The notes under the pieces are model-generated. The model searched no databases. It saw only the letters and a list, made by a program, of their open reading frames with translations, and was not told the origin of the DNA. Below are positions 1 to 64,000 of a stretch of DNA of 64,000 nucleotides, in pieces. The translations under genes were made by a program, and so were the position numbers. The number at the start of each line of letters is the position of its first letter. The first letter of the stretch is position 1. This DNA comes from Anaerococcus sp. Marseille-P3915 (lineage in GTDB: Bacteria; Bacillota; Clostridia; Tissierellales; Peptoniphilaceae). The DNA lies in NCBI RefSeq assembly GCF_900258475.1, contig NZ_LT984887.1, forward strand, positions 1-64,000. Direction: 5' to 3'.

Positions 1-2
1 AA

Positions 3-845
3 AATAAGTTAGAAACTTATCAAGAACACCTAGAAATAATGGGAGATTACAGAAACTCCTACTCAAAAACAGACCATGACGCAACCTTCATGAGAATGAA
101 AGAAGACCACATGAGAAATGGTCAACTTAAGCCAGCATACAATATCCAATTAGCAAGTGCCTCAGGTTTCATAATAGGAGAAAATGTATCACACCATCCA
201 AATGACATGTACACCCTAAAACCATTCTTATCAAAACTCCAAACAACCTATCCAAATGAACTAGACAAAATAGTAGCAGATGCAGGATACGAAAGCGAAG
301 AAAACTATGTATATCTAGCTGAGCATAATCTAACATCCTACATAAAACCATCAAACTACGAAAAATCAAAAACACGAAAATATAAAAAAGAACAAGAATT
401 CAGGGAAAGCCTAGTCTATGATGAAACTCAAGATAAGTACATATCAAAAGAAGGCAAAGAATTCATAAGATGTAATGATAAATACAGAAAAAGAAAAAGT
501 GGATATATAACAACCACAAAAGTCTATAGGTGTTTCGACCGGAACAAAGATGGTCAAAAAACTAAAGGCATTTACATAGCAGAAACGTTCCAAAAATATA
601 GGAAAGAATCATTAGAAAACATAATATCAGACCAAGGAATAGAAGAAAGATTAAATAGATCAATCCAAGCTGAAGGAGCATTTTCCAAAATAAAGTCAGG
701 ACTAAACTACAACAGATTCCACCATAGAGGAAAAGAAAATATAATAAGTGAAATATGCCTCTTATCAATAGCACTAAACTTAAATAAACTGGCAACCAAA
801 ATAGAAAATAAGAACTTAGAAATCATAAAATACAAAGCTGCTTAA
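3..845 (+). CDS. IS1182-type DDE transposase, 3' part (5' truncated by window edge)
   Basis: The frame is open from the first bases of the window, so the N-terminal part lies outside; an internal ATG at 39 is not a credible start. The visible ~280 residues hold the C-terminal half of an IS4/IS1182-like transposase: an 'AYNIQLAS' strand, a 'VADAGYESEENY' block with the second catalytic Asp region, and 'SIQAEGAFSKIK...RFHHRGKENI' near the end, where the Glu of the DDE triad is expected. It would catalyse cut-and-paste transposition. The codons look like those of neighbouring genes. No frameshift is seen in the visible part, so the element may be intact. The right terminal repeat cannot be defined because the left end is outside the window. 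Family assignment is from recognised motifs. Confidence 0.85.
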   Translation, partial: NKLETYQEHLEIMGDYRNSYSKTDHDATFMRMKEDHMRNGQLKPAYNIQLASASGFIIGENVSHHPNDMYTLKPFLSKLQTTYPNELDKIVADAGYESEENYVYLAEHNLTSYIKPSNYEKSKTRKYKKEQEFRESLVYDETQDKYISKEGKEFIRCNDKYRKRKSGYITTTKVYRCFDRNKDGQKTKGIYIAETFQKYRKESLENIISDQGIEERLNRSIQAEGAFSKIKSGLNYNRFHHRGKENIISEICLLSIALNLNKLATKIENKNLEIIKYKAA

Positions 846-973
846 GAAAAAAATATTAATTTCATAAGCTTTATTAAGTGAGCCTATTTTTAAGGAAAAT
901 GTGGAAAAATTTATTCTCACCTTAAAAATCTCTATATAATTAAATTACTTAATACAAATATCCGAGAAAAAAA

Positions 974-1013
974 GTGATGTTGCAGAATAGATTTAACTAT
1001 TCTGCAACATCAC
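974..1013 (-). terminator. Rho-independent terminator of fbp
   Basis: A perfect 17-bp inverted repeat (974-990 with 997-1013) with a 6-nt loop lies just past the fbp stop codon. Read on the minus strand, the stem is followed directly by a run of seven T (971-965 region). It also separates the transposase end from fbp. Confidence 0.9.
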
Positions 1014-1023
1014 CTTTATGTGC

Positions 1024-2922
1024 TTATTTATTCTCGTAAATTTTTAAAAGTTCTTGCAAGAGCTTAATTTTTTCGGCATTTTTCTTGCCTTCATCTGTAT
1101 CTTTTCTGAGCATTCTTGGATTCATGATCTCAACTTCCTTTATATTAGGAGTGTAGGATGAAACCTTGTCGGTAATTGATTCGTAGGTCTTATGCTCAGC
1201 AAGGGCCACGTGGTGGGAGTTAAAGACTAGGGTATAGCCAGCTATGCCCGTTTTGGCCTGGTAAGGTTTTGAAATGCCGCCATCTATGACATAAAGTTTA
1301 CCGCCTGCCTTGATTGGACTTTCTCCAGCTTCGGTAATTACTGGAACGTGGCCATTTATTATCCTTCTTCTAGTCCCTGTAACTCCAAATTCATCCAGAA
1401 TCATATCCACGATTTCTTCTTTTTCGTAAAGGTCGTAGTAAGGGTTGTAGTGCTCTTTCCTAAGGGCCTTGTCATCTACAAAGACATTTTCAAAATATGA
1501 ATATTGGCTCTTGCCAAAAATTGGAGAATACCTGCCGCTTATTAAATACCACATCATATCCTTGGCAAAGAGGTCATTGGTAAAGTAGGCATCCCTGGCA
1601 AGTCTATCGAATTTATCCATGAGGTTTTTGCCCTTGTAGGTCACACCTTTTATTTCTACTTCTTGGAATTCTCCATCTTTTGTAAGTGGGATGCAGCCGT
1701 GGAAGAGTAAAGAGCCGTTTTCCACCTGGTACATTGCACCATTTTGGTAGAGGAATTTGACGTGGGCATTTAGCTTGTCATTTTTGATAAAATCTTGTTT
1801 TAGGACGTGGATTACATTTTTTTCTTCTTTAGTCAATTTGGATGGATTCTTTGGGTCAATAGTTGGGAAATTTTTATCCTTAAGAGCAGCACCCTTGTAG
1901 GTAAAATTATCGAAGTTGATGAATTTGATGACATTTCTATTGTCCATATTCATATCAGGATTTCTCTCTATTAGGGCATAGTCAAGTTTGTACCTAATTA
2001 TCGAAATTGCCTTGTGCATCCTAGAAGCAGCTTCTAGGGTGATATTGTCATAAATATTATCGTCATAGATTCTTGGCTTAAAATATAGGCATGGGTCATC
2101 GCCATAAGTTTCCATTGCAAATTCAAAAAGGACTCTGAGGTTGATTCCATAGCCATCTTCTAGCATATCAAAGTTGTTATATTTGATGGCATCTGCAACG
2201 CAAGCTGCAATTAGGGCGGTATTTCCTGCGCAAGCTCCCATCCAGGCTATGTCGTGGTTGCCCCATTGGAAGTCCACATTTGGGAAGGTTAGAAGTTCAT
2301 CCATGATTATATGTGGGGATGGACCCCTGTCATAGATATCGCCTACAATGTGGAGCTTATCTACAGATACTCTCTGGATTAGGGCGCAGAGGACTTTTAT
2401 AAAGTCATAGGCTGTTTGGTAGGAGACGATATTTGATACTAAGGATTCATAGTAGGCGCGCTTGTTGTACTCGGAGTCGTTGGTGTAGAGGAGCTCGTCT
2501 AAGATTAGATTATATTTTTGAGGAAACTTGCTCTTTACATAATCTTTTGGATATTTGGTTGAGACGAATTTTAGGAGATTTATTAGCCTGTGAATGGTTA
2601 TGGTGAGATAGTCAGCAGTAATCTTTTCTTCAGTCCTTAGTTCTTTTAGGACTAGGTCTGGGTCATAGATAAGCTTGGCTAGGTCATCTTGGTCATGTTT
2701 TTCTAAAGTGTCTCCGAAGAGCTTTTGAATCTTATCCCTAATGTTACCAGAGGCAGACCTTAGTAAATGCAAAAAGGCATCGCTTTCCCCGTGTATATCA
2801 GAGAAAAAATATTCAGTGCCCTTAGGTAGGTATTGCTGGCTGGTTAGTAAAATTAGCTCATCTTTGATGGCGCTTTTGTTAGGGTAGAGGGTTTTGATTA
2901 GTTCGTGGTAGGTCTTATCCAT
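1024..2922 (-). CDS. fbp: Fructose-1,6-bisphosphatase class III
   Basis: The 632-residue protein hydrolyses fructose-1,6-bisphosphate to fructose-6-phosphate in gluconeogenesis in the cytoplasm. It has the class III (Firmicutes, FBPase_2) layout and a metallophosphatase core: 'YFFSDIHGESDAF' near residue 40 (metal-binding D and H), 'LHIVGDIYDRGPSPH' and 'FQWGNHDIAWMGA' around residue 190-230, and 'RRRIINGHVPV' near 530. The length is close to the usual ~640-670. A GAAAGGA ribosome-binding site precedes the ATG at 2922. It is transcribed alone, or with the membrane protein upstream (51-bp gap containing a weak hairpin). No broken motif is seen. Confidence 0.95.
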   Translation of the reverse strand: MDKTYHELIKTLYPNKSAIKDELILLTSQQYLPKGTEYFFSDIHGESDAFLHLLRSASGNIRDKIQKLFGDTLEKHDQDDLAKLIYDPDLVLKELRTEEKITADYLTITIHRLINLLKFVSTKYPKDYVKSKFPQKYNLILDELLYTNDSEYNKRAYYESLVSNIVSYQTAYDFIKVLCALIQRVSVDKLHIVGDIYDRGPSPHIIMDELLTFPNVDFQWGNHDIAWMGACAGNTALIAACVADAIKYNNFDMLEDGYGINLRVLFEFAMETYGDDPCLYFKPRIYDDNIYDNITLEAASRMHKAISIIRYKLDYALIERNPDMNMDNRNVIKFINFDNFTYKGAALKDKNFPTIDPKNPSKLTKEEKNVIHVLKQDFIKNDKLNAHVKFLYQNGAMYQVENGSLLFHGCIPLTKDGEFQEVEIKGVTYKGKNLMDKFDRLARDAYFTNDLFAKDMMWYLISGRYSPIFGKSQYSYFENVFVDDKALRKEHYNPYYDLYEKEEIVDMILDEFGVTGTRRRIINGHVPVITEAGESPIKAGGKLYVIDGGISKPYQAKTGIAGYTLVFNSHHVALAEHKTYESITDKVSSYTPNIKEVEIMNPRMLRKDTDEGKKNAEKIKLLQELLKIYENK

Positions 2923-2956
2923 ATTTTATCCTTTCTTGTAAATTAAAAGAGCAAAG

Positions 2957-2971
2957 GCCCGAAAATCGGGC
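2957..2971 (-). terminator. Short hairpin between the membrane-protein gene and fbp
   Basis: GCCCG and CGGGC arms (2957-2961, 2967-2971) around an AT-rich 5-nt loop lie just past the stop at 2974. The minus-strand T content after it is interrupted, so termination is probably leaky and read-through into fbp is possible. Confidence 0.5.
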
Positions 2972-2973
2972 TA

Positions 2974-3942
2974 TTACTCCTTTGTTTCCTCTCTTACAAA
3001 TGTTGATTTGTCATAGATTCTTTCATCTTCTGCCTTTTGAAAATCTTCCGCCAAATCTGGGTCATAGGTTATATCATCATTATCACTTACTATGACTTTG
3101 TTTGTTTTTAAATCTTCATGGGATTTTTTCTTTAGGTCATCAAGATTTGTCTCTGTGATTATAAGATCATCAGATTTATTCTTACTTTCCTTATGATTAT
3201 TAGGGCTTGCTTCTTCTTCTTTTTTCAAATCAGCTAGGGTAAGTGGTTTTTCTTCTGATGACTTTTCGTAGGTTTTGTCAGTATCGCTGCTTGCTTCATC
3301 TAGGGTGATTTTATTTTCATCTTTTTTGTCAGAATCTTCACTTTCATTATCGGTGTTTTTATCAATAAGCTGACTGGTTTTAATTTTAGTCTTGCCATCA
3401 AGCTTCACTTCTTCGTTTTTAAGAAGTTTTACATCATCTGATTTTAACAAGTTTTCAGAATTATCAGTATTATTTTGGTTTATTTCGATGTATTCTGTCT
3501 TAGTTTGTTTGGATCCTTCTACTTGATAAATACCCCTTACTTTTCCTATTAATCCGATAAGTGAATTTAATAATAAAAGTCCATTTAGGCCTATGAGTAT
3601 AAATAGAAGTTTCTCTCTAAAACTCATAAGCAAGAATCCGTCAATTGCCAAAAATATAAGGGCAAAGAAAATATTTGATGGGTGGCTTTTTCCATTTTCA
3701 CCTGCTTTAAAGATATTTCTTGCGACAATTGTATTTATAATAAAGGCAATTAATACAAGAATAAGGCTAAGAGGCTTAAGGATTGACCTAGCTATATTTG
3801 TAATCCCTATTAGGTCAAAGGCAGCTAAGTAGAGGTTGTTATCGACAAATACGATAAAACCAATAGCAAAAAACAACAGGATGCTTATTATAGACCTAAA
3901 AAGGCCTGTTATTATTGAAAAAAATTTAATTAAGTCTTTCAT
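2974..3942 (-). CDS. Membrane protein with acidic low-complexity cytoplasmic tail
   Basis: Not recognised as a named family. The 322-residue product has about four hydrophobic segments in the first ~140 residues (roughly 8-31, 38-72, 88-105, 112-132). A long charged tail rich in Asp, Glu, Lys and Ser follows, with no obvious domain. The first 140 residues resemble small four-helix membrane proteins of Firmicutes; the tail is probably disordered. The gene lies upstream of fbp in the same direction and divergent from rpoB. A GGAGG-type ribosome-binding site (minus-strand GGAGGAGAT) precedes ATG 3942. Function unknown. Confidence 0.75.
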   Translation of the reverse strand: MKDLIKFFSIITGLFRSIISILLFFAIGFIVFVDNNLYLAAFDLIGITNIARSILKPLSLILVLIAFIINTIVARNIFKAGENGKSHPSNIFFALIFLAIDGFLLMSFREKLLFILIGLNGLLLLNSLIGLIGKVRGIYQVEGSKQTKTEYIEINQNNTDNSENLLKSDDVKLLKNEEVKLDGKTKIKTSQLIDKNTDNESEDSDKKDENKITLDEASSDTDKTYEKSSEEKPLTLADLKKEEEASPNNHKESKNKSDDLIITETNLDDLKKKSHEDLKTNKVIVSDNDDITYDPDLAEDFQKAEDERIYDKSTFVREETKE

Positions 3943-4039
3943 ATCTCCTCCATTACTTATATTATATCATAAATTTCTGATTGTTTATATATTTTATAAA
4001 TGTATAATAGAAGAAAGATAAAAAAATCCTATTAGATAA

Positions 4040-4067
4040 TTGACAAATATACATTATCTGATATCAT
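4040..4067 (+). promoter_or_regulatory. Candidate sigma-A promoter P1 for rpoBC
   Basis: TTGACA at 4040-4045 and TATCAT at 4062-4067, 16-bp spacer. The -35 hexamer lies between arms of an imperfect inverted repeat (ATTAGATAAT 4031-4040, ATTATCTGAT 4053-4062), which could bind a regulator. This falls in the 316-bp gap upstream of rpoB. Confidence 0.5.
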
Positions 4068-4136
4068 AATTAGATAGTTTTATAAAATAGTTCCAAGAGA
4101 ATATATAGAATATAAGGAGAAATCTCAATAAAAGAC

Positions 4137-4164
4137 TTGAAGGTTGATTGTTTTGAAGTATAAT
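4137..4164 (+). promoter_or_regulatory. Candidate sigma-A promoter P2 for rpoBC
   Basis: TTGAAG at 4137-4142, 16-bp spacer and a consensus TATAAT at 4159-4164, about 95 bp upstream of the rpoB ATG. It suggests that rpoB has its own promoter rather than relying on an upstream rplJL operon, which is absent here. Confidence 0.6.
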
Positions 4165-4177
4165 ATACAATTGCTAG

Positions 4178-4202
4178 AAATCTATTTATGGAGATTTTTT
4201 TT
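4178..4202 (+). terminator. Possible weak attenuator in the rpoB leader
   Basis: AAATCT (4178-4183) can pair with AGATTT (4192-4197) around an 8-nt loop, followed by T residues to 4202. The stem is only 6 bp and AT-rich, so it may be a pause site or partial attenuator rather than a full terminator. Confidence 0.35.
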
Positions 4203-4258
4203 ATCTTATAGACAAGTAGAATTTGTCATTTGAAGTTTGCAAACAGTAAGGAGTAACA

Positions 4259-7200
4259 ATGGCCCAATATCACAAGAAGTTATATGGGAAAACCGAGAGA
4301 ATGTCCTTCTCAAAGTTTCCTGAAGTCTTAGATTTACCAAATTTATTAAAAGTTCAAAAAGACTCATATGATTGGTTTATTAAAGAAGGTCTTGGAGAAA
4401 TCCTAGAAGACATCTCACCAATTGAGGATTATAATGGCAAGCTCAGCCTTGAATTTACAGGATATGAGTTTGAAAAAGAACCAAAATATACCCTAAAAGA
4501 AGCTAAGTATAAAGACCTAACCTATGCCAGAGACCTAAAGGTTATGGCTATCTTATTTAATAAAGAAACTGGTGAAATCAAAAGACAAGAAGTTTTCATG
4601 GGTGATTTCCCAATGATGACTGACTCTGCAACATTTGTTATAAATGGTGCTGAAAGAGTTATAGTAAGCCAGCTTGTAAGAAGTCCAGGTGTATATTATG
4701 CAGAAGAGACTGACAAGAGCGGGGATAAGCAATATTCATCTACAGTTATACCAAACCGTGGTGCATGGATAGAATTTGATACTGACGCCAGCCATACTGT
4801 AAATGTCAGATTAGATAGAACAAGAAAATTACCAGCTACAACCCTTGTTCGTGCCCTTTTATTTGAGACAGATGAGGAAATTATTGAGGCTCTAGGTGAT
4901 ACTAAACACTTAAGAAATACCCTAGAGAAGGAAAATTCTGAAACTAGCGAAGAAGCTTTGATAGAAATCTATAGAAAGCTAAAACCAGGTGATCCTGCTT
5001 CCCTAGAATCATCCACAACCCTAATTAATAACCTCCTCTTTGATGATAGAAGATACGACCTTGCAAGAGTTGGTAGATATAAATACAACCTAAAACTTGC
5101 CATAGCTAACAGAATCGAAGGCGAAAAAGCTGCAAGAGATGTAGTTAATAACGAAACAGGCGAAATCTTTGTCAAAGAAGGCGAAGTAATTGATAGGGAA
5201 ACTGCCCTAGCTATCGAAAATTCTGGAATAGTTACAGTTGATATAAATAAAATCAACTCAGATGGCAAGGAACAGACCCTAAGAATAGTTGGAAATAACT
5301 TTGTTGATGTTCACTCATTTGAAGAGCTAGAAGGCCTAGATATTGATTATGATGAACTAAGCGAAAAAGTTTATTATCCAGTAATGAGAGAAATAATCGA
5401 TGAAGCTAGTGATGATGAAGAGCTTGTAAAACTCATCCAAAGAAGAAAGAAAGAACTTTCTCCTAAAAACATTACAAAAGCTGATATACTTGCAATAGTA
5501 AACTACCAATTCAACCTCTTTGAAGGTGTCGGCGAAACAGATGACATAGACCATCTTGGTAACCGTCGTGTAAGAGGTGTTGGAGAATTATTACAAAACC
5601 AATTTAGGGTTGGTCTTGCTCGTATGGAAAGAGTAGTTCGTGAAAGAATGACAACCCAAGACCCAGATATAGCAACACCACAAGGTTTAATCAATATCAA
5701 GCCTGTGACAGCTGTTATAAAGGAATTCTTCGGTTCATCCCAATTATCACAGTTCATGGACCAAACCAACCCAATGAGTGAGTTAACCCACAAGAGAAGA
5801 CTATCAGCCCTAGGACCAGGCGGTCTATCAAGAGATAGGGCAGGAGTTGAAGTAAGAGACGTTCACGATTCCCACTACGGTAGAATCTGTCCGATAGAAA
5901 CTCCAGAAGGACCAAACATCGGTCTAATCACATCTCTTACAACTTATGCTAGAGTAAATAAATATGGCTTCATAGAAACACCTTATAGAAAGGTAGAAGC
6001 TGGTGGCCATGTAACAGATGATATTGTATATCTAACAGGAGATATAGAAGATAATTTCATCATTGCTCAAGCCAACGAACCATTAGATGAAAACAATGTA
6101 TTTATCAATGACAGAGTATCAGGCCGTGGTTATAAGGGTGAAAATGATATTTATCCAAGAGATGCCATTCAATACATGGACGTATCACCTCAACAGATAG
6201 TATCAGTCGGAGCATCCCTAATACCATTCCTTGAAAACGACGACTCTACCCGTGCCCTCATGGGTGCCAACATGCAACGTCAGGCAGTACCACTTATCAA
6301 GTCTCAAGCTCCAATAGTAGCTACAGGAATTGAGCATAGGGCTGCAAAGGACTCAGGTGTATGTGTAGTATCCAAAGAAGCAGGAAAAGTTGTCTATGTA
6401 TCAGGTGATAAGATCAAAATTAAGTCAGACTCAGATGGTGAAGTAATCACCTATGACCTACTTAAATTTGAAAGAGCCAACCAAGGAACTACTATCAACC
6501 AAAGACCAATTGTAGAGCTTGGCGAAGAAGTAAAAGCTGACCAAGTAATCGCAGATGGTCCATCAACAGAACAAGGAGAGCTAGCCCTAGGTAAAAATAT
6601 CCTTATAGCCTTTACAACATGGGAAGGTTACAACTTCGAGGATGCTATGCTCCTTAACGAAGAGCTAGTAATCAACGATGTCCTAACCTCAGTCCACATA
6701 GAAGAACACGAATGTGAAGCTAGAGAAACCAAGCTAGGCGCAGAAGAAATCACAAAAGATATACCAAATGTCGGCGATGATATGAAAAAAGACCTTGATG
6801 AAAATGGTGTGATAAGAATCGGAGCTGAAGTAACAAGTGGTGATATCCTTGTAGGTAAGGTATCTCCAAAGGGAGAAACTGAACTATCTCCAGAAGAAAG
6901 GCTACTTCGTGCTATCTTTGGTGAAAAGGCAAGAGAAGTTAGAGATACATCCCTAAAAGTACCACATGGTGAAAAGGGAATCGTAGTTGATGTCAAAGAA
7001 TACAACAAAAAAGACGGAGATGAATTATCTCCAGGTGTAAATAAAGTTATAAGAGTCTATGTAGCTACCAAGAGAAAAATTATGGTAGGAGATAAGATGT
7101 GCGGTCGTCACGGTAACAAGGGTGTCGTTTCAAGAATTCTTCCAAGAGAAGACATGCCATTCTTACCAGATGGAACCCCAATTCAAATCTGCCTAAACCC

Positions 7201-7948
7201 ATTAGGTATACCAAGCCGTATGAACCTTGGTCAGGTACTAGAAGTGCACATGGGTCTTGCAGCAAGAACCCTAGGATGGAAGATAGCAACTCCAGTATTT
7301 GATGGTGCTATGGATACAGAAATAGAAGAAGTCCTAGAAGAAGCAAAGAAAATTGCCCCATATGTAAATAAGACAGGCAAGATTAGACTACGTGATGGTA
7401 GGACAGGTTTAGAATTTGAAAACCCTGTAACAGTAGGAGTCATGTACATGCTCAAACTCCACCACATGGTAGAAGAAAAAATCCACGCCAGGTCAATCGG
7501 ACCATACTCCCTAGTAACCCAACAACCACTAGGTGGTAAGGCACAATTTGGTGGCCAAAGATTTGGAGAGATGGAGGTTTGGGCCCTAGAAGCATATGGT
7601 GCAAGCCATACCCTCCAAGAGATCTTGACAGTCAAATCAGATGATGTAACTGGAAGAGTTAAGACCTACGAATCAATAGTAAAGGGTGAAAATATCCCAG
7701 AACCAGGCACACCAGAATCATTTAAGGTACTTGTAAAAGAATTACAATCACTTGCCCTAGACGTAGAGCTCTTAGATGATAAGGGTGAAGTCGTAGAACT
7801 TAAGGAAAACATAGACGAACAAGATAGATTTTCTCAAGTAGAAAAGATAGATGCATCAAAGATAAGAAACCAAAGCAAACTTTTATCCAATACCTCTGCA
7901 AAAGCTGAAGAAGTAAAGGCTGCAGAAGTAGAGGGTGAAGAGGCTTAA
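4259..7948 (+). CDS. rpoB: DNA-directed RNA polymerase beta subunit
   Basis: The 1229-residue beta subunit forms the catalytic cleft of RNA polymerase with beta-prime. The order is as expected: N-terminal protrusion ('[20 protein letters not shown]'), the rifampicin-binding region '[15 protein letters not shown]...[13 protein letters not shown]' (DNA 5729-5823), '[15 protein letters not shown]', 'DEL...RHGNKGV', and the C-terminal '[21 protein letters not shown]' that contacts beta-prime. At the common rifampicin positions the residues are the sensitive type (Asp in FMDQ, His in THKRR, Ser in RLSAL). It ends with a short acidic tail. An AAGGAG ribosome-binding site precedes ATG 4259. rpoC follows after 21 bp. 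Confidence 0.99.
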
Positions 7949-7969
7949 GTCATAGTTAGGAAGTTTGAA

Positions 7970-10900
7970 TTGAGCGAATTAAAAGAATTTATCGGCATGA
8001 GGATGAAAGTCGCATCGCCAGAAAAAATAAGAAGTTGGTCTCATGGTGAAGTTAAAAAACCAGAAACAATAAACTATAGGACCCTAAAGCCTGAAAAAGA
8101 TGGCCTTTTCTGCGAAAAAATATTTGGACCAACCAAGGACTATGAATGTTCTTGTGGTAAATACAAACGCATGAGATATAAGGGCGTAGTGTGCGAAAAA
8201 TGTGGAGTAGAAGTCACAAAATCAAAAGTAAGACGTGAAAGAATGGGACACATAGAGCTAGCAGCTCCAGTAAGTCACATTTGGTTCTTCAAGGGGATCC
8301 CATCTAAAATGGGACTTCTCCTTGATATGAGCCCAAGAGTATTAGAGAAGATCCTCTACTTTGCATCCTATGTAGTAATCAACCCAGGTTCAACAGACCT
8401 AGCAGAAAAACAAGAAATCTCAGAAACAGAATACCAAGACATACTTGAACAATATCCAGACGATACAGAATTTAAGGCAGCAATGGGTGCAGAAGCAGTA
8501 AAAGAACTCCTTCAAAACATCGATCTTGAAAGAGAATACGAACTTCTTCTAAAAGAGCTTGATGAATCATCAAACCAAAAAAAGGTAAGAGTATCAAGAA
8601 GACTAGAAGTAGTAGATGCCTTCTTAACAAGTGGCAACAAACCAGAATGGATGATCTTAGATGTCCTTCCAGTAATGCCACCAGAATTAAGACCAATGGT
8701 CCAACTAGAAGGTGGAAGATTTGCAACATCTGACCTAAACGACCTATACAGAAGAGTAATTAACAGAAATAACAGACTAAAAAGACTCCTTGATATAGGT
8801 GCTCCAGAAATAATCGTCAGAAACGAAAAGAGAATGCTCCAAGAAGCAGTCGATGCCCTAATAGATAACGGTCGTAGGGGAAGAGCTGTAACAGGAGCCT
8901 CAAATAGAAACATGAAGTCCCTATCAGACCTTCTTAAGGGTAAATCTGGTAGATTTAGACAAAACCTTCTAGGTAAGAGGGTAGACTATTCAGGACGTTC
9001 AGTAATCGTAGTAGGTCCAGACCTTAAGTTCAACCAATGTGGTCTTCCACAAGAGATGGCCCTTGAGTTATTCAAGCCATTTATCATGAACAAGGTAGTA
9101 GAAAAAGACCTAGCCCACAACCTAAAGACAGCCAAGAAAATGGTAGAGAAAAAGGACCCAAGAGTGTATGAAGTCCTAGAAGAGGTTATAAAAGACCATC
9201 CAGTACTTCTAAACCGTGCTCCGACCCTCCATAGACTTGGTATCCAAGCTTTTGAACCAACTCTAGTAGAAGGAAAGGCAATCAAGCTTCATCCATTAGC
9301 ATGTAACGCCTTCAACGCCGACTTCGATGGTGACCAGATGGCTATCCACCTTCCATTATCAAACGAAGCCCAAATTGAAGCAAGACTACTAATGATGTCA
9401 ACAAACAACATCCTAGGCCTTAAAGATGGTAAGCCAATCACAACTCCATCTCAGGATATGGTATTAGGTGCTTATTACCTAACAACCATCAAAGAAGGAG
9501 CTAAGGGTGAGGGAATGGTATTTGAATCTACAAATGAAATGTACAAGGCTCTAGTAAATGGACTTGTAGAATACCAAAGTAAAATTGGCGTAAGAATCAA
9601 AAAAGATGAAATGGATCCAGGTAAGATTGTAACTTCATCAGTAGGTAGATTTATCTACAACGAAGGTATTCCACAAGATTTAGGCTATGTAAACAGAAAA
9701 GAAGATCCATATTCACTAGAAATAGACACAGTTGCAGATTCTGGAACCCTAAAAGATATAATCGATAGGTGCTTTAGAAAACATGGCAACATCAAAACAG
9801 CCGAAGTCCTTGACTACATCAAGCACACAGGCTACAAATACTCAACCTTATCAGGCCTAACAGTATCAATGGACGATGTAAAAATCCCAGCTGAAAAATG
9901 GCCACTAATAGATGAAGCTGATAAGGCAGTTGATAAGTACGACAAGCTTTACAGACGTGGTCTTATAACTGACCAAGAAAGATATGAAAAGGTAATTGAA
10001 ATATGGCAAGATACAACCAACAAGGTTACAGATGCCCTACTTTCAGACCTAAGAGATGACAACAACATCAAAATCTTTGCTGATTCTGGTGCCCGTGGTT
10101 CAACCAATCAGATCAGACAGCTAGGCGGTATGCGTGGACTTATGAGTCAGGCCGATGGTAAAATCATCGAAATTCCTATCAAGGCTAACTTTAGGGAAGG
10201 TCTATCAGTACAAGAGTACTTTATTTCAACCCACGGTTCTCGTAAGGGTCTAACAGATACAGCCCTAAGAACAGCCGACTCAGGTTACCTAACCCGTAGG
10301 ATGGTAGACATTTCTCAAGATGTCATAGTAACAGAAGATGACTGCCATTCAGATGGCTTTGTAGTAGCTCACGAATTTAAAGATGGCAACGAATTAATAG
10401 AAGATCTAAGAACAAGAATCGTAGGCCGTACATCTTTTGAAGATATAAAAGATGAATCAGGCGAGATAATTGTTCATAAAGATGAAGTAATAGATGAAGA
10501 CTTGGCTGACAAAATCGTAGGAGCTGGCATCAAAGAAGTAAAACTTCGTTCAGTCCTAGAATGTAAGTCAAAACAAGGTGTATGTGCTAAATGCTACGGT
10601 AGAAACCTAGCAACAGGCAAGCACGTAAACATCGGTGAAGCTGTAGGAATTATAGCAGCCCAATCAATCGGTGAACCAGGTACCCAGTTAACCATGCGTA
10701 CCTTCCACTCCGGTGGTATAGCAGGCGTTGGAATCACCCAAGGTCTTCCAAGGGTTGAGGAGCTTTTTGAAGCTCGTAAACCAAAGGGACTTGCCTTTAT
10801 AGCAGCAAACTCAGGCCAGGTTCGTCTAATCCAAAACGAAAAGAAAACTGACGTAGAAATAGTTGGTGAAGATGGCCAAGCTAGAGAATACAAGATACCA

Positions 10901-11536
10901 TTTGGTTCAAGAATCCTAGTAAGAGACGGAGATTATGTAGAAATAGGTGCCCAACTAACAGAAGGTTCCCTAGACCCACACGATGTCCTAGATGTACTAG
11001 GCAAGGTCGGAGTTCAAGACTACATCACCAAGGAAGTCCAAAAAGTATATAGGCAACAAGGTGTTGAAATCGACGACAGACACATCGAAGTAATAGCTCG
11101 TCAGATGCTAAAGAAAGTAAAAATCGTAGACTCAGGAGATACAGAATTCCTACCAGAAAGCTTGCAAGATAGACGTGAAGTAGATCTAGTAAACAAGGAA
11201 ATGGAAGAAGCAGGCAAAAGACCAGCAATCTATGACCAAGAGCTTCTTGGTATAACCAAGGCATCTCTTGCCACAGACAGCTGGCTATCAGCAGCATCCT
11301 TCCAAGAAACAACCAGAGTTCTAACAGATGCTTCAATTAAGGGCAAGGTAGACGACCTAAGAGGTCTAAAAGAAAACATCATAATAGGTAAGCTAATACC
11401 AGCAGGTACAGGCCTAAAATACTACAATGATGTAGAAATCGACTACGAAACCAAAGAGCTAGAAGATGAACAAATCAGAGCAAACGTGGAATCAGTAGAA
11501 CGAGCCATAGCCGAAGAAGAAATCGAAGAAGTATAA
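7970..11536 (+). CDS. rpoC: DNA-directed RNA polymerase beta-prime subunit
   Basis: The 1188-residue catalytic partner of RpoB. The N-terminal zinc ribbon has C60, C62, C75 and C78. The active-site motif NADFDGDQM (449-457) carries the three Asp that hold catalytic Mg2+ (D451, D453, D455; DNA 9320-9334). The bridge helix/trigger loop region ('[22 protein letters not shown]') and the second Cys cluster ('[14 protein letters not shown]') are present, as is '[18 protein letters not shown]'. The start is TTG at 7970, chosen because AGGAAG lies 7-10 bp upstream and the protein begins at the usual residue. No large insertions are seen. Confidence 0.98.
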
Positions 11537-11540
11537 AAAT

Positions 11541-11573
11541 AAGAGCGTTTAGCCAAAAGCTAGCGCTCTTTTT
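11541..11573 (+). terminator. rpoC terminator
   Basis: AAGAGCG (11541-11547) pairs with CGCTCTT (11564-11570), with an inner AGC/GCT pairing, followed by five T. It lies 4 bp after the rpoC stop. Confidence 0.9.
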
Positions 11574-11647
11574 CCTTACAAAGATTGTAATTCTCATATT
11601 TTTTATTTTTGCTATAATCATAATATAGAAAAAATAAAGGAGAAAAT

Positions 11648-12127
11648 ATGAAAACAAATATTAAAAAACTATCTTCAATATTGTTAGTAGGTGGCCTTGC
11701 TCTTGGCCTTGCAGCTTGTGGAAAGGCAGATGCGGATGATTATTCTACAGGAATGATCAACCAGAAAGAAATCCAAGAAGAATTTACAAAAACTAAGGAA
11801 AGCCTAACTTGGCCAGAAGGTTATGTAGTCCCAGAAGAAATCGACTATAAGGATGATGATCTATATCAAAAAGGTTTTGGCTCTACAAGAGCAAGCATGT
11901 ATTGGGAAGCAGCCTGGGAGAAGGAATGGCTAAATACTTATAAGACTGATCCAGCAAGAGCCCAAAAGGCACTAGATGAGCTTGAAAAAGCCAAGACCAT
12001 GACCTATATGTCAGAAGCCAGATGTGATGATGCTACAAGAAAGTATTTTAATGATATCTTAGAAAAAGCCAAAAATGGAGACCCATCAGGCTTTGAAGAA
12101 AATATCAAACTCAATGCCCCAGAATAA
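11648..12127 (+). CDS. Small lipoprotein of unknown function
   Basis: 159 residues. A lipoprotein signal peptide is clear: positive N-terminus, hydrophobic core and lipobox L21-A-A-C24, so the mature protein should be acylated at C24 and held outside the membrane. The rest is charged and probably helical ('PARAQKALDELEKAKTMTY'), with a Trp-rich middle ('MYWEAAWEKEWLNTY'). No domain is recognised. A TATAAT-like box at about 11610-11625 and AAAGGAGA upstream of ATG support a monocistronic gene. It ends at a shared terminator with the convergent aldo/keto reductase. Confidence 0.8.
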   Translation: MKTNIKKLSSILLVGGLALGLAACGKADADDYSTGMINQKEIQEEFTKTKESLTWPEGYVVPEEIDYKDDDLYQKGFGSTRASMYWEAAWEKEWLNTYKTDPARAQKALDELEKAKTMTYMSEARCDDATRKYFNDILEKAKNGDPSGFEENIKLNAPE

Positions 12128-12131
12128 AAAT

Positions 12132-12172
12132 AAAGCTGATGGAAGAGGTAAATATCCTCCCATCAGCTTTTA
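12132..12172. terminator. Bidirectional terminator between lipoprotein and aldo/keto reductase genes
   Basis: AAAGCTGATGG pairs with CCATCAGCTTT, with an inner GAGG/CCTC stem. The plus strand has a T-rich tract after it and the minus strand has T after the other arm, so it can serve both convergent genes. Confidence 0.85.
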
Positions 12173-12175
12173 TTT

Positions 12176-13297
12176 TTATCTTAAATATTCATTAGCTTTC
12201 TTAAGTCCTTCAATTATTTCAAGACTTTGTGGGCAGATGCCTTCGCATTTGCCGCATTCTATGCACTCTTCAGGGCTTACTCCATCTTTTAGATATTCTA
12301 TATAGGCCTTTTGAGATTTTTCTTTTTCATCATAAAGGTGGGCGTTATTCCAGAGGGCAAAGACCTTTGGTATATTGATATCAACTGTACAAGGCAAGCA
12401 ATATTCGCAAGCTGTGCAGGCGATTTGCTCTCTTGACTTATAGATCGCTCTGGCCTTCCTGTAAAAATCCCTATCATCATCATCTAGACTTCCTGGCTCT
12501 ATAGCATCTGCGATAGCAAGATTTTCCCTAACTTGGTCTATGTCATTCATACCAGAAAGTACAGTCATGACATTATCTAGATCTAGGACAAACTTAAGGG
12601 CCATTTGGGCTGGTGAAAGGTCTGAACCCCTCATGAGGTCTTTTACTTCACGAGGTGGATTTGCAAGTCTTCCGCCCTTTACAGGCTCCATTATCACAAG
12701 GGGAATGCCCATTTCCTTGGCAAGTGTATAGCCCTTCATACCTGCTTGAAGGTTGATATCCAGATAATTTAATTGGATTTGGCAGAAATCCCATGGATAG
12801 GATTTGATAATTTCTTCAAAAACTGGATATTCATCGTGGAAGGAAAAGCCAATGTTTTTTACAAGTCCTTTTTCCTTTATAACTTTTATAAAGTCAAAAA
12901 GTCCATTTTCTACAGCTTGGTCAAATTTTTTCTTATCCAATGAATGGATTAGGTAAAAATCAAAATAATCTATGCGAAGATTTGCCAGCTGTTCCTTAAA
13001 AATCCTTTCATAATCTTCATAAGAATTTACCAGCCAAACTGGCATCTTGGTTGCAATTGTGACCTTATCCCTAAGGTCATTTTCTTCTATGAATTCTCCA
13101 ATAAATTTCTCGCTCATCTGATTATGGTAAGGGTAGGCTGTGTCTATGTATGTAAGTCCCTTATCTATAGCCTCTTTTATAATCTCACTTGAGTATTCTT
13201 TGTCAATCTTACCATTATCATCATCAAGGGTCTTAAATCTCATGCAGCCAAAGCCAAGTCTTGAGACTTTCTTCCCCTTATAGTCAAAATATTTCAT
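12176..13297 (-). CDS. Aldo/keto reductase with C-terminal 4Fe-4S domain
   Basis: 373 residues with the start at ATG 13297, chosen because GGAGG lies just upstream and the fold begins there ('KVSRLGFGCMRF'). A longer frame back to 13516 would run into the divergent ClC gene. The (beta/alpha)8 reductase has the catalytic tetrad D52, Y56 (YIDTAYPY), K84 (IATKMP) and H118 (FYLIHSL). The C-terminus carries ferredoxin-like Cys groups ('CTACEYCLPC' and 'CIECGKCEGICP'), typical of Fe-S AKR proteins of anaerobes that may couple reduction to ferredoxin. The substrate is unknown. Confidence 0.9.
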   Translation of the reverse strand: MKYFDYKGKKVSRLGFGCMRFKTLDDDNGKIDKEYSSEIIKEAIDKGLTYIDTAYPYHNQMSEKFIGEFIEENDLRDKVTIATKMPVWLVNSYEDYERIFKEQLANLRIDYFDFYLIHSLDKKKFDQAVENGLFDFIKVIKEKGLVKNIGFSFHDEYPVFEEIIKSYPWDFCQIQLNYLDINLQAGMKGYTLAKEMGIPLVIMEPVKGGRLANPPREVKDLMRGSDLSPAQMALKFVLDLDNVMTVLSGMNDIDQVRENLAIADAIEPGSLDDDDRDFYRKARAIYKSREQIACTACEYCLPCTVDINIPKVFALWNNAHLYDEKEKSQKAYIEYLKDGVSPEECIECGKCEGICPQSLEIIEGLKKANEYLR

Positions 13298-13379
13298 AAA
13301 TTCCTCCTTAACTACATTTCTACCCAAATTTAAAATTGTTAATAAGTAAAATTTCTGTATAGTAAATACGAGGTGAATT

Positions 13380-14657
13380 ATGGAAAAATTATATAAAAAG
13401 TTATATTTATTTGTTATCTTAGGAATTTTTGTAGGTCTTTTGATTGGGATTTTCAAAAAAGCAATAGGCTTAGTTGCAAGTTTCATGGAAGAATTCCTAA
13501 GCAAGACTTCTGGCAATTTAACAAATTCCTTCTTATTTATTTTATTTTTAATTCTTATAGGACTTATTACTTTTTATATCCTAAAAAAGGATAAAGATAC
13601 CAAGGGATCTGGCATTCCAGTGATAATGGGTATGATGGATGGGGAATTTGAAGTTAATTCTAAAAAAACCATCATTAATAAATTTATAGCATCCTTTCTA
13701 ACTATTGGTTCAGGTCTAACAGTAGGCAGGGAAGGCCCATCAGTTCAGCTTGGTGGCCTGGCTGGAGATATTGTGGCAGGCTTTGACCAAACTTTTGAGA
13801 GGAAATATTTTATAGGATCTGCGGCAGCAGCAGGTTTTGCAGTAGCCTTTAATGCTCCCGTAGCAGCAATAATCTTTGGGGTAGAAGAAGTCTTTAGAAA
13901 GCACGATATAAAGACCTTCCTTACATCAGCTACAACTACAATAGCAGCGACAATCACATCTGGCCTTATTTTTGGAGACTTCCCAAGCTTAAAAGACATA
14001 CCAGTTTTTGATAATATAAGTCAGGAAAGACTTTGGATAATCCTTATCCTGGGAATAGTCACAGGTCTTTCAGGAGTCTTATTTAATAAGCTGGTAATAG
14101 GGGCAAAATCATTTTACAAAAAAATCCCCCTTCCAGAGCTTGTAAAATATCTGGCCCCATTTGTCATAACAGGCCTAGTTTTACTATTAGACCCAAGGCT
14201 TTTTGCATCAGGTGAAGAATTAATATATTTGCCAGCAAGTGGGGGAGAAACTTTAGGAACCCTTATTTATATGTATCTTGCAAAAATCATTCTCCTTGCC
14301 CTAGCCTTTGGTATTGGCCTATCGGGAGGATCACTTGTTCCTCTTCTAGCAATCGGAGAAATTTTGGGTAATATCTACGCCACAGCCCTCTTTGATATGG
14401 GAATAATCCCAGCAGAAAGAATCTTTGCCATAAGTTTAATAGCCATGGCAGGCCACTTCTCAGCCATAGTAAGAACTCCAATTGCAGCCATAATCCTAAT
14501 TGTGGAAATGACAGGCGGAGCCTTCTCAAACATCCTAGGCCTAGCCCTAGTATCCTTTATAGCCTACCTAGTAGCAGAAATATTTAAATCAAAACCATTC
14601 TACGAAGACCTCTATGAAAGGCTTCTAAAAACAGAAAAATCTTACTTTAAACATTAA
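13380..14657 (+). CDS. ClC-type chloride/proton antiporter
   Basis: 425-residue integral membrane protein of the voltage-gated chloride channel family, with about ten or more hydrophobic segments. The anion-selectivity motifs are GSGIP (76-80), GREGP (116-120; E119 is the external gating glutamate) and a later 'GLSGGSLVPLLAIG'. E170 in 'FNAPVAAIIFGVEE' corresponds to the internal proton glutamate of E. coli ClC-ec1, so exchange of Cl- for H+ is more likely than simple channel activity. No cytoplasmic CBS domains follow. GAGGTG precedes ATG 13380. It is divergent from the aldo/keto reductase. Confidence 0.93.
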   Translation: MEKLYKKLYLFVILGIFVGLLIGIFKKAIGLVASFMEEFLSKTSGNLTNSFLFILFLILIGLITFYILKKDKDTKGSGIPVIMGMMDGEFEVNSKKTIINKFIASFLTIGSGLTVGREGPSVQLGGLAGDIVAGFDQTFERKYFIGSAAAAGFAVAFNAPVAAIIFGVEEVFRKHDIKTFLTSATTTIAATITSGLIFGDFPSLKDIPVFDNISQERLWIILILGIVTGLSGVLFNKLVIGAKSFYKKIPLPELVKYLAPFVITGLVLLLDPRLFASGEELIYLPASGGETLGTLIYMYLAKIILLALAFGIGLSGGSLVPLLAIGEILGNIYATALFDMGIIPAERIFAISLIAMAGHFSAIVRTPIAAIILIVEMTGGAFSNILGLALVSFIAYLVAEIFKSKPFYEDLYERLLKTEKSYFKH

Positions 14658-14748
14658 TTATTTGCAAACTACAAAATAAATGCCTATATATGTTTAATTA
14701 ATCGGCTATCTAAATCTTGACAAGTGTTAAAAATATATAAAGATTATA

Positions 14749-14777
14749 TTGACAAGGTGATATAAATGTTTTATAAT
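14749..14777 (+). promoter_or_regulatory. Consensus sigma-A promoter of the giant subtilase
   Basis: TTGACA (14749-14754), exactly 17 bp, then TATAAT (14772-14777): a full consensus promoter. It implies a potentially strong gene kept in check by an operator (see Fur-type box just downstream). A second TTGACA at 14717 lacks a well-spaced -10. Confidence 0.85.
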
Positions 14778-14790
14778 TGATTAGTGGTAC

Positions 14791-14805
14791 TGAAAATCAT
14801 TATCA
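14791..14805 (+). promoter_or_regulatory. Fur-type operator overlapping the start region of the subtilase transcript
   Basis: The 15-mer matches the classical 7-1-7 Fur motif TGATAATNATTATCA at every specified position except the fourth (A instead of T). It lies 14 bp after the -10 hexamer, so a bound repressor would block transcription just after initiation. Which regulator binds (Fur, Zur, PerR or an IdeR analogue) is inference from sequence similarity. Confidence 0.6.
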
Positions 14806-14884
14806 CAATTTTATATTTTGTACATTAATATGAATTAATATTTAACATGTTAAATAAATAATTAATAGAGGATATGGAGAATAA

Positions 14885-17800
14885 ATGAATAATAAAAAAA
14901 TTATTAAGGCGACATTTATTGCCGCCTTATCTATTTCATTCTTATTTAATGAGCCTTCCTTCGCAAGTGGCGAAGAAGAAAAACCGCTAGAGGCAAATAG
15001 CCAAAGCCTTGCTAGTGAAAATGAAGCAACTACAGAAAAAAAAGAAGAAGCAAAGAGTGAAGAATCTTTTGATAAAGAAAATGAACAAAAGAAAGAAGAT
15101 GAAAACAAAGACAAAGCTCCTGCTTTAGAAACTTCCCTCAAAGAAGATAAGTCTGATGAAAAAGAAGGTAAATCAACAGAAGATACACATAAAGCTGACC
15201 TTAATAAGGATTCATCTATTGAAGAAAAGAAAGATGATAAGGCTGTAGATAATAAAGATGATAAGTCTGTAGGTAATAAAGATGATAAGTCTGTAGGTAA
15301 TAAAGATGATAAGGATGTAGAAAAAAAAGATGATAAGGCTGTAGAAAAGAAAGATGATAAAGTTTTAGATAATAAAGATAAGGGTAGAGTCATCTACATA
15401 GCCGAATTTAAAGATAAAGAGGCTGCTGAAAGGGCAATGAAGGAAATATCAAAATTTTCTTCTACAAAAGTTTTGTATGCCTATAATACAATTTTCAATG
15501 GTTGTGCAATTGAAACAAAACAAGATAATCTTGATTTGATTAAACATATCGAAGGAATATCATCTGTAGACAGAGCTCAAAAAGTTGAGCCAATGATGAA
15601 TCACGCAAGAGAAGAAATCGGTGTCAATGAAGCTATCGACTACCTAAAAGCCATTAACAAAGACATGGTAATGAAGTTTGACGGTAGGGGCATGGTAATT
15701 GCAAATATCGATACTGGAACTGATTATAGGCACAAGGCTATGAGAATTGACGATGAAGCTAAGCCTTATATGAAATATAAAAAAGAGGACATGAAGGGAA
15801 CTGACAAGGACTTTTGGTTGAGTGATAAAATTCCTCATGCCTTTAACTATTATAATGGTGGCAAAATCACTGTCGAAAAATATGACGATGGTTCCGACTA
15901 TCATGATCCACATGGTATGCATATAGCGGGAATCCTTGCTGGTAATGATACTGATAAGGATATAGCTAAGTATAATGGTATAGACGGAATAGCACCAAAT
16001 GCTCAAATCTTTTCTTACAAGATGTACTCAGATTCAGGTGATGGCTTTGCTGGTGATGAAACAATGTTTCACGCTATCGAAGATGCAATCAAACATAAGG
16101 TTGATGTAGTATCTGTATCTTCTGGATTTACAGGAACAGGTCTTATTGGTGAGAAATATTGGCAAGCAATTAGGGCTTTAAGAAAGGCAGGTATTCCTAT
16201 GGTAGTTGCTACTGGTAACTATGCAACATCTGCTTCAAGCTCATCATGGGACTTGGCTGTTAATAACCAACTAAAGATGACCGATACAGGAAATGTAACT
16301 AGAACTGCTGCCCACGAAGATGCCATAGCTGTTGCATCAGCTAAAAATCAAATAGTAGAGTTTGATAAGGTAAATATTGGTGGCGAAAGCTTCAAGTATA
16401 GAAATATCGGTACCTTCTTCGATAAAAATAAGATTATTAGTAATGAAGATGGAAGCAAAGCATCTGACAAAATGAAATTCGTTTATATAGGCAAGGGTCA
16501 AGATGAAGATCTAGTTGGGCTTAATCTTAAAGGCAAAATTGCTGTTATGGATAGAATATATACAAAGGATTTAAAATATGCCTTCAAAAGAGCTGCCGAT
16601 AAGGGTGCTCGCGCAATCATGGTTGTAAATACTGTTAACTACTATAACAGGGATAACTGGACAGAGCTTCCAGCCATGGGCTACGAAGAAGATGAAGGAA
16701 CAACTTGCCAAGTATTTTCAGTATCTGGTGATGATGGACTTAAAATTTGGAATATGATTGATCCAGCCAATAAAACTGAGGTTAAGAGAAACAAGAAAGA
16801 AGACTTCAAAGATAAGCTTGACCAATACTATCCAATTGATATGGAAAGCTTCAACAAAAACCGTCCAAAGCTTGGTGATGAGAAAGAGCTAGACTTTAAC
16901 TTTGCTCCTGATACAGACAAGGAACTTTATAAAGAAGAAGTAATCGTGCCAGCAGCCTCTACATCATGGGGTCCAAGGGGTGACCTCCTACTAAAACCAG
17001 ATGTATCAGCACCAGGAAAGAACATAAAATCAACTCTAAATGTAATTGATGGCAAATCAACTTATGGTTATATGTCAGGAACAAGTATGGCAACACCAGT
17101 GGTCGCAGCATCAACAGTATTGATTAGACCAAAACTAAAAGAGATGCTCGAAAAACCTGTCCTCAAAAACCTAGAAGGTGAGGATAAAATCGACTTAACT
17201 ACTCTTACAAAGATTGCCCTACAAAACACAGCAAGACCTATGATGGATCCAACATCTTGGAAGGAAAAATCACTATATTATGCTTCGCCAAGACAACAAG
17301 GTGCAGGTCTAATTAACGTTGCTAATGCACTAAGAAGTGATGTTATAGCAAGCTTTAAAAATGTTGACTCCGAAGGTCTAGTAAACTCATATGGATCTAT
17401 ATCACTTAGAGAAATTAAGGGAGAAAAGAAATATTTCACAATCAAGTTGATTAATACATCAGATAGGCCTCTCACATTTAAGGCTTCATCATCTGCAATA
17501 ACCACAGATTCCCTTACCGACAGGCTAAAACTTGATGAAACTTACAAGGATGAGAAATCATCAGATGGTAAACAAATTGTTCCAGAAATTCATCCAGCAA
17601 GTATTAAGGGTGCAAATATTAGCTTTGAACACGATGTATTTACAATTGCTCCAAACTCTTCATATGAATTGAAGGCTGTAATAAATGTAGGAGATGCAAA
17701 AGATAAAGACCAATTTGTAGAATCCTTCATTAGACTTGAATCTAAAGAAGAACTTGAGGCAATGTGTGGCAAGGAAAACAAGACAGTATTCCAACCATCT

Positions 17801-20800
17801 CTATCAATGCCACTTATGGGCTTTGCTGGAAATTGGAACAAGGAGCCAATCCTTGACAAGTGGGCTTGGGAAGAAGGCTCTAAATCAAAAACCATGGAAG
17901 GTTATGACGATGATGGTAAACCAAAAATACCTGGAACCTTGAACAAGGGTATAGGTGGAGAACATGACATCGATAAATTCAATCCAGCAGCCGTTATCCA
18001 AAACAGAAAAGATGGAAATACAAAATCACTTGATCAAGATCCTGATTTATTTGCACTAAATAACAACCACGGATTATATGATCCATCACAAAGCGAATCA
18101 AAAGTCGCAAGAATTTATCCACTTGATAATAAGGGACAACCACAAGAAGTTCAAATCGAAACAGGGCTAACACCTTCCCCACTCGTTCTAAGAAGTGCAA
18201 GAGAAGGCTTAATCTCAATTGTAAATACTGACAAAGAGGGCGAAGGACAAAAAGACCTCAAGGTTGTATCTAGAGAGCACTTCATCAGAGGAATCCTAAA
18301 CTCAAAGAGAAACGATGCTAAGGGGATTAAGTCATCCAAGTTAAAAGTTTTGGGAGATTTGAAATGGGATGGCCTTATTTACAATCCTAGAGGAAGAGAA
18401 GAAGGCGCTAATGATGATAATAATAACCAAGACTTTGAAACAAAACTTAGGGGTCAATTTGAACCGATAGCTGAGGGTCAATACTTCTACAAGTTCAAAT
18501 ATAGATTAACTAAGGATTATTCATGGCAAGTTTCTTATATACCAGTAAAAATTGACAATACAGCTCCAAAGATTGTCGATGTTGATTTCTCTAATCCAGA
18601 CAAAATCAAATTAATAGCAAAAGATACCTACCACAAGGCAAAAGATGAGTACAAAAATGAAACCTTGTTTGTAAGAGATCAAAAAGACCATCCAGAGAAA
18701 TTTGAAGAAGTAGCCAACGAAGTATGGTATGCAGGTGCAGCTATAGTTGACGAATACGGTGATGTTGAAAGAAACCTCAATGTAAAATATGCTGGAGAAG
18801 GCGAAGGTAGACATAGAAAGCTTGATGATAAAGGAAATACTATCTACGAAATTAGCGGTGCAGGAGATTTAAGAGGAAAAATCATAGAAGTAATCGCCCT
18901 AGATGGTGCAAGCAACTTCACCAAAATCCATAGGATAAAATTTGATAAGCAAGCTGATGCAAACGGAATGATTTCTTATTACCTAGTAGATCCTGACCAA
19001 GATTCTTCTTCTTACAAAAAACTTGGAGAAATTTCTGAAGAAAAACTCAAAAATGCAAAGAGCTCAGAGGAAAATACCAATAATAATCAAGTTAAGGATG
19101 AAGACTCAAAACCAGCTGAAGAAAGTTCAGTTGAGGGAGAAGCTAGCCTTGAAATAAATAAAAATATTTCAACAATTAGAGACTTTGAAAATAAAGACCT
19201 AAAGAAACTAATTAAAAAGAAATATAAGGAAATATATGACTTTGTAAGTGGTGAAATGAAAACAGTAGAGTGTGATTACGAATATGATGAAAAAGGAAAT
19301 ATAAAAGCCTACGATGATGGAAGTGCTCTAGAATATGAAACTGAGGAACTTGATGATGTTAAATCAAAGCTTGGTGGAGTGTTAAGTCCATCAAAGGATG
19401 GCCATTTTGAAATTCTTGGAAAAGTAAATAATGTATCAAAAGATGCTAAGGCCTACTATGGTAATGACTATAAAATAATAGAAATCAAGGCAAGTAAATA
19501 CGACCCACAAACAAAAACTCTAACATTTGACTTATTTGCAAACACAAATGATGTAGTCAATGGTCTATCCTTTACTGGAGATATGAATATTATCGTAAAA
19601 GATAAGGGTCAAACAAAAGCTAAAACTATAATAAGGATGCCAGAAAAAAAGGATGAAGCCGCGGAAGCTGCACCATATGCTTCAAGCTATGGAAATATTA
19701 TCGAACTAGGTGAAGGTGAACTAACTAAACAAAAACCAAAAGATCCAAGCAAGATGGATACAAACAAGATGTTCTTCGATAAAGAAAAGGGTCAATATGT
19801 ATTAAATGATAAAATGATTGTAAGAAAGGGATATGCCCTAAGAGTTACGACATTTAACCCAGGAAAAACTGATATGCTTGATGGTAATGGAGTTTATAGC
19901 ATGGAAGATATAGAAAAAATCCAAAAGACTGCCCCTAACATCAAGGCTTTATCACAAAAAACAATCTACTGTGATAGTAGAAATGTTGAAGATGGTAGAA
20001 GCACTCAATCGGTTCTCATGTCAGCCTTGGACGGATTTAATATAGTTAGATATCAAGTCTTTACATTCAAAACTAATGACAAGGGAGAAGCTATAGATAA
20101 GGATGGAAATCTTGTAGATGATCCTTCTAAACTAGTTCTTCTTGGCAAAGATGGCAAGGAATACCTTGGAGATGATAAATCCAACGTAGAAGCCATCAAA
20201 GAAGATGGAGGAATGCTATTTATAGATGCAAAATCAGTAGATTTGACTATGGATAGAAACTATTTCAATCCAACAAAGGACAATAAAATCTATGTAAGAA
20301 AACCAGAATTCTATTTAAGAGGAAAAATAGGAGATAAGGGTGGTTTCAACTGGGAAATGAGAGTTAACGAGTCAGTTGTAGACAACTACCTAATTTACGG
20401 TGATTTACACATAGATAATACAAGAGACTTTAACATTAAGCTTGATGTAAAAGATGGGGATATCATGGACTGGGGAATGAAGGACTACAAGGCTAATGGA
20501 TTCCCAGACAAGGTCAAAGATATGGATGGCAATGTATACCTACAAACTGGTTATAGTAAACTTAATGCCAAGGCTGTTGGAGTTCACTATCAATTCCTCT
20601 ATGATACTGTAAAACCTGAAATCGAACAAAAGGATGATGGTAACACAGCTATTGAATATGAAAAAGATAAATTTATCAAATTCAATGTTACAGACAAGAG
20701 AGATGGCGATAAAGCTGGAGAAATCCAAGACAAACAAATCTTTGTAAATGGTATAGCATACGAGTCCTTAGATGATATAAAAGATATAAAGGAAAATACG

Positions 20801-21655
20801 CTAACAATCAAGTTTGTTGTAAAAGACTTTGCAAACAATACTAGGGTAAAGGAATTTAGCTTTGACAAAGAAAGTGGCACATTAACTCCTATAGATCCAG
20901 AAAAAGTCAAGATTACAATAGATAATAAGGAAAATGAACTTGTAAAGGGAGAGGATTTCCAATTACCAGAATACAAGGGAGAAGTTCCAGAAGGTAAAGG
21001 CTTCAAGGGTTGGAAAGTCAAAGATAAAGACGGAAAAGAAGAAATTAAAGCACAAGGTGCCTTCTTATTTGCTATGGCAGATCTAAGTGTTCAACCAGAC
21101 TTCTACGATCTTCCTAAAGAAGTTAAAGAAGAAAATAAACAAACTTTTGATGAAACAAAGAAAAAAGATGAGGATTATTCAAAGATTTGGAATATAACTT
21201 GCCCAAGTGATACAGAAAATCCTTCAGAAGACCCTTCTGTAATTCCTTCAGAAGATCCTTCTGAAATTCCTTCAGAAGATCATTCTGTAATTCCTTCAGA
21301 TAATCCTTCTGAAATTCCTTCTGAAAATCCACAAATTCCAGAAATAAATCTAGCTCATAAGAGTGAAAATTCAAAAGATAATCAAGGATTAGTAGTGGAG
21401 GCAAGCTTAGAAACTAAAGAGCTTAAAGGAGATCCTTCAAAAGACAATACCTTAGTTCAAAATGCTAAGGAAGATAAGGATAAAGAAGAAGCAAAGGAAA
21501 ATAAGAGCCAAAGAAGTGAAGAAAAATCACAAGAAAAGAATGAGAAAGCTCCAAAAAGCACAAATGTTAAAACAGGAGTAGAGAGCCTATCATCAGTAGT
21601 GATGGGATTATTTGCAGCAAGCCTTGCCTTATTCAAGACTAAAAAAAGAAAATAA
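14885..21655 (+). CDS. Giant cell-wall subtilisin-like serine protease (C5a peptidase/lactocepin type)
   Basis: 2256 residues, exported and predicted to be wall anchored. Signal peptide about 1-28. A Lys/Asp/Glu-rich linker with six 8-residue repeats (116-163) and an inhibitor-like propeptide (168-236) precede the S8 domain: D276 (IDTGTD), H343 (DPHGMH), oxyanion N445 (ATGNYA) and S734 (GTSMATP). A PA domain (~525-620) is inserted between N445 and S734. Fn3-like domains follow, with 'FTIKLINTSDRPLTF' near 855, then long beta-rich regions and an InlB-like 'GKGFKGWKVKDKDGK' unit near 2040. Five PSEDPSxI repeats (2113-2152) precede the anchor. The tail has NVKTG (2227-2231), a hydrophobic helix and KTKKRK. 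The family cleaves host or matrix proteins; the substrate here is unknown. Confidence 0.95.
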   Translation: MNNKKIIKATFIAALSISFLFNEPSFASGEEEKPLEANSQSLASENEATTEKKEEAKSEESFDKENEQKKEDENKDKAPALETSLKEDKSDEKEGKSTEDTHKADLNKDSSIEEKKDDKAVDNKDDKSVGNKDDKSVGNKDDKDVEKKDDKAVEKKDDKVLDNKDKGRVIYIAEFKDKEAAERAMKEISKFSSTKVLYAYNTIFNGCAIETKQDNLDLIKHIEGISSVDRAQKVEPMMNHAREEIGVNEAIDYLKAINKDMVMKFDGRGMVIANIDTGTDYRHKAMRIDDEAKPYMKYKKEDMKGTDKDFWLSDKIPHAFNYYNGGKITVEKYDDGSDYHDPHGMHIAGILAGNDTDKDIAKYNGIDGIAPNAQIFSYKMYSDSGDGFAGDETMFHAIEDAIKHKVDVVSVSSGFTGTGLIGEKYWQAIRALRKAGIPMVVATGNYATSASSSSWDLAVNNQLKMTDTGNVTRTAAHEDAIAVASAKNQIVEFDKVNIGGESFKYRNIGTFFDKNKIISNEDGSKASDKMKFVYIGKGQDEDLVGLNLKGKIAVMDRIYTKDLKYAFKRAADKGARAIMVVNTVNYYNRDNWTELPAMGYEEDEGTTCQVFSVSGDDGLKIWNMIDPANKTEVKRNKKEDFKDKLDQYYPIDMESFNKNRPKLGDEKELDFNFAPDTDKELYKEEVIVPAASTSWGPRGDLLLKPDVSAPGKNIKSTLNVIDGKSTYGYMSGTSMATPVVAASTVLIRPKLKEMLEKPVLKNLEGEDKIDLTTLTKIALQNTARPMMDPTSWKEKSLYYASPRQQGAGLINVANALRSDVIASFKNVDSEGLVNSYGSISLREIKGEKKYFTIKLINTSDRPLTFKASSSAITTDSLTDRLKLDETYKDEKSSDGKQIVPEIHPASIKGANISFEHDVFTIAPNSSYELKAVINVGDAKDKDQFVESFIRLESKEELEAMCGKENKTVFQPSLSMPLMGFAGNWNKEPILDKWAWEEGSKSKTMEGYDDDGKPKIPGTLNKGIGGEHDIDKFNPAAVIQNRKDGNTKSLDQDPDLFALNNNHGLYDPSQSESKVARIYPLDNKGQPQEVQIETGLTPSPLVLRSAREGLISIVNTDKEGEGQKDLKVVSREHFIRGILNSKRNDAKGIKSSKLKVLGDLKWDGLIYNPRGREEGANDDNNNQDFETKLRGQFEPIAEGQYFYKFKYRLTKDYSWQVSYIPVKIDNTAPKIVDVDFSNPDKIKLIAKDTYHKAKDEYKNETLFVRDQKDHPEKFEEVANEVWYAGAAIVDEYGDVERNLNVKYAGEGEGRHRKLDDKGNTIYEISGAGDLRGKIIEVIALDGASNFTKIHRIKFDKQADANGMISYYLVDPDQDSSSYKKLGEISEEKLKNAKSSEENTNNNQVKDEDSKPAEESSVEGEASLEINKNISTIRDFENKDLKKLIKKKYKEIYDFVSGEMKTVECDYEYDEKGNIKAYDDGSALEYETEELDDVKSKLGGVLSPSKDGHFEILGKVNNVSKDAKAYYGNDYKIIEIKASKYDPQTKTLTFDLFANTNDVVNGLSFTGDMNIIVKDKGQTKAKTIIRMPEKKDEAAEAAPYASSYGNIIELGEGELTKQKPKDPSKMDTNKMFFDKEKGQYVLNDKMIVRKGYALRVTTFNPGKTDMLDGNGVYSMEDIEKIQKTAPNIKALSQKTIYCDSRNVEDGRSTQSVLMSALDGFNIVRYQVFTFKTNDKGEAIDKDGNLVDDPSKLVLLGKDGKEYLGDDKSNVEAIKEDGGMLFIDAKSVDLTMDRNYFNPTKDNKIYVRKPEFYLRGKIGDKGGFNWEMRVNESVVDNYLIYGDLHIDNTRDFNIKLDVKDGDIMDWGMKDYKANGFPDKVKDMDGNVYLQTGYSKLNAKAVGVHYQFLYDTVKPEIEQKDDGNTAIEYEKDKFIKFNVTDKRDGDKAGEIQDKQIFVNGIAYESLDDIKDIKENTLTIKFVVKDFANNTRVKEFSFDKESGTLTPIDPEKVKITIDNKENELVKGEDFQLPEYKGEVPEGKGFKGWKVKDKDGKEEIKAQGAFLFAMADLSVQPDFYDLPKEVKEENKQTFDETKKKDEDYSKIWNITCPSDTENPSEDPSVIPSEDPSEIPSEDHSVIPSDNPSEIPSENPQIPEINLAHKSENSKDNQGLVVEASLETKELKGDPSKDNTLVQNAKEDKDKEEAKENKSQRSEEKSQEKNEKAPKSTNVKTGVESLSSVVMGLFAASLALFKTKKRK
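15230..15373 (+). repeat. Six 24-bp repeats encoding KDDKxVxN/K octapeptides
   Basis: Six consecutive 8-codon units in the N-terminal linker of the subtilase, all in frame, with third-position and some residue differences. Copy number can change without shifting frame, so linker length could vary between strains. Confidence 0.9.
21221..21340 (+). repeat. Five 24-bp repeats encoding PSEDPSxI octapeptides near the wall anchor
   Basis: Five tandem in-frame units (the last diverged) just before the cell-wall spanning tail. Pro/Ser-rich spacers of this kind are typical of wall-anchored proteins. Confidence 0.9.
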
Positions 21656-21691
21656 AAAGACCTAATATAAACTAAGTAAATATTAGATCTG

Positions 21692-21730
21692 ATACCAGAG
21701 TTAGCATAAAGCTTGCTCTGGTATTTTTTT
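21692..21730 (+). terminator. Subtilase gene terminator
   Basis: ATACCAGAG (21692-21700) pairs with CTCTGGTAT (21716-21724), with inner AGC/GCT pairing, followed by seven T. Confidence 0.9.
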
Positions 21731-21836
21731 GTCTTAGAATTTTTAGATTGGAAAATCATCTCTAGGATTTTAATAAAATCACAAGCATAAAGATTTTCAA
21801 ATTAAAAGCCCTCAATAAAGTTGAGTACTTTAAGTT

Positions 21837-23040
21837 CTATTTTTTGTTATCCATATCAGCTTTGATGGCCTTAGCAAGGGCTTCAATTTCTTCTACTTGT
21901 TCCATCTTCACACCAGAATTGATTTTAACATCTTATCCTACATAGTCAAGCTTAGTTTGAGATAGGATTTCCTTTGAAATCTCGAGACTTCTTCCGCCCC
22001 AAGACCAGTTGTTTAGGAAAGAAACAGTTTTATTGCTAAAGCCTGTTCCAACAAGTTCTCTTAGGAAGGCATCTATCTTTTAGTAAAGACCAGAGTTGTA
22101 GTTGATTGGTGCAAATACTGAGTGAAAGAATCTGTGGCAGTGGCTATTTTGATAAGAAACATAAAAAGCAGCCAGATCATAAATCTTGATATTTTCAACC
22201 CCTAACTCAGCTAGCTTTGTTACAAGAATGTCGGCTACTTCTTCGGTATCTCCATACATTAATGCGTAAACTATAACGACACCTTTTTTTCGCTGTGAAG
22301 GTTGACCACTTGTTATACTTATCAATTATGAAATTGATAGGTTGTTCGTCCTTATAAACAGGACCATGGAGAGGAAGAATGGCAAGGTCGTTGATGTTCA
22401 TGAAGGCATTTTGTACCATTTTCCGAACTTACCAACTATATTGATTTAATATCTTATAGCTTGATATAGCCAATCAACCTTGTGGATAACATTCTTAGCA
22501 TCTGCATGACCTTCAATTACATTAAAGGCACCAAAAGCATCTGCTGAGAAGAGAAGACCTTCAGTTGTTTCGTAAGTCATCATAACTTCTGGCCAGTGAA
22601 CCATTGGAGTGAAAACAAATTTGAGATTTCTCTTACCGATATTTACTTCATCTCCATCTTTTACTTCCACATATCTATCCTTTAATTCATCATTGTAGAA
22701 TTGTTCATAGAACTTGAAGGTCGTGGCATTGCCAACAAACTTAGCATTTGGGCATTCTTTTAAACAAAAATCAATATTTCTACAGTGGCCTGGCTCCATG
22801 TGCTCAACAATTAAATAATCTAAGTCTTCTCCGTTATGAGCTGCCTTAACATTTTCTATATATCTTCTAGTAAAGGCTGCATCTACTGAATCACACAAAA
22901 CGTTCTTTTCGTCTTTATTAAGGTAAGAGTTGTAGGAAACACCATTTGTCAATTCGAACATATTTTCGAATCGGTCAATCTTTCTGTCGTTAACTCCAAC
23001 TCAATAGATATTATCTAATATTTCTACTATATTGTGTATC
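21837..23040 (-). pseudogene. Flavodiiron protein (FprA-type O2/NO reductase), decayed
   Basis: The conceptual protein reads from 'DNIY*VGVNDRKIDRFEN' through the metallo-beta-lactamase-like diiron domain ('VEHMEPGH', 'MVHWPEVMM', 'SADAFGAF', 'LPLHGPV') to the flavodoxin domain ('GVVIVYALMYGDTEE' to 'KADMDNKK'). It would have been about 400 residues, the normal length. It is broken by at least four in-frame stops (TGA 23001-23003 where Trp is usual; TAA at 22446-22448, 22080-22082 and 21933-21935). There are two frameshifts in A runs, near 22420 and 22288. The diiron motif also reads HMEPGH instead of HxExDH. An AAGGAG remains at 23060, but no start codon is evident. Confidence 0.9.
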
Positions 23041-23124
23041 TTATCTTCTTTGAAACTCCTTTTATTTGTTTTGTTACATTGTTAACTATACTAGATATTT
23101 AGTAAAATTTAATTATATATTAAT

Positions 23125-23147
23125 GATTATTATTATCGGTAATAATC
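23125..23147. promoter_or_regulatory. Inverted repeat in the divergent promoter gap (operator candidate)
   Basis: Perfect 8-bp arms GATTATTA (23125-23132) and TAATAATC (23140-23147) with 7 bp between. The left part, 23124-23138, also matches the 7-1-7 Fur motif at 12 of its 14 specified positions. It lies between the flavodiiron pseudogene and the NCS2 remnant. Confidence 0.4.
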
Positions 23148-23224
23148 TAAAAAAATTAAATATATATTTTGACAAGAAATTATGGTAGAAATAATTTATA
23201 TTGGCATAAATAAGGTAAAAATAA

Positions 23225-23743
23225 TTGCAAAAACTTGCCAAACATTCAGGTTTAGTTGATAAAGATGGGGATGTTATTAATTTAAAGCAAACGCTTATGA
23301 GTGATGCGATTTCAACAGCTGCTAGTGCCTTGGTAGGGAAATCAACCGTAACAACAGTTGTAGAATCATAAGCTGGTATAGCAGAGGGTTGAAGGACAGG
23401 ACTTACATCGCTTACAACAGCGGCCCTATTTTTGTTCTCTTTAATCTTCGTTCCACTAATTGCGATAATTCCAGCCCAAGTTACAGCTCCAGCTCTAATT
23501 TTTGTTGGCGTATTGATGTTATCAGGTGTTAAGGATATAGACTTTGATGATTTGACAAATGCCCTTCCAGCTATTTGTACTATCGTCTTTATGCCTTTTA
23601 CTTATTCCATAGCAAATGGTATAGCCCTCGGTCTGATAACTTTCTGTATAGTAAAAGCATGCACAGGTCAAAGCTAGGAAATACAACTACTAACCCTAAT
23701 TATAGCTCTAACTTTTGTCTTTAGATATGCCTTTATAACCTAG
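23225..23743 (+). pseudogene. NCS2-family purine/xanthine permease, C-terminal fragment, decayed
   Basis: The fragment reads 'LAKHSGLVDKDGDVINLKQTLMSDAISTA' then 'KSTVTTVVES*AGIAEG*RTGLTSLTTAALF', typical of the C-terminal half of AzgA-like permeases. It continues with transmembrane segments to about 23743. Three in-frame stops (TAA 23369-23371, TGA 23390-23392, TAG 23675-23677) and loss of the whole N-terminal half make it non-functional. A TTGACA at 23169-23174 may be a relic of its promoter. With the adjacent flavodiiron pseudogene it marks a stretch under no selection. Confidence 0.85.
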
Positions 23744-23883
23744 GATAGGAGAATAAATGACAAATTTTGTTTTAATTGGGGAGATTTTTTATTTTTATTT
23801 TGATAATACTTGTTATTTTATAAAAAACTTGTATTTCCTAGAGAAATCAGATGAAAAGTGTAGAATATAAGCCAGGAGATTAT

Positions 23884-24777
23884 ATGAAGAAGAATTATTC
23901 TAATTTTTTATGGGCCCTTGCCTTTATTTTACTATTTGTTTTTCTCTATAAGAATGATAGGCTTACTCAAGAAAAGATTGCTTATTATCAAGAGGAAAAT
24001 ATGAGAAAATTTTATTCTAGCAAGAGAATCGATATGGCAAGGGAAGAGGAAATAAATAATATTGTAAAGAAGGCTGATGAAGGAAGACTTCTGGCTTTTC
24101 TTAAAAATAAAATAAAAGAAGAATCCGCGGCAGAAGCAACAGCTGGAGTCAATCATGTAAAGGATCTTCAGAAAAAGTATCCCCAAGTCAAGGGTAGGAT
24201 TATTGTCGATGGTACCTCAATAGATTTCCCTGTTGTTCAGGGGGAAGATAATGAATTTTACCTCGACCACGATTATGATGGGTCTTATTATATAAACGGG
24301 GGAGTTTTTATCGACCACGTCCACCAGGGAGATTTTTCTGATCAAAATACAGTAATTTATGGTCATAATGTAAGGATTGGCTATATTTTCCATGATTTGG
24401 ATAAGTTTAGGGATAAGAATTTTATAAAAAAGCACTCGGAGATAATTATTGACACTCCAGTGGCCAGGAGGACCTTTGAGGTGGTTTGTGCCATGGATGT
24501 GAATGTGGATGCAGATTATAGGTTTAACTATTACGATGATGATGAGTTTGAAGACTATCTTAAACTTATTAGAGAAAATAATATCCTTGAAAATAGGCCT
24601 CTGCCAAAAAAAGATGATAAGCTAATAACTTTGTCGACCTGTTCAGATATCAAAGATAGGTACGCAATTGTGGCTGTGGAGAAAAAAGAAGCCTATGTGA
24701 ATAAAAAGAATTTTAATTATTGGCAAGGTGTCCATTTGCTCGCAAAAAGACTGGGTCAAGATATTTCTATTTATTAA
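23884..24777 (+). CDS. srtB: Class B sortase
   Basis: 297 residues with ATG 23884, preferred over ATG 23851 because CAGGAG lies 8 bp upstream and the membrane anchor (8-22) then sits at the N-terminus. It is an extracellular transpeptidase that cuts a sorting signal at Thr and joins the protein to peptidoglycan. Class B features: 'VVQGEDNEFYLDHDYDGSYYINGGVFID' and catalytic H161 (IYGHNV), C253 (TLSTCSD) and R259. It contains a helical region (35-90) between anchor and barrel. The nearest candidate substrate is the NVKTG-tailed subtilase 2.2 kb upstream; the intervening DNA is decayed. The gene stands alone with its own terminator. Confidence 0.93.
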   Translation: MKKNYSNFLWALAFILLFVFLYKNDRLTQEKIAYYQEENMRKFYSSKRIDMAREEEINNIVKKADEGRLLAFLKNKIKEESAAEATAGVNHVKDLQKKYPQVKGRIIVDGTSIDFPVVQGEDNEFYLDHDYDGSYYINGGVFIDHVHQGDFSDQNTVIYGHNVRIGYIFHDLDKFRDKNFIKKHSEIIIDTPVARRTFEVVCAMDVNVDADYRFNYYDDDEFEDYLKLIRENNILENRPLPKKDDKLITLSTCSDIKDRYAIVAVEKKEAYVNKKNFNYWQGVHLLAKRLGQDISIY

Positions 24778-24787
24778 AACTTTTTAA

Positions 24788-24816
24788 AAATCTTCCTGAA
24801 TTTGGGAAGATTTTTT
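24788..24816 (+). terminator. srtB terminator
   Basis: AAATCTTCC (24788-24796) pairs with GGAAGATTT (24805-24813), followed by a T tract to 24816. Confidence 0.88.
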
Positions 24817-24885
24817 GTGCCTATTTTCTTTGATTTTTTATCCATTTATCATATATTAGTATAAATTAAAAAGATTGGAAATTTT

Positions 24886-26229
24886 ATGGATCATTATTTA
24901 ACAAATGAGTCGCCATCTAAGGCAATTAGCAAGTTTGCCCTGCCAATGGCGGTGGGCTCTCTTTTTCAACAAATTTATACCTTGGTCGATTCGGCTGTGG
25001 TTGGCAAATATGTAGGTGAGGCCGCGCTTGCTTCAATTGGGGCCAGCTTTGCTCTCACTACGATTTTTATATGTATAGGAATTGGTGGAGGTGCTGGGGC
25101 ATCTGTCCTTATAGCTAGATATTTTGGAGCCAAGGATTATAAGAGGATGAAGACTGCGATTTTCACTTCGATTATAGGTTTTTTAGTCCTTGCCCTTGGC
25201 CTTTCGGCCTTTGGTTTGTTTTTTGCAAAAAACCTCATGGCTTTACTTAGGACACCTGATGAAATTCTCGATATGGCTGTTCTCTACTTAAATATTTATT
25301 TTTATGGTCTGCCATTTTTATTTATGTATAATATCATCTCAGCCCTTTATCAGGCTTTGGGAGAATCTAAGATTCCTCTATATTTTTTGATTTTCTCTTC
25401 GATTTTGAATGTAAGCTTGGATGTATATTTTGTAAGAGATTTGGGATTTGGACTGGCTGGAGCAGCCTACGCAACTCTCCTTGCCCAGGGTTTGTCTGCT
25501 GTCCTATCCTTTGGGGTTTTTATAAGAAAGCTTAGTAAAATTAAGACAGAAAAGACAAAGATTTTTGATAAAAAAGAGCTAGGCCGCATTTCTTACCTAG
25601 CCATCCCATCTATTATCCAGCAATCAACCATCACAATTGGTCAACTTTTAGTCCAATCTGTGGTAAATTCCTTTGGGGTAGGTATGCTGGCAGGATTTTC
25701 TGCAGCCATTAGGGTAGAAAGCCTCATTATTGTACCGATAACTAGTCTTGGCAATGCCATATCTTCCTACACTTCTCAAAATGTGGGGGCAAAAAAGCTT
25801 GAAAGACTAGAAAAGGGCCTTAGGGCATCCATAGCCATGGTTGGGATTTATTCTGTCGTGATTTTAATATGTTTGAAATTTAATTCAGCAAATATAATCG
25901 CTTATTTCATGAACGAATCATCATCAAACTTAGCTAAAGATACAGGCGTGGCCTACCTAGACTTTATTGGATATTTCTTTCTTCTTGTAGGGTCTAAACA
26001 CTGCGTGGACGGTATACTAAGAGGAGTTGGAGATGTAAAGATTTTTACCCTAGCTAATATAGTCAACCTGACCATAAGGGTAAGCTTATCGATGGCCCTA
26101 GCCCATAAAGTCGGAATAGCCATGGTCTGGTATGCAGTACCTCTTGGTTGGCTAGCTAATCTTGTGATTTCTACTAGTTATTATTTAAAGATAAAGAAGC
26201 AAAATTATAGCTTGGATTCTAATGGGTGA
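24886..26229 (+). CDS. MATE-family multidrug/metabolite efflux transporter
   Basis: 447 residues with the twelve-helix layout of MATE exporters in two six-helix halves. Family signatures are 'ALPMAVGSLFQQIYTLVDSAVVGKYVGEAALASIGAS' at the start (20-residue parts of it are diagnostic), a first-half 'FLFMYNIISALYQALGESKIP' segment, and 'RVESLIIVPITSLGNAIS' with 'GVGDVKIF' in the second half. MATE proteins expel cationic compounds using Na+ or H+ gradients; the substrate cannot be read from sequence. A TATAAT-less AT-rich region and weak ribosome-binding site precede ATG 24886. The stop is followed by the inverted repeats described next. Confidence 0.93.
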   Translation: MDHYLTNESPSKAISKFALPMAVGSLFQQIYTLVDSAVVGKYVGEAALASIGASFALTTIFICIGIGGGAGASVLIARYFGAKDYKRMKTAIFTSIIGFLVLALGLSAFGLFFAKNLMALLRTPDEILDMAVLYLNIYFYGLPFLFMYNIISALYQALGESKIPLYFLIFSSILNVSLDVYFVRDLGFGLAGAAYATLLAQGLSAVLSFGVFIRKLSKIKTEKTKIFDKKELGRISYLAIPSIIQQSTITIGQLLVQSVVNSFGVGMLAGFSAAIRVESLIIVPITSLGNAISSYTSQNVGAKKLERLEKGLRASIAMVGIYSVVILICLKFNSANIIAYFMNESSSNLAKDTGVAYLDFIGYFFLLVGSKHCVDGILRGVGDVKIFTLANIVNLTIRVSLSMALAHKVGIAMVWYAVPLGWLANLVISTSYYLKIKKQNYSLDSNG

Positions 26230-26239
26230 ACAGAGAACA

Positions 26240-26289
26240 ATTGTAAATAGTCATAAATATTTGAATTTTAATTATCAATTATTTACAAT
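26240..26289 (+). promoter_or_regulatory. 10-bp inverted repeat upstream of the GH31 gene (operator candidate)
   Basis: ATTGTAAATA (26240-26249) is perfectly complementary in inverted orientation to TATTTACAAT (26280-26289), with centres 40 bp apart. The arms are ten bases with no T tract after them, so a protein-binding site pair or looped operator is more likely than a terminator. Confidence 0.4.
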
Positions 26290-26307
26290 GGTATTAATAT
26301 GAATTTT

Positions 26308-26393
26308 AAGGGACTTGTAAAATTTAAATTTGCTCCGGGAAATAAATTAACGGAGAAATATTTATAATTTTGCAAGCCCCTTTTTATTAGGGG
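26308..26393 (+). promoter_or_regulatory. Long leader hairpin with competing terminator and anti-RBS pairings
   Basis: Arms 26308-26337 and 26351-26382 form a long imperfect stem (ends AAGGG/CCCCTT, centre GCTCCG/CGGAG) followed by T residues, like an intrinsic terminator. The same CCCC (26377-26380) can instead pair with GGGG (26390-26393), which is the Shine-Dalgarno sequence of the GH31 gene. The two pairings exclude each other. It may simply be the MATE terminator. Confidence 0.5.
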
Positions 26394-26401
26394 AGAAATT
26401 T

Positions 26402-28789
26402 ATGATTAAAAATGGGAAAAATTATAATCCAATAAGTAAAAAAGAATCTATAATACAGGGAGATAAGTATAGGATTTCAATTCTCACTTCTAGACTAATT
26501 AGGCTAGAATATAGCGAGGATGGAATTTTTGAAGATAGGATGACCAAAGGGATTATAAATAGGGATTTTCCTCCTGTAAATTTCAAGGTTTATGATAGGA
26601 AAGATTGGCTAAAAATTGTTACTGATCATGTAACTATTTTATATGATAAAAAACCATTTTCTACCTATGGTCTAAGCGTAGAGCTTAGGGGCAAGGTCAA
26701 CCATCCATATTATTGCATTTGGCATTATGGAGATAAGATAGAAAACCTAGGCGGAACAGCAAGAACTCTTGATTTTGCAGAATCTAAGGTAGAAATAGGA
26801 GATGGTATCCTTTCTAGATATGGTATAAGTGTGATAGATGACTCATCATCACCAATAATAAGCGATGATGGTTGGACTTATGATAGAAATAATGATAATC
26901 AAGACCTATATGTATTTGCTTACAAAGATAAGTATTTAGATGCCCTAGATGATTTTTATAAGCTTTCTGGAAGTCAACCACTTTTACCAAGGTATGCTCT
27001 GGGTAATTGGTGGTCCAGATTTTATAATTACTCTAAAGAAGACTACCTAGACTTGGTGGATAAGTTTGAAAAGTTTAAGGCACCTTTTTCTGTTATGGTA
27101 CTAGATATGCTTTGGCATACTACAGGAATTGATGAAAAATACGGAAGCGACTGGACGGGTTATACATGGAATTATGACCTCTTGGGTGAACCACTAAACT
27201 TATTTTCAAGTCTTCATAATAACAATTACAAGCTAACTTTAAACCTACATCCATCATCAGGAATTAGGCCAAGTGAAGATTTTTATGAAGATATGGCAAA
27301 GGAGCTTGGTTATGATTATGAAAATGAAGAGACTATAGATTTTTCCTATAAAGATAGGGCCTATGCTGATTGCCTAAATAAGTATTTTTATAAGCCTTTT
27401 GAAGAAAAGGGAGTAGATTTTTGGTGGATGGATTGGCAACAAAGCCCAAGAAAGCTTGACGAAAACAAAGATGCCTTGTGGGTTATAAATCGTACTAGAT
27501 TTTTAGATATGGAAAAATCTGGCAAGAGAGCTCTCACCTTTTCAAGGTTTGCAGGTCTTGGGTCTCAAAGATATCCTATAGGATTTTCAGGTGATACATC
27601 TATAAATTGGGATACATTAGATTTTCAACCATATTTCACAGCCACATCTTCAAATATTGGCTTTGGATGGTGGTCTCATGATATAGGTGGTCATATGAAA
27701 GGGGCAACTGACCCAGAGCTTATGCTAAGGTGGCTACAATTTGGAGTTTTTTCGCCTATAAATAGGCTTCATAGCTCAAATACACCTTTTGTATCAAAGG
27801 AGCCATGGTCTTTTGATGAAAAATATTCAAAGCTTATGGTCGACTACCTACAAATCCGCCATAAACTTATTCCCTATATCCATACCATGAATTATAGGGC
27901 CCACGAAGAAAATATCCCTTTAATAAGGCCAATCTATTACTATTATCCAAATGATGAAAGAGCTTATGCGAACAAAAACCAATACTATTTTGGTGAAAGT
28001 CTTTTAGTCACACCGATGACTAAAAAAATAGATTCTAGGCTCCAAATGGCTGAATTTAAGGCGTTTTTGCCAGATGATGGTTATTATGATTTGCAGACTG
28101 GCCTTTTCTACGCTGGTCAAACAATGATTGAAATCTATAGGCCAATTGACAAAATGGGCTTATTCATCAAAAAAGGTGGGATTATTCCATTAGCTGACCT
28201 AGATAAGGATTACACAAACTCTATAGAAAACCCAAAGGCCTTAAAAGTTTTAATAGGCGCTGGTAAAGATGGAATATTTAATTTGATTGAAGATAGCGAA
28301 GAAAACTTAGAAGCTAAATCTATAACTCAGATTTGCTATGAAGATAAGAGGGCTATAAGGCTAGATCAATCTAAAACTAAAATAGATATAATTTCGACTA
28401 AGAGAGATTGGACTTTTGAAATTTATGGAATAAAAGTAAATGAAGTTGAAATAGTAGCTAATAAAGATAATAGGCTTGAAGGCAAGATTTCTTATAATCA
28501 AGAAAAAAATATAAGCCAAATAATCATTGAAGAAATCCCAAGCAATGAAGATATTGAAATTTTAATTAAATCATATGAAGAAATAGACCAAAAAACAAAT
28601 AAGCTTGAACTTATCTTATCAAGAATAAATAGCTCAAGAATTGAAACTTTAAAGAAGGAAAGTATTTTTGATATACTTAAAAATGCACAAAGTATTTCTA
28701 ATCTTGTATCAGCCCTGATGGCCTTTGATATAGAAGAAAAAGTCAAAAAAGCTATATTTGAAATAATTTTTGCAAACGAAGAGTTTTAA
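26402..28789 (+). CDS. GH31 family alpha-glycosidase
   Basis: 795 residues with no signal peptide, so cytoplasmic. N-terminal beta-sandwich (about 1-190), then the GH31 (beta/alpha)8 barrel. The nucleophile region is 'FWWMDWQQ' with D344, and the acid/base region is 'GFSGDTSINWD' with D398. 'GGHMKGATDPELMLRWLQFGVFSP' and 'RLHSSNTP' are further family hallmarks. A C-terminal beta domain (~570-670) is followed by a helical tail. The family releases glucose or xylose from alpha-linked sugars; exact specificity is unclear. GGGGAG lies 7-12 bp upstream of ATG 26402 and can be sequestered by the leader hairpin. No sugar transporter is adjacent. Confidence 0.93.
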   Translation: MIKNGKNYNPISKKESIIQGDKYRISILTSRLIRLEYSEDGIFEDRMTKGIINRDFPPVNFKVYDRKDWLKIVTDHVTILYDKKPFSTYGLSVELRGKVNHPYYCIWHYGDKIENLGGTARTLDFAESKVEIGDGILSRYGISVIDDSSSPIISDDGWTYDRNNDNQDLYVFAYKDKYLDALDDFYKLSGSQPLLPRYALGNWWSRFYNYSKEDYLDLVDKFEKFKAPFSVMVLDMLWHTTGIDEKYGSDWTGYTWNYDLLGEPLNLFSSLHNNNYKLTLNLHPSSGIRPSEDFYEDMAKELGYDYENEETIDFSYKDRAYADCLNKYFYKPFEEKGVDFWWMDWQQSPRKLDENKDALWVINRTRFLDMEKSGKRALTFSRFAGLGSQRYPIGFSGDTSINWDTLDFQPYFTATSSNIGFGWWSHDIGGHMKGATDPELMLRWLQFGVFSPINRLHSSNTPFVSKEPWSFDEKYSKLMVDYLQIRHKLIPYIHTMNYRAHEENIPLIRPIYYYYPNDERAYANKNQYYFGESLLVTPMTKKIDSRLQMAEFKAFLPDDGYYDLQTGLFYAGQTMIEIYRPIDKMGLFIKKGGIIPLADLDKDYTNSIENPKALKVLIGAGKDGIFNLIEDSEENLEAKSITQICYEDKRAIRLDQSKTKIDIISTKRDWTFEIYGIKVNEVEIVANKDNRLEGKISYNQEKNISQIIIEEIPSNEDIEILIKSYEEIDQKTNKLELILSRINSSRIETLKKESIFDILKNAQSISNLVSALMAFDIEEKVKKAIFEIIFANEEF

Positions 28790-28794
28790 ATAAT

Positions 28795-28836
28795 AAAGGT
28801 GATGAATTAGAAGAGATTCTATTCATCACCTTTTAT
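28795..28836 (+). terminator. GH31 gene terminator
   Basis: AAAGGTGATGAA (28795-28806) pairs with TTCATCACCTTT (28822-28833), with inner TAGAA/TTCTA and one bulged T, followed by T residues. It starts 5 bp after the stop. Confidence 0.88.
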
Positions 28837-28960
28837 ATCTTTTATAATAATAGATTTATATTTGTTTTAAAAAGTAATTAAGTTAACTACTATTTCATAT
28901 GAGAAAGTTAAGGTAAGCTTGTAAAAATAACAAACTATCCCAAGCTTAAAATTTAAATAC

Positions 28961-29461
28961 TTAGATTAATTCTTTAACTTTTTCTAAAGCAGCATCAAAG
29001 TTTACTTCGTGAGTTACTTCTGGAACATATTCTACATAGGCTACCTTACCATCTTTATCGATTATTATGATACCTCTTGTAAGAAGCTTAAGCTCATCGA
29101 TTAAGAAGCCATATTTTTCACCAAATTCTCTATTCTTATAGTCTGAAACTGTTATTGTATTGCCTATTTCATAAGCGTCGCAGAATCTTTTTTGAGCAAA
29201 TGGTAGGTCTACTGTTATATTCACTATAGCCACATCATCAGAAAGATCGCTTGCTTCTTTATTAAATCTTTGAGCTTGGAAGGCACAAACGCTAGTATCA
29301 AGTGATGGAGCAGCCGAAATTATAACTACTTTTCCCTTTAGTTCATCAAGGTTAAAATCAGAAAGGTCAGCCTTTGTAGCTGTAAAGTTAACTGCTTCAT
29401 CGCCAACTTTTACTTCTTTTCCAACAAGTGTAACCTTATCTCCTGCAAATGTAATATCCAT
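28961..29461 (-). CDS. tpx: Thiol peroxidase (Tpx-type peroxiredoxin)
   Basis: 166 residues, the usual Tpx length. It reduces hydroperoxides with electrons from thioredoxin in the cytoplasm. The active-site motif 'APSLDTSVCAFQAQRFN' holds peroxidatic C59, and the resolving Cys is C94 ('KRFCDAYE'), the typical Tpx spacing. A TAGGAGGAAATT ribosome-binding site precedes ATG 29461. With the flavodiiron gene ruined, this is the only oxidant-defence gene visible in the window. It is divergent from rpsL, and an AT-rich promoter region lies between; a clear PerR or Fur box was not found there. Confidence 0.95.
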   Translation of the reverse strand: MDITFAGDKVTLVGKEVKVGDEAVNFTATKADLSDFNLDELKGKVVIISAAPSLDTSVCAFQAQRFNKEASDLSDDVAIVNITVDLPFAQKRFCDAYEIGNTITVSDYKNREFGEKYGFLIDELKLLTRGIIIIDKDGKVAYVEYVPEVTHEVNFDAALEKVKELI

Positions 29462-29701
29462 AATTAATTTCCTCCTAATAATTTATATTGACCTATAAGC
29501 AAGGTATAAACAATGCTTAAGTCAAGTTTCAGATAATATATCTTACATTCTAATTATACCCAAAATATTTTTATTTTTATAAATTTATTAAAAATTTTTT
29601 GATAATTTTAATAGAAAATAGATGAGCTAAATAAAGATTGGGAAAAAATGTTTCCATATATGTTTTTTTATAGAAAATTTATATAGATATAAGCAAATTA
29701 C

Positions 29702-29730
29702 TTGACAATGAGTAAGTAAGCGTGTAAGAT
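29702..29730 (+). promoter_or_regulatory. Sigma-A promoter of the rpsL-rpsG-fusA-tuf operon
   Basis: TTGACA (29702-29707), 17-bp spacer, TAAGAT (29725-29730). A hairpin with arms TTGGCA/TGCCAA (29740-29756) follows in the leader and has no T tract. The remaining part of the 328-bp gap, 29462-29701, is AT-rich with no further signal recognised. Confidence 0.8.
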
Positions 29731-29789
29731 AGTTAAGGATTGGCAGGATTTGCCAATTTATTAGATTTTAAAAGAAAAGGAGGTGCATT

Positions 29790-30197
29790 ATGCCAACAAT
29801 TAATCAACTTGTTAGAAAAGGTAGAAAGAGCGAGAAATCAAAATCAGATACTCCAGCTTTAGGTTACAACTTCAATACTCTTAAGAGTAGAATGACTCCT
29901 AACCAATCACCACAAAAACGTGGGGTTTGTACATCAGTTAGAACAGTAACACCTAAAAAGCCTAACTCAGCTTTAAGAAAAATTGCCAGAGTAAGACTTA
30001 CAAACGGAGCTGAAGTACTTTCTTACATTCCAGGAATTGGACACAACCTTCAAGAACACAGTGTTGTACTAATCAGAGGTGGTAGGGTAAAAGACCTTCC
30101 AGGTGTTAGATACCACATCATCAGAGGTACACTTGATACAGCAGGTGTTGACGGAAGAAAACAAGGTAGATCTAAATACGGAGCAAAAAGAGGCTAG
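29790..30197 (+). CDS. rpsL: Ribosomal protein S12
   Basis: 135 residues, a normal S12. Located in the 30S decoding centre. Conserved blocks: '[27 protein letters not shown]' (with Lys in PKKPNS, the streptomycin-sensitive type), '[31 protein letters not shown]' and '[20 protein letters not shown]'. An AAAGGAGG ribosome-binding site precedes ATG 29790. First gene of the split str operon. High use of frequent codons, as expected for a highly expressed gene. Residue positions were not altered at known resistance sites as far as can be read. Confidence 0.98.
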
Positions 30198-30313
30198 TAA
30201 TTAGTTAAGGTAAGTGCATAATGTGCCTATTAATATAAAGGTATGTCACGCACTTTACGATTAAGATCGAGTACTCAAGATATTACACATAATTGGTAAA
30301 GGAGGGAAGAAAA
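30198..30313 (+). promoter_or_regulatory. rpsL-rpsG intercistronic region with long-range hairpin
   Basis: At 116 bp this gap is far longer than the other gaps of the operon (12 and 18 bp). GTAAGTGC (30210-30217) can pair with GCACTTTAC (30250-30258). In E. coli, S7 represses its own translation by binding the S12-S7 gap; a similar role here is inference. Confidence 0.4.
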
Positions 30314-30784
30314 GTGTCAAGAAAAGGACATATACCAAAAAGAGAGGTAATGCCTGATGCCAAGTATAACGACAGAGTTGTAACAAAACTTATCAACAAT
30401 GTTATGCTAGATGGTAAAAAAGGCCTTGCTACAAAAATAGTTTATGAAGCTTTTGATAAAGTTGAAGAAACTACTGGAACAAACGCTTTAGAAGTGTTCC
30501 AACAAGCTATGGAAAATATAATGCCTACTCTAGAAGTTAAGGCAAGAAGAATCGGTGGTGCAAACTACCAAGTACCAATGGAAGTTAGACCAGAAAGAAG
30601 ACAAACACTAGCCCTAAGATGGTTAGTAAATTTCTCTCGTGCTAGAGGCGAAAGAACAATGGTTGAAAGACTTTCTAAAGAAATTATCGATGCATCAAAC
30701 AATGCGGGTGCCGCAGTTAAGAGAAAAGAAGAGATGCATAGGGCAGCAGAAGCTAATAAGGCTTTCGCGCACTTTAGATATTAG
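30314..30784 (+). CDS. rpsG: Ribosomal protein S7
   Basis: 156 residues, exactly the usual S7 length when GTG 30314 is taken as start; AAAGGAGGG lies 8-16 bp upstream. A longer frame from ATG 30293 would overlap the ribosome-binding site and add residues not found in S7. The protein nucleates the 30S head domain by binding 16S rRNA. Motifs: '[19 protein letters not shown]' and '[38 protein letters not shown]'. Next gene fusA starts after 12 bp. Confidence 0.97.
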
Positions 30785-30796
30785 TTAGGGGGATAG

Positions 30797-32869
30797 ATGC
30801 CTAGACAGGTTGCACTTAAAGATACCAGAAATATAGGAATTATGGCCCACATAGATGCAGGTAAAACTACTTGTACAGAAAGAATCCTATACTACACTGG
30901 TAAAATTTATAAAATCGGAGATACCCACGATGGAACAGCAGTAATGGATTCCATGGAACAAGAAAAAGAACGTGGTATCACAATAGGATCTGCTGCAACA
31001 ACAGCATTTTGGAAAAACCATAGAATTAATATTATCGATACACCAGGCCACGTTGACTTTACTGTAGAGGTTGAAAGATCACTAAGAGTACTAGACTCAG
31101 CAGTAGCCCTATTCGATGCTAAAAGTGGTGTAGAACCACAATCTGAAACTGTATGGAGACAAGCTGACAAGTACAACATCCCAAGAATTTGTTTCATTAA
31201 CAAAATGGATGCTACAGGTGCAGACTTCTTCATGGCAGTAGATACAATAAAAGATAAACTAAAAGCAAATGCAGTTCCATTAGAAATTCCTATAGGAAGC
31301 GAACAATCTTTTGAAGGTGCTGTAGACCTTGTAACTATGCAAGCAGTCACATATTCATCTGAAGACCTTGGAGCTCATCCAAAATATTCTGAAATCCCAG
31401 CTGAATTAAAAGATCAAGCTGAAGAATACAGAAACAACCTTCTTGAAGAATTATCAGAAGTTGATGATACAATCATGATGAAATACCTAGAAGGTGAAGA
31501 AGTAACTGAAGATGAAATCAAATCAGCCATCAGAAAAGCAACTATAGCACAAAAAATATTCCCATGTCTACTAGGTTCAGCCTACAAAAACAAGGGAGTA
31601 CAACCACTACTAGATGCAATTATAGACTACATGCCAAGCCCAGTAGACGTTCCATCAATCGAAGGTGTTGATCCTAAAGATCCAGAAAAAGTTCTAGAAA
31701 GACACCCAGGAGATGATGAACCTACAGCTGCTCTTGCATTTAAGGTAGTAACAGATCCATACGTAGGTAAATTAATCTATGTTAGAATCTACTCAGGTAC
31801 AATAGAATCTGGCTCATATATCTACAACGCAACAAAAGGCAAGAGAGAAAGAGTTGGACGTATCATGCAAATGCACTCTAATAAGCAAGAAGAAATCGAA
31901 AAAGGTTATGCTGGCGATATCGTAGCTCTATTAGGTCTAAAAGATACAACAACAGGGGACTCCCTATGTGACCAAGATAATCAAATTATCCTAGAACAAA
32001 TGGAATTCCCAGACCCAGTAATCTCAGTAGCTATAGAACCAAAGACAAGAGCATCTCAAGATAAGATGATCATCGGTCTTCAAAAACTTGCAGAAGAAGA
32101 TCCAACCTTCCAAACAAAATCAGATGAAGAAACCGGACAAACAATCATCTCAGGTATGGGTGAGCTTCACCTTGAAATCATCGTAGACAGACTTCTAAGA
32201 GAATTCAAAGTAGAAGCAAACATCGGTAACCCACAAGTAGCTTACAGAGAATCAATTACTAAAGAAGCAGAAGCTCAAGGTAAGTTTGTAAGACAATCAG
32301 GTGGTTCTGGACAATACGGTGATGTTATGCTTAGAGTTGAACCAGGTGAAGAAGGATCAGGAATCACATTCGAATCTAAAATCGTCGGTGGTGCAGTTCC
32401 AAAAGAATACATCAGACCAGTTGAAGAAGGTGTTAGAGAAGCTGCAGCAGCAGGTGTACTTGGCGGTTACCCAATGGTAGACGTTCATGTAACCCTATTT
32501 GACGGATCTTACCACGAAGTCGACTCATCAGAAGTAGCCTTCCACGTAGCAGGATCAATCGGATTTAAGAATGCAGTACAAAAAGCAGGCCCAGTCCTAC
32601 TAGAACCAATCGAAAAAGTTGAAATTACTACTCCAGACGAGTATCTTGGAGATGTAATGGGTGATGTATCATCAAGAAGAGGAAAGATAGACGGCATGAA
32701 TCCAAAAGACGGAATCCACGTACTAGATGCCTTCATCCCACTATCAGAAATGTTCGGATATGCTACAGACCTAAGAAGTAAGACCCAAGGTAGAGCAACC
32801 TACTCAATGGGCTTTGACCACTATGCTGAAGTTCCAGCATCAGTAAGAGATGAAGTAATTAATAAATAA
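30797..32869 (+). CDS. fusA: Elongation factor G
   Basis: 690 residues, the usual EF-G length. The ribosome-dependent GTPase drives tRNA-mRNA translocation. G motifs are visible: '[15 protein letters not shown]' (P loop, near residue 20), '[16 protein letters not shown]' (switch II approach), 'DTPGHVDFT' and '[10 protein letters not shown]'. Domains II-V follow ('[21 protein letters not shown]', '[11 protein letters not shown]', '[16 protein letters not shown]'). Translation signal AGGGGG lies 5-10 bp upstream of ATG 30797. Close to tuf (18 bp). Confidence 0.98.
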
Positions 32870-32887
32870 TTAATATAGGAGAGAAAA

Positions 32888-34084
32888 ATGAGTAAACAAA
32901 CATTTGAAAGAAGCAAACCACATATTAATATTGGTACAATCGGCCACGTAGACCACGGTAAAACAACAACAACAGCAGCAATCACCCAAGCCCTAAACAA
33001 AAAATACGGTACAGGTGAATACATCGATTATGAACACATCGATAAGGCTCCAGAAGAAAGAGAACGTGGAATCACAATCAACACATCAGTAGTAGAATAT
33101 GAAACAGAAAAAAGACACTACGCACACATCGACGCTCCAGGCCACGCTGACTACGTTAAAAACATGATCACAGGTGCAGCACAAATGGACGGTGCAATCA
33201 TCGTAGTATCTGCAGCAGATGGTCCAATGCCACAAACAAGAGAACACATCCTACTAGCAAGACAGGTAGGTATACCAAAAATCGCAGTATTCCTAAACAA
33301 AGAAGACCAAGTAGATGACCCAGAACTAATCGAACTAGTAGAAATGGAAGTAAGAGACCTACTAAACGAATATGACTTCGACGGCGACAACTGCCCAGTA
33401 GTAGTAGGATCAGCTCTAAAATCACTAGAAGAAGGTGGAGAAGGTCCATGGTCAGATAAGATTCTTGAACTAATGGACGATGTAGATGAATACTTCGACA
33501 TCCCTGAAAGAGACAACGACCAACCATTCCTAATGCCAGTAGAAGACGTAATGACAATCTCAGGCCGTGGAACAGTAGCAACAGGTAGAGTAGAAAAAGG
33601 AACACTAAAAGTAGGCGATACAGTAGAAATCGTAGGTCTAACAGAGAAAACATCTCAAGCAGTAGTAACAGGTGTAGAAATGTTCCATAAATCACTAGAC
33701 CAAGCAGAATCAGGAGATAACGTAGGAGTACTTCTAAGAGGTGTTCAAAGAGACGAAATCTCAAGAGGCCAAGTACTAGCAAAACCAGGTTCAGTACACC
33801 CACACACAGAATTCGAAGGTCAAGTATACGTACTAACCAAAGAAGAAGGTGGACGTCACACACCATTCTTCTCAGGCTACAGACCACAATTCTTCTTCAG
33901 AACAACAGATGTTACAGGTGACATCCAACTAGAAGACGGAGTAGAAATGGTAATGCCAGGAGACAACGCAACATTCAAGATCACACTTCAAAAGCCAATC
34001 GCTCTAGAAGAAGGTCTAAGATTCGCTGTTCGTGAAGGTGGTAGAACAGTAGCATCAGGAGTTGTTTCTAAGATAGTTAAATAA
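32888..34084 (+). CDS. tuf: Elongation factor Tu
   Basis: 398 residues. GTP-dependent carrier of aminoacyl-tRNA to the ribosome. The P loop GHVDHGKT spans 19-26; '[12 protein letters not shown]' and the 'NKED' base-recognition motif follow, then the domain II and III beta-barrels ('[12 protein letters not shown]', '[21 protein letters not shown]'). The NKxD position reads Asn-Lys-Glu-Asp instead of the usual NKCD/NKVD, a modest variant. GGAGAG precedes ATG 32888. The terminator is only 42 bp after the stop, then a group II intron begins. Confidence 0.98.
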
Positions 34085-34125
34085 TCCCATTTGGTGATTA
34101 ATTTACAACAATTTCAATAAATTTT

Positions 34126-34156
34126 AAAAGACAAGCTTCAGGGCTTGTCTTTTTTT
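34126..34156 (+). terminator. tuf operon terminator
   Basis: AAAAGACAAGC (34126-34136) pairs with GCTTGTCTTTT (34143-34153), then T to 34156. The group II intron's first base follows directly. Confidence 0.92.
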
Positions 34157-34634
34157 GTATGACGGGCATGTCCTAAGGCTGGGGTGAAATTCCCTACAGA
34201 GCGTAGTTACCAACGAATCTAATAGCGACCCCGAAGTTTTAGGTGGCGACATCTAGGAGAGAAGAACGGGTAGCGAAATCGTGGCTTGACGAACAGAAAC
34301 AGAATATAAGGCGTAACAGGTGGGCAAGCTAGCAAGAGATAGCAAAGACCCAAAAGGTAACCGTAAACCCAAAGCGTAAATTCTGCAAGTAAACGATGAA
34401 AGTATTAGGACTTATCCCGTGAGGTCTCATAGACGACGCAGTAGTAACAACGAACTATGAGAAGTCAGCAGAAGTCATAGTAGGTGGAAACACCGAAGGA
34501 CCGAACAATTTAACAGCATAAGCAAAATGTATGTAGCATAACAAATCTGACAGAGAAAGTAGAAGAAACGTAAATGAACTCAAAATCTCACACCTAAGAA
34601 AAAGTTATGTAAGCGGAAAGGAGCAAGTGCACAC

Positions 34635-35915
34635 ATGGAAGATAATTTAATAAATCAAATCCTAAACCCAGAAAATATGCACCAAGCCAAAGTAAAAGTT
34701 ATCTCCAATAAAGGAGCAGCTGGAACAGACGGAATAAGTGTAGAAGAAATAGATGAATACATCAAAGAAAATTGGGCAAGGATAAGACAAGAAATAATCG
34801 AAAGACGCTACAAACCACAACCAGTACTCCGAGTAGAAATCCCAAAACCAAACGGAGGAAAAAGAAAACTCGGAATACCAACAGTAATGGACAGAATAAT
34901 CCAACAAGCAATCGTACAAGTACTAACCCCAATAATAGATAAAAGATTTTCTGAAACAAGCTATGGCTTCAGACCAGGAAGAAACTGTCAAATGGCAATA
35001 ACCAAAAGCCTAGAATACTTAAATGATGGATTTGGATGGGTAGTAGACATAGACCTAGAAAAATTCTTCGACAAAGTGCCACAAGATAAACTAATGAGCA
35101 TAGTCCATGAGCATATCAAAGCACCAGACACAGAGTCACTAATCAGAAAATACTTAAAAGTGGGAATAATGAACAAAGGTATATACGAAAAAAGTGAAAT
35201 AGGAACGCCTCAGGGAGGAAACCTATCACCACTCCTAAGCAACATCATGCTAGACAAACTAGACAAAGAGCTAGAAGCAAGAAAGCTTAGATACACAAGA
35301 TATGCAGATGATTGTCTAATATTTGTAGGAAGTAAAGCAGCAGCAACAAGAGTAATGCATTCAGTAACAAGATTCATAGAAAACAAACTTGGCTTAAAAG
35401 TAAATGCAGAAAAAAGCAAAATAACAAGACCAAACAAAATAAAATATCTTGGATTTGGCTACTGGAAAGACAACAAAACAAATCAATGGAAAGCACGAGT
35501 CCATGAAACATCATTTAAAAGATTCAAGGATAAAATAAAGAAACTAACCACAAGAAAATGGCCAGTATCCCTAGAATACAGAATCAAAAAGATAAATGAA
35601 GTAATAAGAGGCTGGATAAACTACTTTAAAATAGCAAGCATGAAAAGCAAACTAAAAAGTTTTAGCGAGCACCTAAGAACCAGACTCAGAATAATATGCT
35701 GGAAAATGTGGAAAGTACCAAAGAAAAGACAATGGGCGTTAAGAAAAATGGGAATAGTAAAAGACCTAGCAAGATTAACATCCTATTGTGGAAACAGATA
35801 CTACTTTGTAGCAACAAAAACCTGCTTAGTAAGAGCAATCACAAAAGAAAGATTAAGTAAAACAGGCTTAATTGACCCTTATGATTACTACATAAGCAGG
35901 TCATGTGTAAATTAA
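34635..35915 (+). CDS. ltrA: Group II intron reverse transcriptase/maturase
   Basis: 426 residues. Reverse transcriptase core with 'YGFRPGRNCQMA', the 'DIDLEKFFDKVPQDKL' block and the catalytic 'RYADD' motif near residue 228. The maturase (X/GIIM) domain follows: 'RIKKINEVIRGWINYFKIASMKSKL'. No HNH endonuclease domain is present, so it should retrohome without second-strand cleavage. AAGGAG precedes ATG 34635. The frame is uninterrupted, so the intron may be active. Protein and RNA are from the same element; codon use leans more to A than nearby genes, consistent with acquisition. Confidence 0.93.
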   Translation: MEDNLINQILNPENMHQAKVKVISNKGAAGTDGISVEEIDEYIKENWARIRQEIIERRYKPQPVLRVEIPKPNGGKRKLGIPTVMDRIIQQAIVQVLTPIIDKRFSETSYGFRPGRNCQMAITKSLEYLNDGFGWVVDIDLEKFFDKVPQDKLMSIVHEHIKAPDTESLIRKYLKVGIMNKGIYEKSEIGTPQGGNLSPLLSNIMLDKLDKELEARKLRYTRYADDCLIFVGSKAAATRVMHSVTRFIENKLGLKVNAEKSKITRPNKIKYLGFGYWKDNKTNQWKARVHETSFKRFKDKIKKLTTRKWPVSLEYRIKKINEVIRGWINYFKIASMKSKLKSFSEHLRTRLRIICWKMWKVPKKRQWALRKMGIVKDLARLTSYCGNRYYFVATKTCLVRAITKERLSKTGLIDPYDYYISRSCVN

Positions 35916-35917
35916 AT

Positions 35918-35977
35918 TGAACCGCCGTATGCCGAACGGCACGTACGGTGGTGTGAAAGGGGCTAGATCTTAGCCCC
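35918..35977 (+). ncRNA. Group II intron domains V and VI
   Basis: Domain V (35918-35957) is the catalytic hairpin, with CGC where the catalytic triad is expected; domain VI (35959-35977) is a perfect 7-bp stem with a 5-nt loop. No unpaired branch-point A stands out in domain VI, which might mean hydrolytic splicing. Confidence 0.75.
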
Positions 35978-35992
35978 TATTCGATTGGTCAA

Positions 35993-36006
35993 GTGACCAA
36001 GGTCAC
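35993..36006 (+). promoter_or_regulatory. CRP/FNR-type palindromic operator of pflB
   Basis: GTGACCAAGGTCAC is a perfect palindrome with GTGAC half-sites. Its centre (35999.5) is about 41.5 bp upstream of the start expected from the -10 at 36029-36034, the class II activator position. A regulator with matching recognition residues is encoded at 39198-39869. Confidence 0.7.
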
Positions 36007-36028
36007 ATACAAGAAAACTTTTTCCATA

Positions 36029-36034
36029 TATAAT
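36029..36034 (+). promoter_or_regulatory. -10 element of the pflB promoter
   Basis: TATAAT with no recognisable -35 hexamer at the right distance, as expected for an activator-dependent promoter whose -35 region is replaced by the palindrome. Confidence 0.65.
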
Positions 36035-36086
36035 ATAGACAGAAAATAAAAAAGCATTGCTTTTAAAAAATATATTAGGAGGAAGT

Positions 36087-38342
36087 ATGGAAAAATTAGC
36101 ATACGATGGATTTAAAGGACAAAAGTGGAAGGATGAAATTAACGTTCGTGATTTTATCCAAGAAAACTACACACCTTATGAGGGAAGTGATGAGTTTTTA
36201 GCTCCAAAGAGTGAGAGAACAAGGAAACTGTTTGACCAAGTAGAAGAATTAATTAATAAAGAAATAAGAGATTCTTACAGAAATGCAGATACAAGCAGGT
36301 TTTCTTCTATAGATGGGTTTGACGCAGGCTATATTGACAAGGAAAACGAAGTTATAGTTGGTCTGCAAACTGATGAAGTCCTTAAAAGAATAGTTAACCC
36401 TTATGGTGGCTACAGGATGGTTGAGCAGTCTCTTGAAGCTTATGGTCAAGAGATGGATCCTGTTCAAGCTAAGTATTTTAAAGAATTTAGAAAAACTCAT
36501 AATGAGGGTGTTTTCGATGCCTATACAAAAGATATGAGAAAGGCAAGAACTGTGGGACTTTTGACAGGTTTACCAGATGCCTATGGTCGTGGTAGGATAA
36601 TCGGCGATTACAGGAGAGTTGCCCTTTATGGTATCGACAGGCTAGTTGAAGAGAAGAAAAAAGACTTAGATAAGATTGAAATTGACGAAAATAACCTAGA
36701 AGCAAGTATAAGACTTAGGGAAGAAGTTAGTGAGCAAATAAGAGCCCTTGGCAAGATCAAAAATATGGCGGCTAAATATGGTATTGATATTTCAAATCCA
36801 GCTACAGATGCTAGGGAAGCTGCACAATTTTTATACTTTGGCTACCTAGCAGCTGTTAAAGAAAACAATGGGGCTGCCATGTCAATTGGTAGAAATGCAG
36901 GTTTCTTAGATATTTATATCAAAAGAGATATGGACAGGGGAATCCTAGATGAACTTGGTGCCCAAGAAATAATTGACCAACTTGTTATCAAACTAAGACT
37001 TGTTCGCCACCTTAGAACTCCAGACTATGATGAAGTTTTCGGAGGAGACCCAACTTGGGTAACAGAATCAATTGGTGGTATGGGTCTAGATGGAAGGACT
37101 CTTGTTACAAAGACAGCCTTCAGATACCTAAATACCCTTATTAACCTAGGATCTGCACCAGAACCAAACATGACGATTCTTTGGGCTGAAAAACTTCCTG
37201 AAGGTTGGAAGAAGTTTTGTTCTAAGGTTTCAATTCTTACAGATTCTATCCAATACGAAAATGATGACTTAATGAGAAATATGTATGGGGATGACTATGC
37301 CATAGCTTGCTGTGTATCAGCCATGGAAGTGGGCAAGGAAATGCAATTTTTCGGAGCCCGTGCTAACCTTGCAAAATCATTGCTATATTCAATAAATGGA
37401 GCAGTTGATGAAAAGAAAAGGAATAAGGATGGCAGCCTAATAAGAGTATTTGAAGATATTGAGCCAATAACAAGTGAATATCTAGACTATGATCAAGTCC
37501 TCACAAATTATAAGAAAGTCTTATCAGAATTAGCAGGACTTTATGTTAAAACCCTAAATGTTATCCACTTTATGCATGACAAATACGCTTATGAAGCTGG
37601 ACAAATGGCCCTTCATGATACCTATGTAAAGAGGAATCTTGCGACAGGAGTGGCTGGACTTTCAATAGTAGCTGATTCCCTATCTGCAATAAAATATGCC
37701 AAAGTTAAAGCAGTAAGGGATGAAAATGGAATAGCTGTAGACTTTGAAACTGAGGGAGACTTCCCTAAATATGGCAATGATGATGATAGGGTAGATGAAA
37801 TAGCTGTAGAAATATTAACCTACTTTAGCAATGAGCTTAAAAAACACGCAACCTATAAAAATTCTAAGATAACCCTGTCAGCCTTAACCATAACATCAAA
37901 TGTAATGTATGGTAAGAAAACTGGATCAACACCAGATGGAAGAAAGGCAGGAGAAGCCTTTGCACCAGGTGCAAACCCAATGCATGGTAGGGATGAGTCA
38001 GGTGCACTAGCAAGTCTAAACTCAGTAGCTAAGCTTCCTTACGAATGTGTATGTGAAGATGGCATTTCAAATACCTTCTCTATAGTGCCAGATGCCCTAG
38101 GTAAGGAAGAAGAGGTAAGGATAGAAAATCTAGTAAATATAATGGATGGCTACTTCGGCCAAGACGCCTTCCACCTAAATGTAAACGTCCTACAAAGGGA
38201 AAAATTACTAGATGCCTACCATAACCCAGATAAATATCCAAACTTAACAATCAGAGTGTCAGGATATGCTGTTCACTTTAACAGGCTCACAGATGAGCAA
38301 AAGAGAGAAGTCCTAGAAAGAACCTTCCATCAAACAAGATAG
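36087..38342 (+). CDS. pflB: Pyruvate formate-lyase (formate acetyltransferase)
   Basis: 751 residues from ATG 36087, preferred over ATG 36057 because AGGAGG lies just upstream of it. The glycyl-radical enzyme converts pyruvate and CoA to acetyl-CoA and formate without oxygen. The active-site pair C408-C409 is in '[11 protein letters not shown]', and the radical glycine G726 in the C-terminal 'IRVSGYAV'. Conserved '[15 protein letters not shown]'-like sequences are seen. pflA follows after 129 bp and a weak terminator. Activation by the downstream-encoded CRP/FNR protein is likely but inferred. Confidence 0.97.
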
Positions 38343-38365
38343 GAAAATATTTTAAAAATAAATGT

Positions 38366-38400
38366 AAGGGGGACTCAGTAGAGTCCCTTGGACTTTTCTT
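38366..38400 (+). terminator. Weak terminator between pflB and pflA
   Basis: GGGACTC (38370-38376) pairs with GAGTCCC (38381-38387) around AGTA, followed by an interrupted T-rich tract. Partial read-through to pflA is plausible, leaving less PflA than PflB. Confidence 0.65.
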
Positions 38401-38471
38401 TTATAAGATAAGTAGATTTTACTATATACAAGAGAAATAATTTTAAATAAGGATAATTTTAAGGAGTTTAT

Positions 38472-39188
38472 ATGAAAGTTCATTCTATAGAAACAATGGG
38501 ACTAGTTGATGGACCTGGGATTAGGACTGTATTTTTCCTATCAGGTTGCCCTTTAAGATGTGCTTTTTGTCACAATCCCGACACCCAATCTCCTACTTTT
38601 GGTAGGGAATTTAGCCTGGATGAATTGGTAAAGATGGCCCTTAGGATGAAACCTTATTATAAAAATGGAGGCGGCGTTACCTTATCAGGTGGTGAGCCTC
38701 TTTTTAGTGGAGAATTTGTCCTTGATGCCATAAGAGCTCTTCATAAGGAAGGAATCCATGTGGCAATTGACACTTCAGGTATAGGAAATCCAAAATATAA
38801 TAGGGATATAGTAAGGGAAGCTGACCTCATTATCCTTGATATAAAACACTATGACCCTTACTTTTTTAAGGCCCTTACAGGAATTGACCAAAAGCCTCTT
38901 CGCGAATTTATGAAACTAATAGAAGACTCTTCTACCAGGATTTGGATTAGGCATGTAATGATGCCTTTTGTGACAGATACAAAAGATGATATGGAAAAAC
39001 TTATCGAATTTATATCTCCCCTCAAGAAGAATATTGATAAGTTTGAAATCTTGCCTTACCATACCATGGGTGTCGATAAATACAAACTTTTGGGGAGAGA
39101 TTATAGGCTTAAAAATATGGAGCCTATGGATAAGGATAAGGCTAAGGACCTTGAAAAATATGCTAGAGATATGATAAAATCCTTATAG
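38472..39188 (+). CDS. pflA: Pyruvate formate-lyase activating enzyme (radical SAM)
   Basis: 238 residues. Generates the glycyl radical on PflB using S-adenosylmethionine. The radical SAM cluster ligands are C26, C30 and C33 ('SGCPLRCAFCHNP'), and the 'GGGVTLSGGEPLFS' SAM-binding motif follows at about 70. AAGGAG precedes ATG 38472. The length is typical (about 240-250). 10 bp separate it from the CRP/FNR gene, so they share an mRNA. Confidence 0.96.
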   Translation: MKVHSIETMGLVDGPGIRTVFFLSGCPLRCAFCHNPDTQSPTFGREFSLDELVKMALRMKPYYKNGGGVTLSGGEPLFSGEFVLDAIRALHKEGIHVAIDTSGIGNPKYNRDIVREADLIILDIKHYDPYFFKALTGIDQKPLREFMKLIEDSSTRIWIRHVMMPFVTDTKDDMEKLIEFISPLKKNIDKFEILPYHTMGVDKYKLLGRDYRLKNMEPMDKDKAKDLEKYARDMIKSL

Positions 39189-39197
39189 GAGTATTTT

Positions 39198-39869
39198 ATG
39201 GATAGAAATGAAATAAAAATTTTATCATATCTTGATGAAAAAGAATTAAATAGCTTTCGAATAAGGCCTCAGATTTTAGAATATAGGAAGGGAGATATCA
39301 TATTTTCCTTTGGTGATGAGCCTAATTTTATGTATGTCATAATAGAGGGTTTTGTAAAAATTTCTATGTATCTTACAGATGGAAGGGAGCAGATTTTATA
39401 TACTTACAAGAAGGATGATTTTGTAGGGGCCCACAATCTGTTGACTGATGAGAATTATTTATATGAGGCCACAGCCCTTGATAAGACAAGGGTTCTTCTT
39501 ATATCAAAAATGGATTTTGATAATATTTTAAAAAAGAACAATGACATCCTCCTTAAGATTTTGGACCAATCCTTTAGGAGGATTAGGAGGAGTGAGGAGC
39601 TTATTGATAGGCTGGTTGGCCTAAATGCTGATATGAAGGTGGCCAAGCTCTTGCTTGATCTGGCCTATGATATAGGAGTTGTCAAAAAGGATGGGGTTTT
39701 GATTAGATCTCACCTAAGCCGTGAGGAACTTGGCTCTTATTCGGGAGTTGTGAGGGAGACCTTATCTAGGAAGCTTTCTAGCTTTGAAGATAGGGGTCTT
39801 ATCAAGATTATTGCTAGGGGTAAGATTTTAATTACAAATATAGAAGCTCTAGAAAAGATGACTTCATAA
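39198..39869 (+). CDS. CRP/FNR-family transcription regulator
   Basis: 223 residues. A cNMP-binding-like beta roll (about 10-115), a long dimer helix (115-145) and a C-terminal winged helix ('LSREELGSYSGVVRETLSRKLSSFEDRGLI', in two parts near 174-203). It has no cysteine at all, so it cannot hold an FNR iron-sulfur cluster. The recognition helix carries R186, E187, S190 and R191. R and E at these places match CRP, which reads GTGA, and the pflB palindrome has GTGAC half-sites. Co-transcribed with pflA; probably autoregulates the pfl cluster. The ligand is unknown. Confidence 0.9.
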   Translation: MDRNEIKILSYLDEKELNSFRIRPQILEYRKGDIIFSFGDEPNFMYVIIEGFVKISMYLTDGREQILYTYKKDDFVGAHNLLTDENYLYEATALDKTRVLLISKMDFDNILKKNNDILLKILDQSFRRIRRSEELIDRLVGLNADMKVAKLLLDLAYDIGVVKKDGVLIRSHLSREELGSYSGVVRETLSRKLSSFEDRGLIKIIARGKILITNIEALEKMTS

Positions 39870-39896
39870 TTTGTATAAATGAGGGGAGATGATTTT

Positions 39897-40709
39897 ATGA
39901 ATTATTACATAGGATATTTTTTTGTCTATGCCTTTATCGGTTGGATAATGGAGGTGGCCTTTCAAGGAGTCCACAGGGGTAGGTTTATCAATAGGGGTTT
40001 TTTGAATGGCCCTCTTTGCCCAATTTATGGCTTTGGGGCGTTGGGAGTTATTTATTTTCTGACAGATATAGCAAAGACTAATAAGTTAATCTTATTTCTG
40101 GGTTCAGTCTTTATTGCCACAGCCCTAGAACTTGTGGGAGGTTTTTTGCTTGAAAAAATCTTTCATAAGAAGTGGTGGGACTATTCTGGGATGCGTTTTA
40201 ACCTTGGTGGCTACATATGCCTTGAGTTTTCAATACTTTGGGGCCTAGCTTGTTTTGTCTTATATGAGGCAGTCCATCCTATGGTTGTAAGGTTTTTTAC
40301 ATTCTTGCATCCTAAATTTATTTTTTACACCAATCTCATCTTACTTATAATTTTTGCTATAGACCTTGCCCAAACTATCCTCACCCTTGTCGGCTTAAAT
40401 AAGAAGTTTAAGAAGCTAGAAGCAGCTAGTAAGGATATTAGGGAAGTTTCTGATGATATTGGTAAGCGTGTCTATGATAGGACTATGGCTATAAAAGAAA
40501 AGGGCGAAGAGATTTCTGAAAGACCTGAAATCAAAGAACTTGAAGGAAGGCGTGCTAAGGTTCGCTCTGACCTTAAGGACATAGAAGCAAGGAGAGCTAA
40601 GCTTCGTGCTGACCTTATTGATAAATTTGATAAGATGGGTGAGAGAAGAATTATTAAGGCCTTCCCTAACTTACTAGATGATTTGCTTGATAAGATAGAT
40701 AAGAAATAA
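39897..40709 (+). CDS. ABC-transporter type IV (CmpB-like) membrane protein
   Basis: 270 residues from ATG 39897; AGGGGAG lies 9-15 bp upstream, whereas ATG 39879 would precede the ribosome-binding site. Four to five hydrophobic segments occupy the first ~165 residues, with 'GWIMEVAFQGVHRGRFINRGFLNGP' and 'CPIYGFGALGV' typical of the putative ABC_trans_CmpB family. The last ~100 residues form a charged coiled coil ('RRAKVRSDLKDIEARRAKLRADL'). Function unknown. It follows the CRP/FNR gene by 27 bp and could be part of the same transcript. Confidence 0.75.
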   Translation: MNYYIGYFFVYAFIGWIMEVAFQGVHRGRFINRGFLNGPLCPIYGFGALGVIYFLTDIAKTNKLILFLGSVFIATALELVGGFLLEKIFHKKWWDYSGMRFNLGGYICLEFSILWGLACFVLYEAVHPMVVRFFTFLHPKFIFYTNLILLIIFAIDLAQTILTLVGLNKKFKKLEAASKDIREVSDDIGKRVYDRTMAIKEKGEEISERPEIKELEGRRAKVRSDLKDIEARRAKLRADLIDKFDKMGERRIIKAFPNLLDDLLDKIDKK

Positions 40710-40773
40710 ACTTAAATATATAATATCTTTGAAATATAGGCAAAAACAAGTATTATCGTTAAGTGGAGGAATT

Positions 40774-42111
40774 ATGAATAAGAAAACAATAACGATAATG
40801 CTTGCCTATGTGGGAGTCTTGACCGGAGCAGGACTTGCATCTGGCCAAGAACTCATGCAATATTTTGTATCCTTAGGGATTTCAGGCATGGTCGGCATAT
40901 CTATAGTAGCAGTTTTACATATGCTCATAGGTGGCGTCCTACTTATACTAGGAAGTCATTATCTAGCAACAGACCATTCAGATGTTTTTAGCAAAATAAC
41001 TAACCAAGTTATTTCGAAATTTATGGACTTTTCTCTTATATTTACCTGTTTTGTAATAGGTTTTGTAATGATAGCAGGGGCAGGTTCTAACCTTAACCAG
41101 GCCTTTGGAGTAAATATAAATGTCGGTAGGGTAATATGTGCCTTAATGATTGTAATAATAGGCATGATGGACTTTGATAAGGTTAGTAAGATAATCGGAT
41201 CCTTTACACCTTTTATTGTCGTGCTTAGCCTAATTGGAGGAATTTATACCTTTACAACAGCTGATATCAATTGGCAAGAACTTGATAATTTCGCAAGGAC
41301 CCTACCATCAAATTTCAACTCACTTAGCCTTACAGTTTTAAACTATTTTGGTATGTGCCTGATGACAGCGGTATCAATGGGCTTTGTCCTAGGTGGAGAT
41401 GAACTTGCAAGCGAAGATGCAGGTAGGGGCGGCCTTTTAGGAGGAGCCATAGCTGGAATCATGGGTATAATCATTGCCTTTACCTTATTTATCAGGATAG
41501 AAGATGTTTATAGTCTTGATATACCAATGCTTGAAATAATCAAGGAAATCAATCCATATCTTGGAATCTTCATGGCCCTTATAATTTTTGGCATGATTTT
41601 TAATACAGGAATTTCTTTGTTTTATGCCCTTGCCAGAAGATTTTCAAAGGGAGAAGAAAAGAGATTTAGGCTAATGCTTATAGGCCTTACCTTAGTAGGC
41701 TTTATCCTATCTTTTGCAGGCTTTAAGAAGTTGGTTTCTATATTTTATCCAATAATCGGCTATGTGGGAATCTTTATGATAGGCCTTTTAGTCTATGCCT
41801 ACTTTAAGGAAAGACAAGAAATCAAAAAAGAATCCCTAAAAAGAGTCGGAATTAAGCACTATATGAGAAAGAAGCTTGATGAAGATGTAGAATTTACAGA
41901 AAATGATGAGTTTAGGCTAAAGAAGCTTATAAACTCTTCTCATATTGATAATAAGGAAATCCTCGAAAAGGCAGAAGAAACTGTACAAGAAGAAATCGAC
42001 GCTGAAAATGAAGATTATGATATAGAAGATGCCAAAGAAGAAATTTCAGATCTTAAAGAAGAGATTAGTAAACTAAAAGAAGAAATTGACCTTCTTAAAG
42101 AAGGCAAATAA
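40774..42111 (+). CDS. YkvI-family membrane protein
   Basis: 445 residues from ATG 40774, chosen for its GTGGAGGA ribosome-binding site. The protein has about ten transmembrane segments ('IMLAYVGVLTGAGLASGQELMQYF' at the start, in two parts) and belongs to the YkvI family, which is related to amino-acid and ion transporters; the substrate is unknown. The C-terminal ~110 residues are cytoplasmic and end in a heptad-like coiled coil ('EEISDLKEEISKLKEEIDLLKE'). It is the last gene of the rightward series starting at pflB and ends before a large two-way terminator. Confidence 0.75.
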   Translation: MNKKTITIMLAYVGVLTGAGLASGQELMQYFVSLGISGMVGISIVAVLHMLIGGVLLILGSHYLATDHSDVFSKITNQVISKFMDFSLIFTCFVIGFVMIAGAGSNLNQAFGVNINVGRVICALMIVIIGMMDFDKVSKIIGSFTPFIVVLSLIGGIYTFTTADINWQELDNFARTLPSNFNSLSLTVLNYFGMCLMTAVSMGFVLGGDELASEDAGRGGLLGGAIAGIMGIIIAFTLFIRIEDVYSLDIPMLEIIKEINPYLGIFMALIIFGMIFNTGISLFYALARRFSKGEEKRFRLMLIGLTLVGFILSFAGFKKLVSIFYPIIGYVGIFMIGLLVYAYFKERQEIKKESLKRVGIKHYMRKKLDEDVEFTENDEFRLKKLINSSHIDNKEILEKAEETVQEEIDAENEDYDIEDAKEEISDLKEEISKLKEEIDLLKEGK

Positions 42112-42178
42112 AAAGAAGCTTAAGCTAGTGGCCCAACCCTTATTTGGATTGGGACCACCGGTTTGGCTTCTTTTTTAT
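42108..42178. terminator. Bidirectional terminator between YkvI-like and ABC transporter genes
   Basis: AAAGAAGC pairs with GCTTCTTT at the base and GTGGcCCAA with TTGGGaCCAC above it. T tracts follow on both strands, so it serves the convergent genes. Confidence 0.8.
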
Positions 42179-44886
42179 TCAGCAGATAAGGCTTCCACTG
42201 GGTCCTTGTTTGCAGCTATCCTTGATGGGATGAGCCCTGCTATTAGGCTTAAGGCTACCGAGATTAGGATTAAGATAAGGGCTGCTTCTAGAGGAAGTTT
42301 TGCTCCGATATCAGCAAATCCTGACATTTTTACCATTATCCTTGTTATAAAGATATTTAATATATAGGATAGGCCGACTCCTATGAGACCTGATAAGAGG
42401 CCTATTATCATGGTTTCTGCCATAAAGACCTTGTAGATATCTTTTTTGCTAGCACCGATTGCCCTTAGAATTCCAATTTCTTTGGTTCTTTCAAAGACTG
42501 AGATATAGGTGATAATTCCAATCATGATTGATGAAACTATTAGGGAAACTCCCACAAAGGCTATGAGTATATAGGAAATTGCTCCAATTATATCTGTGAT
42601 AGACTTTGAAATTATCCCGATTAGGTCGGTAAAGGAGATTTGATTTTCAATATCTTTTCCTTGGTTATATTCGTCGATAAAGACTTTGACCTTGTCCCTA
42701 TTTTCAAAATTGTCTACATAGATTGAAATCTTTGATGGATTTTTTTCTTCTATATATCCTAGGTTTTCCAGGTTTTTCTTGTAGGAAAAGTCTTTTAGAA
42801 ACTCATCGTAAATTTCAAGGAAGGTATTTTTATCATCTTCTTTTAAAAGATAATCTACCATTTGCTTGTTATTTTGAGACTCGTTTGTACTAGCAAGACC
42901 CTTGCCTGCCATGGCAAGTTTTTTGCTTTCCTCTTGCATTTTCTTCACCAAATCTTCCTTATTTTGAAGAATCCATCCATTGACTCTTGCAAGGTCAGTT
43001 TCGGTTAAATTATTTAGGTAGTCCTTACTTTGCTTTATTTTTTCATCGTCATTTGCTGCCCTAAATTTTAGGCCGTTTAGGACATTGGTATCTTGGTTTT
43101 CTATTTGTTTTTTGATAATCTCCTGATTATTTACATAGGCAATCATATCCTTGGTAAAGCCCTCCGTATAGGCTAGGGGAGTTTGAATTATCCTATTGTC
43201 ATCGTCCTTTGTCTTTTTTGCTATGCCTACGATTTTAAGGGTCTTGGCGTCTTTGATTTTCTCATCTACTTTTGCCTGATTCTCCTTGATAGATACAAAG
43301 TTATTGCCTTCTTTTTCGTAATAATCGGAAGGGCTTAGGATTTTATATTCCTTGCCGAGGATTTCTTTTGAATCTAGACTGACCTTTTTGATGTCAACTT
43401 TTTTCTTATCATCCAAATCTCTTAGTATATCTTCATATTCTTTTTTTGGAAGAAAGCCTAATTCATAAAATTTGGACCTTAGGATCTGATTGTTGTAGTC
43501 GGTGAAAAGGATTAGTTCATTAGGATTTTCTGGCCAATGACCTGCTACAATCTCGTATTCATCCTTGACCATAGGGGAGATTTGTCCATCCTTAGTAGTA
43601 ATTAGTTGGGATATATTTGGGTTTTGCTTAGAAGCTCCAAAGGCAAATGGAAAATTAAAACCAGCAGGTCTTGAATTTTCAAAATCAGACCCATCTGTAT
43701 TTACAAGCTCTCCCTTAGGGTCCTTTGTGAAGATGTCAAATTTGCCATCGTAGGTGTAGGAGATAAAGTGGTTTCCGACTTCATTAGATAATTTTTGGTC
43801 ATTAGCCTCTAAATATGACTTGAATTTCTCAAGGTCATTTTCTAAGCCGCTGCCAGAAAGCTTGGACCTATTTTTAAGGCCTATGTCATTTGATGCGACC
43901 TTACTTTGATCTGTGTTTTTATTTTCATCTTCTCCCATTTGGCCGAGGGAAGCTAAGTCGACTGAGCTCTTCTCAATTTCTATAGGATAGGATTTGAGGG
44001 CATTTTTCTGGTTTTCTTCGATAAAGTCGCTTGCCCCATTTGATATAGATAAGATTAGAGCAATGCCTATTATCCCGATTGATCCAGCAAAGGCTGTAAG
44101 GAGGGTCCTGGCTTTTTTGTTTAGAAGATTGTTAAAAGAAAGGCCTAGGGCTGTCTTAAGCTTTAGGGCAATCTTAGAAATCTTGAAATTATCGGATGTA
44201 TCAGTATCCTCGTAAGGATTTGAATCTGATATAATTTGACCATCTTTGATACCGATTATTCTTGTTGAATACTCTTCGGCAAGGGACTGGTTGTGGGTTA
44301 CCATGATTACAAGCTTATCCTTAGCAATTTCCTTTAAAAGGTCCATGATGGCAAGGGATGTTTCGCTATCAAGGGCACCTGTAGGCTCATCAGCCAGAAG
44401 GATTTGTGGGTCATTTACTAGGGCCCTGGCAATGGCGACACGTTGCATCTGTCCACCGGAAAGCTCTGAGGGCTTCTTATAAATATGGTCTTTTAAGCCA
44501 ACTCTTTCTAGGGCTTTGATGGCCTTATCCTTCATATTACCCGTATCCTTATTAGATAGGGTAAGGGAAAGAATTACATTATCAAGGACCGTTTGGTGGG
44601 AAATAAGGTTATAGGATTGGAAAATAAAACCTATTCTAACATTCCTATAAAAATCCCAATCCTTGTCGGTAAATTTCTTAGTTGATCTTCCGTCTATAAT
44701 AAGATCACCTTCATCATAACGCATAAGACCGCCAATTATATTAAGGAGGGTAGTCTTGCCGCCTCCAGACTGGCCTAAGATTGAAACAAATTCATTTTCT
44801 CTAAAAGAAATAGATACACCATCAAGGGCCTTTTGTGAAAAGCCTTGAGTGTGATAAATTTTTGATATATTTTTAAGTTTTAACAT
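42175..44886 (-). CDS. Fused ABC transporter ATPase-permease (MacB-like)
   Basis: 903 residues from ATG 44886 (AGAAAGGAAA upstream; a longer frame to 44931 has no such signal). N-terminal ATPase: Walker A GQSGGGKTT, signature LSGGQMQR, Walker B 'ILLADEPTGALD'. A transmembrane helix near 275 leads to a large extracytoplasmic domain of about 450 residues, followed by an FtsX domain with three helices ('SYILIAFVGVSLIVSSIMIGI', 'IGLLSGLIGVGLSYIL', 'LILISVALSLIAGLIP'). Half-transporter of the MacB/LolCDE type working as a dimer on envelope-facing substrates such as peptides or lipids. The partner periplasmic adaptor is absent in Gram-positives, and none is found here. Confidence 0.9.
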   Translation of the reverse strand: MLKLKNISKIYHTQGFSQKALDGVSISFRENEFVSILGQSGGGKTTLLNIIGGLMRYDEGDLIIDGRSTKKFTDKDWDFYRNVRIGFIFQSYNLISHQTVLDNVILSLTLSNKDTGNMKDKAIKALERVGLKDHIYKKPSELSGGQMQRVAIARALVNDPQILLADEPTGALDSETSLAIMDLLKEIAKDKLVIMVTHNQSLAEEYSTRIIGIKDGQIISDSNPYEDTDTSDNFKISKIALKLKTALGLSFNNLLNKKARTLLTAFAGSIGIIGIALILSISNGASDFIEENQKNALKSYPIEIEKSSVDLASLGQMGEDENKNTDQSKVASNDIGLKNRSKLSGSGLENDLEKFKSYLEANDQKLSNEVGNHFISYTYDGKFDIFTKDPKGELVNTDGSDFENSRPAGFNFPFAFGASKQNPNISQLITTKDGQISPMVKDEYEIVAGHWPENPNELILFTDYNNQILRSKFYELGFLPKKEYEDILRDLDDKKKVDIKKVSLDSKEILGKEYKILSPSDYYEKEGNNFVSIKENQAKVDEKIKDAKTLKIVGIAKKTKDDDNRIIQTPLAYTEGFTKDMIAYVNNQEIIKKQIENQDTNVLNGLKFRAANDDEKIKQSKDYLNNLTETDLARVNGWILQNKEDLVKKMQEESKKLAMAGKGLASTNESQNNKQMVDYLLKEDDKNTFLEIYDEFLKDFSYKKNLENLGYIEEKNPSKISIYVDNFENRDKVKVFIDEYNQGKDIENQISFTDLIGIISKSITDIIGAISYILIAFVGVSLIVSSIMIGIITYISVFERTKEIGILRAIGASKKDIYKVFMAETMIIGLLSGLIGVGLSYILNIFITRIMVKMSGFADIGAKLPLEAALILILISVALSLIAGLIPSRIAANKDPVEALSAE

Positions 44887-44991
44887 ATTTTTCCTTTCTG
44901 GTCTATTATACATTTTTTCAAACTTATGCAAAGGAGTATAATCTAAGCAAAAAGTACTTATAATAAGTGAGTTTTAATCTTGGAGGAGACA

Positions 44992-45609
44992 ATGCTAGAT
45001 AATAAAGGCTTTGACTTATGGGCAGGAACTTATGATCAGACAGTAGAAGAAACTGATGATGAAAAGTCCTATCCCTTTGCCGGTTATAAGGAAATTATAA
45101 ATGAGATTTATAAGAGGATTTTAAATTCTAAAGTTCATAGAGTATTAGACCTGGGCTTTGGCACAGGAAGGTTAGCTAAGGCCCTATATGACCAGGGTCT
45201 TGAAATTTTCGGTCAAGATTTTTCAGAAGAGATGTTAAAGCTAGCTAAAGAAAAGATGCCAAAGGGAAATTTATACCTAGGAAATCTTGCTGATGGCCTA
45301 GCTAGTGATTTGATTGATAAAAAATATGATGCCATTGTTGGAACATATTCCCTCCACCATTTGGATGATAAGGAGAAAGTAGTCCTCATAAAGTTTTTAC
45401 TTACTCTCCTTAATGATGGCGGAAAAATATATATTGGTGATGTGACCTTTGAAAGCCGTAGGGATTTGGACGCTTGCAAGAGAGAAGCGGAAAAATATTG
45501 GGATGATGATGAGATTTATTTTGTATATGATGAAATAAAAAAATCCTTTCCTGATATAAACTTTGAAAAATTTTCCTTTTGCGCAGGTCTTTTGACTCTT
45601 GCTAAATAA
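44992..45609 (+). CDS. Class I SAM-dependent methyltransferase
   Basis: 205 residues from ATG 44992, with GGAGGAG 4-9 bp upstream; ATG 44980 overlaps that site. The Rossmann-type SAM-binding motif is 'VLDLGFGTGRLAKALYDQGLEIFGQDFS' (parts at 56-82), followed by 'GTYSLHHL' (post-motif). It resembles YrrT-type small-molecule methyltransferases; the substrate is unknown. It is followed after 24 bp by the GH13-like gene. It may be co-transcribed with it. Confidence 0.8.
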   Translation: MLDNKGFDLWAGTYDQTVEETDDEKSYPFAGYKEIINEIYKRILNSKVHRVLDLGFGTGRLAKALYDQGLEIFGQDFSEEMLKLAKEKMPKGNLYLGNLADGLASDLIDKKYDAIVGTYSLHHLDDKEKVVLIKFLLTLLNDGGKIYIGDVTFESRRDLDACKREAEKYWDDDEIYFVYDEIKKSFPDINFEKFSFCAGLLTLAK

Positions 45610-45633
45610 ATTTAAGAAAAATAGAAAGATGAT

Positions 45634-46641
45634 ATGGGCGATATAATAATTATAGGGACTGATCTAAAAGATTTTAAGAAATTACAAGTAAATACAAGGT
45701 TTTATAAGTCTTTGGGTGCTGATTATATAATTTTAAGGCTCTCTGATAAGCTTAATGAGGCAGGGATAAAAGAACTTTTTAATCTTAATGATTATTATAA
45801 TAAGCAAGGTCTGGGGCTCGGCCTAGGCTTCGACCTTAGGGATTTGATGGCAGCTTTACTTTCTAAACCTGCTTCAGCCATTGATTTTTCTGATCCGAAA
45901 ATTAGAAAAAGCCTTTATCATTTTATTGAATATTTAATTAAGCATGGGATTTCATTTTTAAATTTAGAAGGTCTGGAAAATTTAAAAAGTTCTAGTTTGG
46001 GACTTTTTGAAGCTATAAGAGAGCTTAACAAAAATACCTTTTTTAATAAGGAAATTACAAGCCTTGGAACCTTTAAAAATCAGAATCTAAGTATGAGGTC
46101 CCTATCAAATCCCAAGCTTCCTGGCCTAAGCCTAATTGGCTATGATGGGCAGGTAAGAGATTTACTTAAGCTTAGTTTAAATTTTAGGGAAACTGGGTCT
46201 GGACTTTGTTTGACTTATTCAAATTTTTGGCAGGATGGAATTAATTACCGAAATTATCCAATCTATGCTAAGAGGATGATTTACATGACCTTATTTTTCC
46301 TGAAATCTAGCCTTTATGTAAATGAGAGTGATTTAGATTTTGATGATGTGATATTTTTACGAAAGCTATTTGATCTTAAAAGCAAAATCGCTAGGGTAAG
46401 AGGCCTTAGGAAAATTCTCCCAAAAGAATCTGAAATTATAGCCTTTATTAGGCAGCAAGATGACGAAAAGATTTTATTCTTAGCAAATAGGGGCCAAAAT
46501 GAAGTCTTAATTGATATAGGCTACCAGGTTATGGATTACAAAGAATATAAATATTTGCTAGGTTCTTATACATCAAGGAGTCTTTATAGAAATATCCTCT
46601 TAAGACCCTACGAAGCTGTCGCTTTTATAAGGTCTAAATAA
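45634..46641 (+). CDS. GH13-derived protein lacking recognisable catalytic residues (probable pseudoenzyme)
   Basis: 335 residues; not an annotated family that I know. Several stretches align by eye with GH13 oligo-glucosidases: 'SAIDFSDPKIRKSLYHFIEYLIKHG' (81-105) fits the 'LNWENPEVR...' block, 'YAKRMIYMTLFFLKSSLYVNESD' (211-233) fits the 'GTPYIYQGEE' strand region, and 'LLRPYEAVAF' (322-331) matches the usual C-terminus. Where GH13 has the 'GFRMDV' nucleophile, this reads 'FLNLEG' (109-113), and the 'HD' of the third acidic motif is missing. Length is short for GH13 (~550). It may bind a sugar or have a new role. Confidence 0.6.
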   Translation: MGDIIIIGTDLKDFKKLQVNTRFYKSLGADYIILRLSDKLNEAGIKELFNLNDYYNKQGLGLGLGFDLRDLMAALLSKPASAIDFSDPKIRKSLYHFIEYLIKHGISFLNLEGLENLKSSSLGLFEAIRELNKNTFFNKEITSLGTFKNQNLSMRSLSNPKLPGLSLIGYDGQVRDLLKLSLNFRETGSGLCLTYSNFWQDGINYRNYPIYAKRMIYMTLFFLKSSLYVNESDLDFDDVIFLRKLFDLKSKIARVRGLRKILPKESEIIAFIRQQDDEKILFLANRGQNEVLIDIGYQVMDYKEYKYLLGSYTSRSLYRNILLRPYEAVAFIRSK

Positions 46642-46705
46642 TTGTAAAAGTCGCTAAATATTGTAAAATCTAATATAGATAAGTCAGAAGACATCAGGAG
46701 GAAAT

Positions 46706-47866
46706 ATGAAAATTGTTGTACTTGGCATGGGCTATGTGGGCCTTTCAAATGCTATTTTGCTAGCTCAATCAGAAGAGGTGGTTGGGGTAGATATAAGTAA
46801 AGAAAAAGTTGACCTTATCAATAACAATATATCACCAATTAAGGATGATTACATAGAAAACTATCTTAAGAACAAAGAATTAAATCTAGTGGCAAAGACT
46901 AGTGGAGTAGATGATTTTAAGGACAGCGACCTAGTAATCCTTGCTCTTCCTACAAATTATGATGAGGAGGAATCTTATTTTGACACATCTTTCTTAGACG
47001 ATGCTATAAAGGAGATTAAGGCTATAAGGAAAGACTTGCCAATTCTTATAAAATCAACTATACCAATAGGCTACACCAAAAAAATAAATGACTTATATGG
47101 ATGTGACAATATAATATTTTCGCCAGAATTTTTAAGAGAGGGCAGGGCACTTTACGATTCTTTGAATCCTTCTAGGATTATTGTCTCAAATGAAGGGGGA
47201 TTTGGGGAGAAAATCGGAAGTCTTTATAAGAAAGAAGCCCTAAATGACCCAGAACTTATCCTTATGGGCTCAAGCGAGGCTGAGGCTGTAAAGCTCTTTG
47301 CCAATACTTACCTTGCCCTAAGGGTGGCCTTTTTTAATGAGCTAGACTCCTTTAGCTTGGCCAAGGGACTTGACTCTAAAAATATTATAAGGGGTGTGTC
47401 AGCTGATCCAAGGATTGGCGACCATTACAATAACCCATCATTTGGTTATGGCGGTTATTGCTTGCCAAAGGACACCAAGCAGCTTTATGCCAACTTTGCC
47501 GGCATACCAAATGCCTTATTTAAGGCAATTATTGATTCCAATGATATCAGAAAAGATTATCTAAGCAAGGACATTATGGATAAGAAGCCAAACTTAATCG
47601 GCATCTATAGGTTGGTTATGAAAAAGGGTTCAGATAATTTTAGAAAGTCTGCTATCTTTGATGTGATTGAAAATCTCAAAAAAGAGGGAGCAAATTTAAT
47701 TATATATGAGCCAAATATTGACGGCGATGATTTTGAAGGCATGAAGGTCGTTAATAATTTAGAAGATTTTAAAAAGGCAGACCTAATCTTAGCAAATAGG
47801 CTTGAAGACGAGCTTATAGATGTAAGAGAAAGGGTCTACACTAGAGATTTATTTAACAGGGATTAA
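46706..47866 (+). CDS. UDP-glucose/GDP-mannose dehydrogenase family protein
   Basis: 386 residues. N-terminal NAD-binding 'VVLGMGYVGLSNA' (4-16), a central domain with 'SPEFLREGRALYDSLNPSRIIV' (139-160) and the catalytic C252 in 'GYGGYCLPKDTKQL'. The enzyme oxidises UDP-glucose to UDP-glucuronate, or acts on a similar nucleotide sugar, for capsule or wall polymers. AGGAGG lies 6-11 bp upstream of ATG 46706. The next gene begins 4 bp after the stop, so it is in an operon with the TIM-barrel and peptidase genes. Confidence 0.88.
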   Translation: MKIVVLGMGYVGLSNAILLAQSEEVVGVDISKEKVDLINNNISPIKDDYIENYLKNKELNLVAKTSGVDDFKDSDLVILALPTNYDEEESYFDTSFLDDAIKEIKAIRKDLPILIKSTIPIGYTKKINDLYGCDNIIFSPEFLREGRALYDSLNPSRIIVSNEGGFGEKIGSLYKKEALNDPELILMGSSEAEAVKLFANTYLALRVAFFNELDSFSLAKGLDSKNIIRGVSADPRIGDHYNNPSFGYGGYCLPKDTKQLYANFAGIPNALFKAIIDSNDIRKDYLSKDIMDKKPNLIGIYRLVMKKGSDNFRKSAIFDVIENLKKEGANLIIYEPNIDGDDFEGMKVVNNLEDFKKADLILANRLEDELIDVRERVYTRDLFNRD

Positions 47867-47870
47867 TATT

Positions 47871-48548
47871 ATGACAGATAAAAAATTCGTACCCGAGGTA
47901 CATTCCAAACTTAGAAAATCATTTATATCAGTACCAGAAGAAATTTATAAGGCAAGCGGGATCAAGATTTTTGATAAGAGAATTAAGTCTCTGCTCTTTA
48001 CGACAGACCTTGCAATAATTAGAAATTCAAATGCCGACTCAATTATGGCAGTATATCCATACACACCCCTTAATTCTATAACAGAATCTATAATTTCAAT
48101 TGCAAGCGTGCCTTGCTTTATAGGAGTGGGTGGGGGAACAACTCAAGGACCAAGGTCAAGGGCGATAGCCTATTATGCTGAGCTTGCAGGAGCCTATGGA
48201 GTGGTAGTAAATGGGCCAATTCCTCACGAAGATATAGAAGAGATTTCTAAATTTGTAGACATACCAGTCATAGCCACTGTGACCTCGCTTAAGGATGATT
48301 ACAAGGCAAAAATTGCGGCAGGAGCTGAGATTTTAAATGTATCAGGGGGCAAGTATACAGCAGATTTAGTTGCCCACATTAGGGCTGATATTGGAGATAA
48401 GTTTCCTATAATTGCCACTGGTGGTAAGGACGGCAAATCCATCCTAGAGACCATCGAAGCTGGGGCAAATGCCATCTCCTACACTCCACCTTCATCATCA
48501 GATGTCTTTGGTTCAATGATGGATAAGTATAGAAACGAGGATATCTGA
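47871..48548 (+). CDS. TIM-barrel protein of unknown function
   Basis: 225 residues. 'VYPYTPLNSITESIISIASVPCF' and 'GVVVNGPIPHEDIEEISKFVDIPVIATVTSL' resemble beta/alpha barrels of the NanE/PdxS kind. 'IIATGGKDGKSILETIEAGANAISYTPPSS' looks like a C-terminal phosphate-binding site (two 20-residue stretches, about residues 180-210). Family name and substrate are not recognised. The stop TGA overlaps the ATG of the next gene by one base, so translation is coupled. Confidence 0.55.
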   Translation: MTDKKFVPEVHSKLRKSFISVPEEIYKASGIKIFDKRIKSLLFTTDLAIIRNSNADSIMAVYPYTPLNSITESIISIASVPCFIGVGGGTTQGPRSRAIAYYAELAGAYGVVVNGPIPHEDIEEISKFVDIPVIATVTSLKDDYKAKIAAGAEILNVSGGKYTADLVAHIRADIGDKFPIIATGGKDGKSILETIEAGANAISYTPPSSSDVFGSMMDKYRNEDI

Positions 48549-49480
48549 TGTATGGTGGACATTTTACTGATGTTGGAAATATCAAATTAGGTCACGCCCA
48601 AGACTTAGATGGAGGAACAGGCCTAAGCATAATCCTTCCAGATCCAGGTAATACTGCAGGAGTCGATGTAAGGGGAGGGGCGCCAGGTACAAGGGAGACT
48701 GACCTATTAAATCCTCTAAACCAAGTTTCAGAGCTAAGCGGCCTTATCCTTTCAGGAGGGTCTGCCTATGGACTTGAGGCTTCCTCGGCTTTGATGAAAA
48801 TCCTTGAAAAGGAAGGGATTGGTTTTAATGTAGGTGTGGGAGTCGTGCCAATAATTAGCCAGGCGGTTTTATTTGACCTAGCCTATAAAAGTTCTAAGGC
48901 AAGACCAAATGCAGCCATAACCCAAGAGGCTTATGATAAGGCGACCAATGAAGATAAGAGCCAAGGTCTAGTTGGGGCAGGGTGTGGTGCGACAGTTGCC
49001 AAGGGCCTTGGGCCAGAACATTTGATGAAATCAGGACTTGGCCAAGCTTCAATAAAAAAGGGAGACCTAGTTGTATCTGCAATCGTTGCTGTAAATGCCT
49101 TTGGAGATATTTATGATTACCATAAGGGCCTTCAAATCGCAGGACCAATTATAGATGGCAAGATGGTCAAAACCATGGATTACCTAGACCAAATCCTAGG
49201 CTCTTTTGCTGATATCAAGCCAACTAACACAACAATTGGGGCAGTAGCAACCAATGCGACCTTTACTAAGACTGAGCTTACAAAAATTGCCGGCATGGCC
49301 CATGATGGCTATGCTAGATCGATTAATCCAGTCCACACATTGATGGATGGGGATACAATATTCTCCTTAGCTACCAATAAAATCAAGGCAGATATTAACC
49401 TGGTTGGCGCCTTGGCAGCTGATGTCATGAGCAAAGCCATTGCCAATGCTATTTATAGCTTAGGAGAAATTGAAAATTAA
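48548..49480 (+). CDS. P1-family peptidase (DmpA-like, self-cleaving)
   Basis: 310 residues. L-aminopeptidase/D-esterase fold (Ntn-like) with 'LGHAQDLDGGTGLSIIL', 'DVRGGAPGTRETD', 'LILSGGSAYGLEASSA', and 'TNTTIGAVATNATFTKTEL' (about 233-251). In this family the chain cuts itself before the Thr/Ser in the NTT motif to expose the nucleophile; the Thr here fits. It may trim short peptides. Coupled to the TIM-barrel gene by a TGATG overlap. A terminator follows. Confidence 0.85.
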   Translation: MYGGHFTDVGNIKLGHAQDLDGGTGLSIILPDPGNTAGVDVRGGAPGTRETDLLNPLNQVSELSGLILSGGSAYGLEASSALMKILEKEGIGFNVGVGVVPIISQAVLFDLAYKSSKARPNAAITQEAYDKATNEDKSQGLVGAGCGATVAKGLGPEHLMKSGLGQASIKKGDLVVSAIVAVNAFGDIYDYHKGLQIAGPIIDGKMVKTMDYLDQILGSFADIKPTNTTIGAVATNATFTKTELTKIAGMAHDGYARSINPVHTLMDGDTIFSLATNKIKADINLVGALAADVMSKAIANAIYSLGEIEN

Positions 49481-49494
49481 TGCTGATATTCAAG

Positions 49495-49518
49495 AGGCTA
49501 GGAAATCCTAGTCTTTTT
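49495..49518 (+). terminator. Terminator of the ugd-peptidase operon
   Basis: GGCTAGG (49496-49502) pairs with CCTAGTC (49507-49513) with one G-U, followed by five T. Confidence 0.75.
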
Positions 49519-49627
49519 CTTTGCCTATAAATTGACAAGATTAGCTTATATTTACTTAAATAGTATAATATATATGTATTATAATATATCTTATAAAATT
49601 ATGAAATAAGGATGGAGGAGGATTTTA

Positions 49628-50368
49628 TTGGATATTCAGATTAAATTAGCCCTGATGATTTTTTTGGGAATTATTGGAGGCAAGATTTCACGAAGGTTTA
49701 AATTGCCAAATGTCACAGGTTATATAGTGGCTGGTTTGTTATTAGGACCTTCATTTTTAAATGTTTTAAGTGAGGCTAACCAGCCTATGGTCGACTTTGT
49801 AAATGAGTTTGCCCTAGGAATTATTGCCTTTTCGATTGGAAGTGAGTTTAGGCTAGAAGATTTGAAAAAGCTTGGCAAGGACGTCTTTGTAATCACTGTT
49901 TTCGAGGTCCTTGGAGTCTTGATTTTAGTATTTTCTGTCATGTATTTTATTTTGGACAAGTCTTTTGTATTTTCAATTATCATAGCTTCTATGTCAGCAG
50001 CTACTGCTCCAGCAGGGACAATGATGGTTATTAGACAATTTAGGGCCTATGGGCCACTTACCAAGACAATTTTACCAGTTGCAGCCCTTGATGATGTCCT
50101 TGGAATTATAAGCTTTGGAGTTTCTATGTCCTTGGCCAAATTTGCCATCGGGGAAAAGAGCCTGTCAATACCGATGATGATACTTAGTCCTCTGATAGAA
50201 ATTGCCCTGTCATTTTTATTAGGACTTTTAATTGGCTTAGTATTTACCTATTTAATTAAGAAAGTTAGGTCAAAGGATGATGAGCTTTCGTCAATTATTA
50301 CAGTAATTTTATTATCAACTGGTCTTGCAAACTTCTTCAAGCTTTCACCACTTTTGGTGGCGTTTTAA
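49628..50368 (+). pseudogene. CPA2 (Kef-type) cation/proton antiporter, C-terminally truncated by deletion
   Basis: The first ~245 residues are an ordinary CPA2 antiporter: 'GYIVAGLLLGPSFLN', 'ALGIIAFSIGSEFRLEDL' and 'AATAPAGTMMVIRQFRAYGPL', with about seven helices. It uses TTG 49628 with GGAGGAGG upstream. At 'SPLLVAF' (~50353-50362) the homology stops and the frame ends at TAA 50366. The remaining half of the usual ~400-residue protein is missing. Immediately downstream, in another frame, is the tail of a P-II-like gene, so a deletion joined the two. The product would lack several core helices. Confidence 0.85.
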
Positions 50369-50538
50369 GGTCGGTTATGGATAATAATAGACCTTATAAT
50401 AAGACAATTTTTACACTAGTAGATGACGAAGACTTAAGGGCGACCAAGGATGCTGTTAAGGAAGTCCTAGGTGATATGAACCAGCCTGGAGTAGGCCTGA
50501 TGTTTTCTATAGATGTGGGAGATGTCGTTGGAATATAA
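50353..50538 (+). pseudogene. P-II-like signalling protein, C-terminal remnant
   Basis: Starting at 50353 the frame reads 'FGGVLRSVMDNNRPYNKTIF' and continues to 'GVGLMFSIDVGDVVGI' with stop TAA 50536-50538. This is the C-terminal half of small P-II-like proteins often encoded next to CPA2 antiporters. The N-terminal half and start are lost. An internal ATG at 50377 exists but has no evident ribosome-binding site. Part of the same deletion scar. Confidence 0.7.
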
Positions 50539-50543
50539 AGATT

Positions 50544-50567
50544 AAGAGGCCTGGACCTCTTTTTTCT
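50544..50567 (+). terminator. Terminator after the antiporter/P-II remnant
   Basis: AAGAGG (50544-50549) pairs with CCTCTT (50556-50561), followed by T residues. Its survival supports the idea that the P-II tail still marks the original operon end. Confidence 0.75.
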
Positions 50568-50576
50568 TGCCCAAAT

Positions 50577-50616
50577 AAAAAATTCCTAATCCGAGAATGG
50601 ATTTAGGAATTTTTTA
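50577..50616. terminator. Terminator of the SDR gene, bidirectional
   Basis: AAAAATTCCTAATCC pairs with GGATTTAGGAATTTTT with one bulge. The T tract on the minus strand fits termination of the SDR gene, whose stop is at 50625-50627. Confidence 0.8.
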
Positions 50617-50624
50617 TATATACT

Positions 50625-51374
50625 TTACATAAAGGTTGCCCCGTCACAGTAGAGGATTTCTCCTGATACATAGGAAGCCATATCGCTTGCTAAAAATAAG
50701 ACTGCATTTGCCACATCTTCTGGTTCGCCAATCCTTTTTAGTGGAATCATTTGTTTGACAGGTTCGATTTGCTCTTTTGGAAGGACTTTTACCATGTCTG
50801 TGTTTGTAACACCAGGAGCAACTGCATTTACCCTAATTCCATAAGGACCAAGCTCTCTAGCAAGTGATATGGTTAGGCCATTTATAGCAAATTTACTTGC
50901 CGGATAGGCAACTCCAAGTTGTTGGCCATTTTTACTTACCATTGATGAGAAGTTTACAATTACCCCGCCCTTCTTCTCTATAAAATGAGGCAGAATCTTG
51001 TGGATCATATTGTAGGTGCCATTTACATTTATATTCATTACATTGGCAAAATGAGCAAGGTCAGCATCAATGCTTGGTATATTATCTGAAACTCCTGCAC
51101 AGTTTACTAGGATATCAATCTTGCCGAAGTAACTTAGGACTTTTTCTACAAATTCTTTTACACTTTCTTCATCTGTAAGCTTTGGCCAGTAACCCTTAAA
51201 ATTTTCCTGATCATATTTTTCACTTAAGCTTGCAAGAGCCTTGTTAGCAGATTCTTCTCTTGAACCAAGAACAGCAACTTTTGCTCCATTATCTAAAAAT
51301 TTTTCTGCAACGGCATAACCAATACCTCTTGATGAGCCAGTTATGATTGCAACTTTTCCTTCTAATAATTTCAT
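50625..51374 (-). CDS. SDR-family NAD(P)-dependent oxidoreductase (FabG-like)
   Basis: 249 residues. Rossmann fold with TGSSRGIG (12-19), NCAG (91-94) and the catalytic S144, Y157 and K161 ('AYPASK'). Similar in length and sequence to 3-oxoacyl-ACP reductases that act on fatty-acid intermediates, but no fab genes are adjacent; other ketone substrates are possible. Minus-strand AAGGAGG precedes ATG 51374. It stands alone, divergent from rpsF. Confidence 0.88.
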   Translation of the reverse strand: MKLLEGKVAIITGSSRGIGYAVAEKFLDNGAKVAVLGSREESANKALASLSEKYDQENFKGYWPKLTDEESVKEFVEKVLSYFGKIDILVNCAGVSDNIPSIDADLAHFANVMNINVNGTYNMIHKILPHFIEKKGGVIVNFSSMVSKNGQQLGVAYPASKFAINGLTISLARELGPYGIRVNAVAPGVTNTDMVKVLPKEQIEPVKQMIPLKRIGEPEDVANAVLFLASDMASYVSGEILYCDGATFM

Positions 51375-51442
51375 ATTTGCCTCCTTTATTTCTTAATTAA
51401 TACTTACCCCTTTTAGAAAATAAATATCCCTAAAGATATTAT

Positions 51443-51471
51443 TTGACATAAGGATGCTAAAGGAGTATTAT
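51443..51471 (+). promoter_or_regulatory. Sigma-A promoter of rpsF-ssb-rpsR
   Basis: TTGACA (51443-51448), 17 bp, TATTAT (51466-51471). Confidence 0.8.
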
Positions 51472-51486
51472 TACTAGGAATTCTCT

Positions 51487-51507
51487 ACTCCGTAGTATAA
51501 ACGGGGT
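51487..51507 (+). promoter_or_regulatory. Leader hairpin upstream of rpsF (possible S6:S18 target)
   Basis: ACTCCGT (51487-51493) pairs with ACGGGGT (51501-51507), with one U-G, around a 7-nt loop, in the short leader between promoter and rpsF. S6:S18 feedback leaders are known in many bacteria. The CCG here is in the stem, unlike the described bulged CCG motif, so the match is uncertain. Confidence 0.4.
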
Positions 51508-51532
51508 CAATAGTCCATAGGGAGGTGAAAAT

Positions 51533-51817
51533 ATGAATATATATGAAGCAGTATTGATTTTCAAAACTGACTTAGCTGATGCTGACAGAGTAGCTCTTCT
51601 TGATAGATTTAAAGGTCATATCGAAGAAAATGGCGAAGTTGTATCAGTTGATGATTGGGGAAAGAGAAGACTAGCATATGAGATTAACGATCTTAAAGAT
51701 GGTTACTACTATATCGTAGACTTCAAAGCTGAACCAGATCACATCAAAGAATTCGAAAGAAGATTAAGACTATCTGATTCAATTCTTAGATACATGGTTA
51801 TAAGAAAAGAGGACTAA
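51533..51817 (+). CDS. rpsF: Ribosomal protein S6
   Basis: 94 residues, the usual S6 size. Binds S18 and 16S rRNA in the 30S platform. Motifs 'YEAVLIFKTDLADADR' and 'WGKRRLAYEINDLKDGYYYIVDF' match the ferredoxin-like fold. GGGAGGTG lies 7-14 bp upstream of ATG 51533. First gene of the conserved rpsF-ssb-rpsR operon; ssb starts 1 bp after the stop. Confidence 0.97.
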   Translation: MNIYEAVLIFKTDLADADRVALLDRFKGHIEENGEVVSVDDWGKRRLAYEINDLKDGYYYIVDFKAEPDHIKEFERRLRLSDSILRYMVIRKED

Positions 51818-51818
51818 T

Positions 51819-52361
51819 TTGAATAAGGTTATACTGATAGGTCGCCTAACAAGGGACCCAGAGTTAAGGTACACACAATCAAACCAAGCGGTTTGTACAT
51901 TCAATTTAGCTATTGATAGAAGATTAAGCAGAGAAAGAAGAGAAGAAGCGGAAGCATCTAATCGTCAAACAGCGGATTTTCCAAGAATCACAGTTTGGGG
52001 TAGACAAGGCGAAAATGCCTCTAAATACCTCAGCAAAGGAAGTCAATGTGCAGTAGAAGGTAGGATCCAAACAGGAAGCTACCAAGATAGAGAAACAGGT
52101 AAGACTGTTTATACAACAGATGTTGTTGCTGATAATGTTGAGTTTTTAGGCTCAAGAAATGACGGTCAAAGATCAGCTAATAGCGGATCTTTCCCAGGTG
52201 ACAACCAAGATACCTATAATAACAATTATTCTCAAACTAACAACTACCAAAATCAAAATTATAATCAACAAAACCAAGGCTCAAATAACTTTGGCGGCAA
52301 TGATGACTTTTTTGATGATGACTTTACTGAAATCCAAGACGATGGTAGAATTCCCTTCTAG
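51819..52361 (+). CDS. ssb: Single-stranded DNA-binding protein
   Basis: 180 residues from TTG 51819, with AGAGGA upstream. OB fold with 'NKVILIGRLTRDPELRYTQSN' and 'ITVWGRQGENASKYLSKGSQ' (about 35-80). The C-terminal region is Gln/Asn-rich and flexible, ending in the acidic tip 'DDGRIPF', which docks replication and repair enzymes. Coats single-stranded DNA in replication, recombination and repair. Coupled tightly to rpsF. Confidence 0.97.
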   Translation: MNKVILIGRLTRDPELRYTQSNQAVCTFNLAIDRRLSRERREEAEASNRQTADFPRITVWGRQGENASKYLSKGSQCAVEGRIQTGSYQDRETGKTVYTTDVVADNVEFLGSRNDGQRSANSGSFPGDNQDTYNNNYSQTNNYQNQNYNQQNQGSNNFGGNDDFFDDDFTEIQDDGRIPF

Positions 52362-52382
52362 ATTATAAGGAAAGGAATAACA

Positions 52383-52610
52383 ATGGCAGTAAGAAGATTT
52401 AAACCAAGAAAAAAGGTTGATCCATTTGTTAAAGACCCATCTAAAGTAATAGATTATAAAGATATTGAAACTCTAAAAAGATTTATTACTGACAGAGGTA
52501 AGATTCTTCCAAGAAGAGTTACAGGTCTTAACGCTAAACACCAAAGAGAAATAACAAGAGCAATCAAAAGAGCTAGACAAGTAGCTTTATTGCCTTACGA
52601 AGAACAATAA
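52383..52610 (+). CDS. rpsR: Ribosomal protein S18
   Basis: 75 residues. '[47 protein letters not shown]' is the S18 consensus (read in parts). Forms a dimer with S6 on the 30S platform. GGAAAGGA precedes ATG 52383. Last gene of the operon; a hairpin terminator follows at 52649. No zinc-binding cysteine pattern is present, so it is the Cys-free type. Confidence 0.97.
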
Positions 52611-52648
52611 GAATAATAAAAAATATATAAATTTCAATAAGCAATTAG

Positions 52649-52674
52649 AAGGGGTGCGCCGGCATCCTTTTTTA
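52649..52674 (+). terminator. rpsR terminator
   Basis: GGTGC and GCATC arms inside AAGG/CCTT, followed by six T. The stem includes a mismatch-containing GCCG loop. Confidence 0.8.
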
Positions 52675-52902
52675 TTTGTGACATTTAGTTTTTTTAAGAA
52701 AAATCTTAAATTTATCAAAAACTTTCACTTTTATGATAGTTTTTGGTTAAAAAATAAGTATAATTAAGTATATAATATGAGGCAGTATGATTTTAAGGAT
52801 TTTTCTTTTTGGAATATTATTAAGAAATTTCTTTTTGGAAACTTTTATATTTATAATTTGAATAATACAGCCCATAAAAATTTAATAACATTAGGAGGAA
52901 AT

Positions 52903-54867
52903 ATGTTTATAGAAATTTTATCCCTCTTTGTAGCTATTTTGGCTTTAGTCCTAATGGCTTTCAACATAAGAGAGAGGATATTACCTGTTTCTAAAGGCTC
53001 AGAAAGAATGAGCGAGATATCAGGTTATATCAAAAATGGAGCTATGACTTTTATTTCAAGTGAGTATAAGTTTATCGCTATTTTTGTAGTTGTAGTTTCA
53101 ATCCTTATAGCTATTTTCCTAGATTATAGGATTATGATTTGCTATATAGTAGGTTCAGCTTTTTCAATGCTAACAGGCTTTATAGGAATGCTTACAGCGA
53201 CAGAATCTAACGCAAGATGCACTAACGAAGCTATGGAGGGTGGTAGATCTAGAGCCCTAAAGCTTGCCTTTACAGGTGGTTCAGTAATGGGTCTTGCTGT
53301 AACAGGACTTGGATTTTTAGGTCTTGTAGTAAGCTTTATGATCTTTAGAGATCCAGCAATTGTAATGGGTTATTCCCTAGGTGCCTCATCTGTAGCTCTA
53401 TTTGCTAGAGTTGGTGGTGGTATTTATACAAAGGCTGCTGACCTTGGTGCAGACCTTGTAGGTAAGGTTGAAGCAGGAATTCCAGAAGATGACCCAAGAA
53501 ACCCAGCAGTAATTGCAGATAACGTTGGAGATAACGTAGGTGATGTTGCAGGTATGGGAGCAGACTTATTTGAATCCTATGCAGGAGCAATCATCTCAGC
53601 CATAACCCTAGGTCTTGTATCTTATGGTGAAGTAGGACTTAAATTTACCCTACTATTAGTATCAATCGGAATCCTTGCATCAATTGCATCAACAATTCTT
53701 TTCCTAGGAAAGAAACACAAGAGTCCACAATCAGCTTTAATGCAAACAATCTACTTATCAGGATCTATAGTTATTGTAGCAGCCCTTATCCTTTCCTTAT
53801 CATATTTTGGAAACTTAAGAGCAGCCCTAGCTATAATTACAGGCATCATAGTAGGTATTTTGATAGGACTATTGACAGAAATTTATACATCAGACCATTA
53901 TAAATTTGTAAAAAATATAGCAGAAGAATCAAAAACAGGTGTTGCAACAAACATCATAGCAGGTCTTTCAACAGGAATGCTTTCAACAGTTTATCCAATA
54001 ATCCTTATAGGACTTGGAATAATCGTAGCCTTCTGGGCAGATGGAGTCTTTGGTATAGCCCTATCAGCAGTAGGAATGCTTTCAACAACAGCAACAACTG
54101 TAACAGTAGATGCTTACGGACCAATCACAGATAATGCTGGAGGAATCGCCGAAATGGCCAAACTTCCAAGTCATGTTAGAGATATAACAGACGAATTAGA
54201 CTCAATTGGTAACACAACAGCAGCTATTGGTAAGGGTTTTGCCATAGGATCAGCAGCCCTAACAGCCCTATCACTTTTTGTAACATATTCTGAAACTCTA
54301 AAGCTAGAAACAATCTCAATCCTAGATTCTAAGGTAGTAGCAGGAATGTTTGTAGGTGGTATGCTACCATTCTTATTCTCAGCCCTAACCATGAACTCAG
54401 TAGGTAAGGCTGCAACAGAAATGATTGAAGAAGTAAGAAGACAATTTAAAAACGACCCAGGTCTACTAGAAGGAACAAGCGAACCAGATTATCAAAAATG
54501 TATTGAAATCTCAACAGCAGCATCCCTAAAAGAAATGATTATACCAGGCGTACTTGCTATAGTAGTGCCAATATTTGTAGGCAAGGTCTTTGGACCAGAA
54601 ACCCTAGGCGGCCTTCTTGCAGGAGCTTTAGTAACAGGAGTATTACTTGCAATATTCATGTCAAATGCAGGTGGTGCTTGGGACAATGCTAAAAAACACA
54701 TCGAAACACTTGATGGAGAATTTGGTAAAGGTTCAGAAGCTCACAAAGCAAGCGTAGTGGGAGATACAGTAGGTGATCCATTCAAAGACACCTCAGGCCC
54801 ATCACTAAACATCCTAATCAAGCTAATGACAGTAGTATCAGTAGTTTGTGCAGGCTTATTTATTTAA
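52903..54867 (+). CDS. hppA: Membrane-bound K+-dependent pyrophosphatase (ion-pumping)
   Basis: 654 residues from ATG 52903 (TTAGGAGG upstream; a longer frame from 52777 adds residues without a signal). About 15-16 transmembrane helices. The PPi site is '[25 protein letters not shown]' followed by '[21 protein letters not shown]'. '[18 protein letters not shown]' has Ala where K+-independent enzymes have Lys, so it should be K+-dependent. Such enzymes pump Na+ and/or H+ using PPi from biosynthesis. It is a free-standing gene with its own terminator. Confidence 0.94.
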
Positions 54868-54870
54868 AAC

Positions 54871-54907
54871 ATCAAACGGCGGTTTAAAAACTGCCGTTTT
54901 TTTGATA
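54871..54907 (+). terminator. hppA terminator
   Basis: ATCAAACGGC pairs with GCCGTTT plus following T residues; GGTTT/AAAC continue the stem inward. It is 3 bp after the stop. Confidence 0.88.
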
Positions 54908-54929
54908 TAATCAAATAAAGGAGCAAGTC

Positions 54930-55262
54930 ATGAGCATATATTTATTTGAATACCTAGTCCAAATCCTAGGTGGCCTTGGCCTAAGCTATTTTAGGGGCTA
55001 TAGAGACCTAGAATTCATATTTTTTATCATTTACATAGCAGGCATCATAATGATGGTCTATCACAACTACAAAATCATGGACAAAAGCTGGATGGCCTAT
55101 ATAAACTTTGATCTAATCTTTGTAATAATAGTAATAGGAATCCCCAAATTATTTGACCTAAACGGATTTGAAATCCCAATCATGGTAATTGTGGGCCTAA
55201 TCTATGCCTATTTGATGGATAAGAAGAAGCATAAAGAAGTTGAAGATAAGGGTGATATTTAA
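54930..55262 (+). CDS. Small membrane protein of unknown function
   Basis: 110 residues. Three hydrophobic segments (about 6-17, 28-43 and 58-72 with another at 81-95) and a charged tail 'DKKKHKEVEDKGDI'. No family was recognised. AAAGGAG precedes ATG 54930. It sits between the hppA terminator and a two-way terminator shared with the tRNA. The region 55263-55385 after it holds no gene or clear signal; it is AT-rich. Confidence 0.6.
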   Translation: MSIYLFEYLVQILGGLGLSYFRGYRDLEFIFFIIYIAGIIMMVYHNYKIMDKSWMAYINFDLIFVIIVIGIPKLFDLNGFEIPIMVIVGLIYAYLMDKKKHKEVEDKGDI

Positions 55263-55385
55263 ATTAGATATAGATTAATTTTATGTAAAATATTGTAAAT
55301 AGGAAAAACTTTATCTAGGTTTAAAATATGGCGAATTAAAAAATGTAAATACATTAGCAAATTATAAAATTAGAAATATAACTAC

Positions 55386-55415
55386 AAAAAAAGAAGGTCA
55401 ACGCCTTCTTTTTTT
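55386..55415. terminator. Bidirectional terminator, tRNA-Leu
   Basis: AAAAAAAGAAGG (55386-55397) pairs with CCTTCTTTTTTT (55404-55415) around a six-base loop. T tracts occur on both strands; on the minus strand it terminates the tRNA. Confidence 0.85.
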
Positions 55416-55429
55416 ATGTTAATTAAGTT

Positions 55430-55519
55430 TGGTGCGGGATAGAAGATTTGAACTTCCACGACCTAAAATCGGTCACAAGATCCTTAGTCTTGCGCGTCTG
55501 CCAATTCCGCCAATCCCGC
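55430..55519 (-). tRNA. tRNA-Leu (anticodon AAG), CCA encoded
   Basis: The RNA begins GCGGGATTGGCGGAATTGG. Its acceptor stem is GCGGGAT/ATCCCGC, with encoded CCA. Anticodon stem CAAGA/TCTTG closes the loop CTAAGGA, giving anticodon AAG (codon CUU, and CUC by inosine). A long variable arm (GTGACCGATTTTAGGTCGTG region) marks it as class II. The T arm 'GGAAGTTCAAATCTTC' is intact. It is followed by a terminator. No tRNA cluster accompanies it. Confidence 0.95.
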
Positions 55520-55560
55520 TTAGTATCACTATTAAATGATACTATGATTTTTATATTTTG

Positions 55561-56280
55561 TCAAATTATTTTTCCTAAGAAATCTTTGGCCCTGTCTGTT
55601 TTTGGATTTGCAAAGAAGTCTTTTGGGTCCTTACTTTCTTCGACAATGATCCCACCATCCATAAAGATTAGCCTATTTGATACTTCTCTTGCAAAGGCCA
55701 TTTCGTGGGTTACTACAAGCATTGTCATGGCATCATTTGCAAGATCTGCCATTAGATTTAGGACTTCTCCTACCATTTCTGGGTCTAGGGCGCTGGTTGG
55801 TTCATCAAAGAGCATGATTTTTGGATTCATCATGAGAGCTCTTATTATTGCTATCCTTTGTTTTTGACCACCTGAAAGCTCATCTGGATAGGAGTTTTTC
55901 TTATCTGATAGACCGATTCTTTCTAGGAGCTCTTTTGCCTTTAATTGGGCTTGCTCCTTATCTAGCTTGCCCCTTAGGACTGGAGCTAGGGTTAGGTTGT
56001 CTATTATTGTCAAGTGAGAGAAGAGGTTGAAATTTTGAAATACCATACCTATTTCTTCTCTAAGACTATTTATATTTATATCTTTTACATTTTCTCCTAA
56101 AAATAATATCTCGCCGCTATCTATCTCTTCTAGGAGGTTTAGGCTTCTTAAGAAGGTTGATTTTCCCGAGCCTGATGGGCCAATTATTGAGATAACATCA
56201 CCTTTATTCACTTTTAAATCTATTCCTTTTAGAACTTCGTTGTTGGCAAAGGACTTGTGGAGATTTTTAACTTCTAACAT
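55561..56280 (-). CDS. Polar amino-acid ABC transporter ATP-binding protein
   Basis: 239 residues. Walker [10 protein letters not shown] (about 33-41), '[11 protein letters not shown]' signature, Walker B '[16 protein letters not shown]' and the H-loop 'LVVTHEM'. Matches GlnQ/ArtM-type ATPases that energise uptake of polar amino acids. The ATG overlaps the permease stop region by 14 bp. Third gene of the leftward T-box operon (solute-binding, permease, ATPase). Confidence 0.93.
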
Positions 56281-56971
56281 GTTTTACCTTCCTTTCCATA
56301 GCTTTGAAGGCTTGCTCTATTAGAATTACTATAATTAGATAGATTAGAGCTGCCGCAAGATAAGGGACGCTTGCCTTAAAGGTTTTGGATATTATTATTG
56401 ATGCCCCACGAGTTAGGTCAGCTAGGCCTATGAAGCCAGATATTGAGGTCTCCTTTAGGAGGGTTATGACTTCATTGCCGAGGGCTGGGAGGGCATTTCT
56501 TAGAGCTTGGGGAAGGCTTATCTTAAAAAGGGCTTGCTTATATGATAAGCCAAGGCTTCTTGCTGCTTCTACTTCTCCTTTAGCCACTGAATTTAGGCCG
56601 CTTCTTATAACTTCTGACATATAAGCTGCTGAGTTTAAGGTGAAGGTTGCTATGGCAATGATTACAAGGTTATCAAGTCCTACTAGGATTACGTTAAACA
56701 TAATTAGTAGTTGGATGGTTGATGGAGTACCTCTTATTATTGTTATGAATAGACCTGCTAGTTTATCTAGGAGATTTAGGGCAAAACCTTTTGGATTATT
56801 CCATTTAGGATTTAAGTCTAGCTTGGCTTTTTTGATTATAGCAAGGATTAGACCTAGGATAAAGGACAATATCAGGGATACTATACTCACTAGAAGGGTT
56901 ATTTTAAGCCCTTCTAGCAGGTAAACATATAGGTTATCATCTAAGAGATTTGTCTTAATTAAGTCAAACAT
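56267..56971 (-). CDS. Polar amino-acid ABC transporter permease
   Basis: 234 residues with about five transmembrane helices. The EAA loop reads '[35 protein letters not shown]' (contact with the ATPase; read in two parts about 155-188). '[19 protein letters not shown]'-type HisM/GlnP sequence is visible at ~75-95. Together with the solute-binding lipoprotein and ATPase it takes up an amino acid. Gap to the upstream gene is 6 bp; overlap with the ATPase is 14 bp. Confidence 0.92.
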
Positions 56972-56977
56972 TAGGGC

Positions 56978-57745
56978 CTACTTATATTTTTTGACAATTT
57001 CTTCGATTGTGCCATCGTCTTGTAGTTCTTTGATAGCTTTATTTATTATCTCTTTTGCTTCATCTTCTTCCTTACCAATAGCAAAGGCATAGTCTTCAGA
57101 TTCGTAGTCAGCTTCCATGATTTCTAGGTCATCGTTGGCAGCTAGGAATTTTTCTGCTGAAGTTTTGTCCATTAAGATTGCATCGACTTTTCCATTTTGA
57201 AGGGCAAGAACTGCATCAGGATATTTGGCAAAGGCGGATACTTTATCAAATTCTTCTTCAGCTATCTCATTTCCTACTGTACCAAGTTGGCTACCAATTG
57301 TTTTATCTTTTAGGTCATCTTTTGATTTGATTCCGCTATCTTTCTTTATTAAGAATATTTGAGTACTAGATGCGTAAGTATCTGTAAAGTTAACATTTTC
57401 AAGCCTTTTTGGATCTACAGTCATACCAGCAGCACCTATATCGGCCCTGCCCGAACCAATTGATGCTATGATGTTGTTAAAGTCCATATCTTTAATTTCT
57501 ACGTCAACTTTCAATTTTTCGCCAATGGCCTTTACAATTTCTGGGTCGATACCAACAATATCTTCACCCTCATAAAATTCATATGGGGCAAAGTCCGCAC
57601 TTGTTGCTACAGTTAATTTTCCATCTGCAAGGATACCTGGTAATTTATCTGCGCTTTCTGCTTCCTTAGCATCCTTAGTATTATTATTTGATCCACATCC
57701 TGTCATTAGTCCTGCTAATAGGACACCGATTAATAGTTTTTTCAT
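56978..57745 (-). CDS. Amino-acid ABC transporter substrate-binding lipoprotein
   Basis: 255 residues. Lipoprotein signal with lipobox 'LMTGC' (C17), then a type II periplasmic-binding-protein fold: 'KLTVATSADFAPYEFYEG', 'GRADIGAAGMTVDPKRLENVNFT' and 'SQLGTVGNEIAEEE', typical of polar amino-acid binders. The bound amino acid cannot be told with certainty. GAAAGGA precedes ATG 57745. A T-box riboswitch lies directly upstream, so expression should follow depletion of one amino acid. Confidence 0.93.
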   Translation of the reverse strand: MKKLLIGVLLAGLMTGCGSNNNTKDAKEAESADKLPGILADGKLTVATSADFAPYEFYEGEDIVGIDPEIVKAIGEKLKVDVEIKDMDFNNIIASIGSGRADIGAAGMTVDPKRLENVNFTDTYASSTQIFLIKKDSGIKSKDDLKDKTIGSQLGTVGNEIAEEEFDKVSAFAKYPDAVLALQNGKVDAILMDKTSAEKFLAANDDLEIMEADYESEDYAFAIGKEEDEAKEIINKAIKELQDDGTIEEIVKKYK

Positions 57746-57771
57746 TATAAATTCCTTTCTTTTTTGGGCAT

Positions 57772-58017
57772 AAAAAAAGCTCCTCCCTCTAGGGACGAGT
57801 TTACCGTGTTGCCACCCAATTTCTCTTATTTCTCACAAAATAAGACTTAATAAGTACTATCATACCTTATGCTGTAAGGGGCACACCCCTAAGGCCCTAC
57901 TCTTATTTCAGGTCTTAAGCTCAAAGACTCTCTTCATCTTACCCTTACCTGTCTTCTTCCACTGTACAAGACTCGCTAGAGGATTTATGTAAGATTACTC
58001 TTCCTATCATCGCTTGT
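57772..58017 (-). ncRNA. T-box riboswitch controlling the amino-acid ABC transporter
   Basis: In transcript order (minus strand): a stem I region with the 'AGGAAGAGTAATCTTAC' start, an 'AGCGAG' bulge motif, and then a T-box element GGGTGGCAACACGG (complement of 57804-57817). It ends in a terminator with arms 57780-57788 and 57791-57799 and a run of seven T (57772-57778). The specifier follows a 'GATGAA' loop; depending on register it reads AGA (Arg) or GAG (Glu). The canonical T-box reads GGGTGGNACCGCG, so this one is variant. Confidence 0.88.
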
Positions 58018-58025
58018 TATGCTTT

Positions 58026-58053
58026 ATTATATACCCTTTATTTTTCCTGTCAA
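58026..58053 (-). promoter_or_regulatory. Sigma-A promoter of the T-box operon
   Basis: Minus-strand TTGACA (complement of 58048-58053), 16-bp spacer, TATAAT (complement of 58026-58031). The transcript starts just before the T-box stem I. Confidence 0.85.
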
Positions 58054-58113
58054 GCTATTTAGATAAAGTATAGAAAAAATAATCATAAAGGATATAATAA
58101 TTTTGAGGTATAT

Positions 58114-58959
58114 ATGATTAAAAAATGTTTTGCAAAAGTGAATCTAAGCCTTGATATTCTAAAGAAGAGAGCCGATGGCTATCATGATATAGATACAATC
58201 ATGGCAAGGATTAGCTTATATGATAAGTTAGAAATTAAAAAGACAGGGACAAGTGAATTTGAGTACCAGTCTAATATAGATTTAGGTCATCTGACAGATA
58301 ATTTGATCTACAAGGCTTACAAAAAATTAGCTCCTTTAGCTTATGAGAAGGGAGAAGACCTAGGAGTAGCTATCAAACTTAGGAAAAATATTCCCCTTGC
58401 AGCAGGCCTTGCGGGAGGGTCTACAGATTGTGCGGAAACCATTAAGGCCTTAAATGAGCTCTGGGACCTGGGTCTTTCAAAAAAAGAAATGGCTGAGCTT
58501 GGAAAAAGCCTAGGGGCTGATATTCCATTTTTCTTTGAAGAAAGCCTGGTAAGGGCTGAGGGAATTGGCGAGATAATAACACCTTTTACCAATAAAGTTA
58601 AGATGAAACTCCTCCTTATAAATGATGGGACAGAAATCGCATCATCTTATGTCTATAAGAGAACAAAAACCTATGGTCATATTGATAATGAGGCAATCAT
58701 TTGTGGTTTAGAAAAGGGTAAGTCTGAGATAATCGATAGTTTTGAAAATGTGATGGAGGAAGTAGTCCTCAGAGATTTTCCTCACTTAAATACTATCAAA
58801 GAAAATATTTTGGCCAACGGAGCTTCTAGGGCCCTTGTTTCAGGTTCTGGAGCAACTGTATTTGGGATTTTCTTTGATGATGAGACTCTTGATAAGGCCT
58901 ATGAGAATCTCAAAGATGTCTATGACTTTGTAGAAAAGGTGGACCTTATAGATGACTAA
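58114..58959 (+). CDS. ispE: 4-diphosphocytidyl-2-C-methyl-D-erythritol kinase
   Basis: 281 residues. GHMP kinase of the MEP isoprenoid route, phosphorylating CDP-methylerythritol. Hallmarks: 'KVNLSLDILKKRADGYHDIDT' near the start and the ATP-binding 'PLAAGLAGGSTDCAE' (about 93-107), and 'RALVSGSGATVFGIF' at the C-terminus. Its stop overlaps the start of murI by 8 bp, so it is in the same operon. A T-box operon is divergent upstream. The gene ends within the overlapped region; no defects are seen. Confidence 0.96.
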   Translation: MIKKCFAKVNLSLDILKKRADGYHDIDTIMARISLYDKLEIKKTGTSEFEYQSNIDLGHLTDNLIYKAYKKLAPLAYEKGEDLGVAIKLRKNIPLAAGLAGGSTDCAETIKALNELWDLGLSKKEMAELGKSLGADIPFFFEESLVRAEGIGEIITPFTNKVKMKLLLINDGTEIASSYVYKRTKTYGHIDNEAIICGLEKGKSEIIDSFENVMEEVVLRDFPHLNTIKENILANGASRALVSGSGATVFGIFFDDETLDKAYENLKDVYDFVEKVDLIDD

Positions 58960-59704
58960 TATAGGCGTGTTTGATTCAGGATTAGGCGGAATTGCTGTTT
59001 TAAATGAGCTAGCCAAGAAAAATGACGCCAATTTCTATTATCTAGGTGATAACCTAAGGGTCCCTTACGGCAATAGGCCAAAAGAAGAAATTAAAAAATT
59101 TGCTATAGAGCTTGTCACATTTTTAGAAAGATTTGATATAGACTTCTATATAATTGCTTGCAATACAATCTCAGTTACTTGCAAGGATTACCTTATAGAG
59201 CATTTCAAAAAGAAATTTATTGCCATTACAGATATGGCTGTTGAGGCAAGCCTTGAATATGAGGGAGATTACCTAGCCCTTGCCACCAAGGCCACAATAT
59301 CAAGTCATTATATAAAAAATAAGATAGAGGCAAAAAAAGATGCCACAGTCTATGAAATGGCAGCTCTTAAGCTTGTAGATTTAATCGAAGAGGGATATCT
59401 TGAGGGACCTGACCTTGATGAGACACTTAGAGAATATTTATATCCTGCCAATGACAAGGCTCTTGAAAATATAATTCTAGGATGCACTCATTACCCGCTG
59501 ATTAAAGACCAAATACAAAAAAATCTCACTTGCCAGGCAAATATCATAGATCCTGCAATTTATTTAGCAGATAAATTAGACCTAAGATCTGGCGAAAAAG
59601 GGGTAAATATATTTATGACAAAGAAATCAGCCAAGACAGAAAGACTGATTGACCAAATAATGGAAGTTGATTACAAATTAAATTACCTAGGAGATATCAA
59701 ATGA
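58952..59704 (+). CDS. murI: Glutamate racemase
   Basis: 250 residues. Makes D-glutamate for peptidoglycan. The two catalytic cysteines are C70 in 'IACNTIS' and C178 in 'LGCTHYPLI', and the substrate loop 'VFDSGLGG' is at the N-terminus with 'DNLRVPYGNRP'. Overlaps ispE by 8 bp and the next gene by 4 bp (ATGA), showing translational coupling. The length is slightly short for the family (about 260-270), mainly at loops. Confidence 0.95.
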   Translation: MTNIGVFDSGLGGIAVLNELAKKNDANFYYLGDNLRVPYGNRPKEEIKKFAIELVTFLERFDIDFYIIACNTISVTCKDYLIEHFKKKFIAITDMAVEASLEYEGDYLALATKATISSHYIKNKIEAKKDATVYEMAALKLVDLIEEGYLEGPDLDETLREYLYPANDKALENIILGCTHYPLIKDQIQKNLTCQANIIDPAIYLADKLDLRSGEKGVNIFMTKKSAKTERLIDQIMEVDYKLNYLGDIK

Positions 59705-60606
59705 TTTATGCAATAATGGATATTGGTTCAAATACCGTAAGGCTATCAGTTTATAAGGAAAAAGATGGCGAAGCTATTAATCTATTTTCAGAAAAAGAGC
59801 AAGTTTCTCTAAAATCTTTCGTTAAAAAGGGCAGGCTTACAGAAAAGGGCATTTCAAGACTCTTACACACTTTAGGGAAATTTAAGGCAGTTGTGGATAA
59901 TTTTGATGATATTGATGGTGTTTATCCTTTCGCCACAGCTACTGTAAGGGATGTGGCAAATAGGGCAGATGTCTTAAATCTGATCAAGGATAAGCTGGAC
60001 CTAGATGTAGAAATACTTTCAGGCGAAGAAGAGGCTAAGCTTGCCTTTGTAGGTGCGGCTATTTCAACAGAAGTAGCAGAGGGTGTACTTACAGATATAG
60101 GTGGCGGTTCTTCAGAAATTGTCCTAATTGATCAAGGAAAGGTTATAAAATCAGTTTCCTTGTCAATTGGCTCTTTATCAGCCTTTAATGACTATGTCGA
60201 TGGCTTATTTGCAGATAAATCTGATAAGAAAGAAATTGAAAAACGCATTGATCAGCTTCTTGAAGATAGCCTTATGTATGCAGAAGATCAAAAAATTCTT
60301 GCAGCAGTAGGTGGATCTGCTAGGGCTAGCTTAAAATTCTACAAGGAATATTATAAGCTTGATGATAGCGTTAGAAGCATGGATGCAAGCGAATTTAATA
60401 AGATGCTTAAGGAAATCTTAAAGGCAGATGACAGGTCTAAGCTAGATATGATTCTTGCTGTCAAACCTGATAGGGTTCACACTCTCTTGCCAGGAATGAT
60501 AATTTTAAATAAAATTTGTAAATTTTTCTCAATCGATACAATAAATGTTAGCCAAACAGGTGTTAGGGAAGGGTATGTCTATAGCAAACTTTTAGGAAGG
60601 AAATAG
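59701..60606 (+). CDS. Ppx/GppA-family phosphatase
   Basis: 301 residues. ASKHA-type ATPase-like fold: 'AIMDIGSNTVRLSVYK' (phosphate 1), 'FATATVRDVANRADVLN' and 'TDIGGGSSEIVLIDQGKV' (phosphate 2). It hydrolyses polyphosphate or (p)ppGpp; the neighbour ppk favours exopolyphosphatase. Shorter than E. coli Ppx (about 510), since the C-terminal HD-like part is missing; this is normal for small Firmicutes forms. ATG overlaps the murI stop. Confidence 0.9.
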   Translation: MIYAIMDIGSNTVRLSVYKEKDGEAINLFSEKEQVSLKSFVKKGRLTEKGISRLLHTLGKFKAVVDNFDDIDGVYPFATATVRDVANRADVLNLIKDKLDLDVEILSGEEEAKLAFVGAAISTEVAEGVLTDIGGGSSEIVLIDQGKVIKSVSLSIGSLSAFNDYVDGLFADKSDKKEIEKRIDQLLEDSLMYAEDQKILAAVGGSARASLKFYKEYYKLDDSVRSMDASEFNKMLKEILKADDRSKLDMILAVKPDRVHTLLPGMIILNKICKFFSIDTINVSQTGVREGYVYSKLLGRK

Positions 60607-60608
60607 CT

Positions 60609-62792
60609 ATGACAGATATAAGCTTTACGCAAAATAGGGAGTTATCTTGGCTTGAATTTAACAAAAGAGTCATAGATGAAGCAAGGGATAAAAATGTGCC
60701 CCTACTTGAAAGGTTTAAGTTTTTATCCATATATGACAGTAACTTGGAAGAATTTTTTATGGTAAGGGTAGGATCTCTCACAGACCTATCTCACCTTAAA
60801 AAAGAACCTGTAGATGGCAAGTCAAAGATGACGGCCAGCCAGCAGATTGATGCGATTTTAGCAAAACTTGTACCAATGTATGAACAAAAGGATGATATCT
60901 ACGAAGACCTTGTTTATGACTTGGCTGAAGAAGGGATAAAAATATCAAGAGTAAAAGATTTATCAGAAAGAGAGAAGAGTAGTTGTCAGATTTATTTTGA
61001 TTCAAAAATCGAACCTATTCTTTCCTTTCAGATAATAGATAGGGTCCACCCAATGCCAAGACTCGCAAACTTAAGCCTTTCGGTAGTGTTTGATCTAGAA
61101 AAAAAGAAGGTTAAAAGTCAAAACCCAAAGGAAACAGTCGGAATAATTTACGTACCTGATAGGCTAGATAGGTTTGTTAGAATATCTGAATCAAATTATG
61201 TTTTTATCGAAGAGATAATCAAAGAATTTGGAAAAGAAGTCTTCGAAGGATACAAATGCCACAATTCCTATGTTATAAGCCTAACCCGCAATACCGATAT
61301 AAGTTTTGATGATGATGATTACGATGTTGATATGGATTTTAGGTCCTATATGAAGGGAAAACTTAAAAAAAGAAAGAGGCTAGAACCAGTTAGGTTAGAG
61401 GTTGACAAGGACTTAAGTCTTCTAGATATAGATTTTTTATGCAAAAGCTTCGCTTTAGACAAAAAATCAATCTTCACATCAAGAACACCTATGCAATTAG
61501 GCTTTATCTATGATTTTATAAGTGCCCTTCCAGAAGATTTTCAAAAAGAACATTCATTTGAAGAATTTAGCCCACAAGCATCAGCCATGGTCGATCCTCA
61601 AAGGCCAATGATAGAACAAATTCTAGAAAAGGACCTAATTTTATCATATCCTTATGAGTCAATGGATCCTATGATAAGACTTTTAGAAGAGGCAGCAGAA
61701 GATCCAAGCGTTGATTCCATAAAGATAACCTTATATAGGATAGCCAAGGATTCAAAGATTGCAGCAGCTCTAATAAAGGCAGCAGAGGCAGGCAAGGAAG
61801 TCATCGCCCTAATGGAATTAAGGGCAAGATTTGATGAGAACAATAATATCTTGTGGTCATCAAGGCTAGAAGAGGCTGGTTGTAAGATTGTTTATGGCTT
61901 TGACCACTACAAGTGCCATTCAAAAGTATGTCTAATAACCAGGTATGAAAATGAAGAAATATCCTTTATTTCACAAATAGCTACAGGAAATTACAACGAA
62001 AAAACAGCCAAACTCTACACAGATTTTTCCTTCATGACAAGTGATATGGTAATTGGCCAAGATTGCAAAGATCTTTTTGATAATATCCTAATAGGAAATC
62101 TCGAAGGTACTTATAAAAAGCTCTTGGTTGCCCCAAAATCAATGCAAGTAGGACTATATGATCTAATAGATGATCAGATAGATAAGGCTCAAAGGGGAGA
62201 AGAAGCCTATATAAGGTTAAAAATGAATTCCATTTCTGATAGGGTTTTAATTAATAGGCTGGCAAGGGCATCTCAAGCAGGCGTTAAAATAGAAATGATG
62301 GTAAGGGGCATAACTTGCATCCTGCCAGGAATTGAAGGTAAAACTGACAATCTTGAAATTTACCAAGTAGTGGGAAGATTTCTAGAACATCATAGAATCT
62401 ATCAATTTGGCAAGACTAATCCAAAAATTTATATATCATCAGCTGATTTTATGACAAGAAATATTAGAAATAGGATGGAAGTAGCTGTTCCAATAGAAGA
62501 TTGTAGGATAAAGAAATATATATTAGACTTCACCAATCTAATGTTTTCTGATGATGTAAAGATGAGAAAAATGGATAGGTCAGGTTTTTATAAAAAGGTA
62601 GACAATATTAAAAATATTAATGCTCAAGAAGTTCTTATGATAAAATCCATTGAAGCTTCTAAAAATGTAAAAAATAAAAATCAATCAGACAATAATATAA
62701 ATATAAATAAAAAGATTGATAAAAAATTGCAAGAGAAAAATATGAAAAACAGAAGCTTTTTAAGCTATATCGTATCAATTTTTAAGAAATAG
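60609..62792 (+). CDS. ppk: Polyphosphate kinase 1
   Basis: 727 residues. Polymerises the gamma-phosphate of ATP into polyphosphate. The N-terminal region 'NRELSWLEFNKRVIDEA' and four-domain layout are typical. Catalytic H437 is in 'YKCHSKV' and the second conserved His H594 in 'LEHHRIYQFG'. 'RGITCILPGIEGKTDNLEI' is a further block. Starts 2 bp after the Ppx/GppA stop; the ribosome-binding site AGGAAA lies in the end of that gene. The tail (about 690-727) is Asn/Lys-rich. A terminator follows. Confidence 0.97.
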   Translation: MTDISFTQNRELSWLEFNKRVIDEARDKNVPLLERFKFLSIYDSNLEEFFMVRVGSLTDLSHLKKEPVDGKSKMTASQQIDAILAKLVPMYEQKDDIYEDLVYDLAEEGIKISRVKDLSEREKSSCQIYFDSKIEPILSFQIIDRVHPMPRLANLSLSVVFDLEKKKVKSQNPKETVGIIYVPDRLDRFVRISESNYVFIEEIIKEFGKEVFEGYKCHNSYVISLTRNTDISFDDDDYDVDMDFRSYMKGKLKKRKRLEPVRLEVDKDLSLLDIDFLCKSFALDKKSIFTSRTPMQLGFIYDFISALPEDFQKEHSFEEFSPQASAMVDPQRPMIEQILEKDLILSYPYESMDPMIRLLEEAAEDPSVDSIKITLYRIAKDSKIAAALIKAAEAGKEVIALMELRARFDENNNILWSSRLEEAGCKIVYGFDHYKCHSKVCLITRYENEEISFISQIATGNYNEKTAKLYTDFSFMTSDMVIGQDCKDLFDNILIGNLEGTYKKLLVAPKSMQVGLYDLIDDQIDKAQRGEEAYIRLKMNSISDRVLINRLARASQAGVKIEMMVRGITCILPGIEGKTDNLEIYQVVGRFLEHHRIYQFGKTNPKIYISSADFMTRNIRNRMEVAVPIEDCRIKKYILDFTNLMFSDDVKMRKMDRSGFYKKVDNIKNINAQEVLMIKSIEASKNVKNKNQSDNNININKKIDKKLQEKNMKNRSFLSYIVSIFKK

Positions 62793-62814
62793 TCAAAATA
62801 AAACTAAAAAATGT

Positions 62815-62842
62815 AAAAATCCGACAAATAAGTCGGATTTTT
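62815..62842 (+). terminator. ppk operon terminator
   Basis: AAAAATCCGAC (62815-62825) pairs with GTCGGATTTTT (62832-62842) around a 6-nt loop. Between this and the next gene (62843-63022) an isolated TATAAT is seen near 62900, probably the -10 of the next gene's promoter. Confidence 0.9.
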
Positions 62843-63022
62843 CTTATAAAACATCAAAAAATCCACATTTTGCCCTAGGTTTTTTTTCCAAAAGATGTTA
62901 TAATGAATATAGCAAATGGTAAAACAGCGCTAAAGCTATGAATTGAAATATATTTATAATTATGCAAAATTTTACTTATCCAAAAGACTCACAAAAATAT
63001 TGAAATAAATAGAGGATTGAAA

Positions 63023-64000
63023 ATGTCAAACAAAGGAATAAGAGAGCTTAAGAGACGCAAAAGACGCGAAGCAAGAAAGAAAAGAAAAAGGGCGATTTTG
63101 CTTGGGGTAGGTGCACTACTTACAATCACCACCATCAAATTTGCCATACCTGAAAAAGATACCTACCAAATCAAAAGGCCAAGTGAATACAGAATGGCTT
63201 CAGGTGATCTTGTCAGAGAAACTAACGAAGATAAGAAAACGCAAGAACGTGATGTTCATGTAGCCACAGAGATTGGTTTTAAAGATACAGATATAGCAGA
63301 TGAGCTAAAAATAGAAGATAGCTCATACCAAGATCAATTAATTGAATATGTAAAATGCATGCAAACCCAATATGCCTACCAATTTCCTAATGATTATTCA
63401 AAAACAGATAAATTCATTAAGGAAGGCGCATATTTAGGTTTTTATGGCTGTGAAAATGGCTTTGCCAAGGTAAAGATAGATGACACCTATTATTATGTAA
63501 ATAAGTATGGACTTGCAAGGCTAGGTAAAAATGAACAGATAAAGGTTGTAAATGGCTTAGCTTATGTAAGTGAAGCCTACCCACTATCAGCTAATTTTGA
63601 TCCAGGGGTAGATAAGACAGCCAGACGTGCTTTTGAGACAATGCGTCAAGATATGGCAAGGGAAAACCTAGACCTAAGGATAGCATCTGATTATAGAGGC
63701 TATGATCTTGAGCAAAAGATGTTTGAAGCAGGTGAGGTAGATGCCTCAAAACCTGGAACAAGTGAGCACCAACTAGGTGTGGCCTTCGATTTTTTTACCG
63801 AAGGCAGCAAATATAACGATAAATTTGAAGCGACAGCTCAATACAAGTGGCTAGCAGAAAATGCCTATAAATACGGCTTTATCGAGAGATATCCAAAAGG
63901 CAAAGAAAACATAACCCACCACAAGGCCCAACCATGGCACTTTAGATTTGTGGGTGTTGAAAATGCCAAAGAGATCTATGATAACAAGCTAACCCTTGAA
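63023..64000 (+). CDS. M15-family D-alanyl-D-alanine carboxypeptidase (VanY-like), 3' truncated by window
   Basis: 326 residues are visible and the frame is still open at the window end. A short charged N-terminus precedes a membrane anchor or signal (about 23-38). The extracellular part contains the M15B metallopeptidase core: 'RIASDYRGY', zinc ligands in 'SEHQLGVAFDF' (His and Asp), and the third His in 'QPWHFRFVG'. It trims the last D-Ala of peptidoglycan stems. Preceding this domain is a ~90-residue region with no recognised fold. ATG 63023 has AGAGGA upstream. Confidence 0.88.
   Translation, partial: MSNKGIRELKRRKRREARKKRKRAILLGVGALLTITTIKFAIPEKDTYQIKRPSEYRMASGDLVRETNEDKKTQERDVHVATEIGFKDTDIADELKIEDSSYQDQLIEYVKCMQTQYAYQFPNDYSKTDKFIKEGAYLGFYGCENGFAKVKIDDTYYYVNKYGLARLGKNEQIKVVNGLAYVSEAYPLSANFDPGVDKTARRAFETMRQDMARENLDLRIASDYRGYDLEQKMFEAGEVDASKPGTSEHQLGVAFDFFTEGSKYNDKFEATAQYKWLAENAYKYGFIERYPKGKENITHHKAQPWHFRFVGVENAKEIYDNKLTLE

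Follow-up and report, generated by a model that had tools for sequence, protein, structure and literature searches.

A conserved palindrome upstream of pflB and a cysteine-free CRP/FNR-type regulator encoded in the same operon: a predicted class II switch in Anaerococcus

The window analysed here, a stretch of 64,000 nucleotides of Anaerococcus sp. Marseille-P3915 (contig NZ_LT984887.1), carries in this order tuf, a terminator-like hairpin, a group II intron, a palindrome, a -10 hexamer, pflB, pflA and a gene for a CRP/FNR-type regulator (Table 1). It had been proposed from the sequence that pflB and a CRP/FNR gene belong to one cluster, and searches with Pfam and NCBIfam confirmed this, with pflA as a further member. 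The regulator is a protein of 223 aa that belongs to the CRP/FNR superfamily by both domain matches, a cNMP-binding-like domain (PF00027, 75.2 bits) and a Crp-type helix-turn-helix (PF13545, 60.8 bits). The hairpin in the gap between pflB and pflA could reduce the expression of the activase and the regulator relative to that of PFL.

Table 1. Features of the pflB locus, in window coordinates
Feature	Position	Strand	Basis
Group II intron, preceded by the tuf terminator and followed by the pflB promoter	34160..35985	+	Rfam; TIGR04416 reverse transcriptase/maturase; 5' edge approximate (34150-34160)
Candidate regulator site AGTGACCAAGGTCACA, TGTGA-N6-TCACA type	35992..36007	.	Centre 35999.5 = -41.5; sequence and conservation upstream of pflB
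-10 hexamer TATAAT	36029..36034	+	In 40/41 aligned promoters, TANNNT at +30 relative to the centre of the site
Predicted transcription start	36041	+	Pyrimidine-purine step at +41/+42 in 38/41
pflB, pyruvate formate-lyase	36087..38342	+	TIGR01255, 1193.6 bits (cut-off 994.2)
Terminator-like hairpin in the pflB-pflA gap, possible attenuator	38368..38389	+	Consensus scan only
pflA, radical SAM activating enzyme	38472..39188	+	TIGR02493, 262 bits (cut-off 231.75)
Cysteine-free CRP/FNR-type regulator, last of the three genes	39198..39869	+	PF00027 and PF13545 above cut-off; begins 9 bp past the end of pflA

In the window sequence, GTGACCAAGGTCAC occupies 35993-36006. The position of the palindrome in the original prediction was borne out, and its form was corrected: the arms are 6 bp each around a central AA (GTGACC-AA-GGTCAC), and the element is better read as xGTGA-N6-TCACx, with an A at the first base as its single mismatch to TGTGA-N6-TCACA. 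The exact sequence GTGACNNNNGTCAC occurs once in the whole window; copies with up to two mismatches number 5 against 7.6 expected, and these looser matches are therefore meaningless. The prediction had also called for a genome-wide scan, and across the 2.25 Mb of the genome exact GTGACCNNGGTCAC was found once. The sites within one mismatch of TGTGAYNNNNRTCACA number 11, and the only two in promoters lie before pflB and ldh; a third target sought among them was not found, the other 9 being within open reading frames. A looser search gave 25 sites against 11 in the control, and six were inspected, of which the four besides pflB and ldh were all within open reading frames. Near-consensus sites across whole genomes numbered 88 against 34 in a backwards-read control for seven genomes with the regulator, and 77 against 55, a smaller excess, for seven genomes without it. 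As an excess over the control is present in both groups, genome counts alone are weak proof.

The group II intron, which the original prediction did not mention, lies directly before the palindrome. Its 3' edge was placed at 35985/35986 by an identical copy elsewhere in the genome, where shorter matching pieces are also found, and the site starts 5-6 bp downstream of this edge. The sequence originally upstream of about -55 is now about 1.8 kb away in this strain, with the site and the core promoter intact. Such closeness could mean that the palindrome is a piece of the intron target, or else a chance repeat. However, relatives with different upstream sequence have the site at the same place, and no such palindrome follows the identical intron copy, so both origins were rejected and their probability is negligible.

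The distribution of the site among relatives is more informative than its count. Within the genus, the 7 of 31 genomes that have pflB are also those that have a close regulator ortholog (orthologs counted at E 1e-61 or better; 15 of the 31 have some CRP-type match at E 1e-10), and all seven have the site upstream of pflB. A survey of the order covered 71 of its 82 genomes with pflB, and the core GTGA-N6-TCAC was sought up to 300 bp upstream of this gene (fewer at contig ends); 67 of 80 regulator matches were examined, and a genome was counted as without the regulator if it had no match at E 1e-28. For the window's family (f1) and families f7, f8 and f18, the core was present upstream of pflB in 41 of 43 examined genomes with a regulator homolog. 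In the window's family, it was found in 19 of 20 genomes with the regulator adjacent, in 12 of 12 with the regulator elsewhere in the genome, and in 0 of 3 without it. The corresponding counts in other families were 10 of 11, 3 of 8 (two with a spacing other than that of class II, and one lying too far upstream for alignment) and 2 of 17. Only 0.14 cores were expected by chance in 71 dinucleotide-shuffled regions, and the relatedness of the genomes inflates all counts given here. Two genomes of one genus illustrate the pattern, as G064 has both the regulator and the site and G065 has neither.

There are exceptions in both directions. Two genomes (G121 and G049) have a regulator homolog, and the core was not found upstream of their pflB. 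The two genomes counted as having the core without the regulator (G043 and G045) have kept the site; the adjacent gene was not found, and a homolog of 30-32% identity is present elsewhere in each genome. At these two loci (L216 and L217), a cobalamin riboswitch lies shortly past pflA, and at the locus of a relative (L177) the regulator gene precedes the cobalamin riboswitch.

Conservation at a fixed promoter distance in nearly all the examined relatives with the regulator gene indicates that the palindrome is very probably the binding site of the operon-encoded regulator. The recognition residues named in the original prediction (R186, E187, R191 and the FNR-like S190) are all present, and 70 of 70 homologs have R186, E187 and R191 unchanged. 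In PMC1274295, R180/E181 are linked by a published rule to site positions G3 and A6, the G and A of TGTGA, and the regulator of the operon has these residues. A search of the strain's own genome for cNMP-binding domains gave two proteins, the operon regulator and an HcpR-like protein, and the latter could use the site in principle, having a CRP-type helix-turn-helix domain. However, its gene adjoins hcp (L066 2975-5484 on contig 2 of the genome), a Pro, as read by eye, replaces the recognition Glu at the specificity position, and the sequence upstream of hcp is GTAACATTAGTTAC, a GTAAC-N4-GTTAC motif that agrees with the HcpR2 motif published in PMC1274295. The HcpR-like protein was therefore rejected as the user of the site on sequence grounds, and its involvement is very improbable. 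The proposed pairing of palindrome and regulator is thus supported by co-occurrence, conserved position, the recognition rule and the elimination of the other CRP-type protein found. The main points of the original idea hold up, with firmer support than the sequence alone could give.

Another factor could use the site, for example the redox repressor Rex. Rex controls pfl elsewhere, and its N-terminal domain was found in all 31 genus genomes. There is a slim chance that Rex uses the site, but the site accompanies the regulator gene in the genomes examined, and its inner bases are GTGAY..RTCAC, not the GTGAA..TTCAC of Rex-like sites. Moreover, all three pflB genes of the window's family without the regulator are also without the site, the Rex search having covered the genus genomes rather than these three. 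Rex has been reported to control ldh in Streptococcus mutans (PMC3616900).

To examine the promoter geometry, 41 sequences were aligned, anchored on the site centre alone; these are the 43 of families f1, f7, f8 and f18 minus the two without the core, and outside them stand three genomes of other families with the homolog elsewhere and two without a homolog. A TANNNT hexamer starts at +30 from the centre in 40 of the 41, with TATAAT displaced downstream by one base in the exception (G013), and 38 have a pyrimidine-purine step at +41/+42. Taken together, the hexamer and the step put the site centre at -41.5 and give the predicted start in the window, so the position claimed originally holds, with its spacing kept across the relatives. 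The site is thus centred where class II activators bind, relative to a predicted start and with a -10 spacing common to 40 of 41 promoters. The original prediction saw no -35, and this is true of the window, where a consensus scan gave no -35/-10 pair at the pflB promoter and only CATACA stands at the -35 place. Across the 41 relatives a degenerate -35 may be weakly kept: at +7 to +12 (best of spacings 16-18), 16 of 41 have four of six matches against 5.9 expected from mononucleotide shuffles, but this element overlaps the operator's own conserved bases.

With respect to sensing, the claim that the regulator is free of cysteine was confirmed, as there is none in its 223 aa. FNR-type [4Fe-4S] sensors carry an N-terminal cysteine cluster and an internal cysteine, and the regulator has neither. 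E72, R82 and S83, the cAMP-contacting residues of E. coli CRP, align to A78, Y89 and E90. Since both the cluster ligands and the cAMP contacts are missing, the regulator would read another signal, or would be limited mainly by its own amount. The absence of an effector pocket recognisable by sequence also fits a protein that binds the same site and mainly represses, or that is a passive dimer without a signal. This is rather improbable, because a site centred at -41.5 together with a poor -35 is the geometry of class II activators and is common to 40 of the 41 promoters, whereas repressors require no such fixed spacing.

The best explanation, to which we give a probability of about 0.8 as a whole, including autoregulation and the ldh target, is activation by the regulator. 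Dimers of the CRP/FNR-type regulator would bind the palindrome as their operator, with its centre 41.5 bp before the start, and would act as class II activators by bringing RNA polymerase to a promoter whose -10 is good and whose -35 is almost lacking. The regulator would thereby switch on pflB, pflA and its own gene, the third of the operon, presumably on a single transcript. At five loci (L147, L170, L172, L174 and L183), a core that coincides with the start of the regulator gene or lies just before it suggests autoregulation there as well; these five are among 34 loci where the regulator has no adjacent pfl, and the low proportion was counted against the best explanation.

The second near-consensus promoter site lies upstream of a gene for L-lactate dehydrogenase (ldh, NCBIfam). 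Among 24 genus genomes examined, this ldh site is present in four (the window's own genome, G000, and G001, G005 and G009), all of which have the regulator, and TAAAAT stands at +29 from the site centre in each of the four. It is absent from two genomes with the regulator (G013 and G025) and from 18 genomes without it. In G008, the genome with the nearest regulator on the tree, no match to this ldh was found at E 1e-30, and G002, in which the match begins at residue 38, was left out of the upstream survey. The regulator therefore probably also activates ldh here and in the close relatives G001, G005 and G009, and would govern two fermentative exits from pyruvate. The original description of the pair as self-contained was nearly right, the ldh site being the one further near-consensus promoter site.

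The absence of cysteine is not general among the homologs. An N-terminal cysteine cluster was found in 24 of 70, all outside the window's family, and these 24 form one side of one branch (support 87/91) in a midpoint-rooted tree without a studied FNR or CRP. The segment is likely to be an Fe-S module, and the direction of change appears to be loss of cysteines rather than gain, as far as midpoint-rooted trees that include no studied FNR or CRP can indicate.

In some relatives, PflA and the regulator are encoded as one open frame. Nine such loci were found in the window's family, one of them cut by a contig end, and a sample of 391 genomes of the class yielded two further fusions, both in a different family, making 11 genomes in all (L165, L167, L168, L169, L171, L178, L181, L184, L187, L238 and L239). 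Both halves were found by Pfam in four of four fusions scanned, and the radical SAM CxxxCxxC motif is kept in eight of the nine family fusions, the ninth being the one cut by the contig end. A single origin of the fusions was considered: on the larger tree two changes are needed and one origin appears in 2% of bootstrap trees, and the tree without the other-class loci permits one origin (62%).

In these fusions the activase occupies the terminus that carries the cysteine segment in the FNR-like homologs, a segment missing in the window's family. This makes PflA a conceivable source of the signal, with the activase doubling as a sensor, although we consider this a speculative reading and an unlikely one. 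In Anaerococcus, PflA and the regulator would then work as separate proteins from adjacent genes, and the PflA cluster, SAM or the engagement of PflA with PFL would set the transcription of the very enzyme that PflA activates. That the regulator reads a signal other than oxygen at an Fe-S cluster, as originally claimed, agrees with its lack of cysteine, but FNR-like N-terminal cysteines are present in homologs of other families, and PflA, a radical SAM protein with an Fe-S motif, is fused to the regulator in some relatives.

Where the regulator is missing, pflB is often preceded by an RNA switch instead. A ZTP riboswitch was found upstream of pflB in 13 of 20 order genomes examined without the regulator, the three of the window's family having no riboswitch. 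With a homolog elsewhere in the genome, the riboswitch was present in 3 of 20 genomes, none of which has the core site, and with the regulator adjacent it was found by Rfam in 0 of 30 scanned loci (L021 left out). The site and the riboswitch were never together at the 70 loci examined for both, so their use on pflB is mutually exclusive there.

The survey of the order also revealed split PFL proteins, in which a large chain of 707-718 aa ends within the glycyl-radical domain and is followed by a separate protein of about 79 aa (L135, L139, L129 and L132, in G079, G080, G082 and G091). The small protein at L139 is GrcA3 by NCBIfam (167.9 bits against a cut-off of 158). The order-wide search gave 83 matches to PFL, and 10 of them stop at profile position 663-670 of 744.

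Anaerococcus is part of the human microbiota, and the predicted circuit would be a dedicated and testable switch in strict anaerobes for the formate exit and, in one clade, the lactate exit from pyruvate. Another question is how a protein related to FNR can function with no Fe-S cluster, and the PflA-regulator fusions make this directly testable. Neither the operon-regulator pair nor the fusion is named in the titles and abstract openings of open-licence papers among the matches listed, which is weak evidence of absence. PflR of lactic acid bacteria was considered as a name and not used, since the published table with that name gives no family.

When the regulator is compared with known systems, FNR shares its CRP/FNR fold domains, the class II geometry and the pfl target, as E. 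coli FNR acts on pfl, and the homologs outside the window's family share the N-terminal cysteine clusters of FNR. However, the regulator has no cysteine, and its site is of the GTGA-N6-TCAC form, the only form sought in the relatives, not the FNR consensus TTGAT-N4-ATCAA. E. coli CRP is alike in its recognition residues (R180, E181 and R185, corresponding to R186, E187 and R191) and in the TGTGA-N6-TCACA type of site, from which the window site departs at one base. It is unlike in its cAMP contacts, which are not conserved here, and near-consensus promoter sites in this genome are few. HcpR proteins are likewise CRP/FNR regulators of anaerobes that are often encoded beside their target, and the Desulfovibrio HcpR consensus is given as wTGTGAnnnnnnTCACAw (PMC1274295). 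The target of HcpR is hcp, whereas the neighbours of this regulator are pflB and pflA, and the HcpR-like protein of the same genome is another gene with another motif. The ZTP riboswitch (Rfam RF01750, the pfl RNA motif), unlike the regulator site, is a switch made of RNA. The site-regulator pair is a predicted regulatory unit shared by the family and some neighbouring ones, and it would add a new form to the control of pfl by FNR/CRP proteins.
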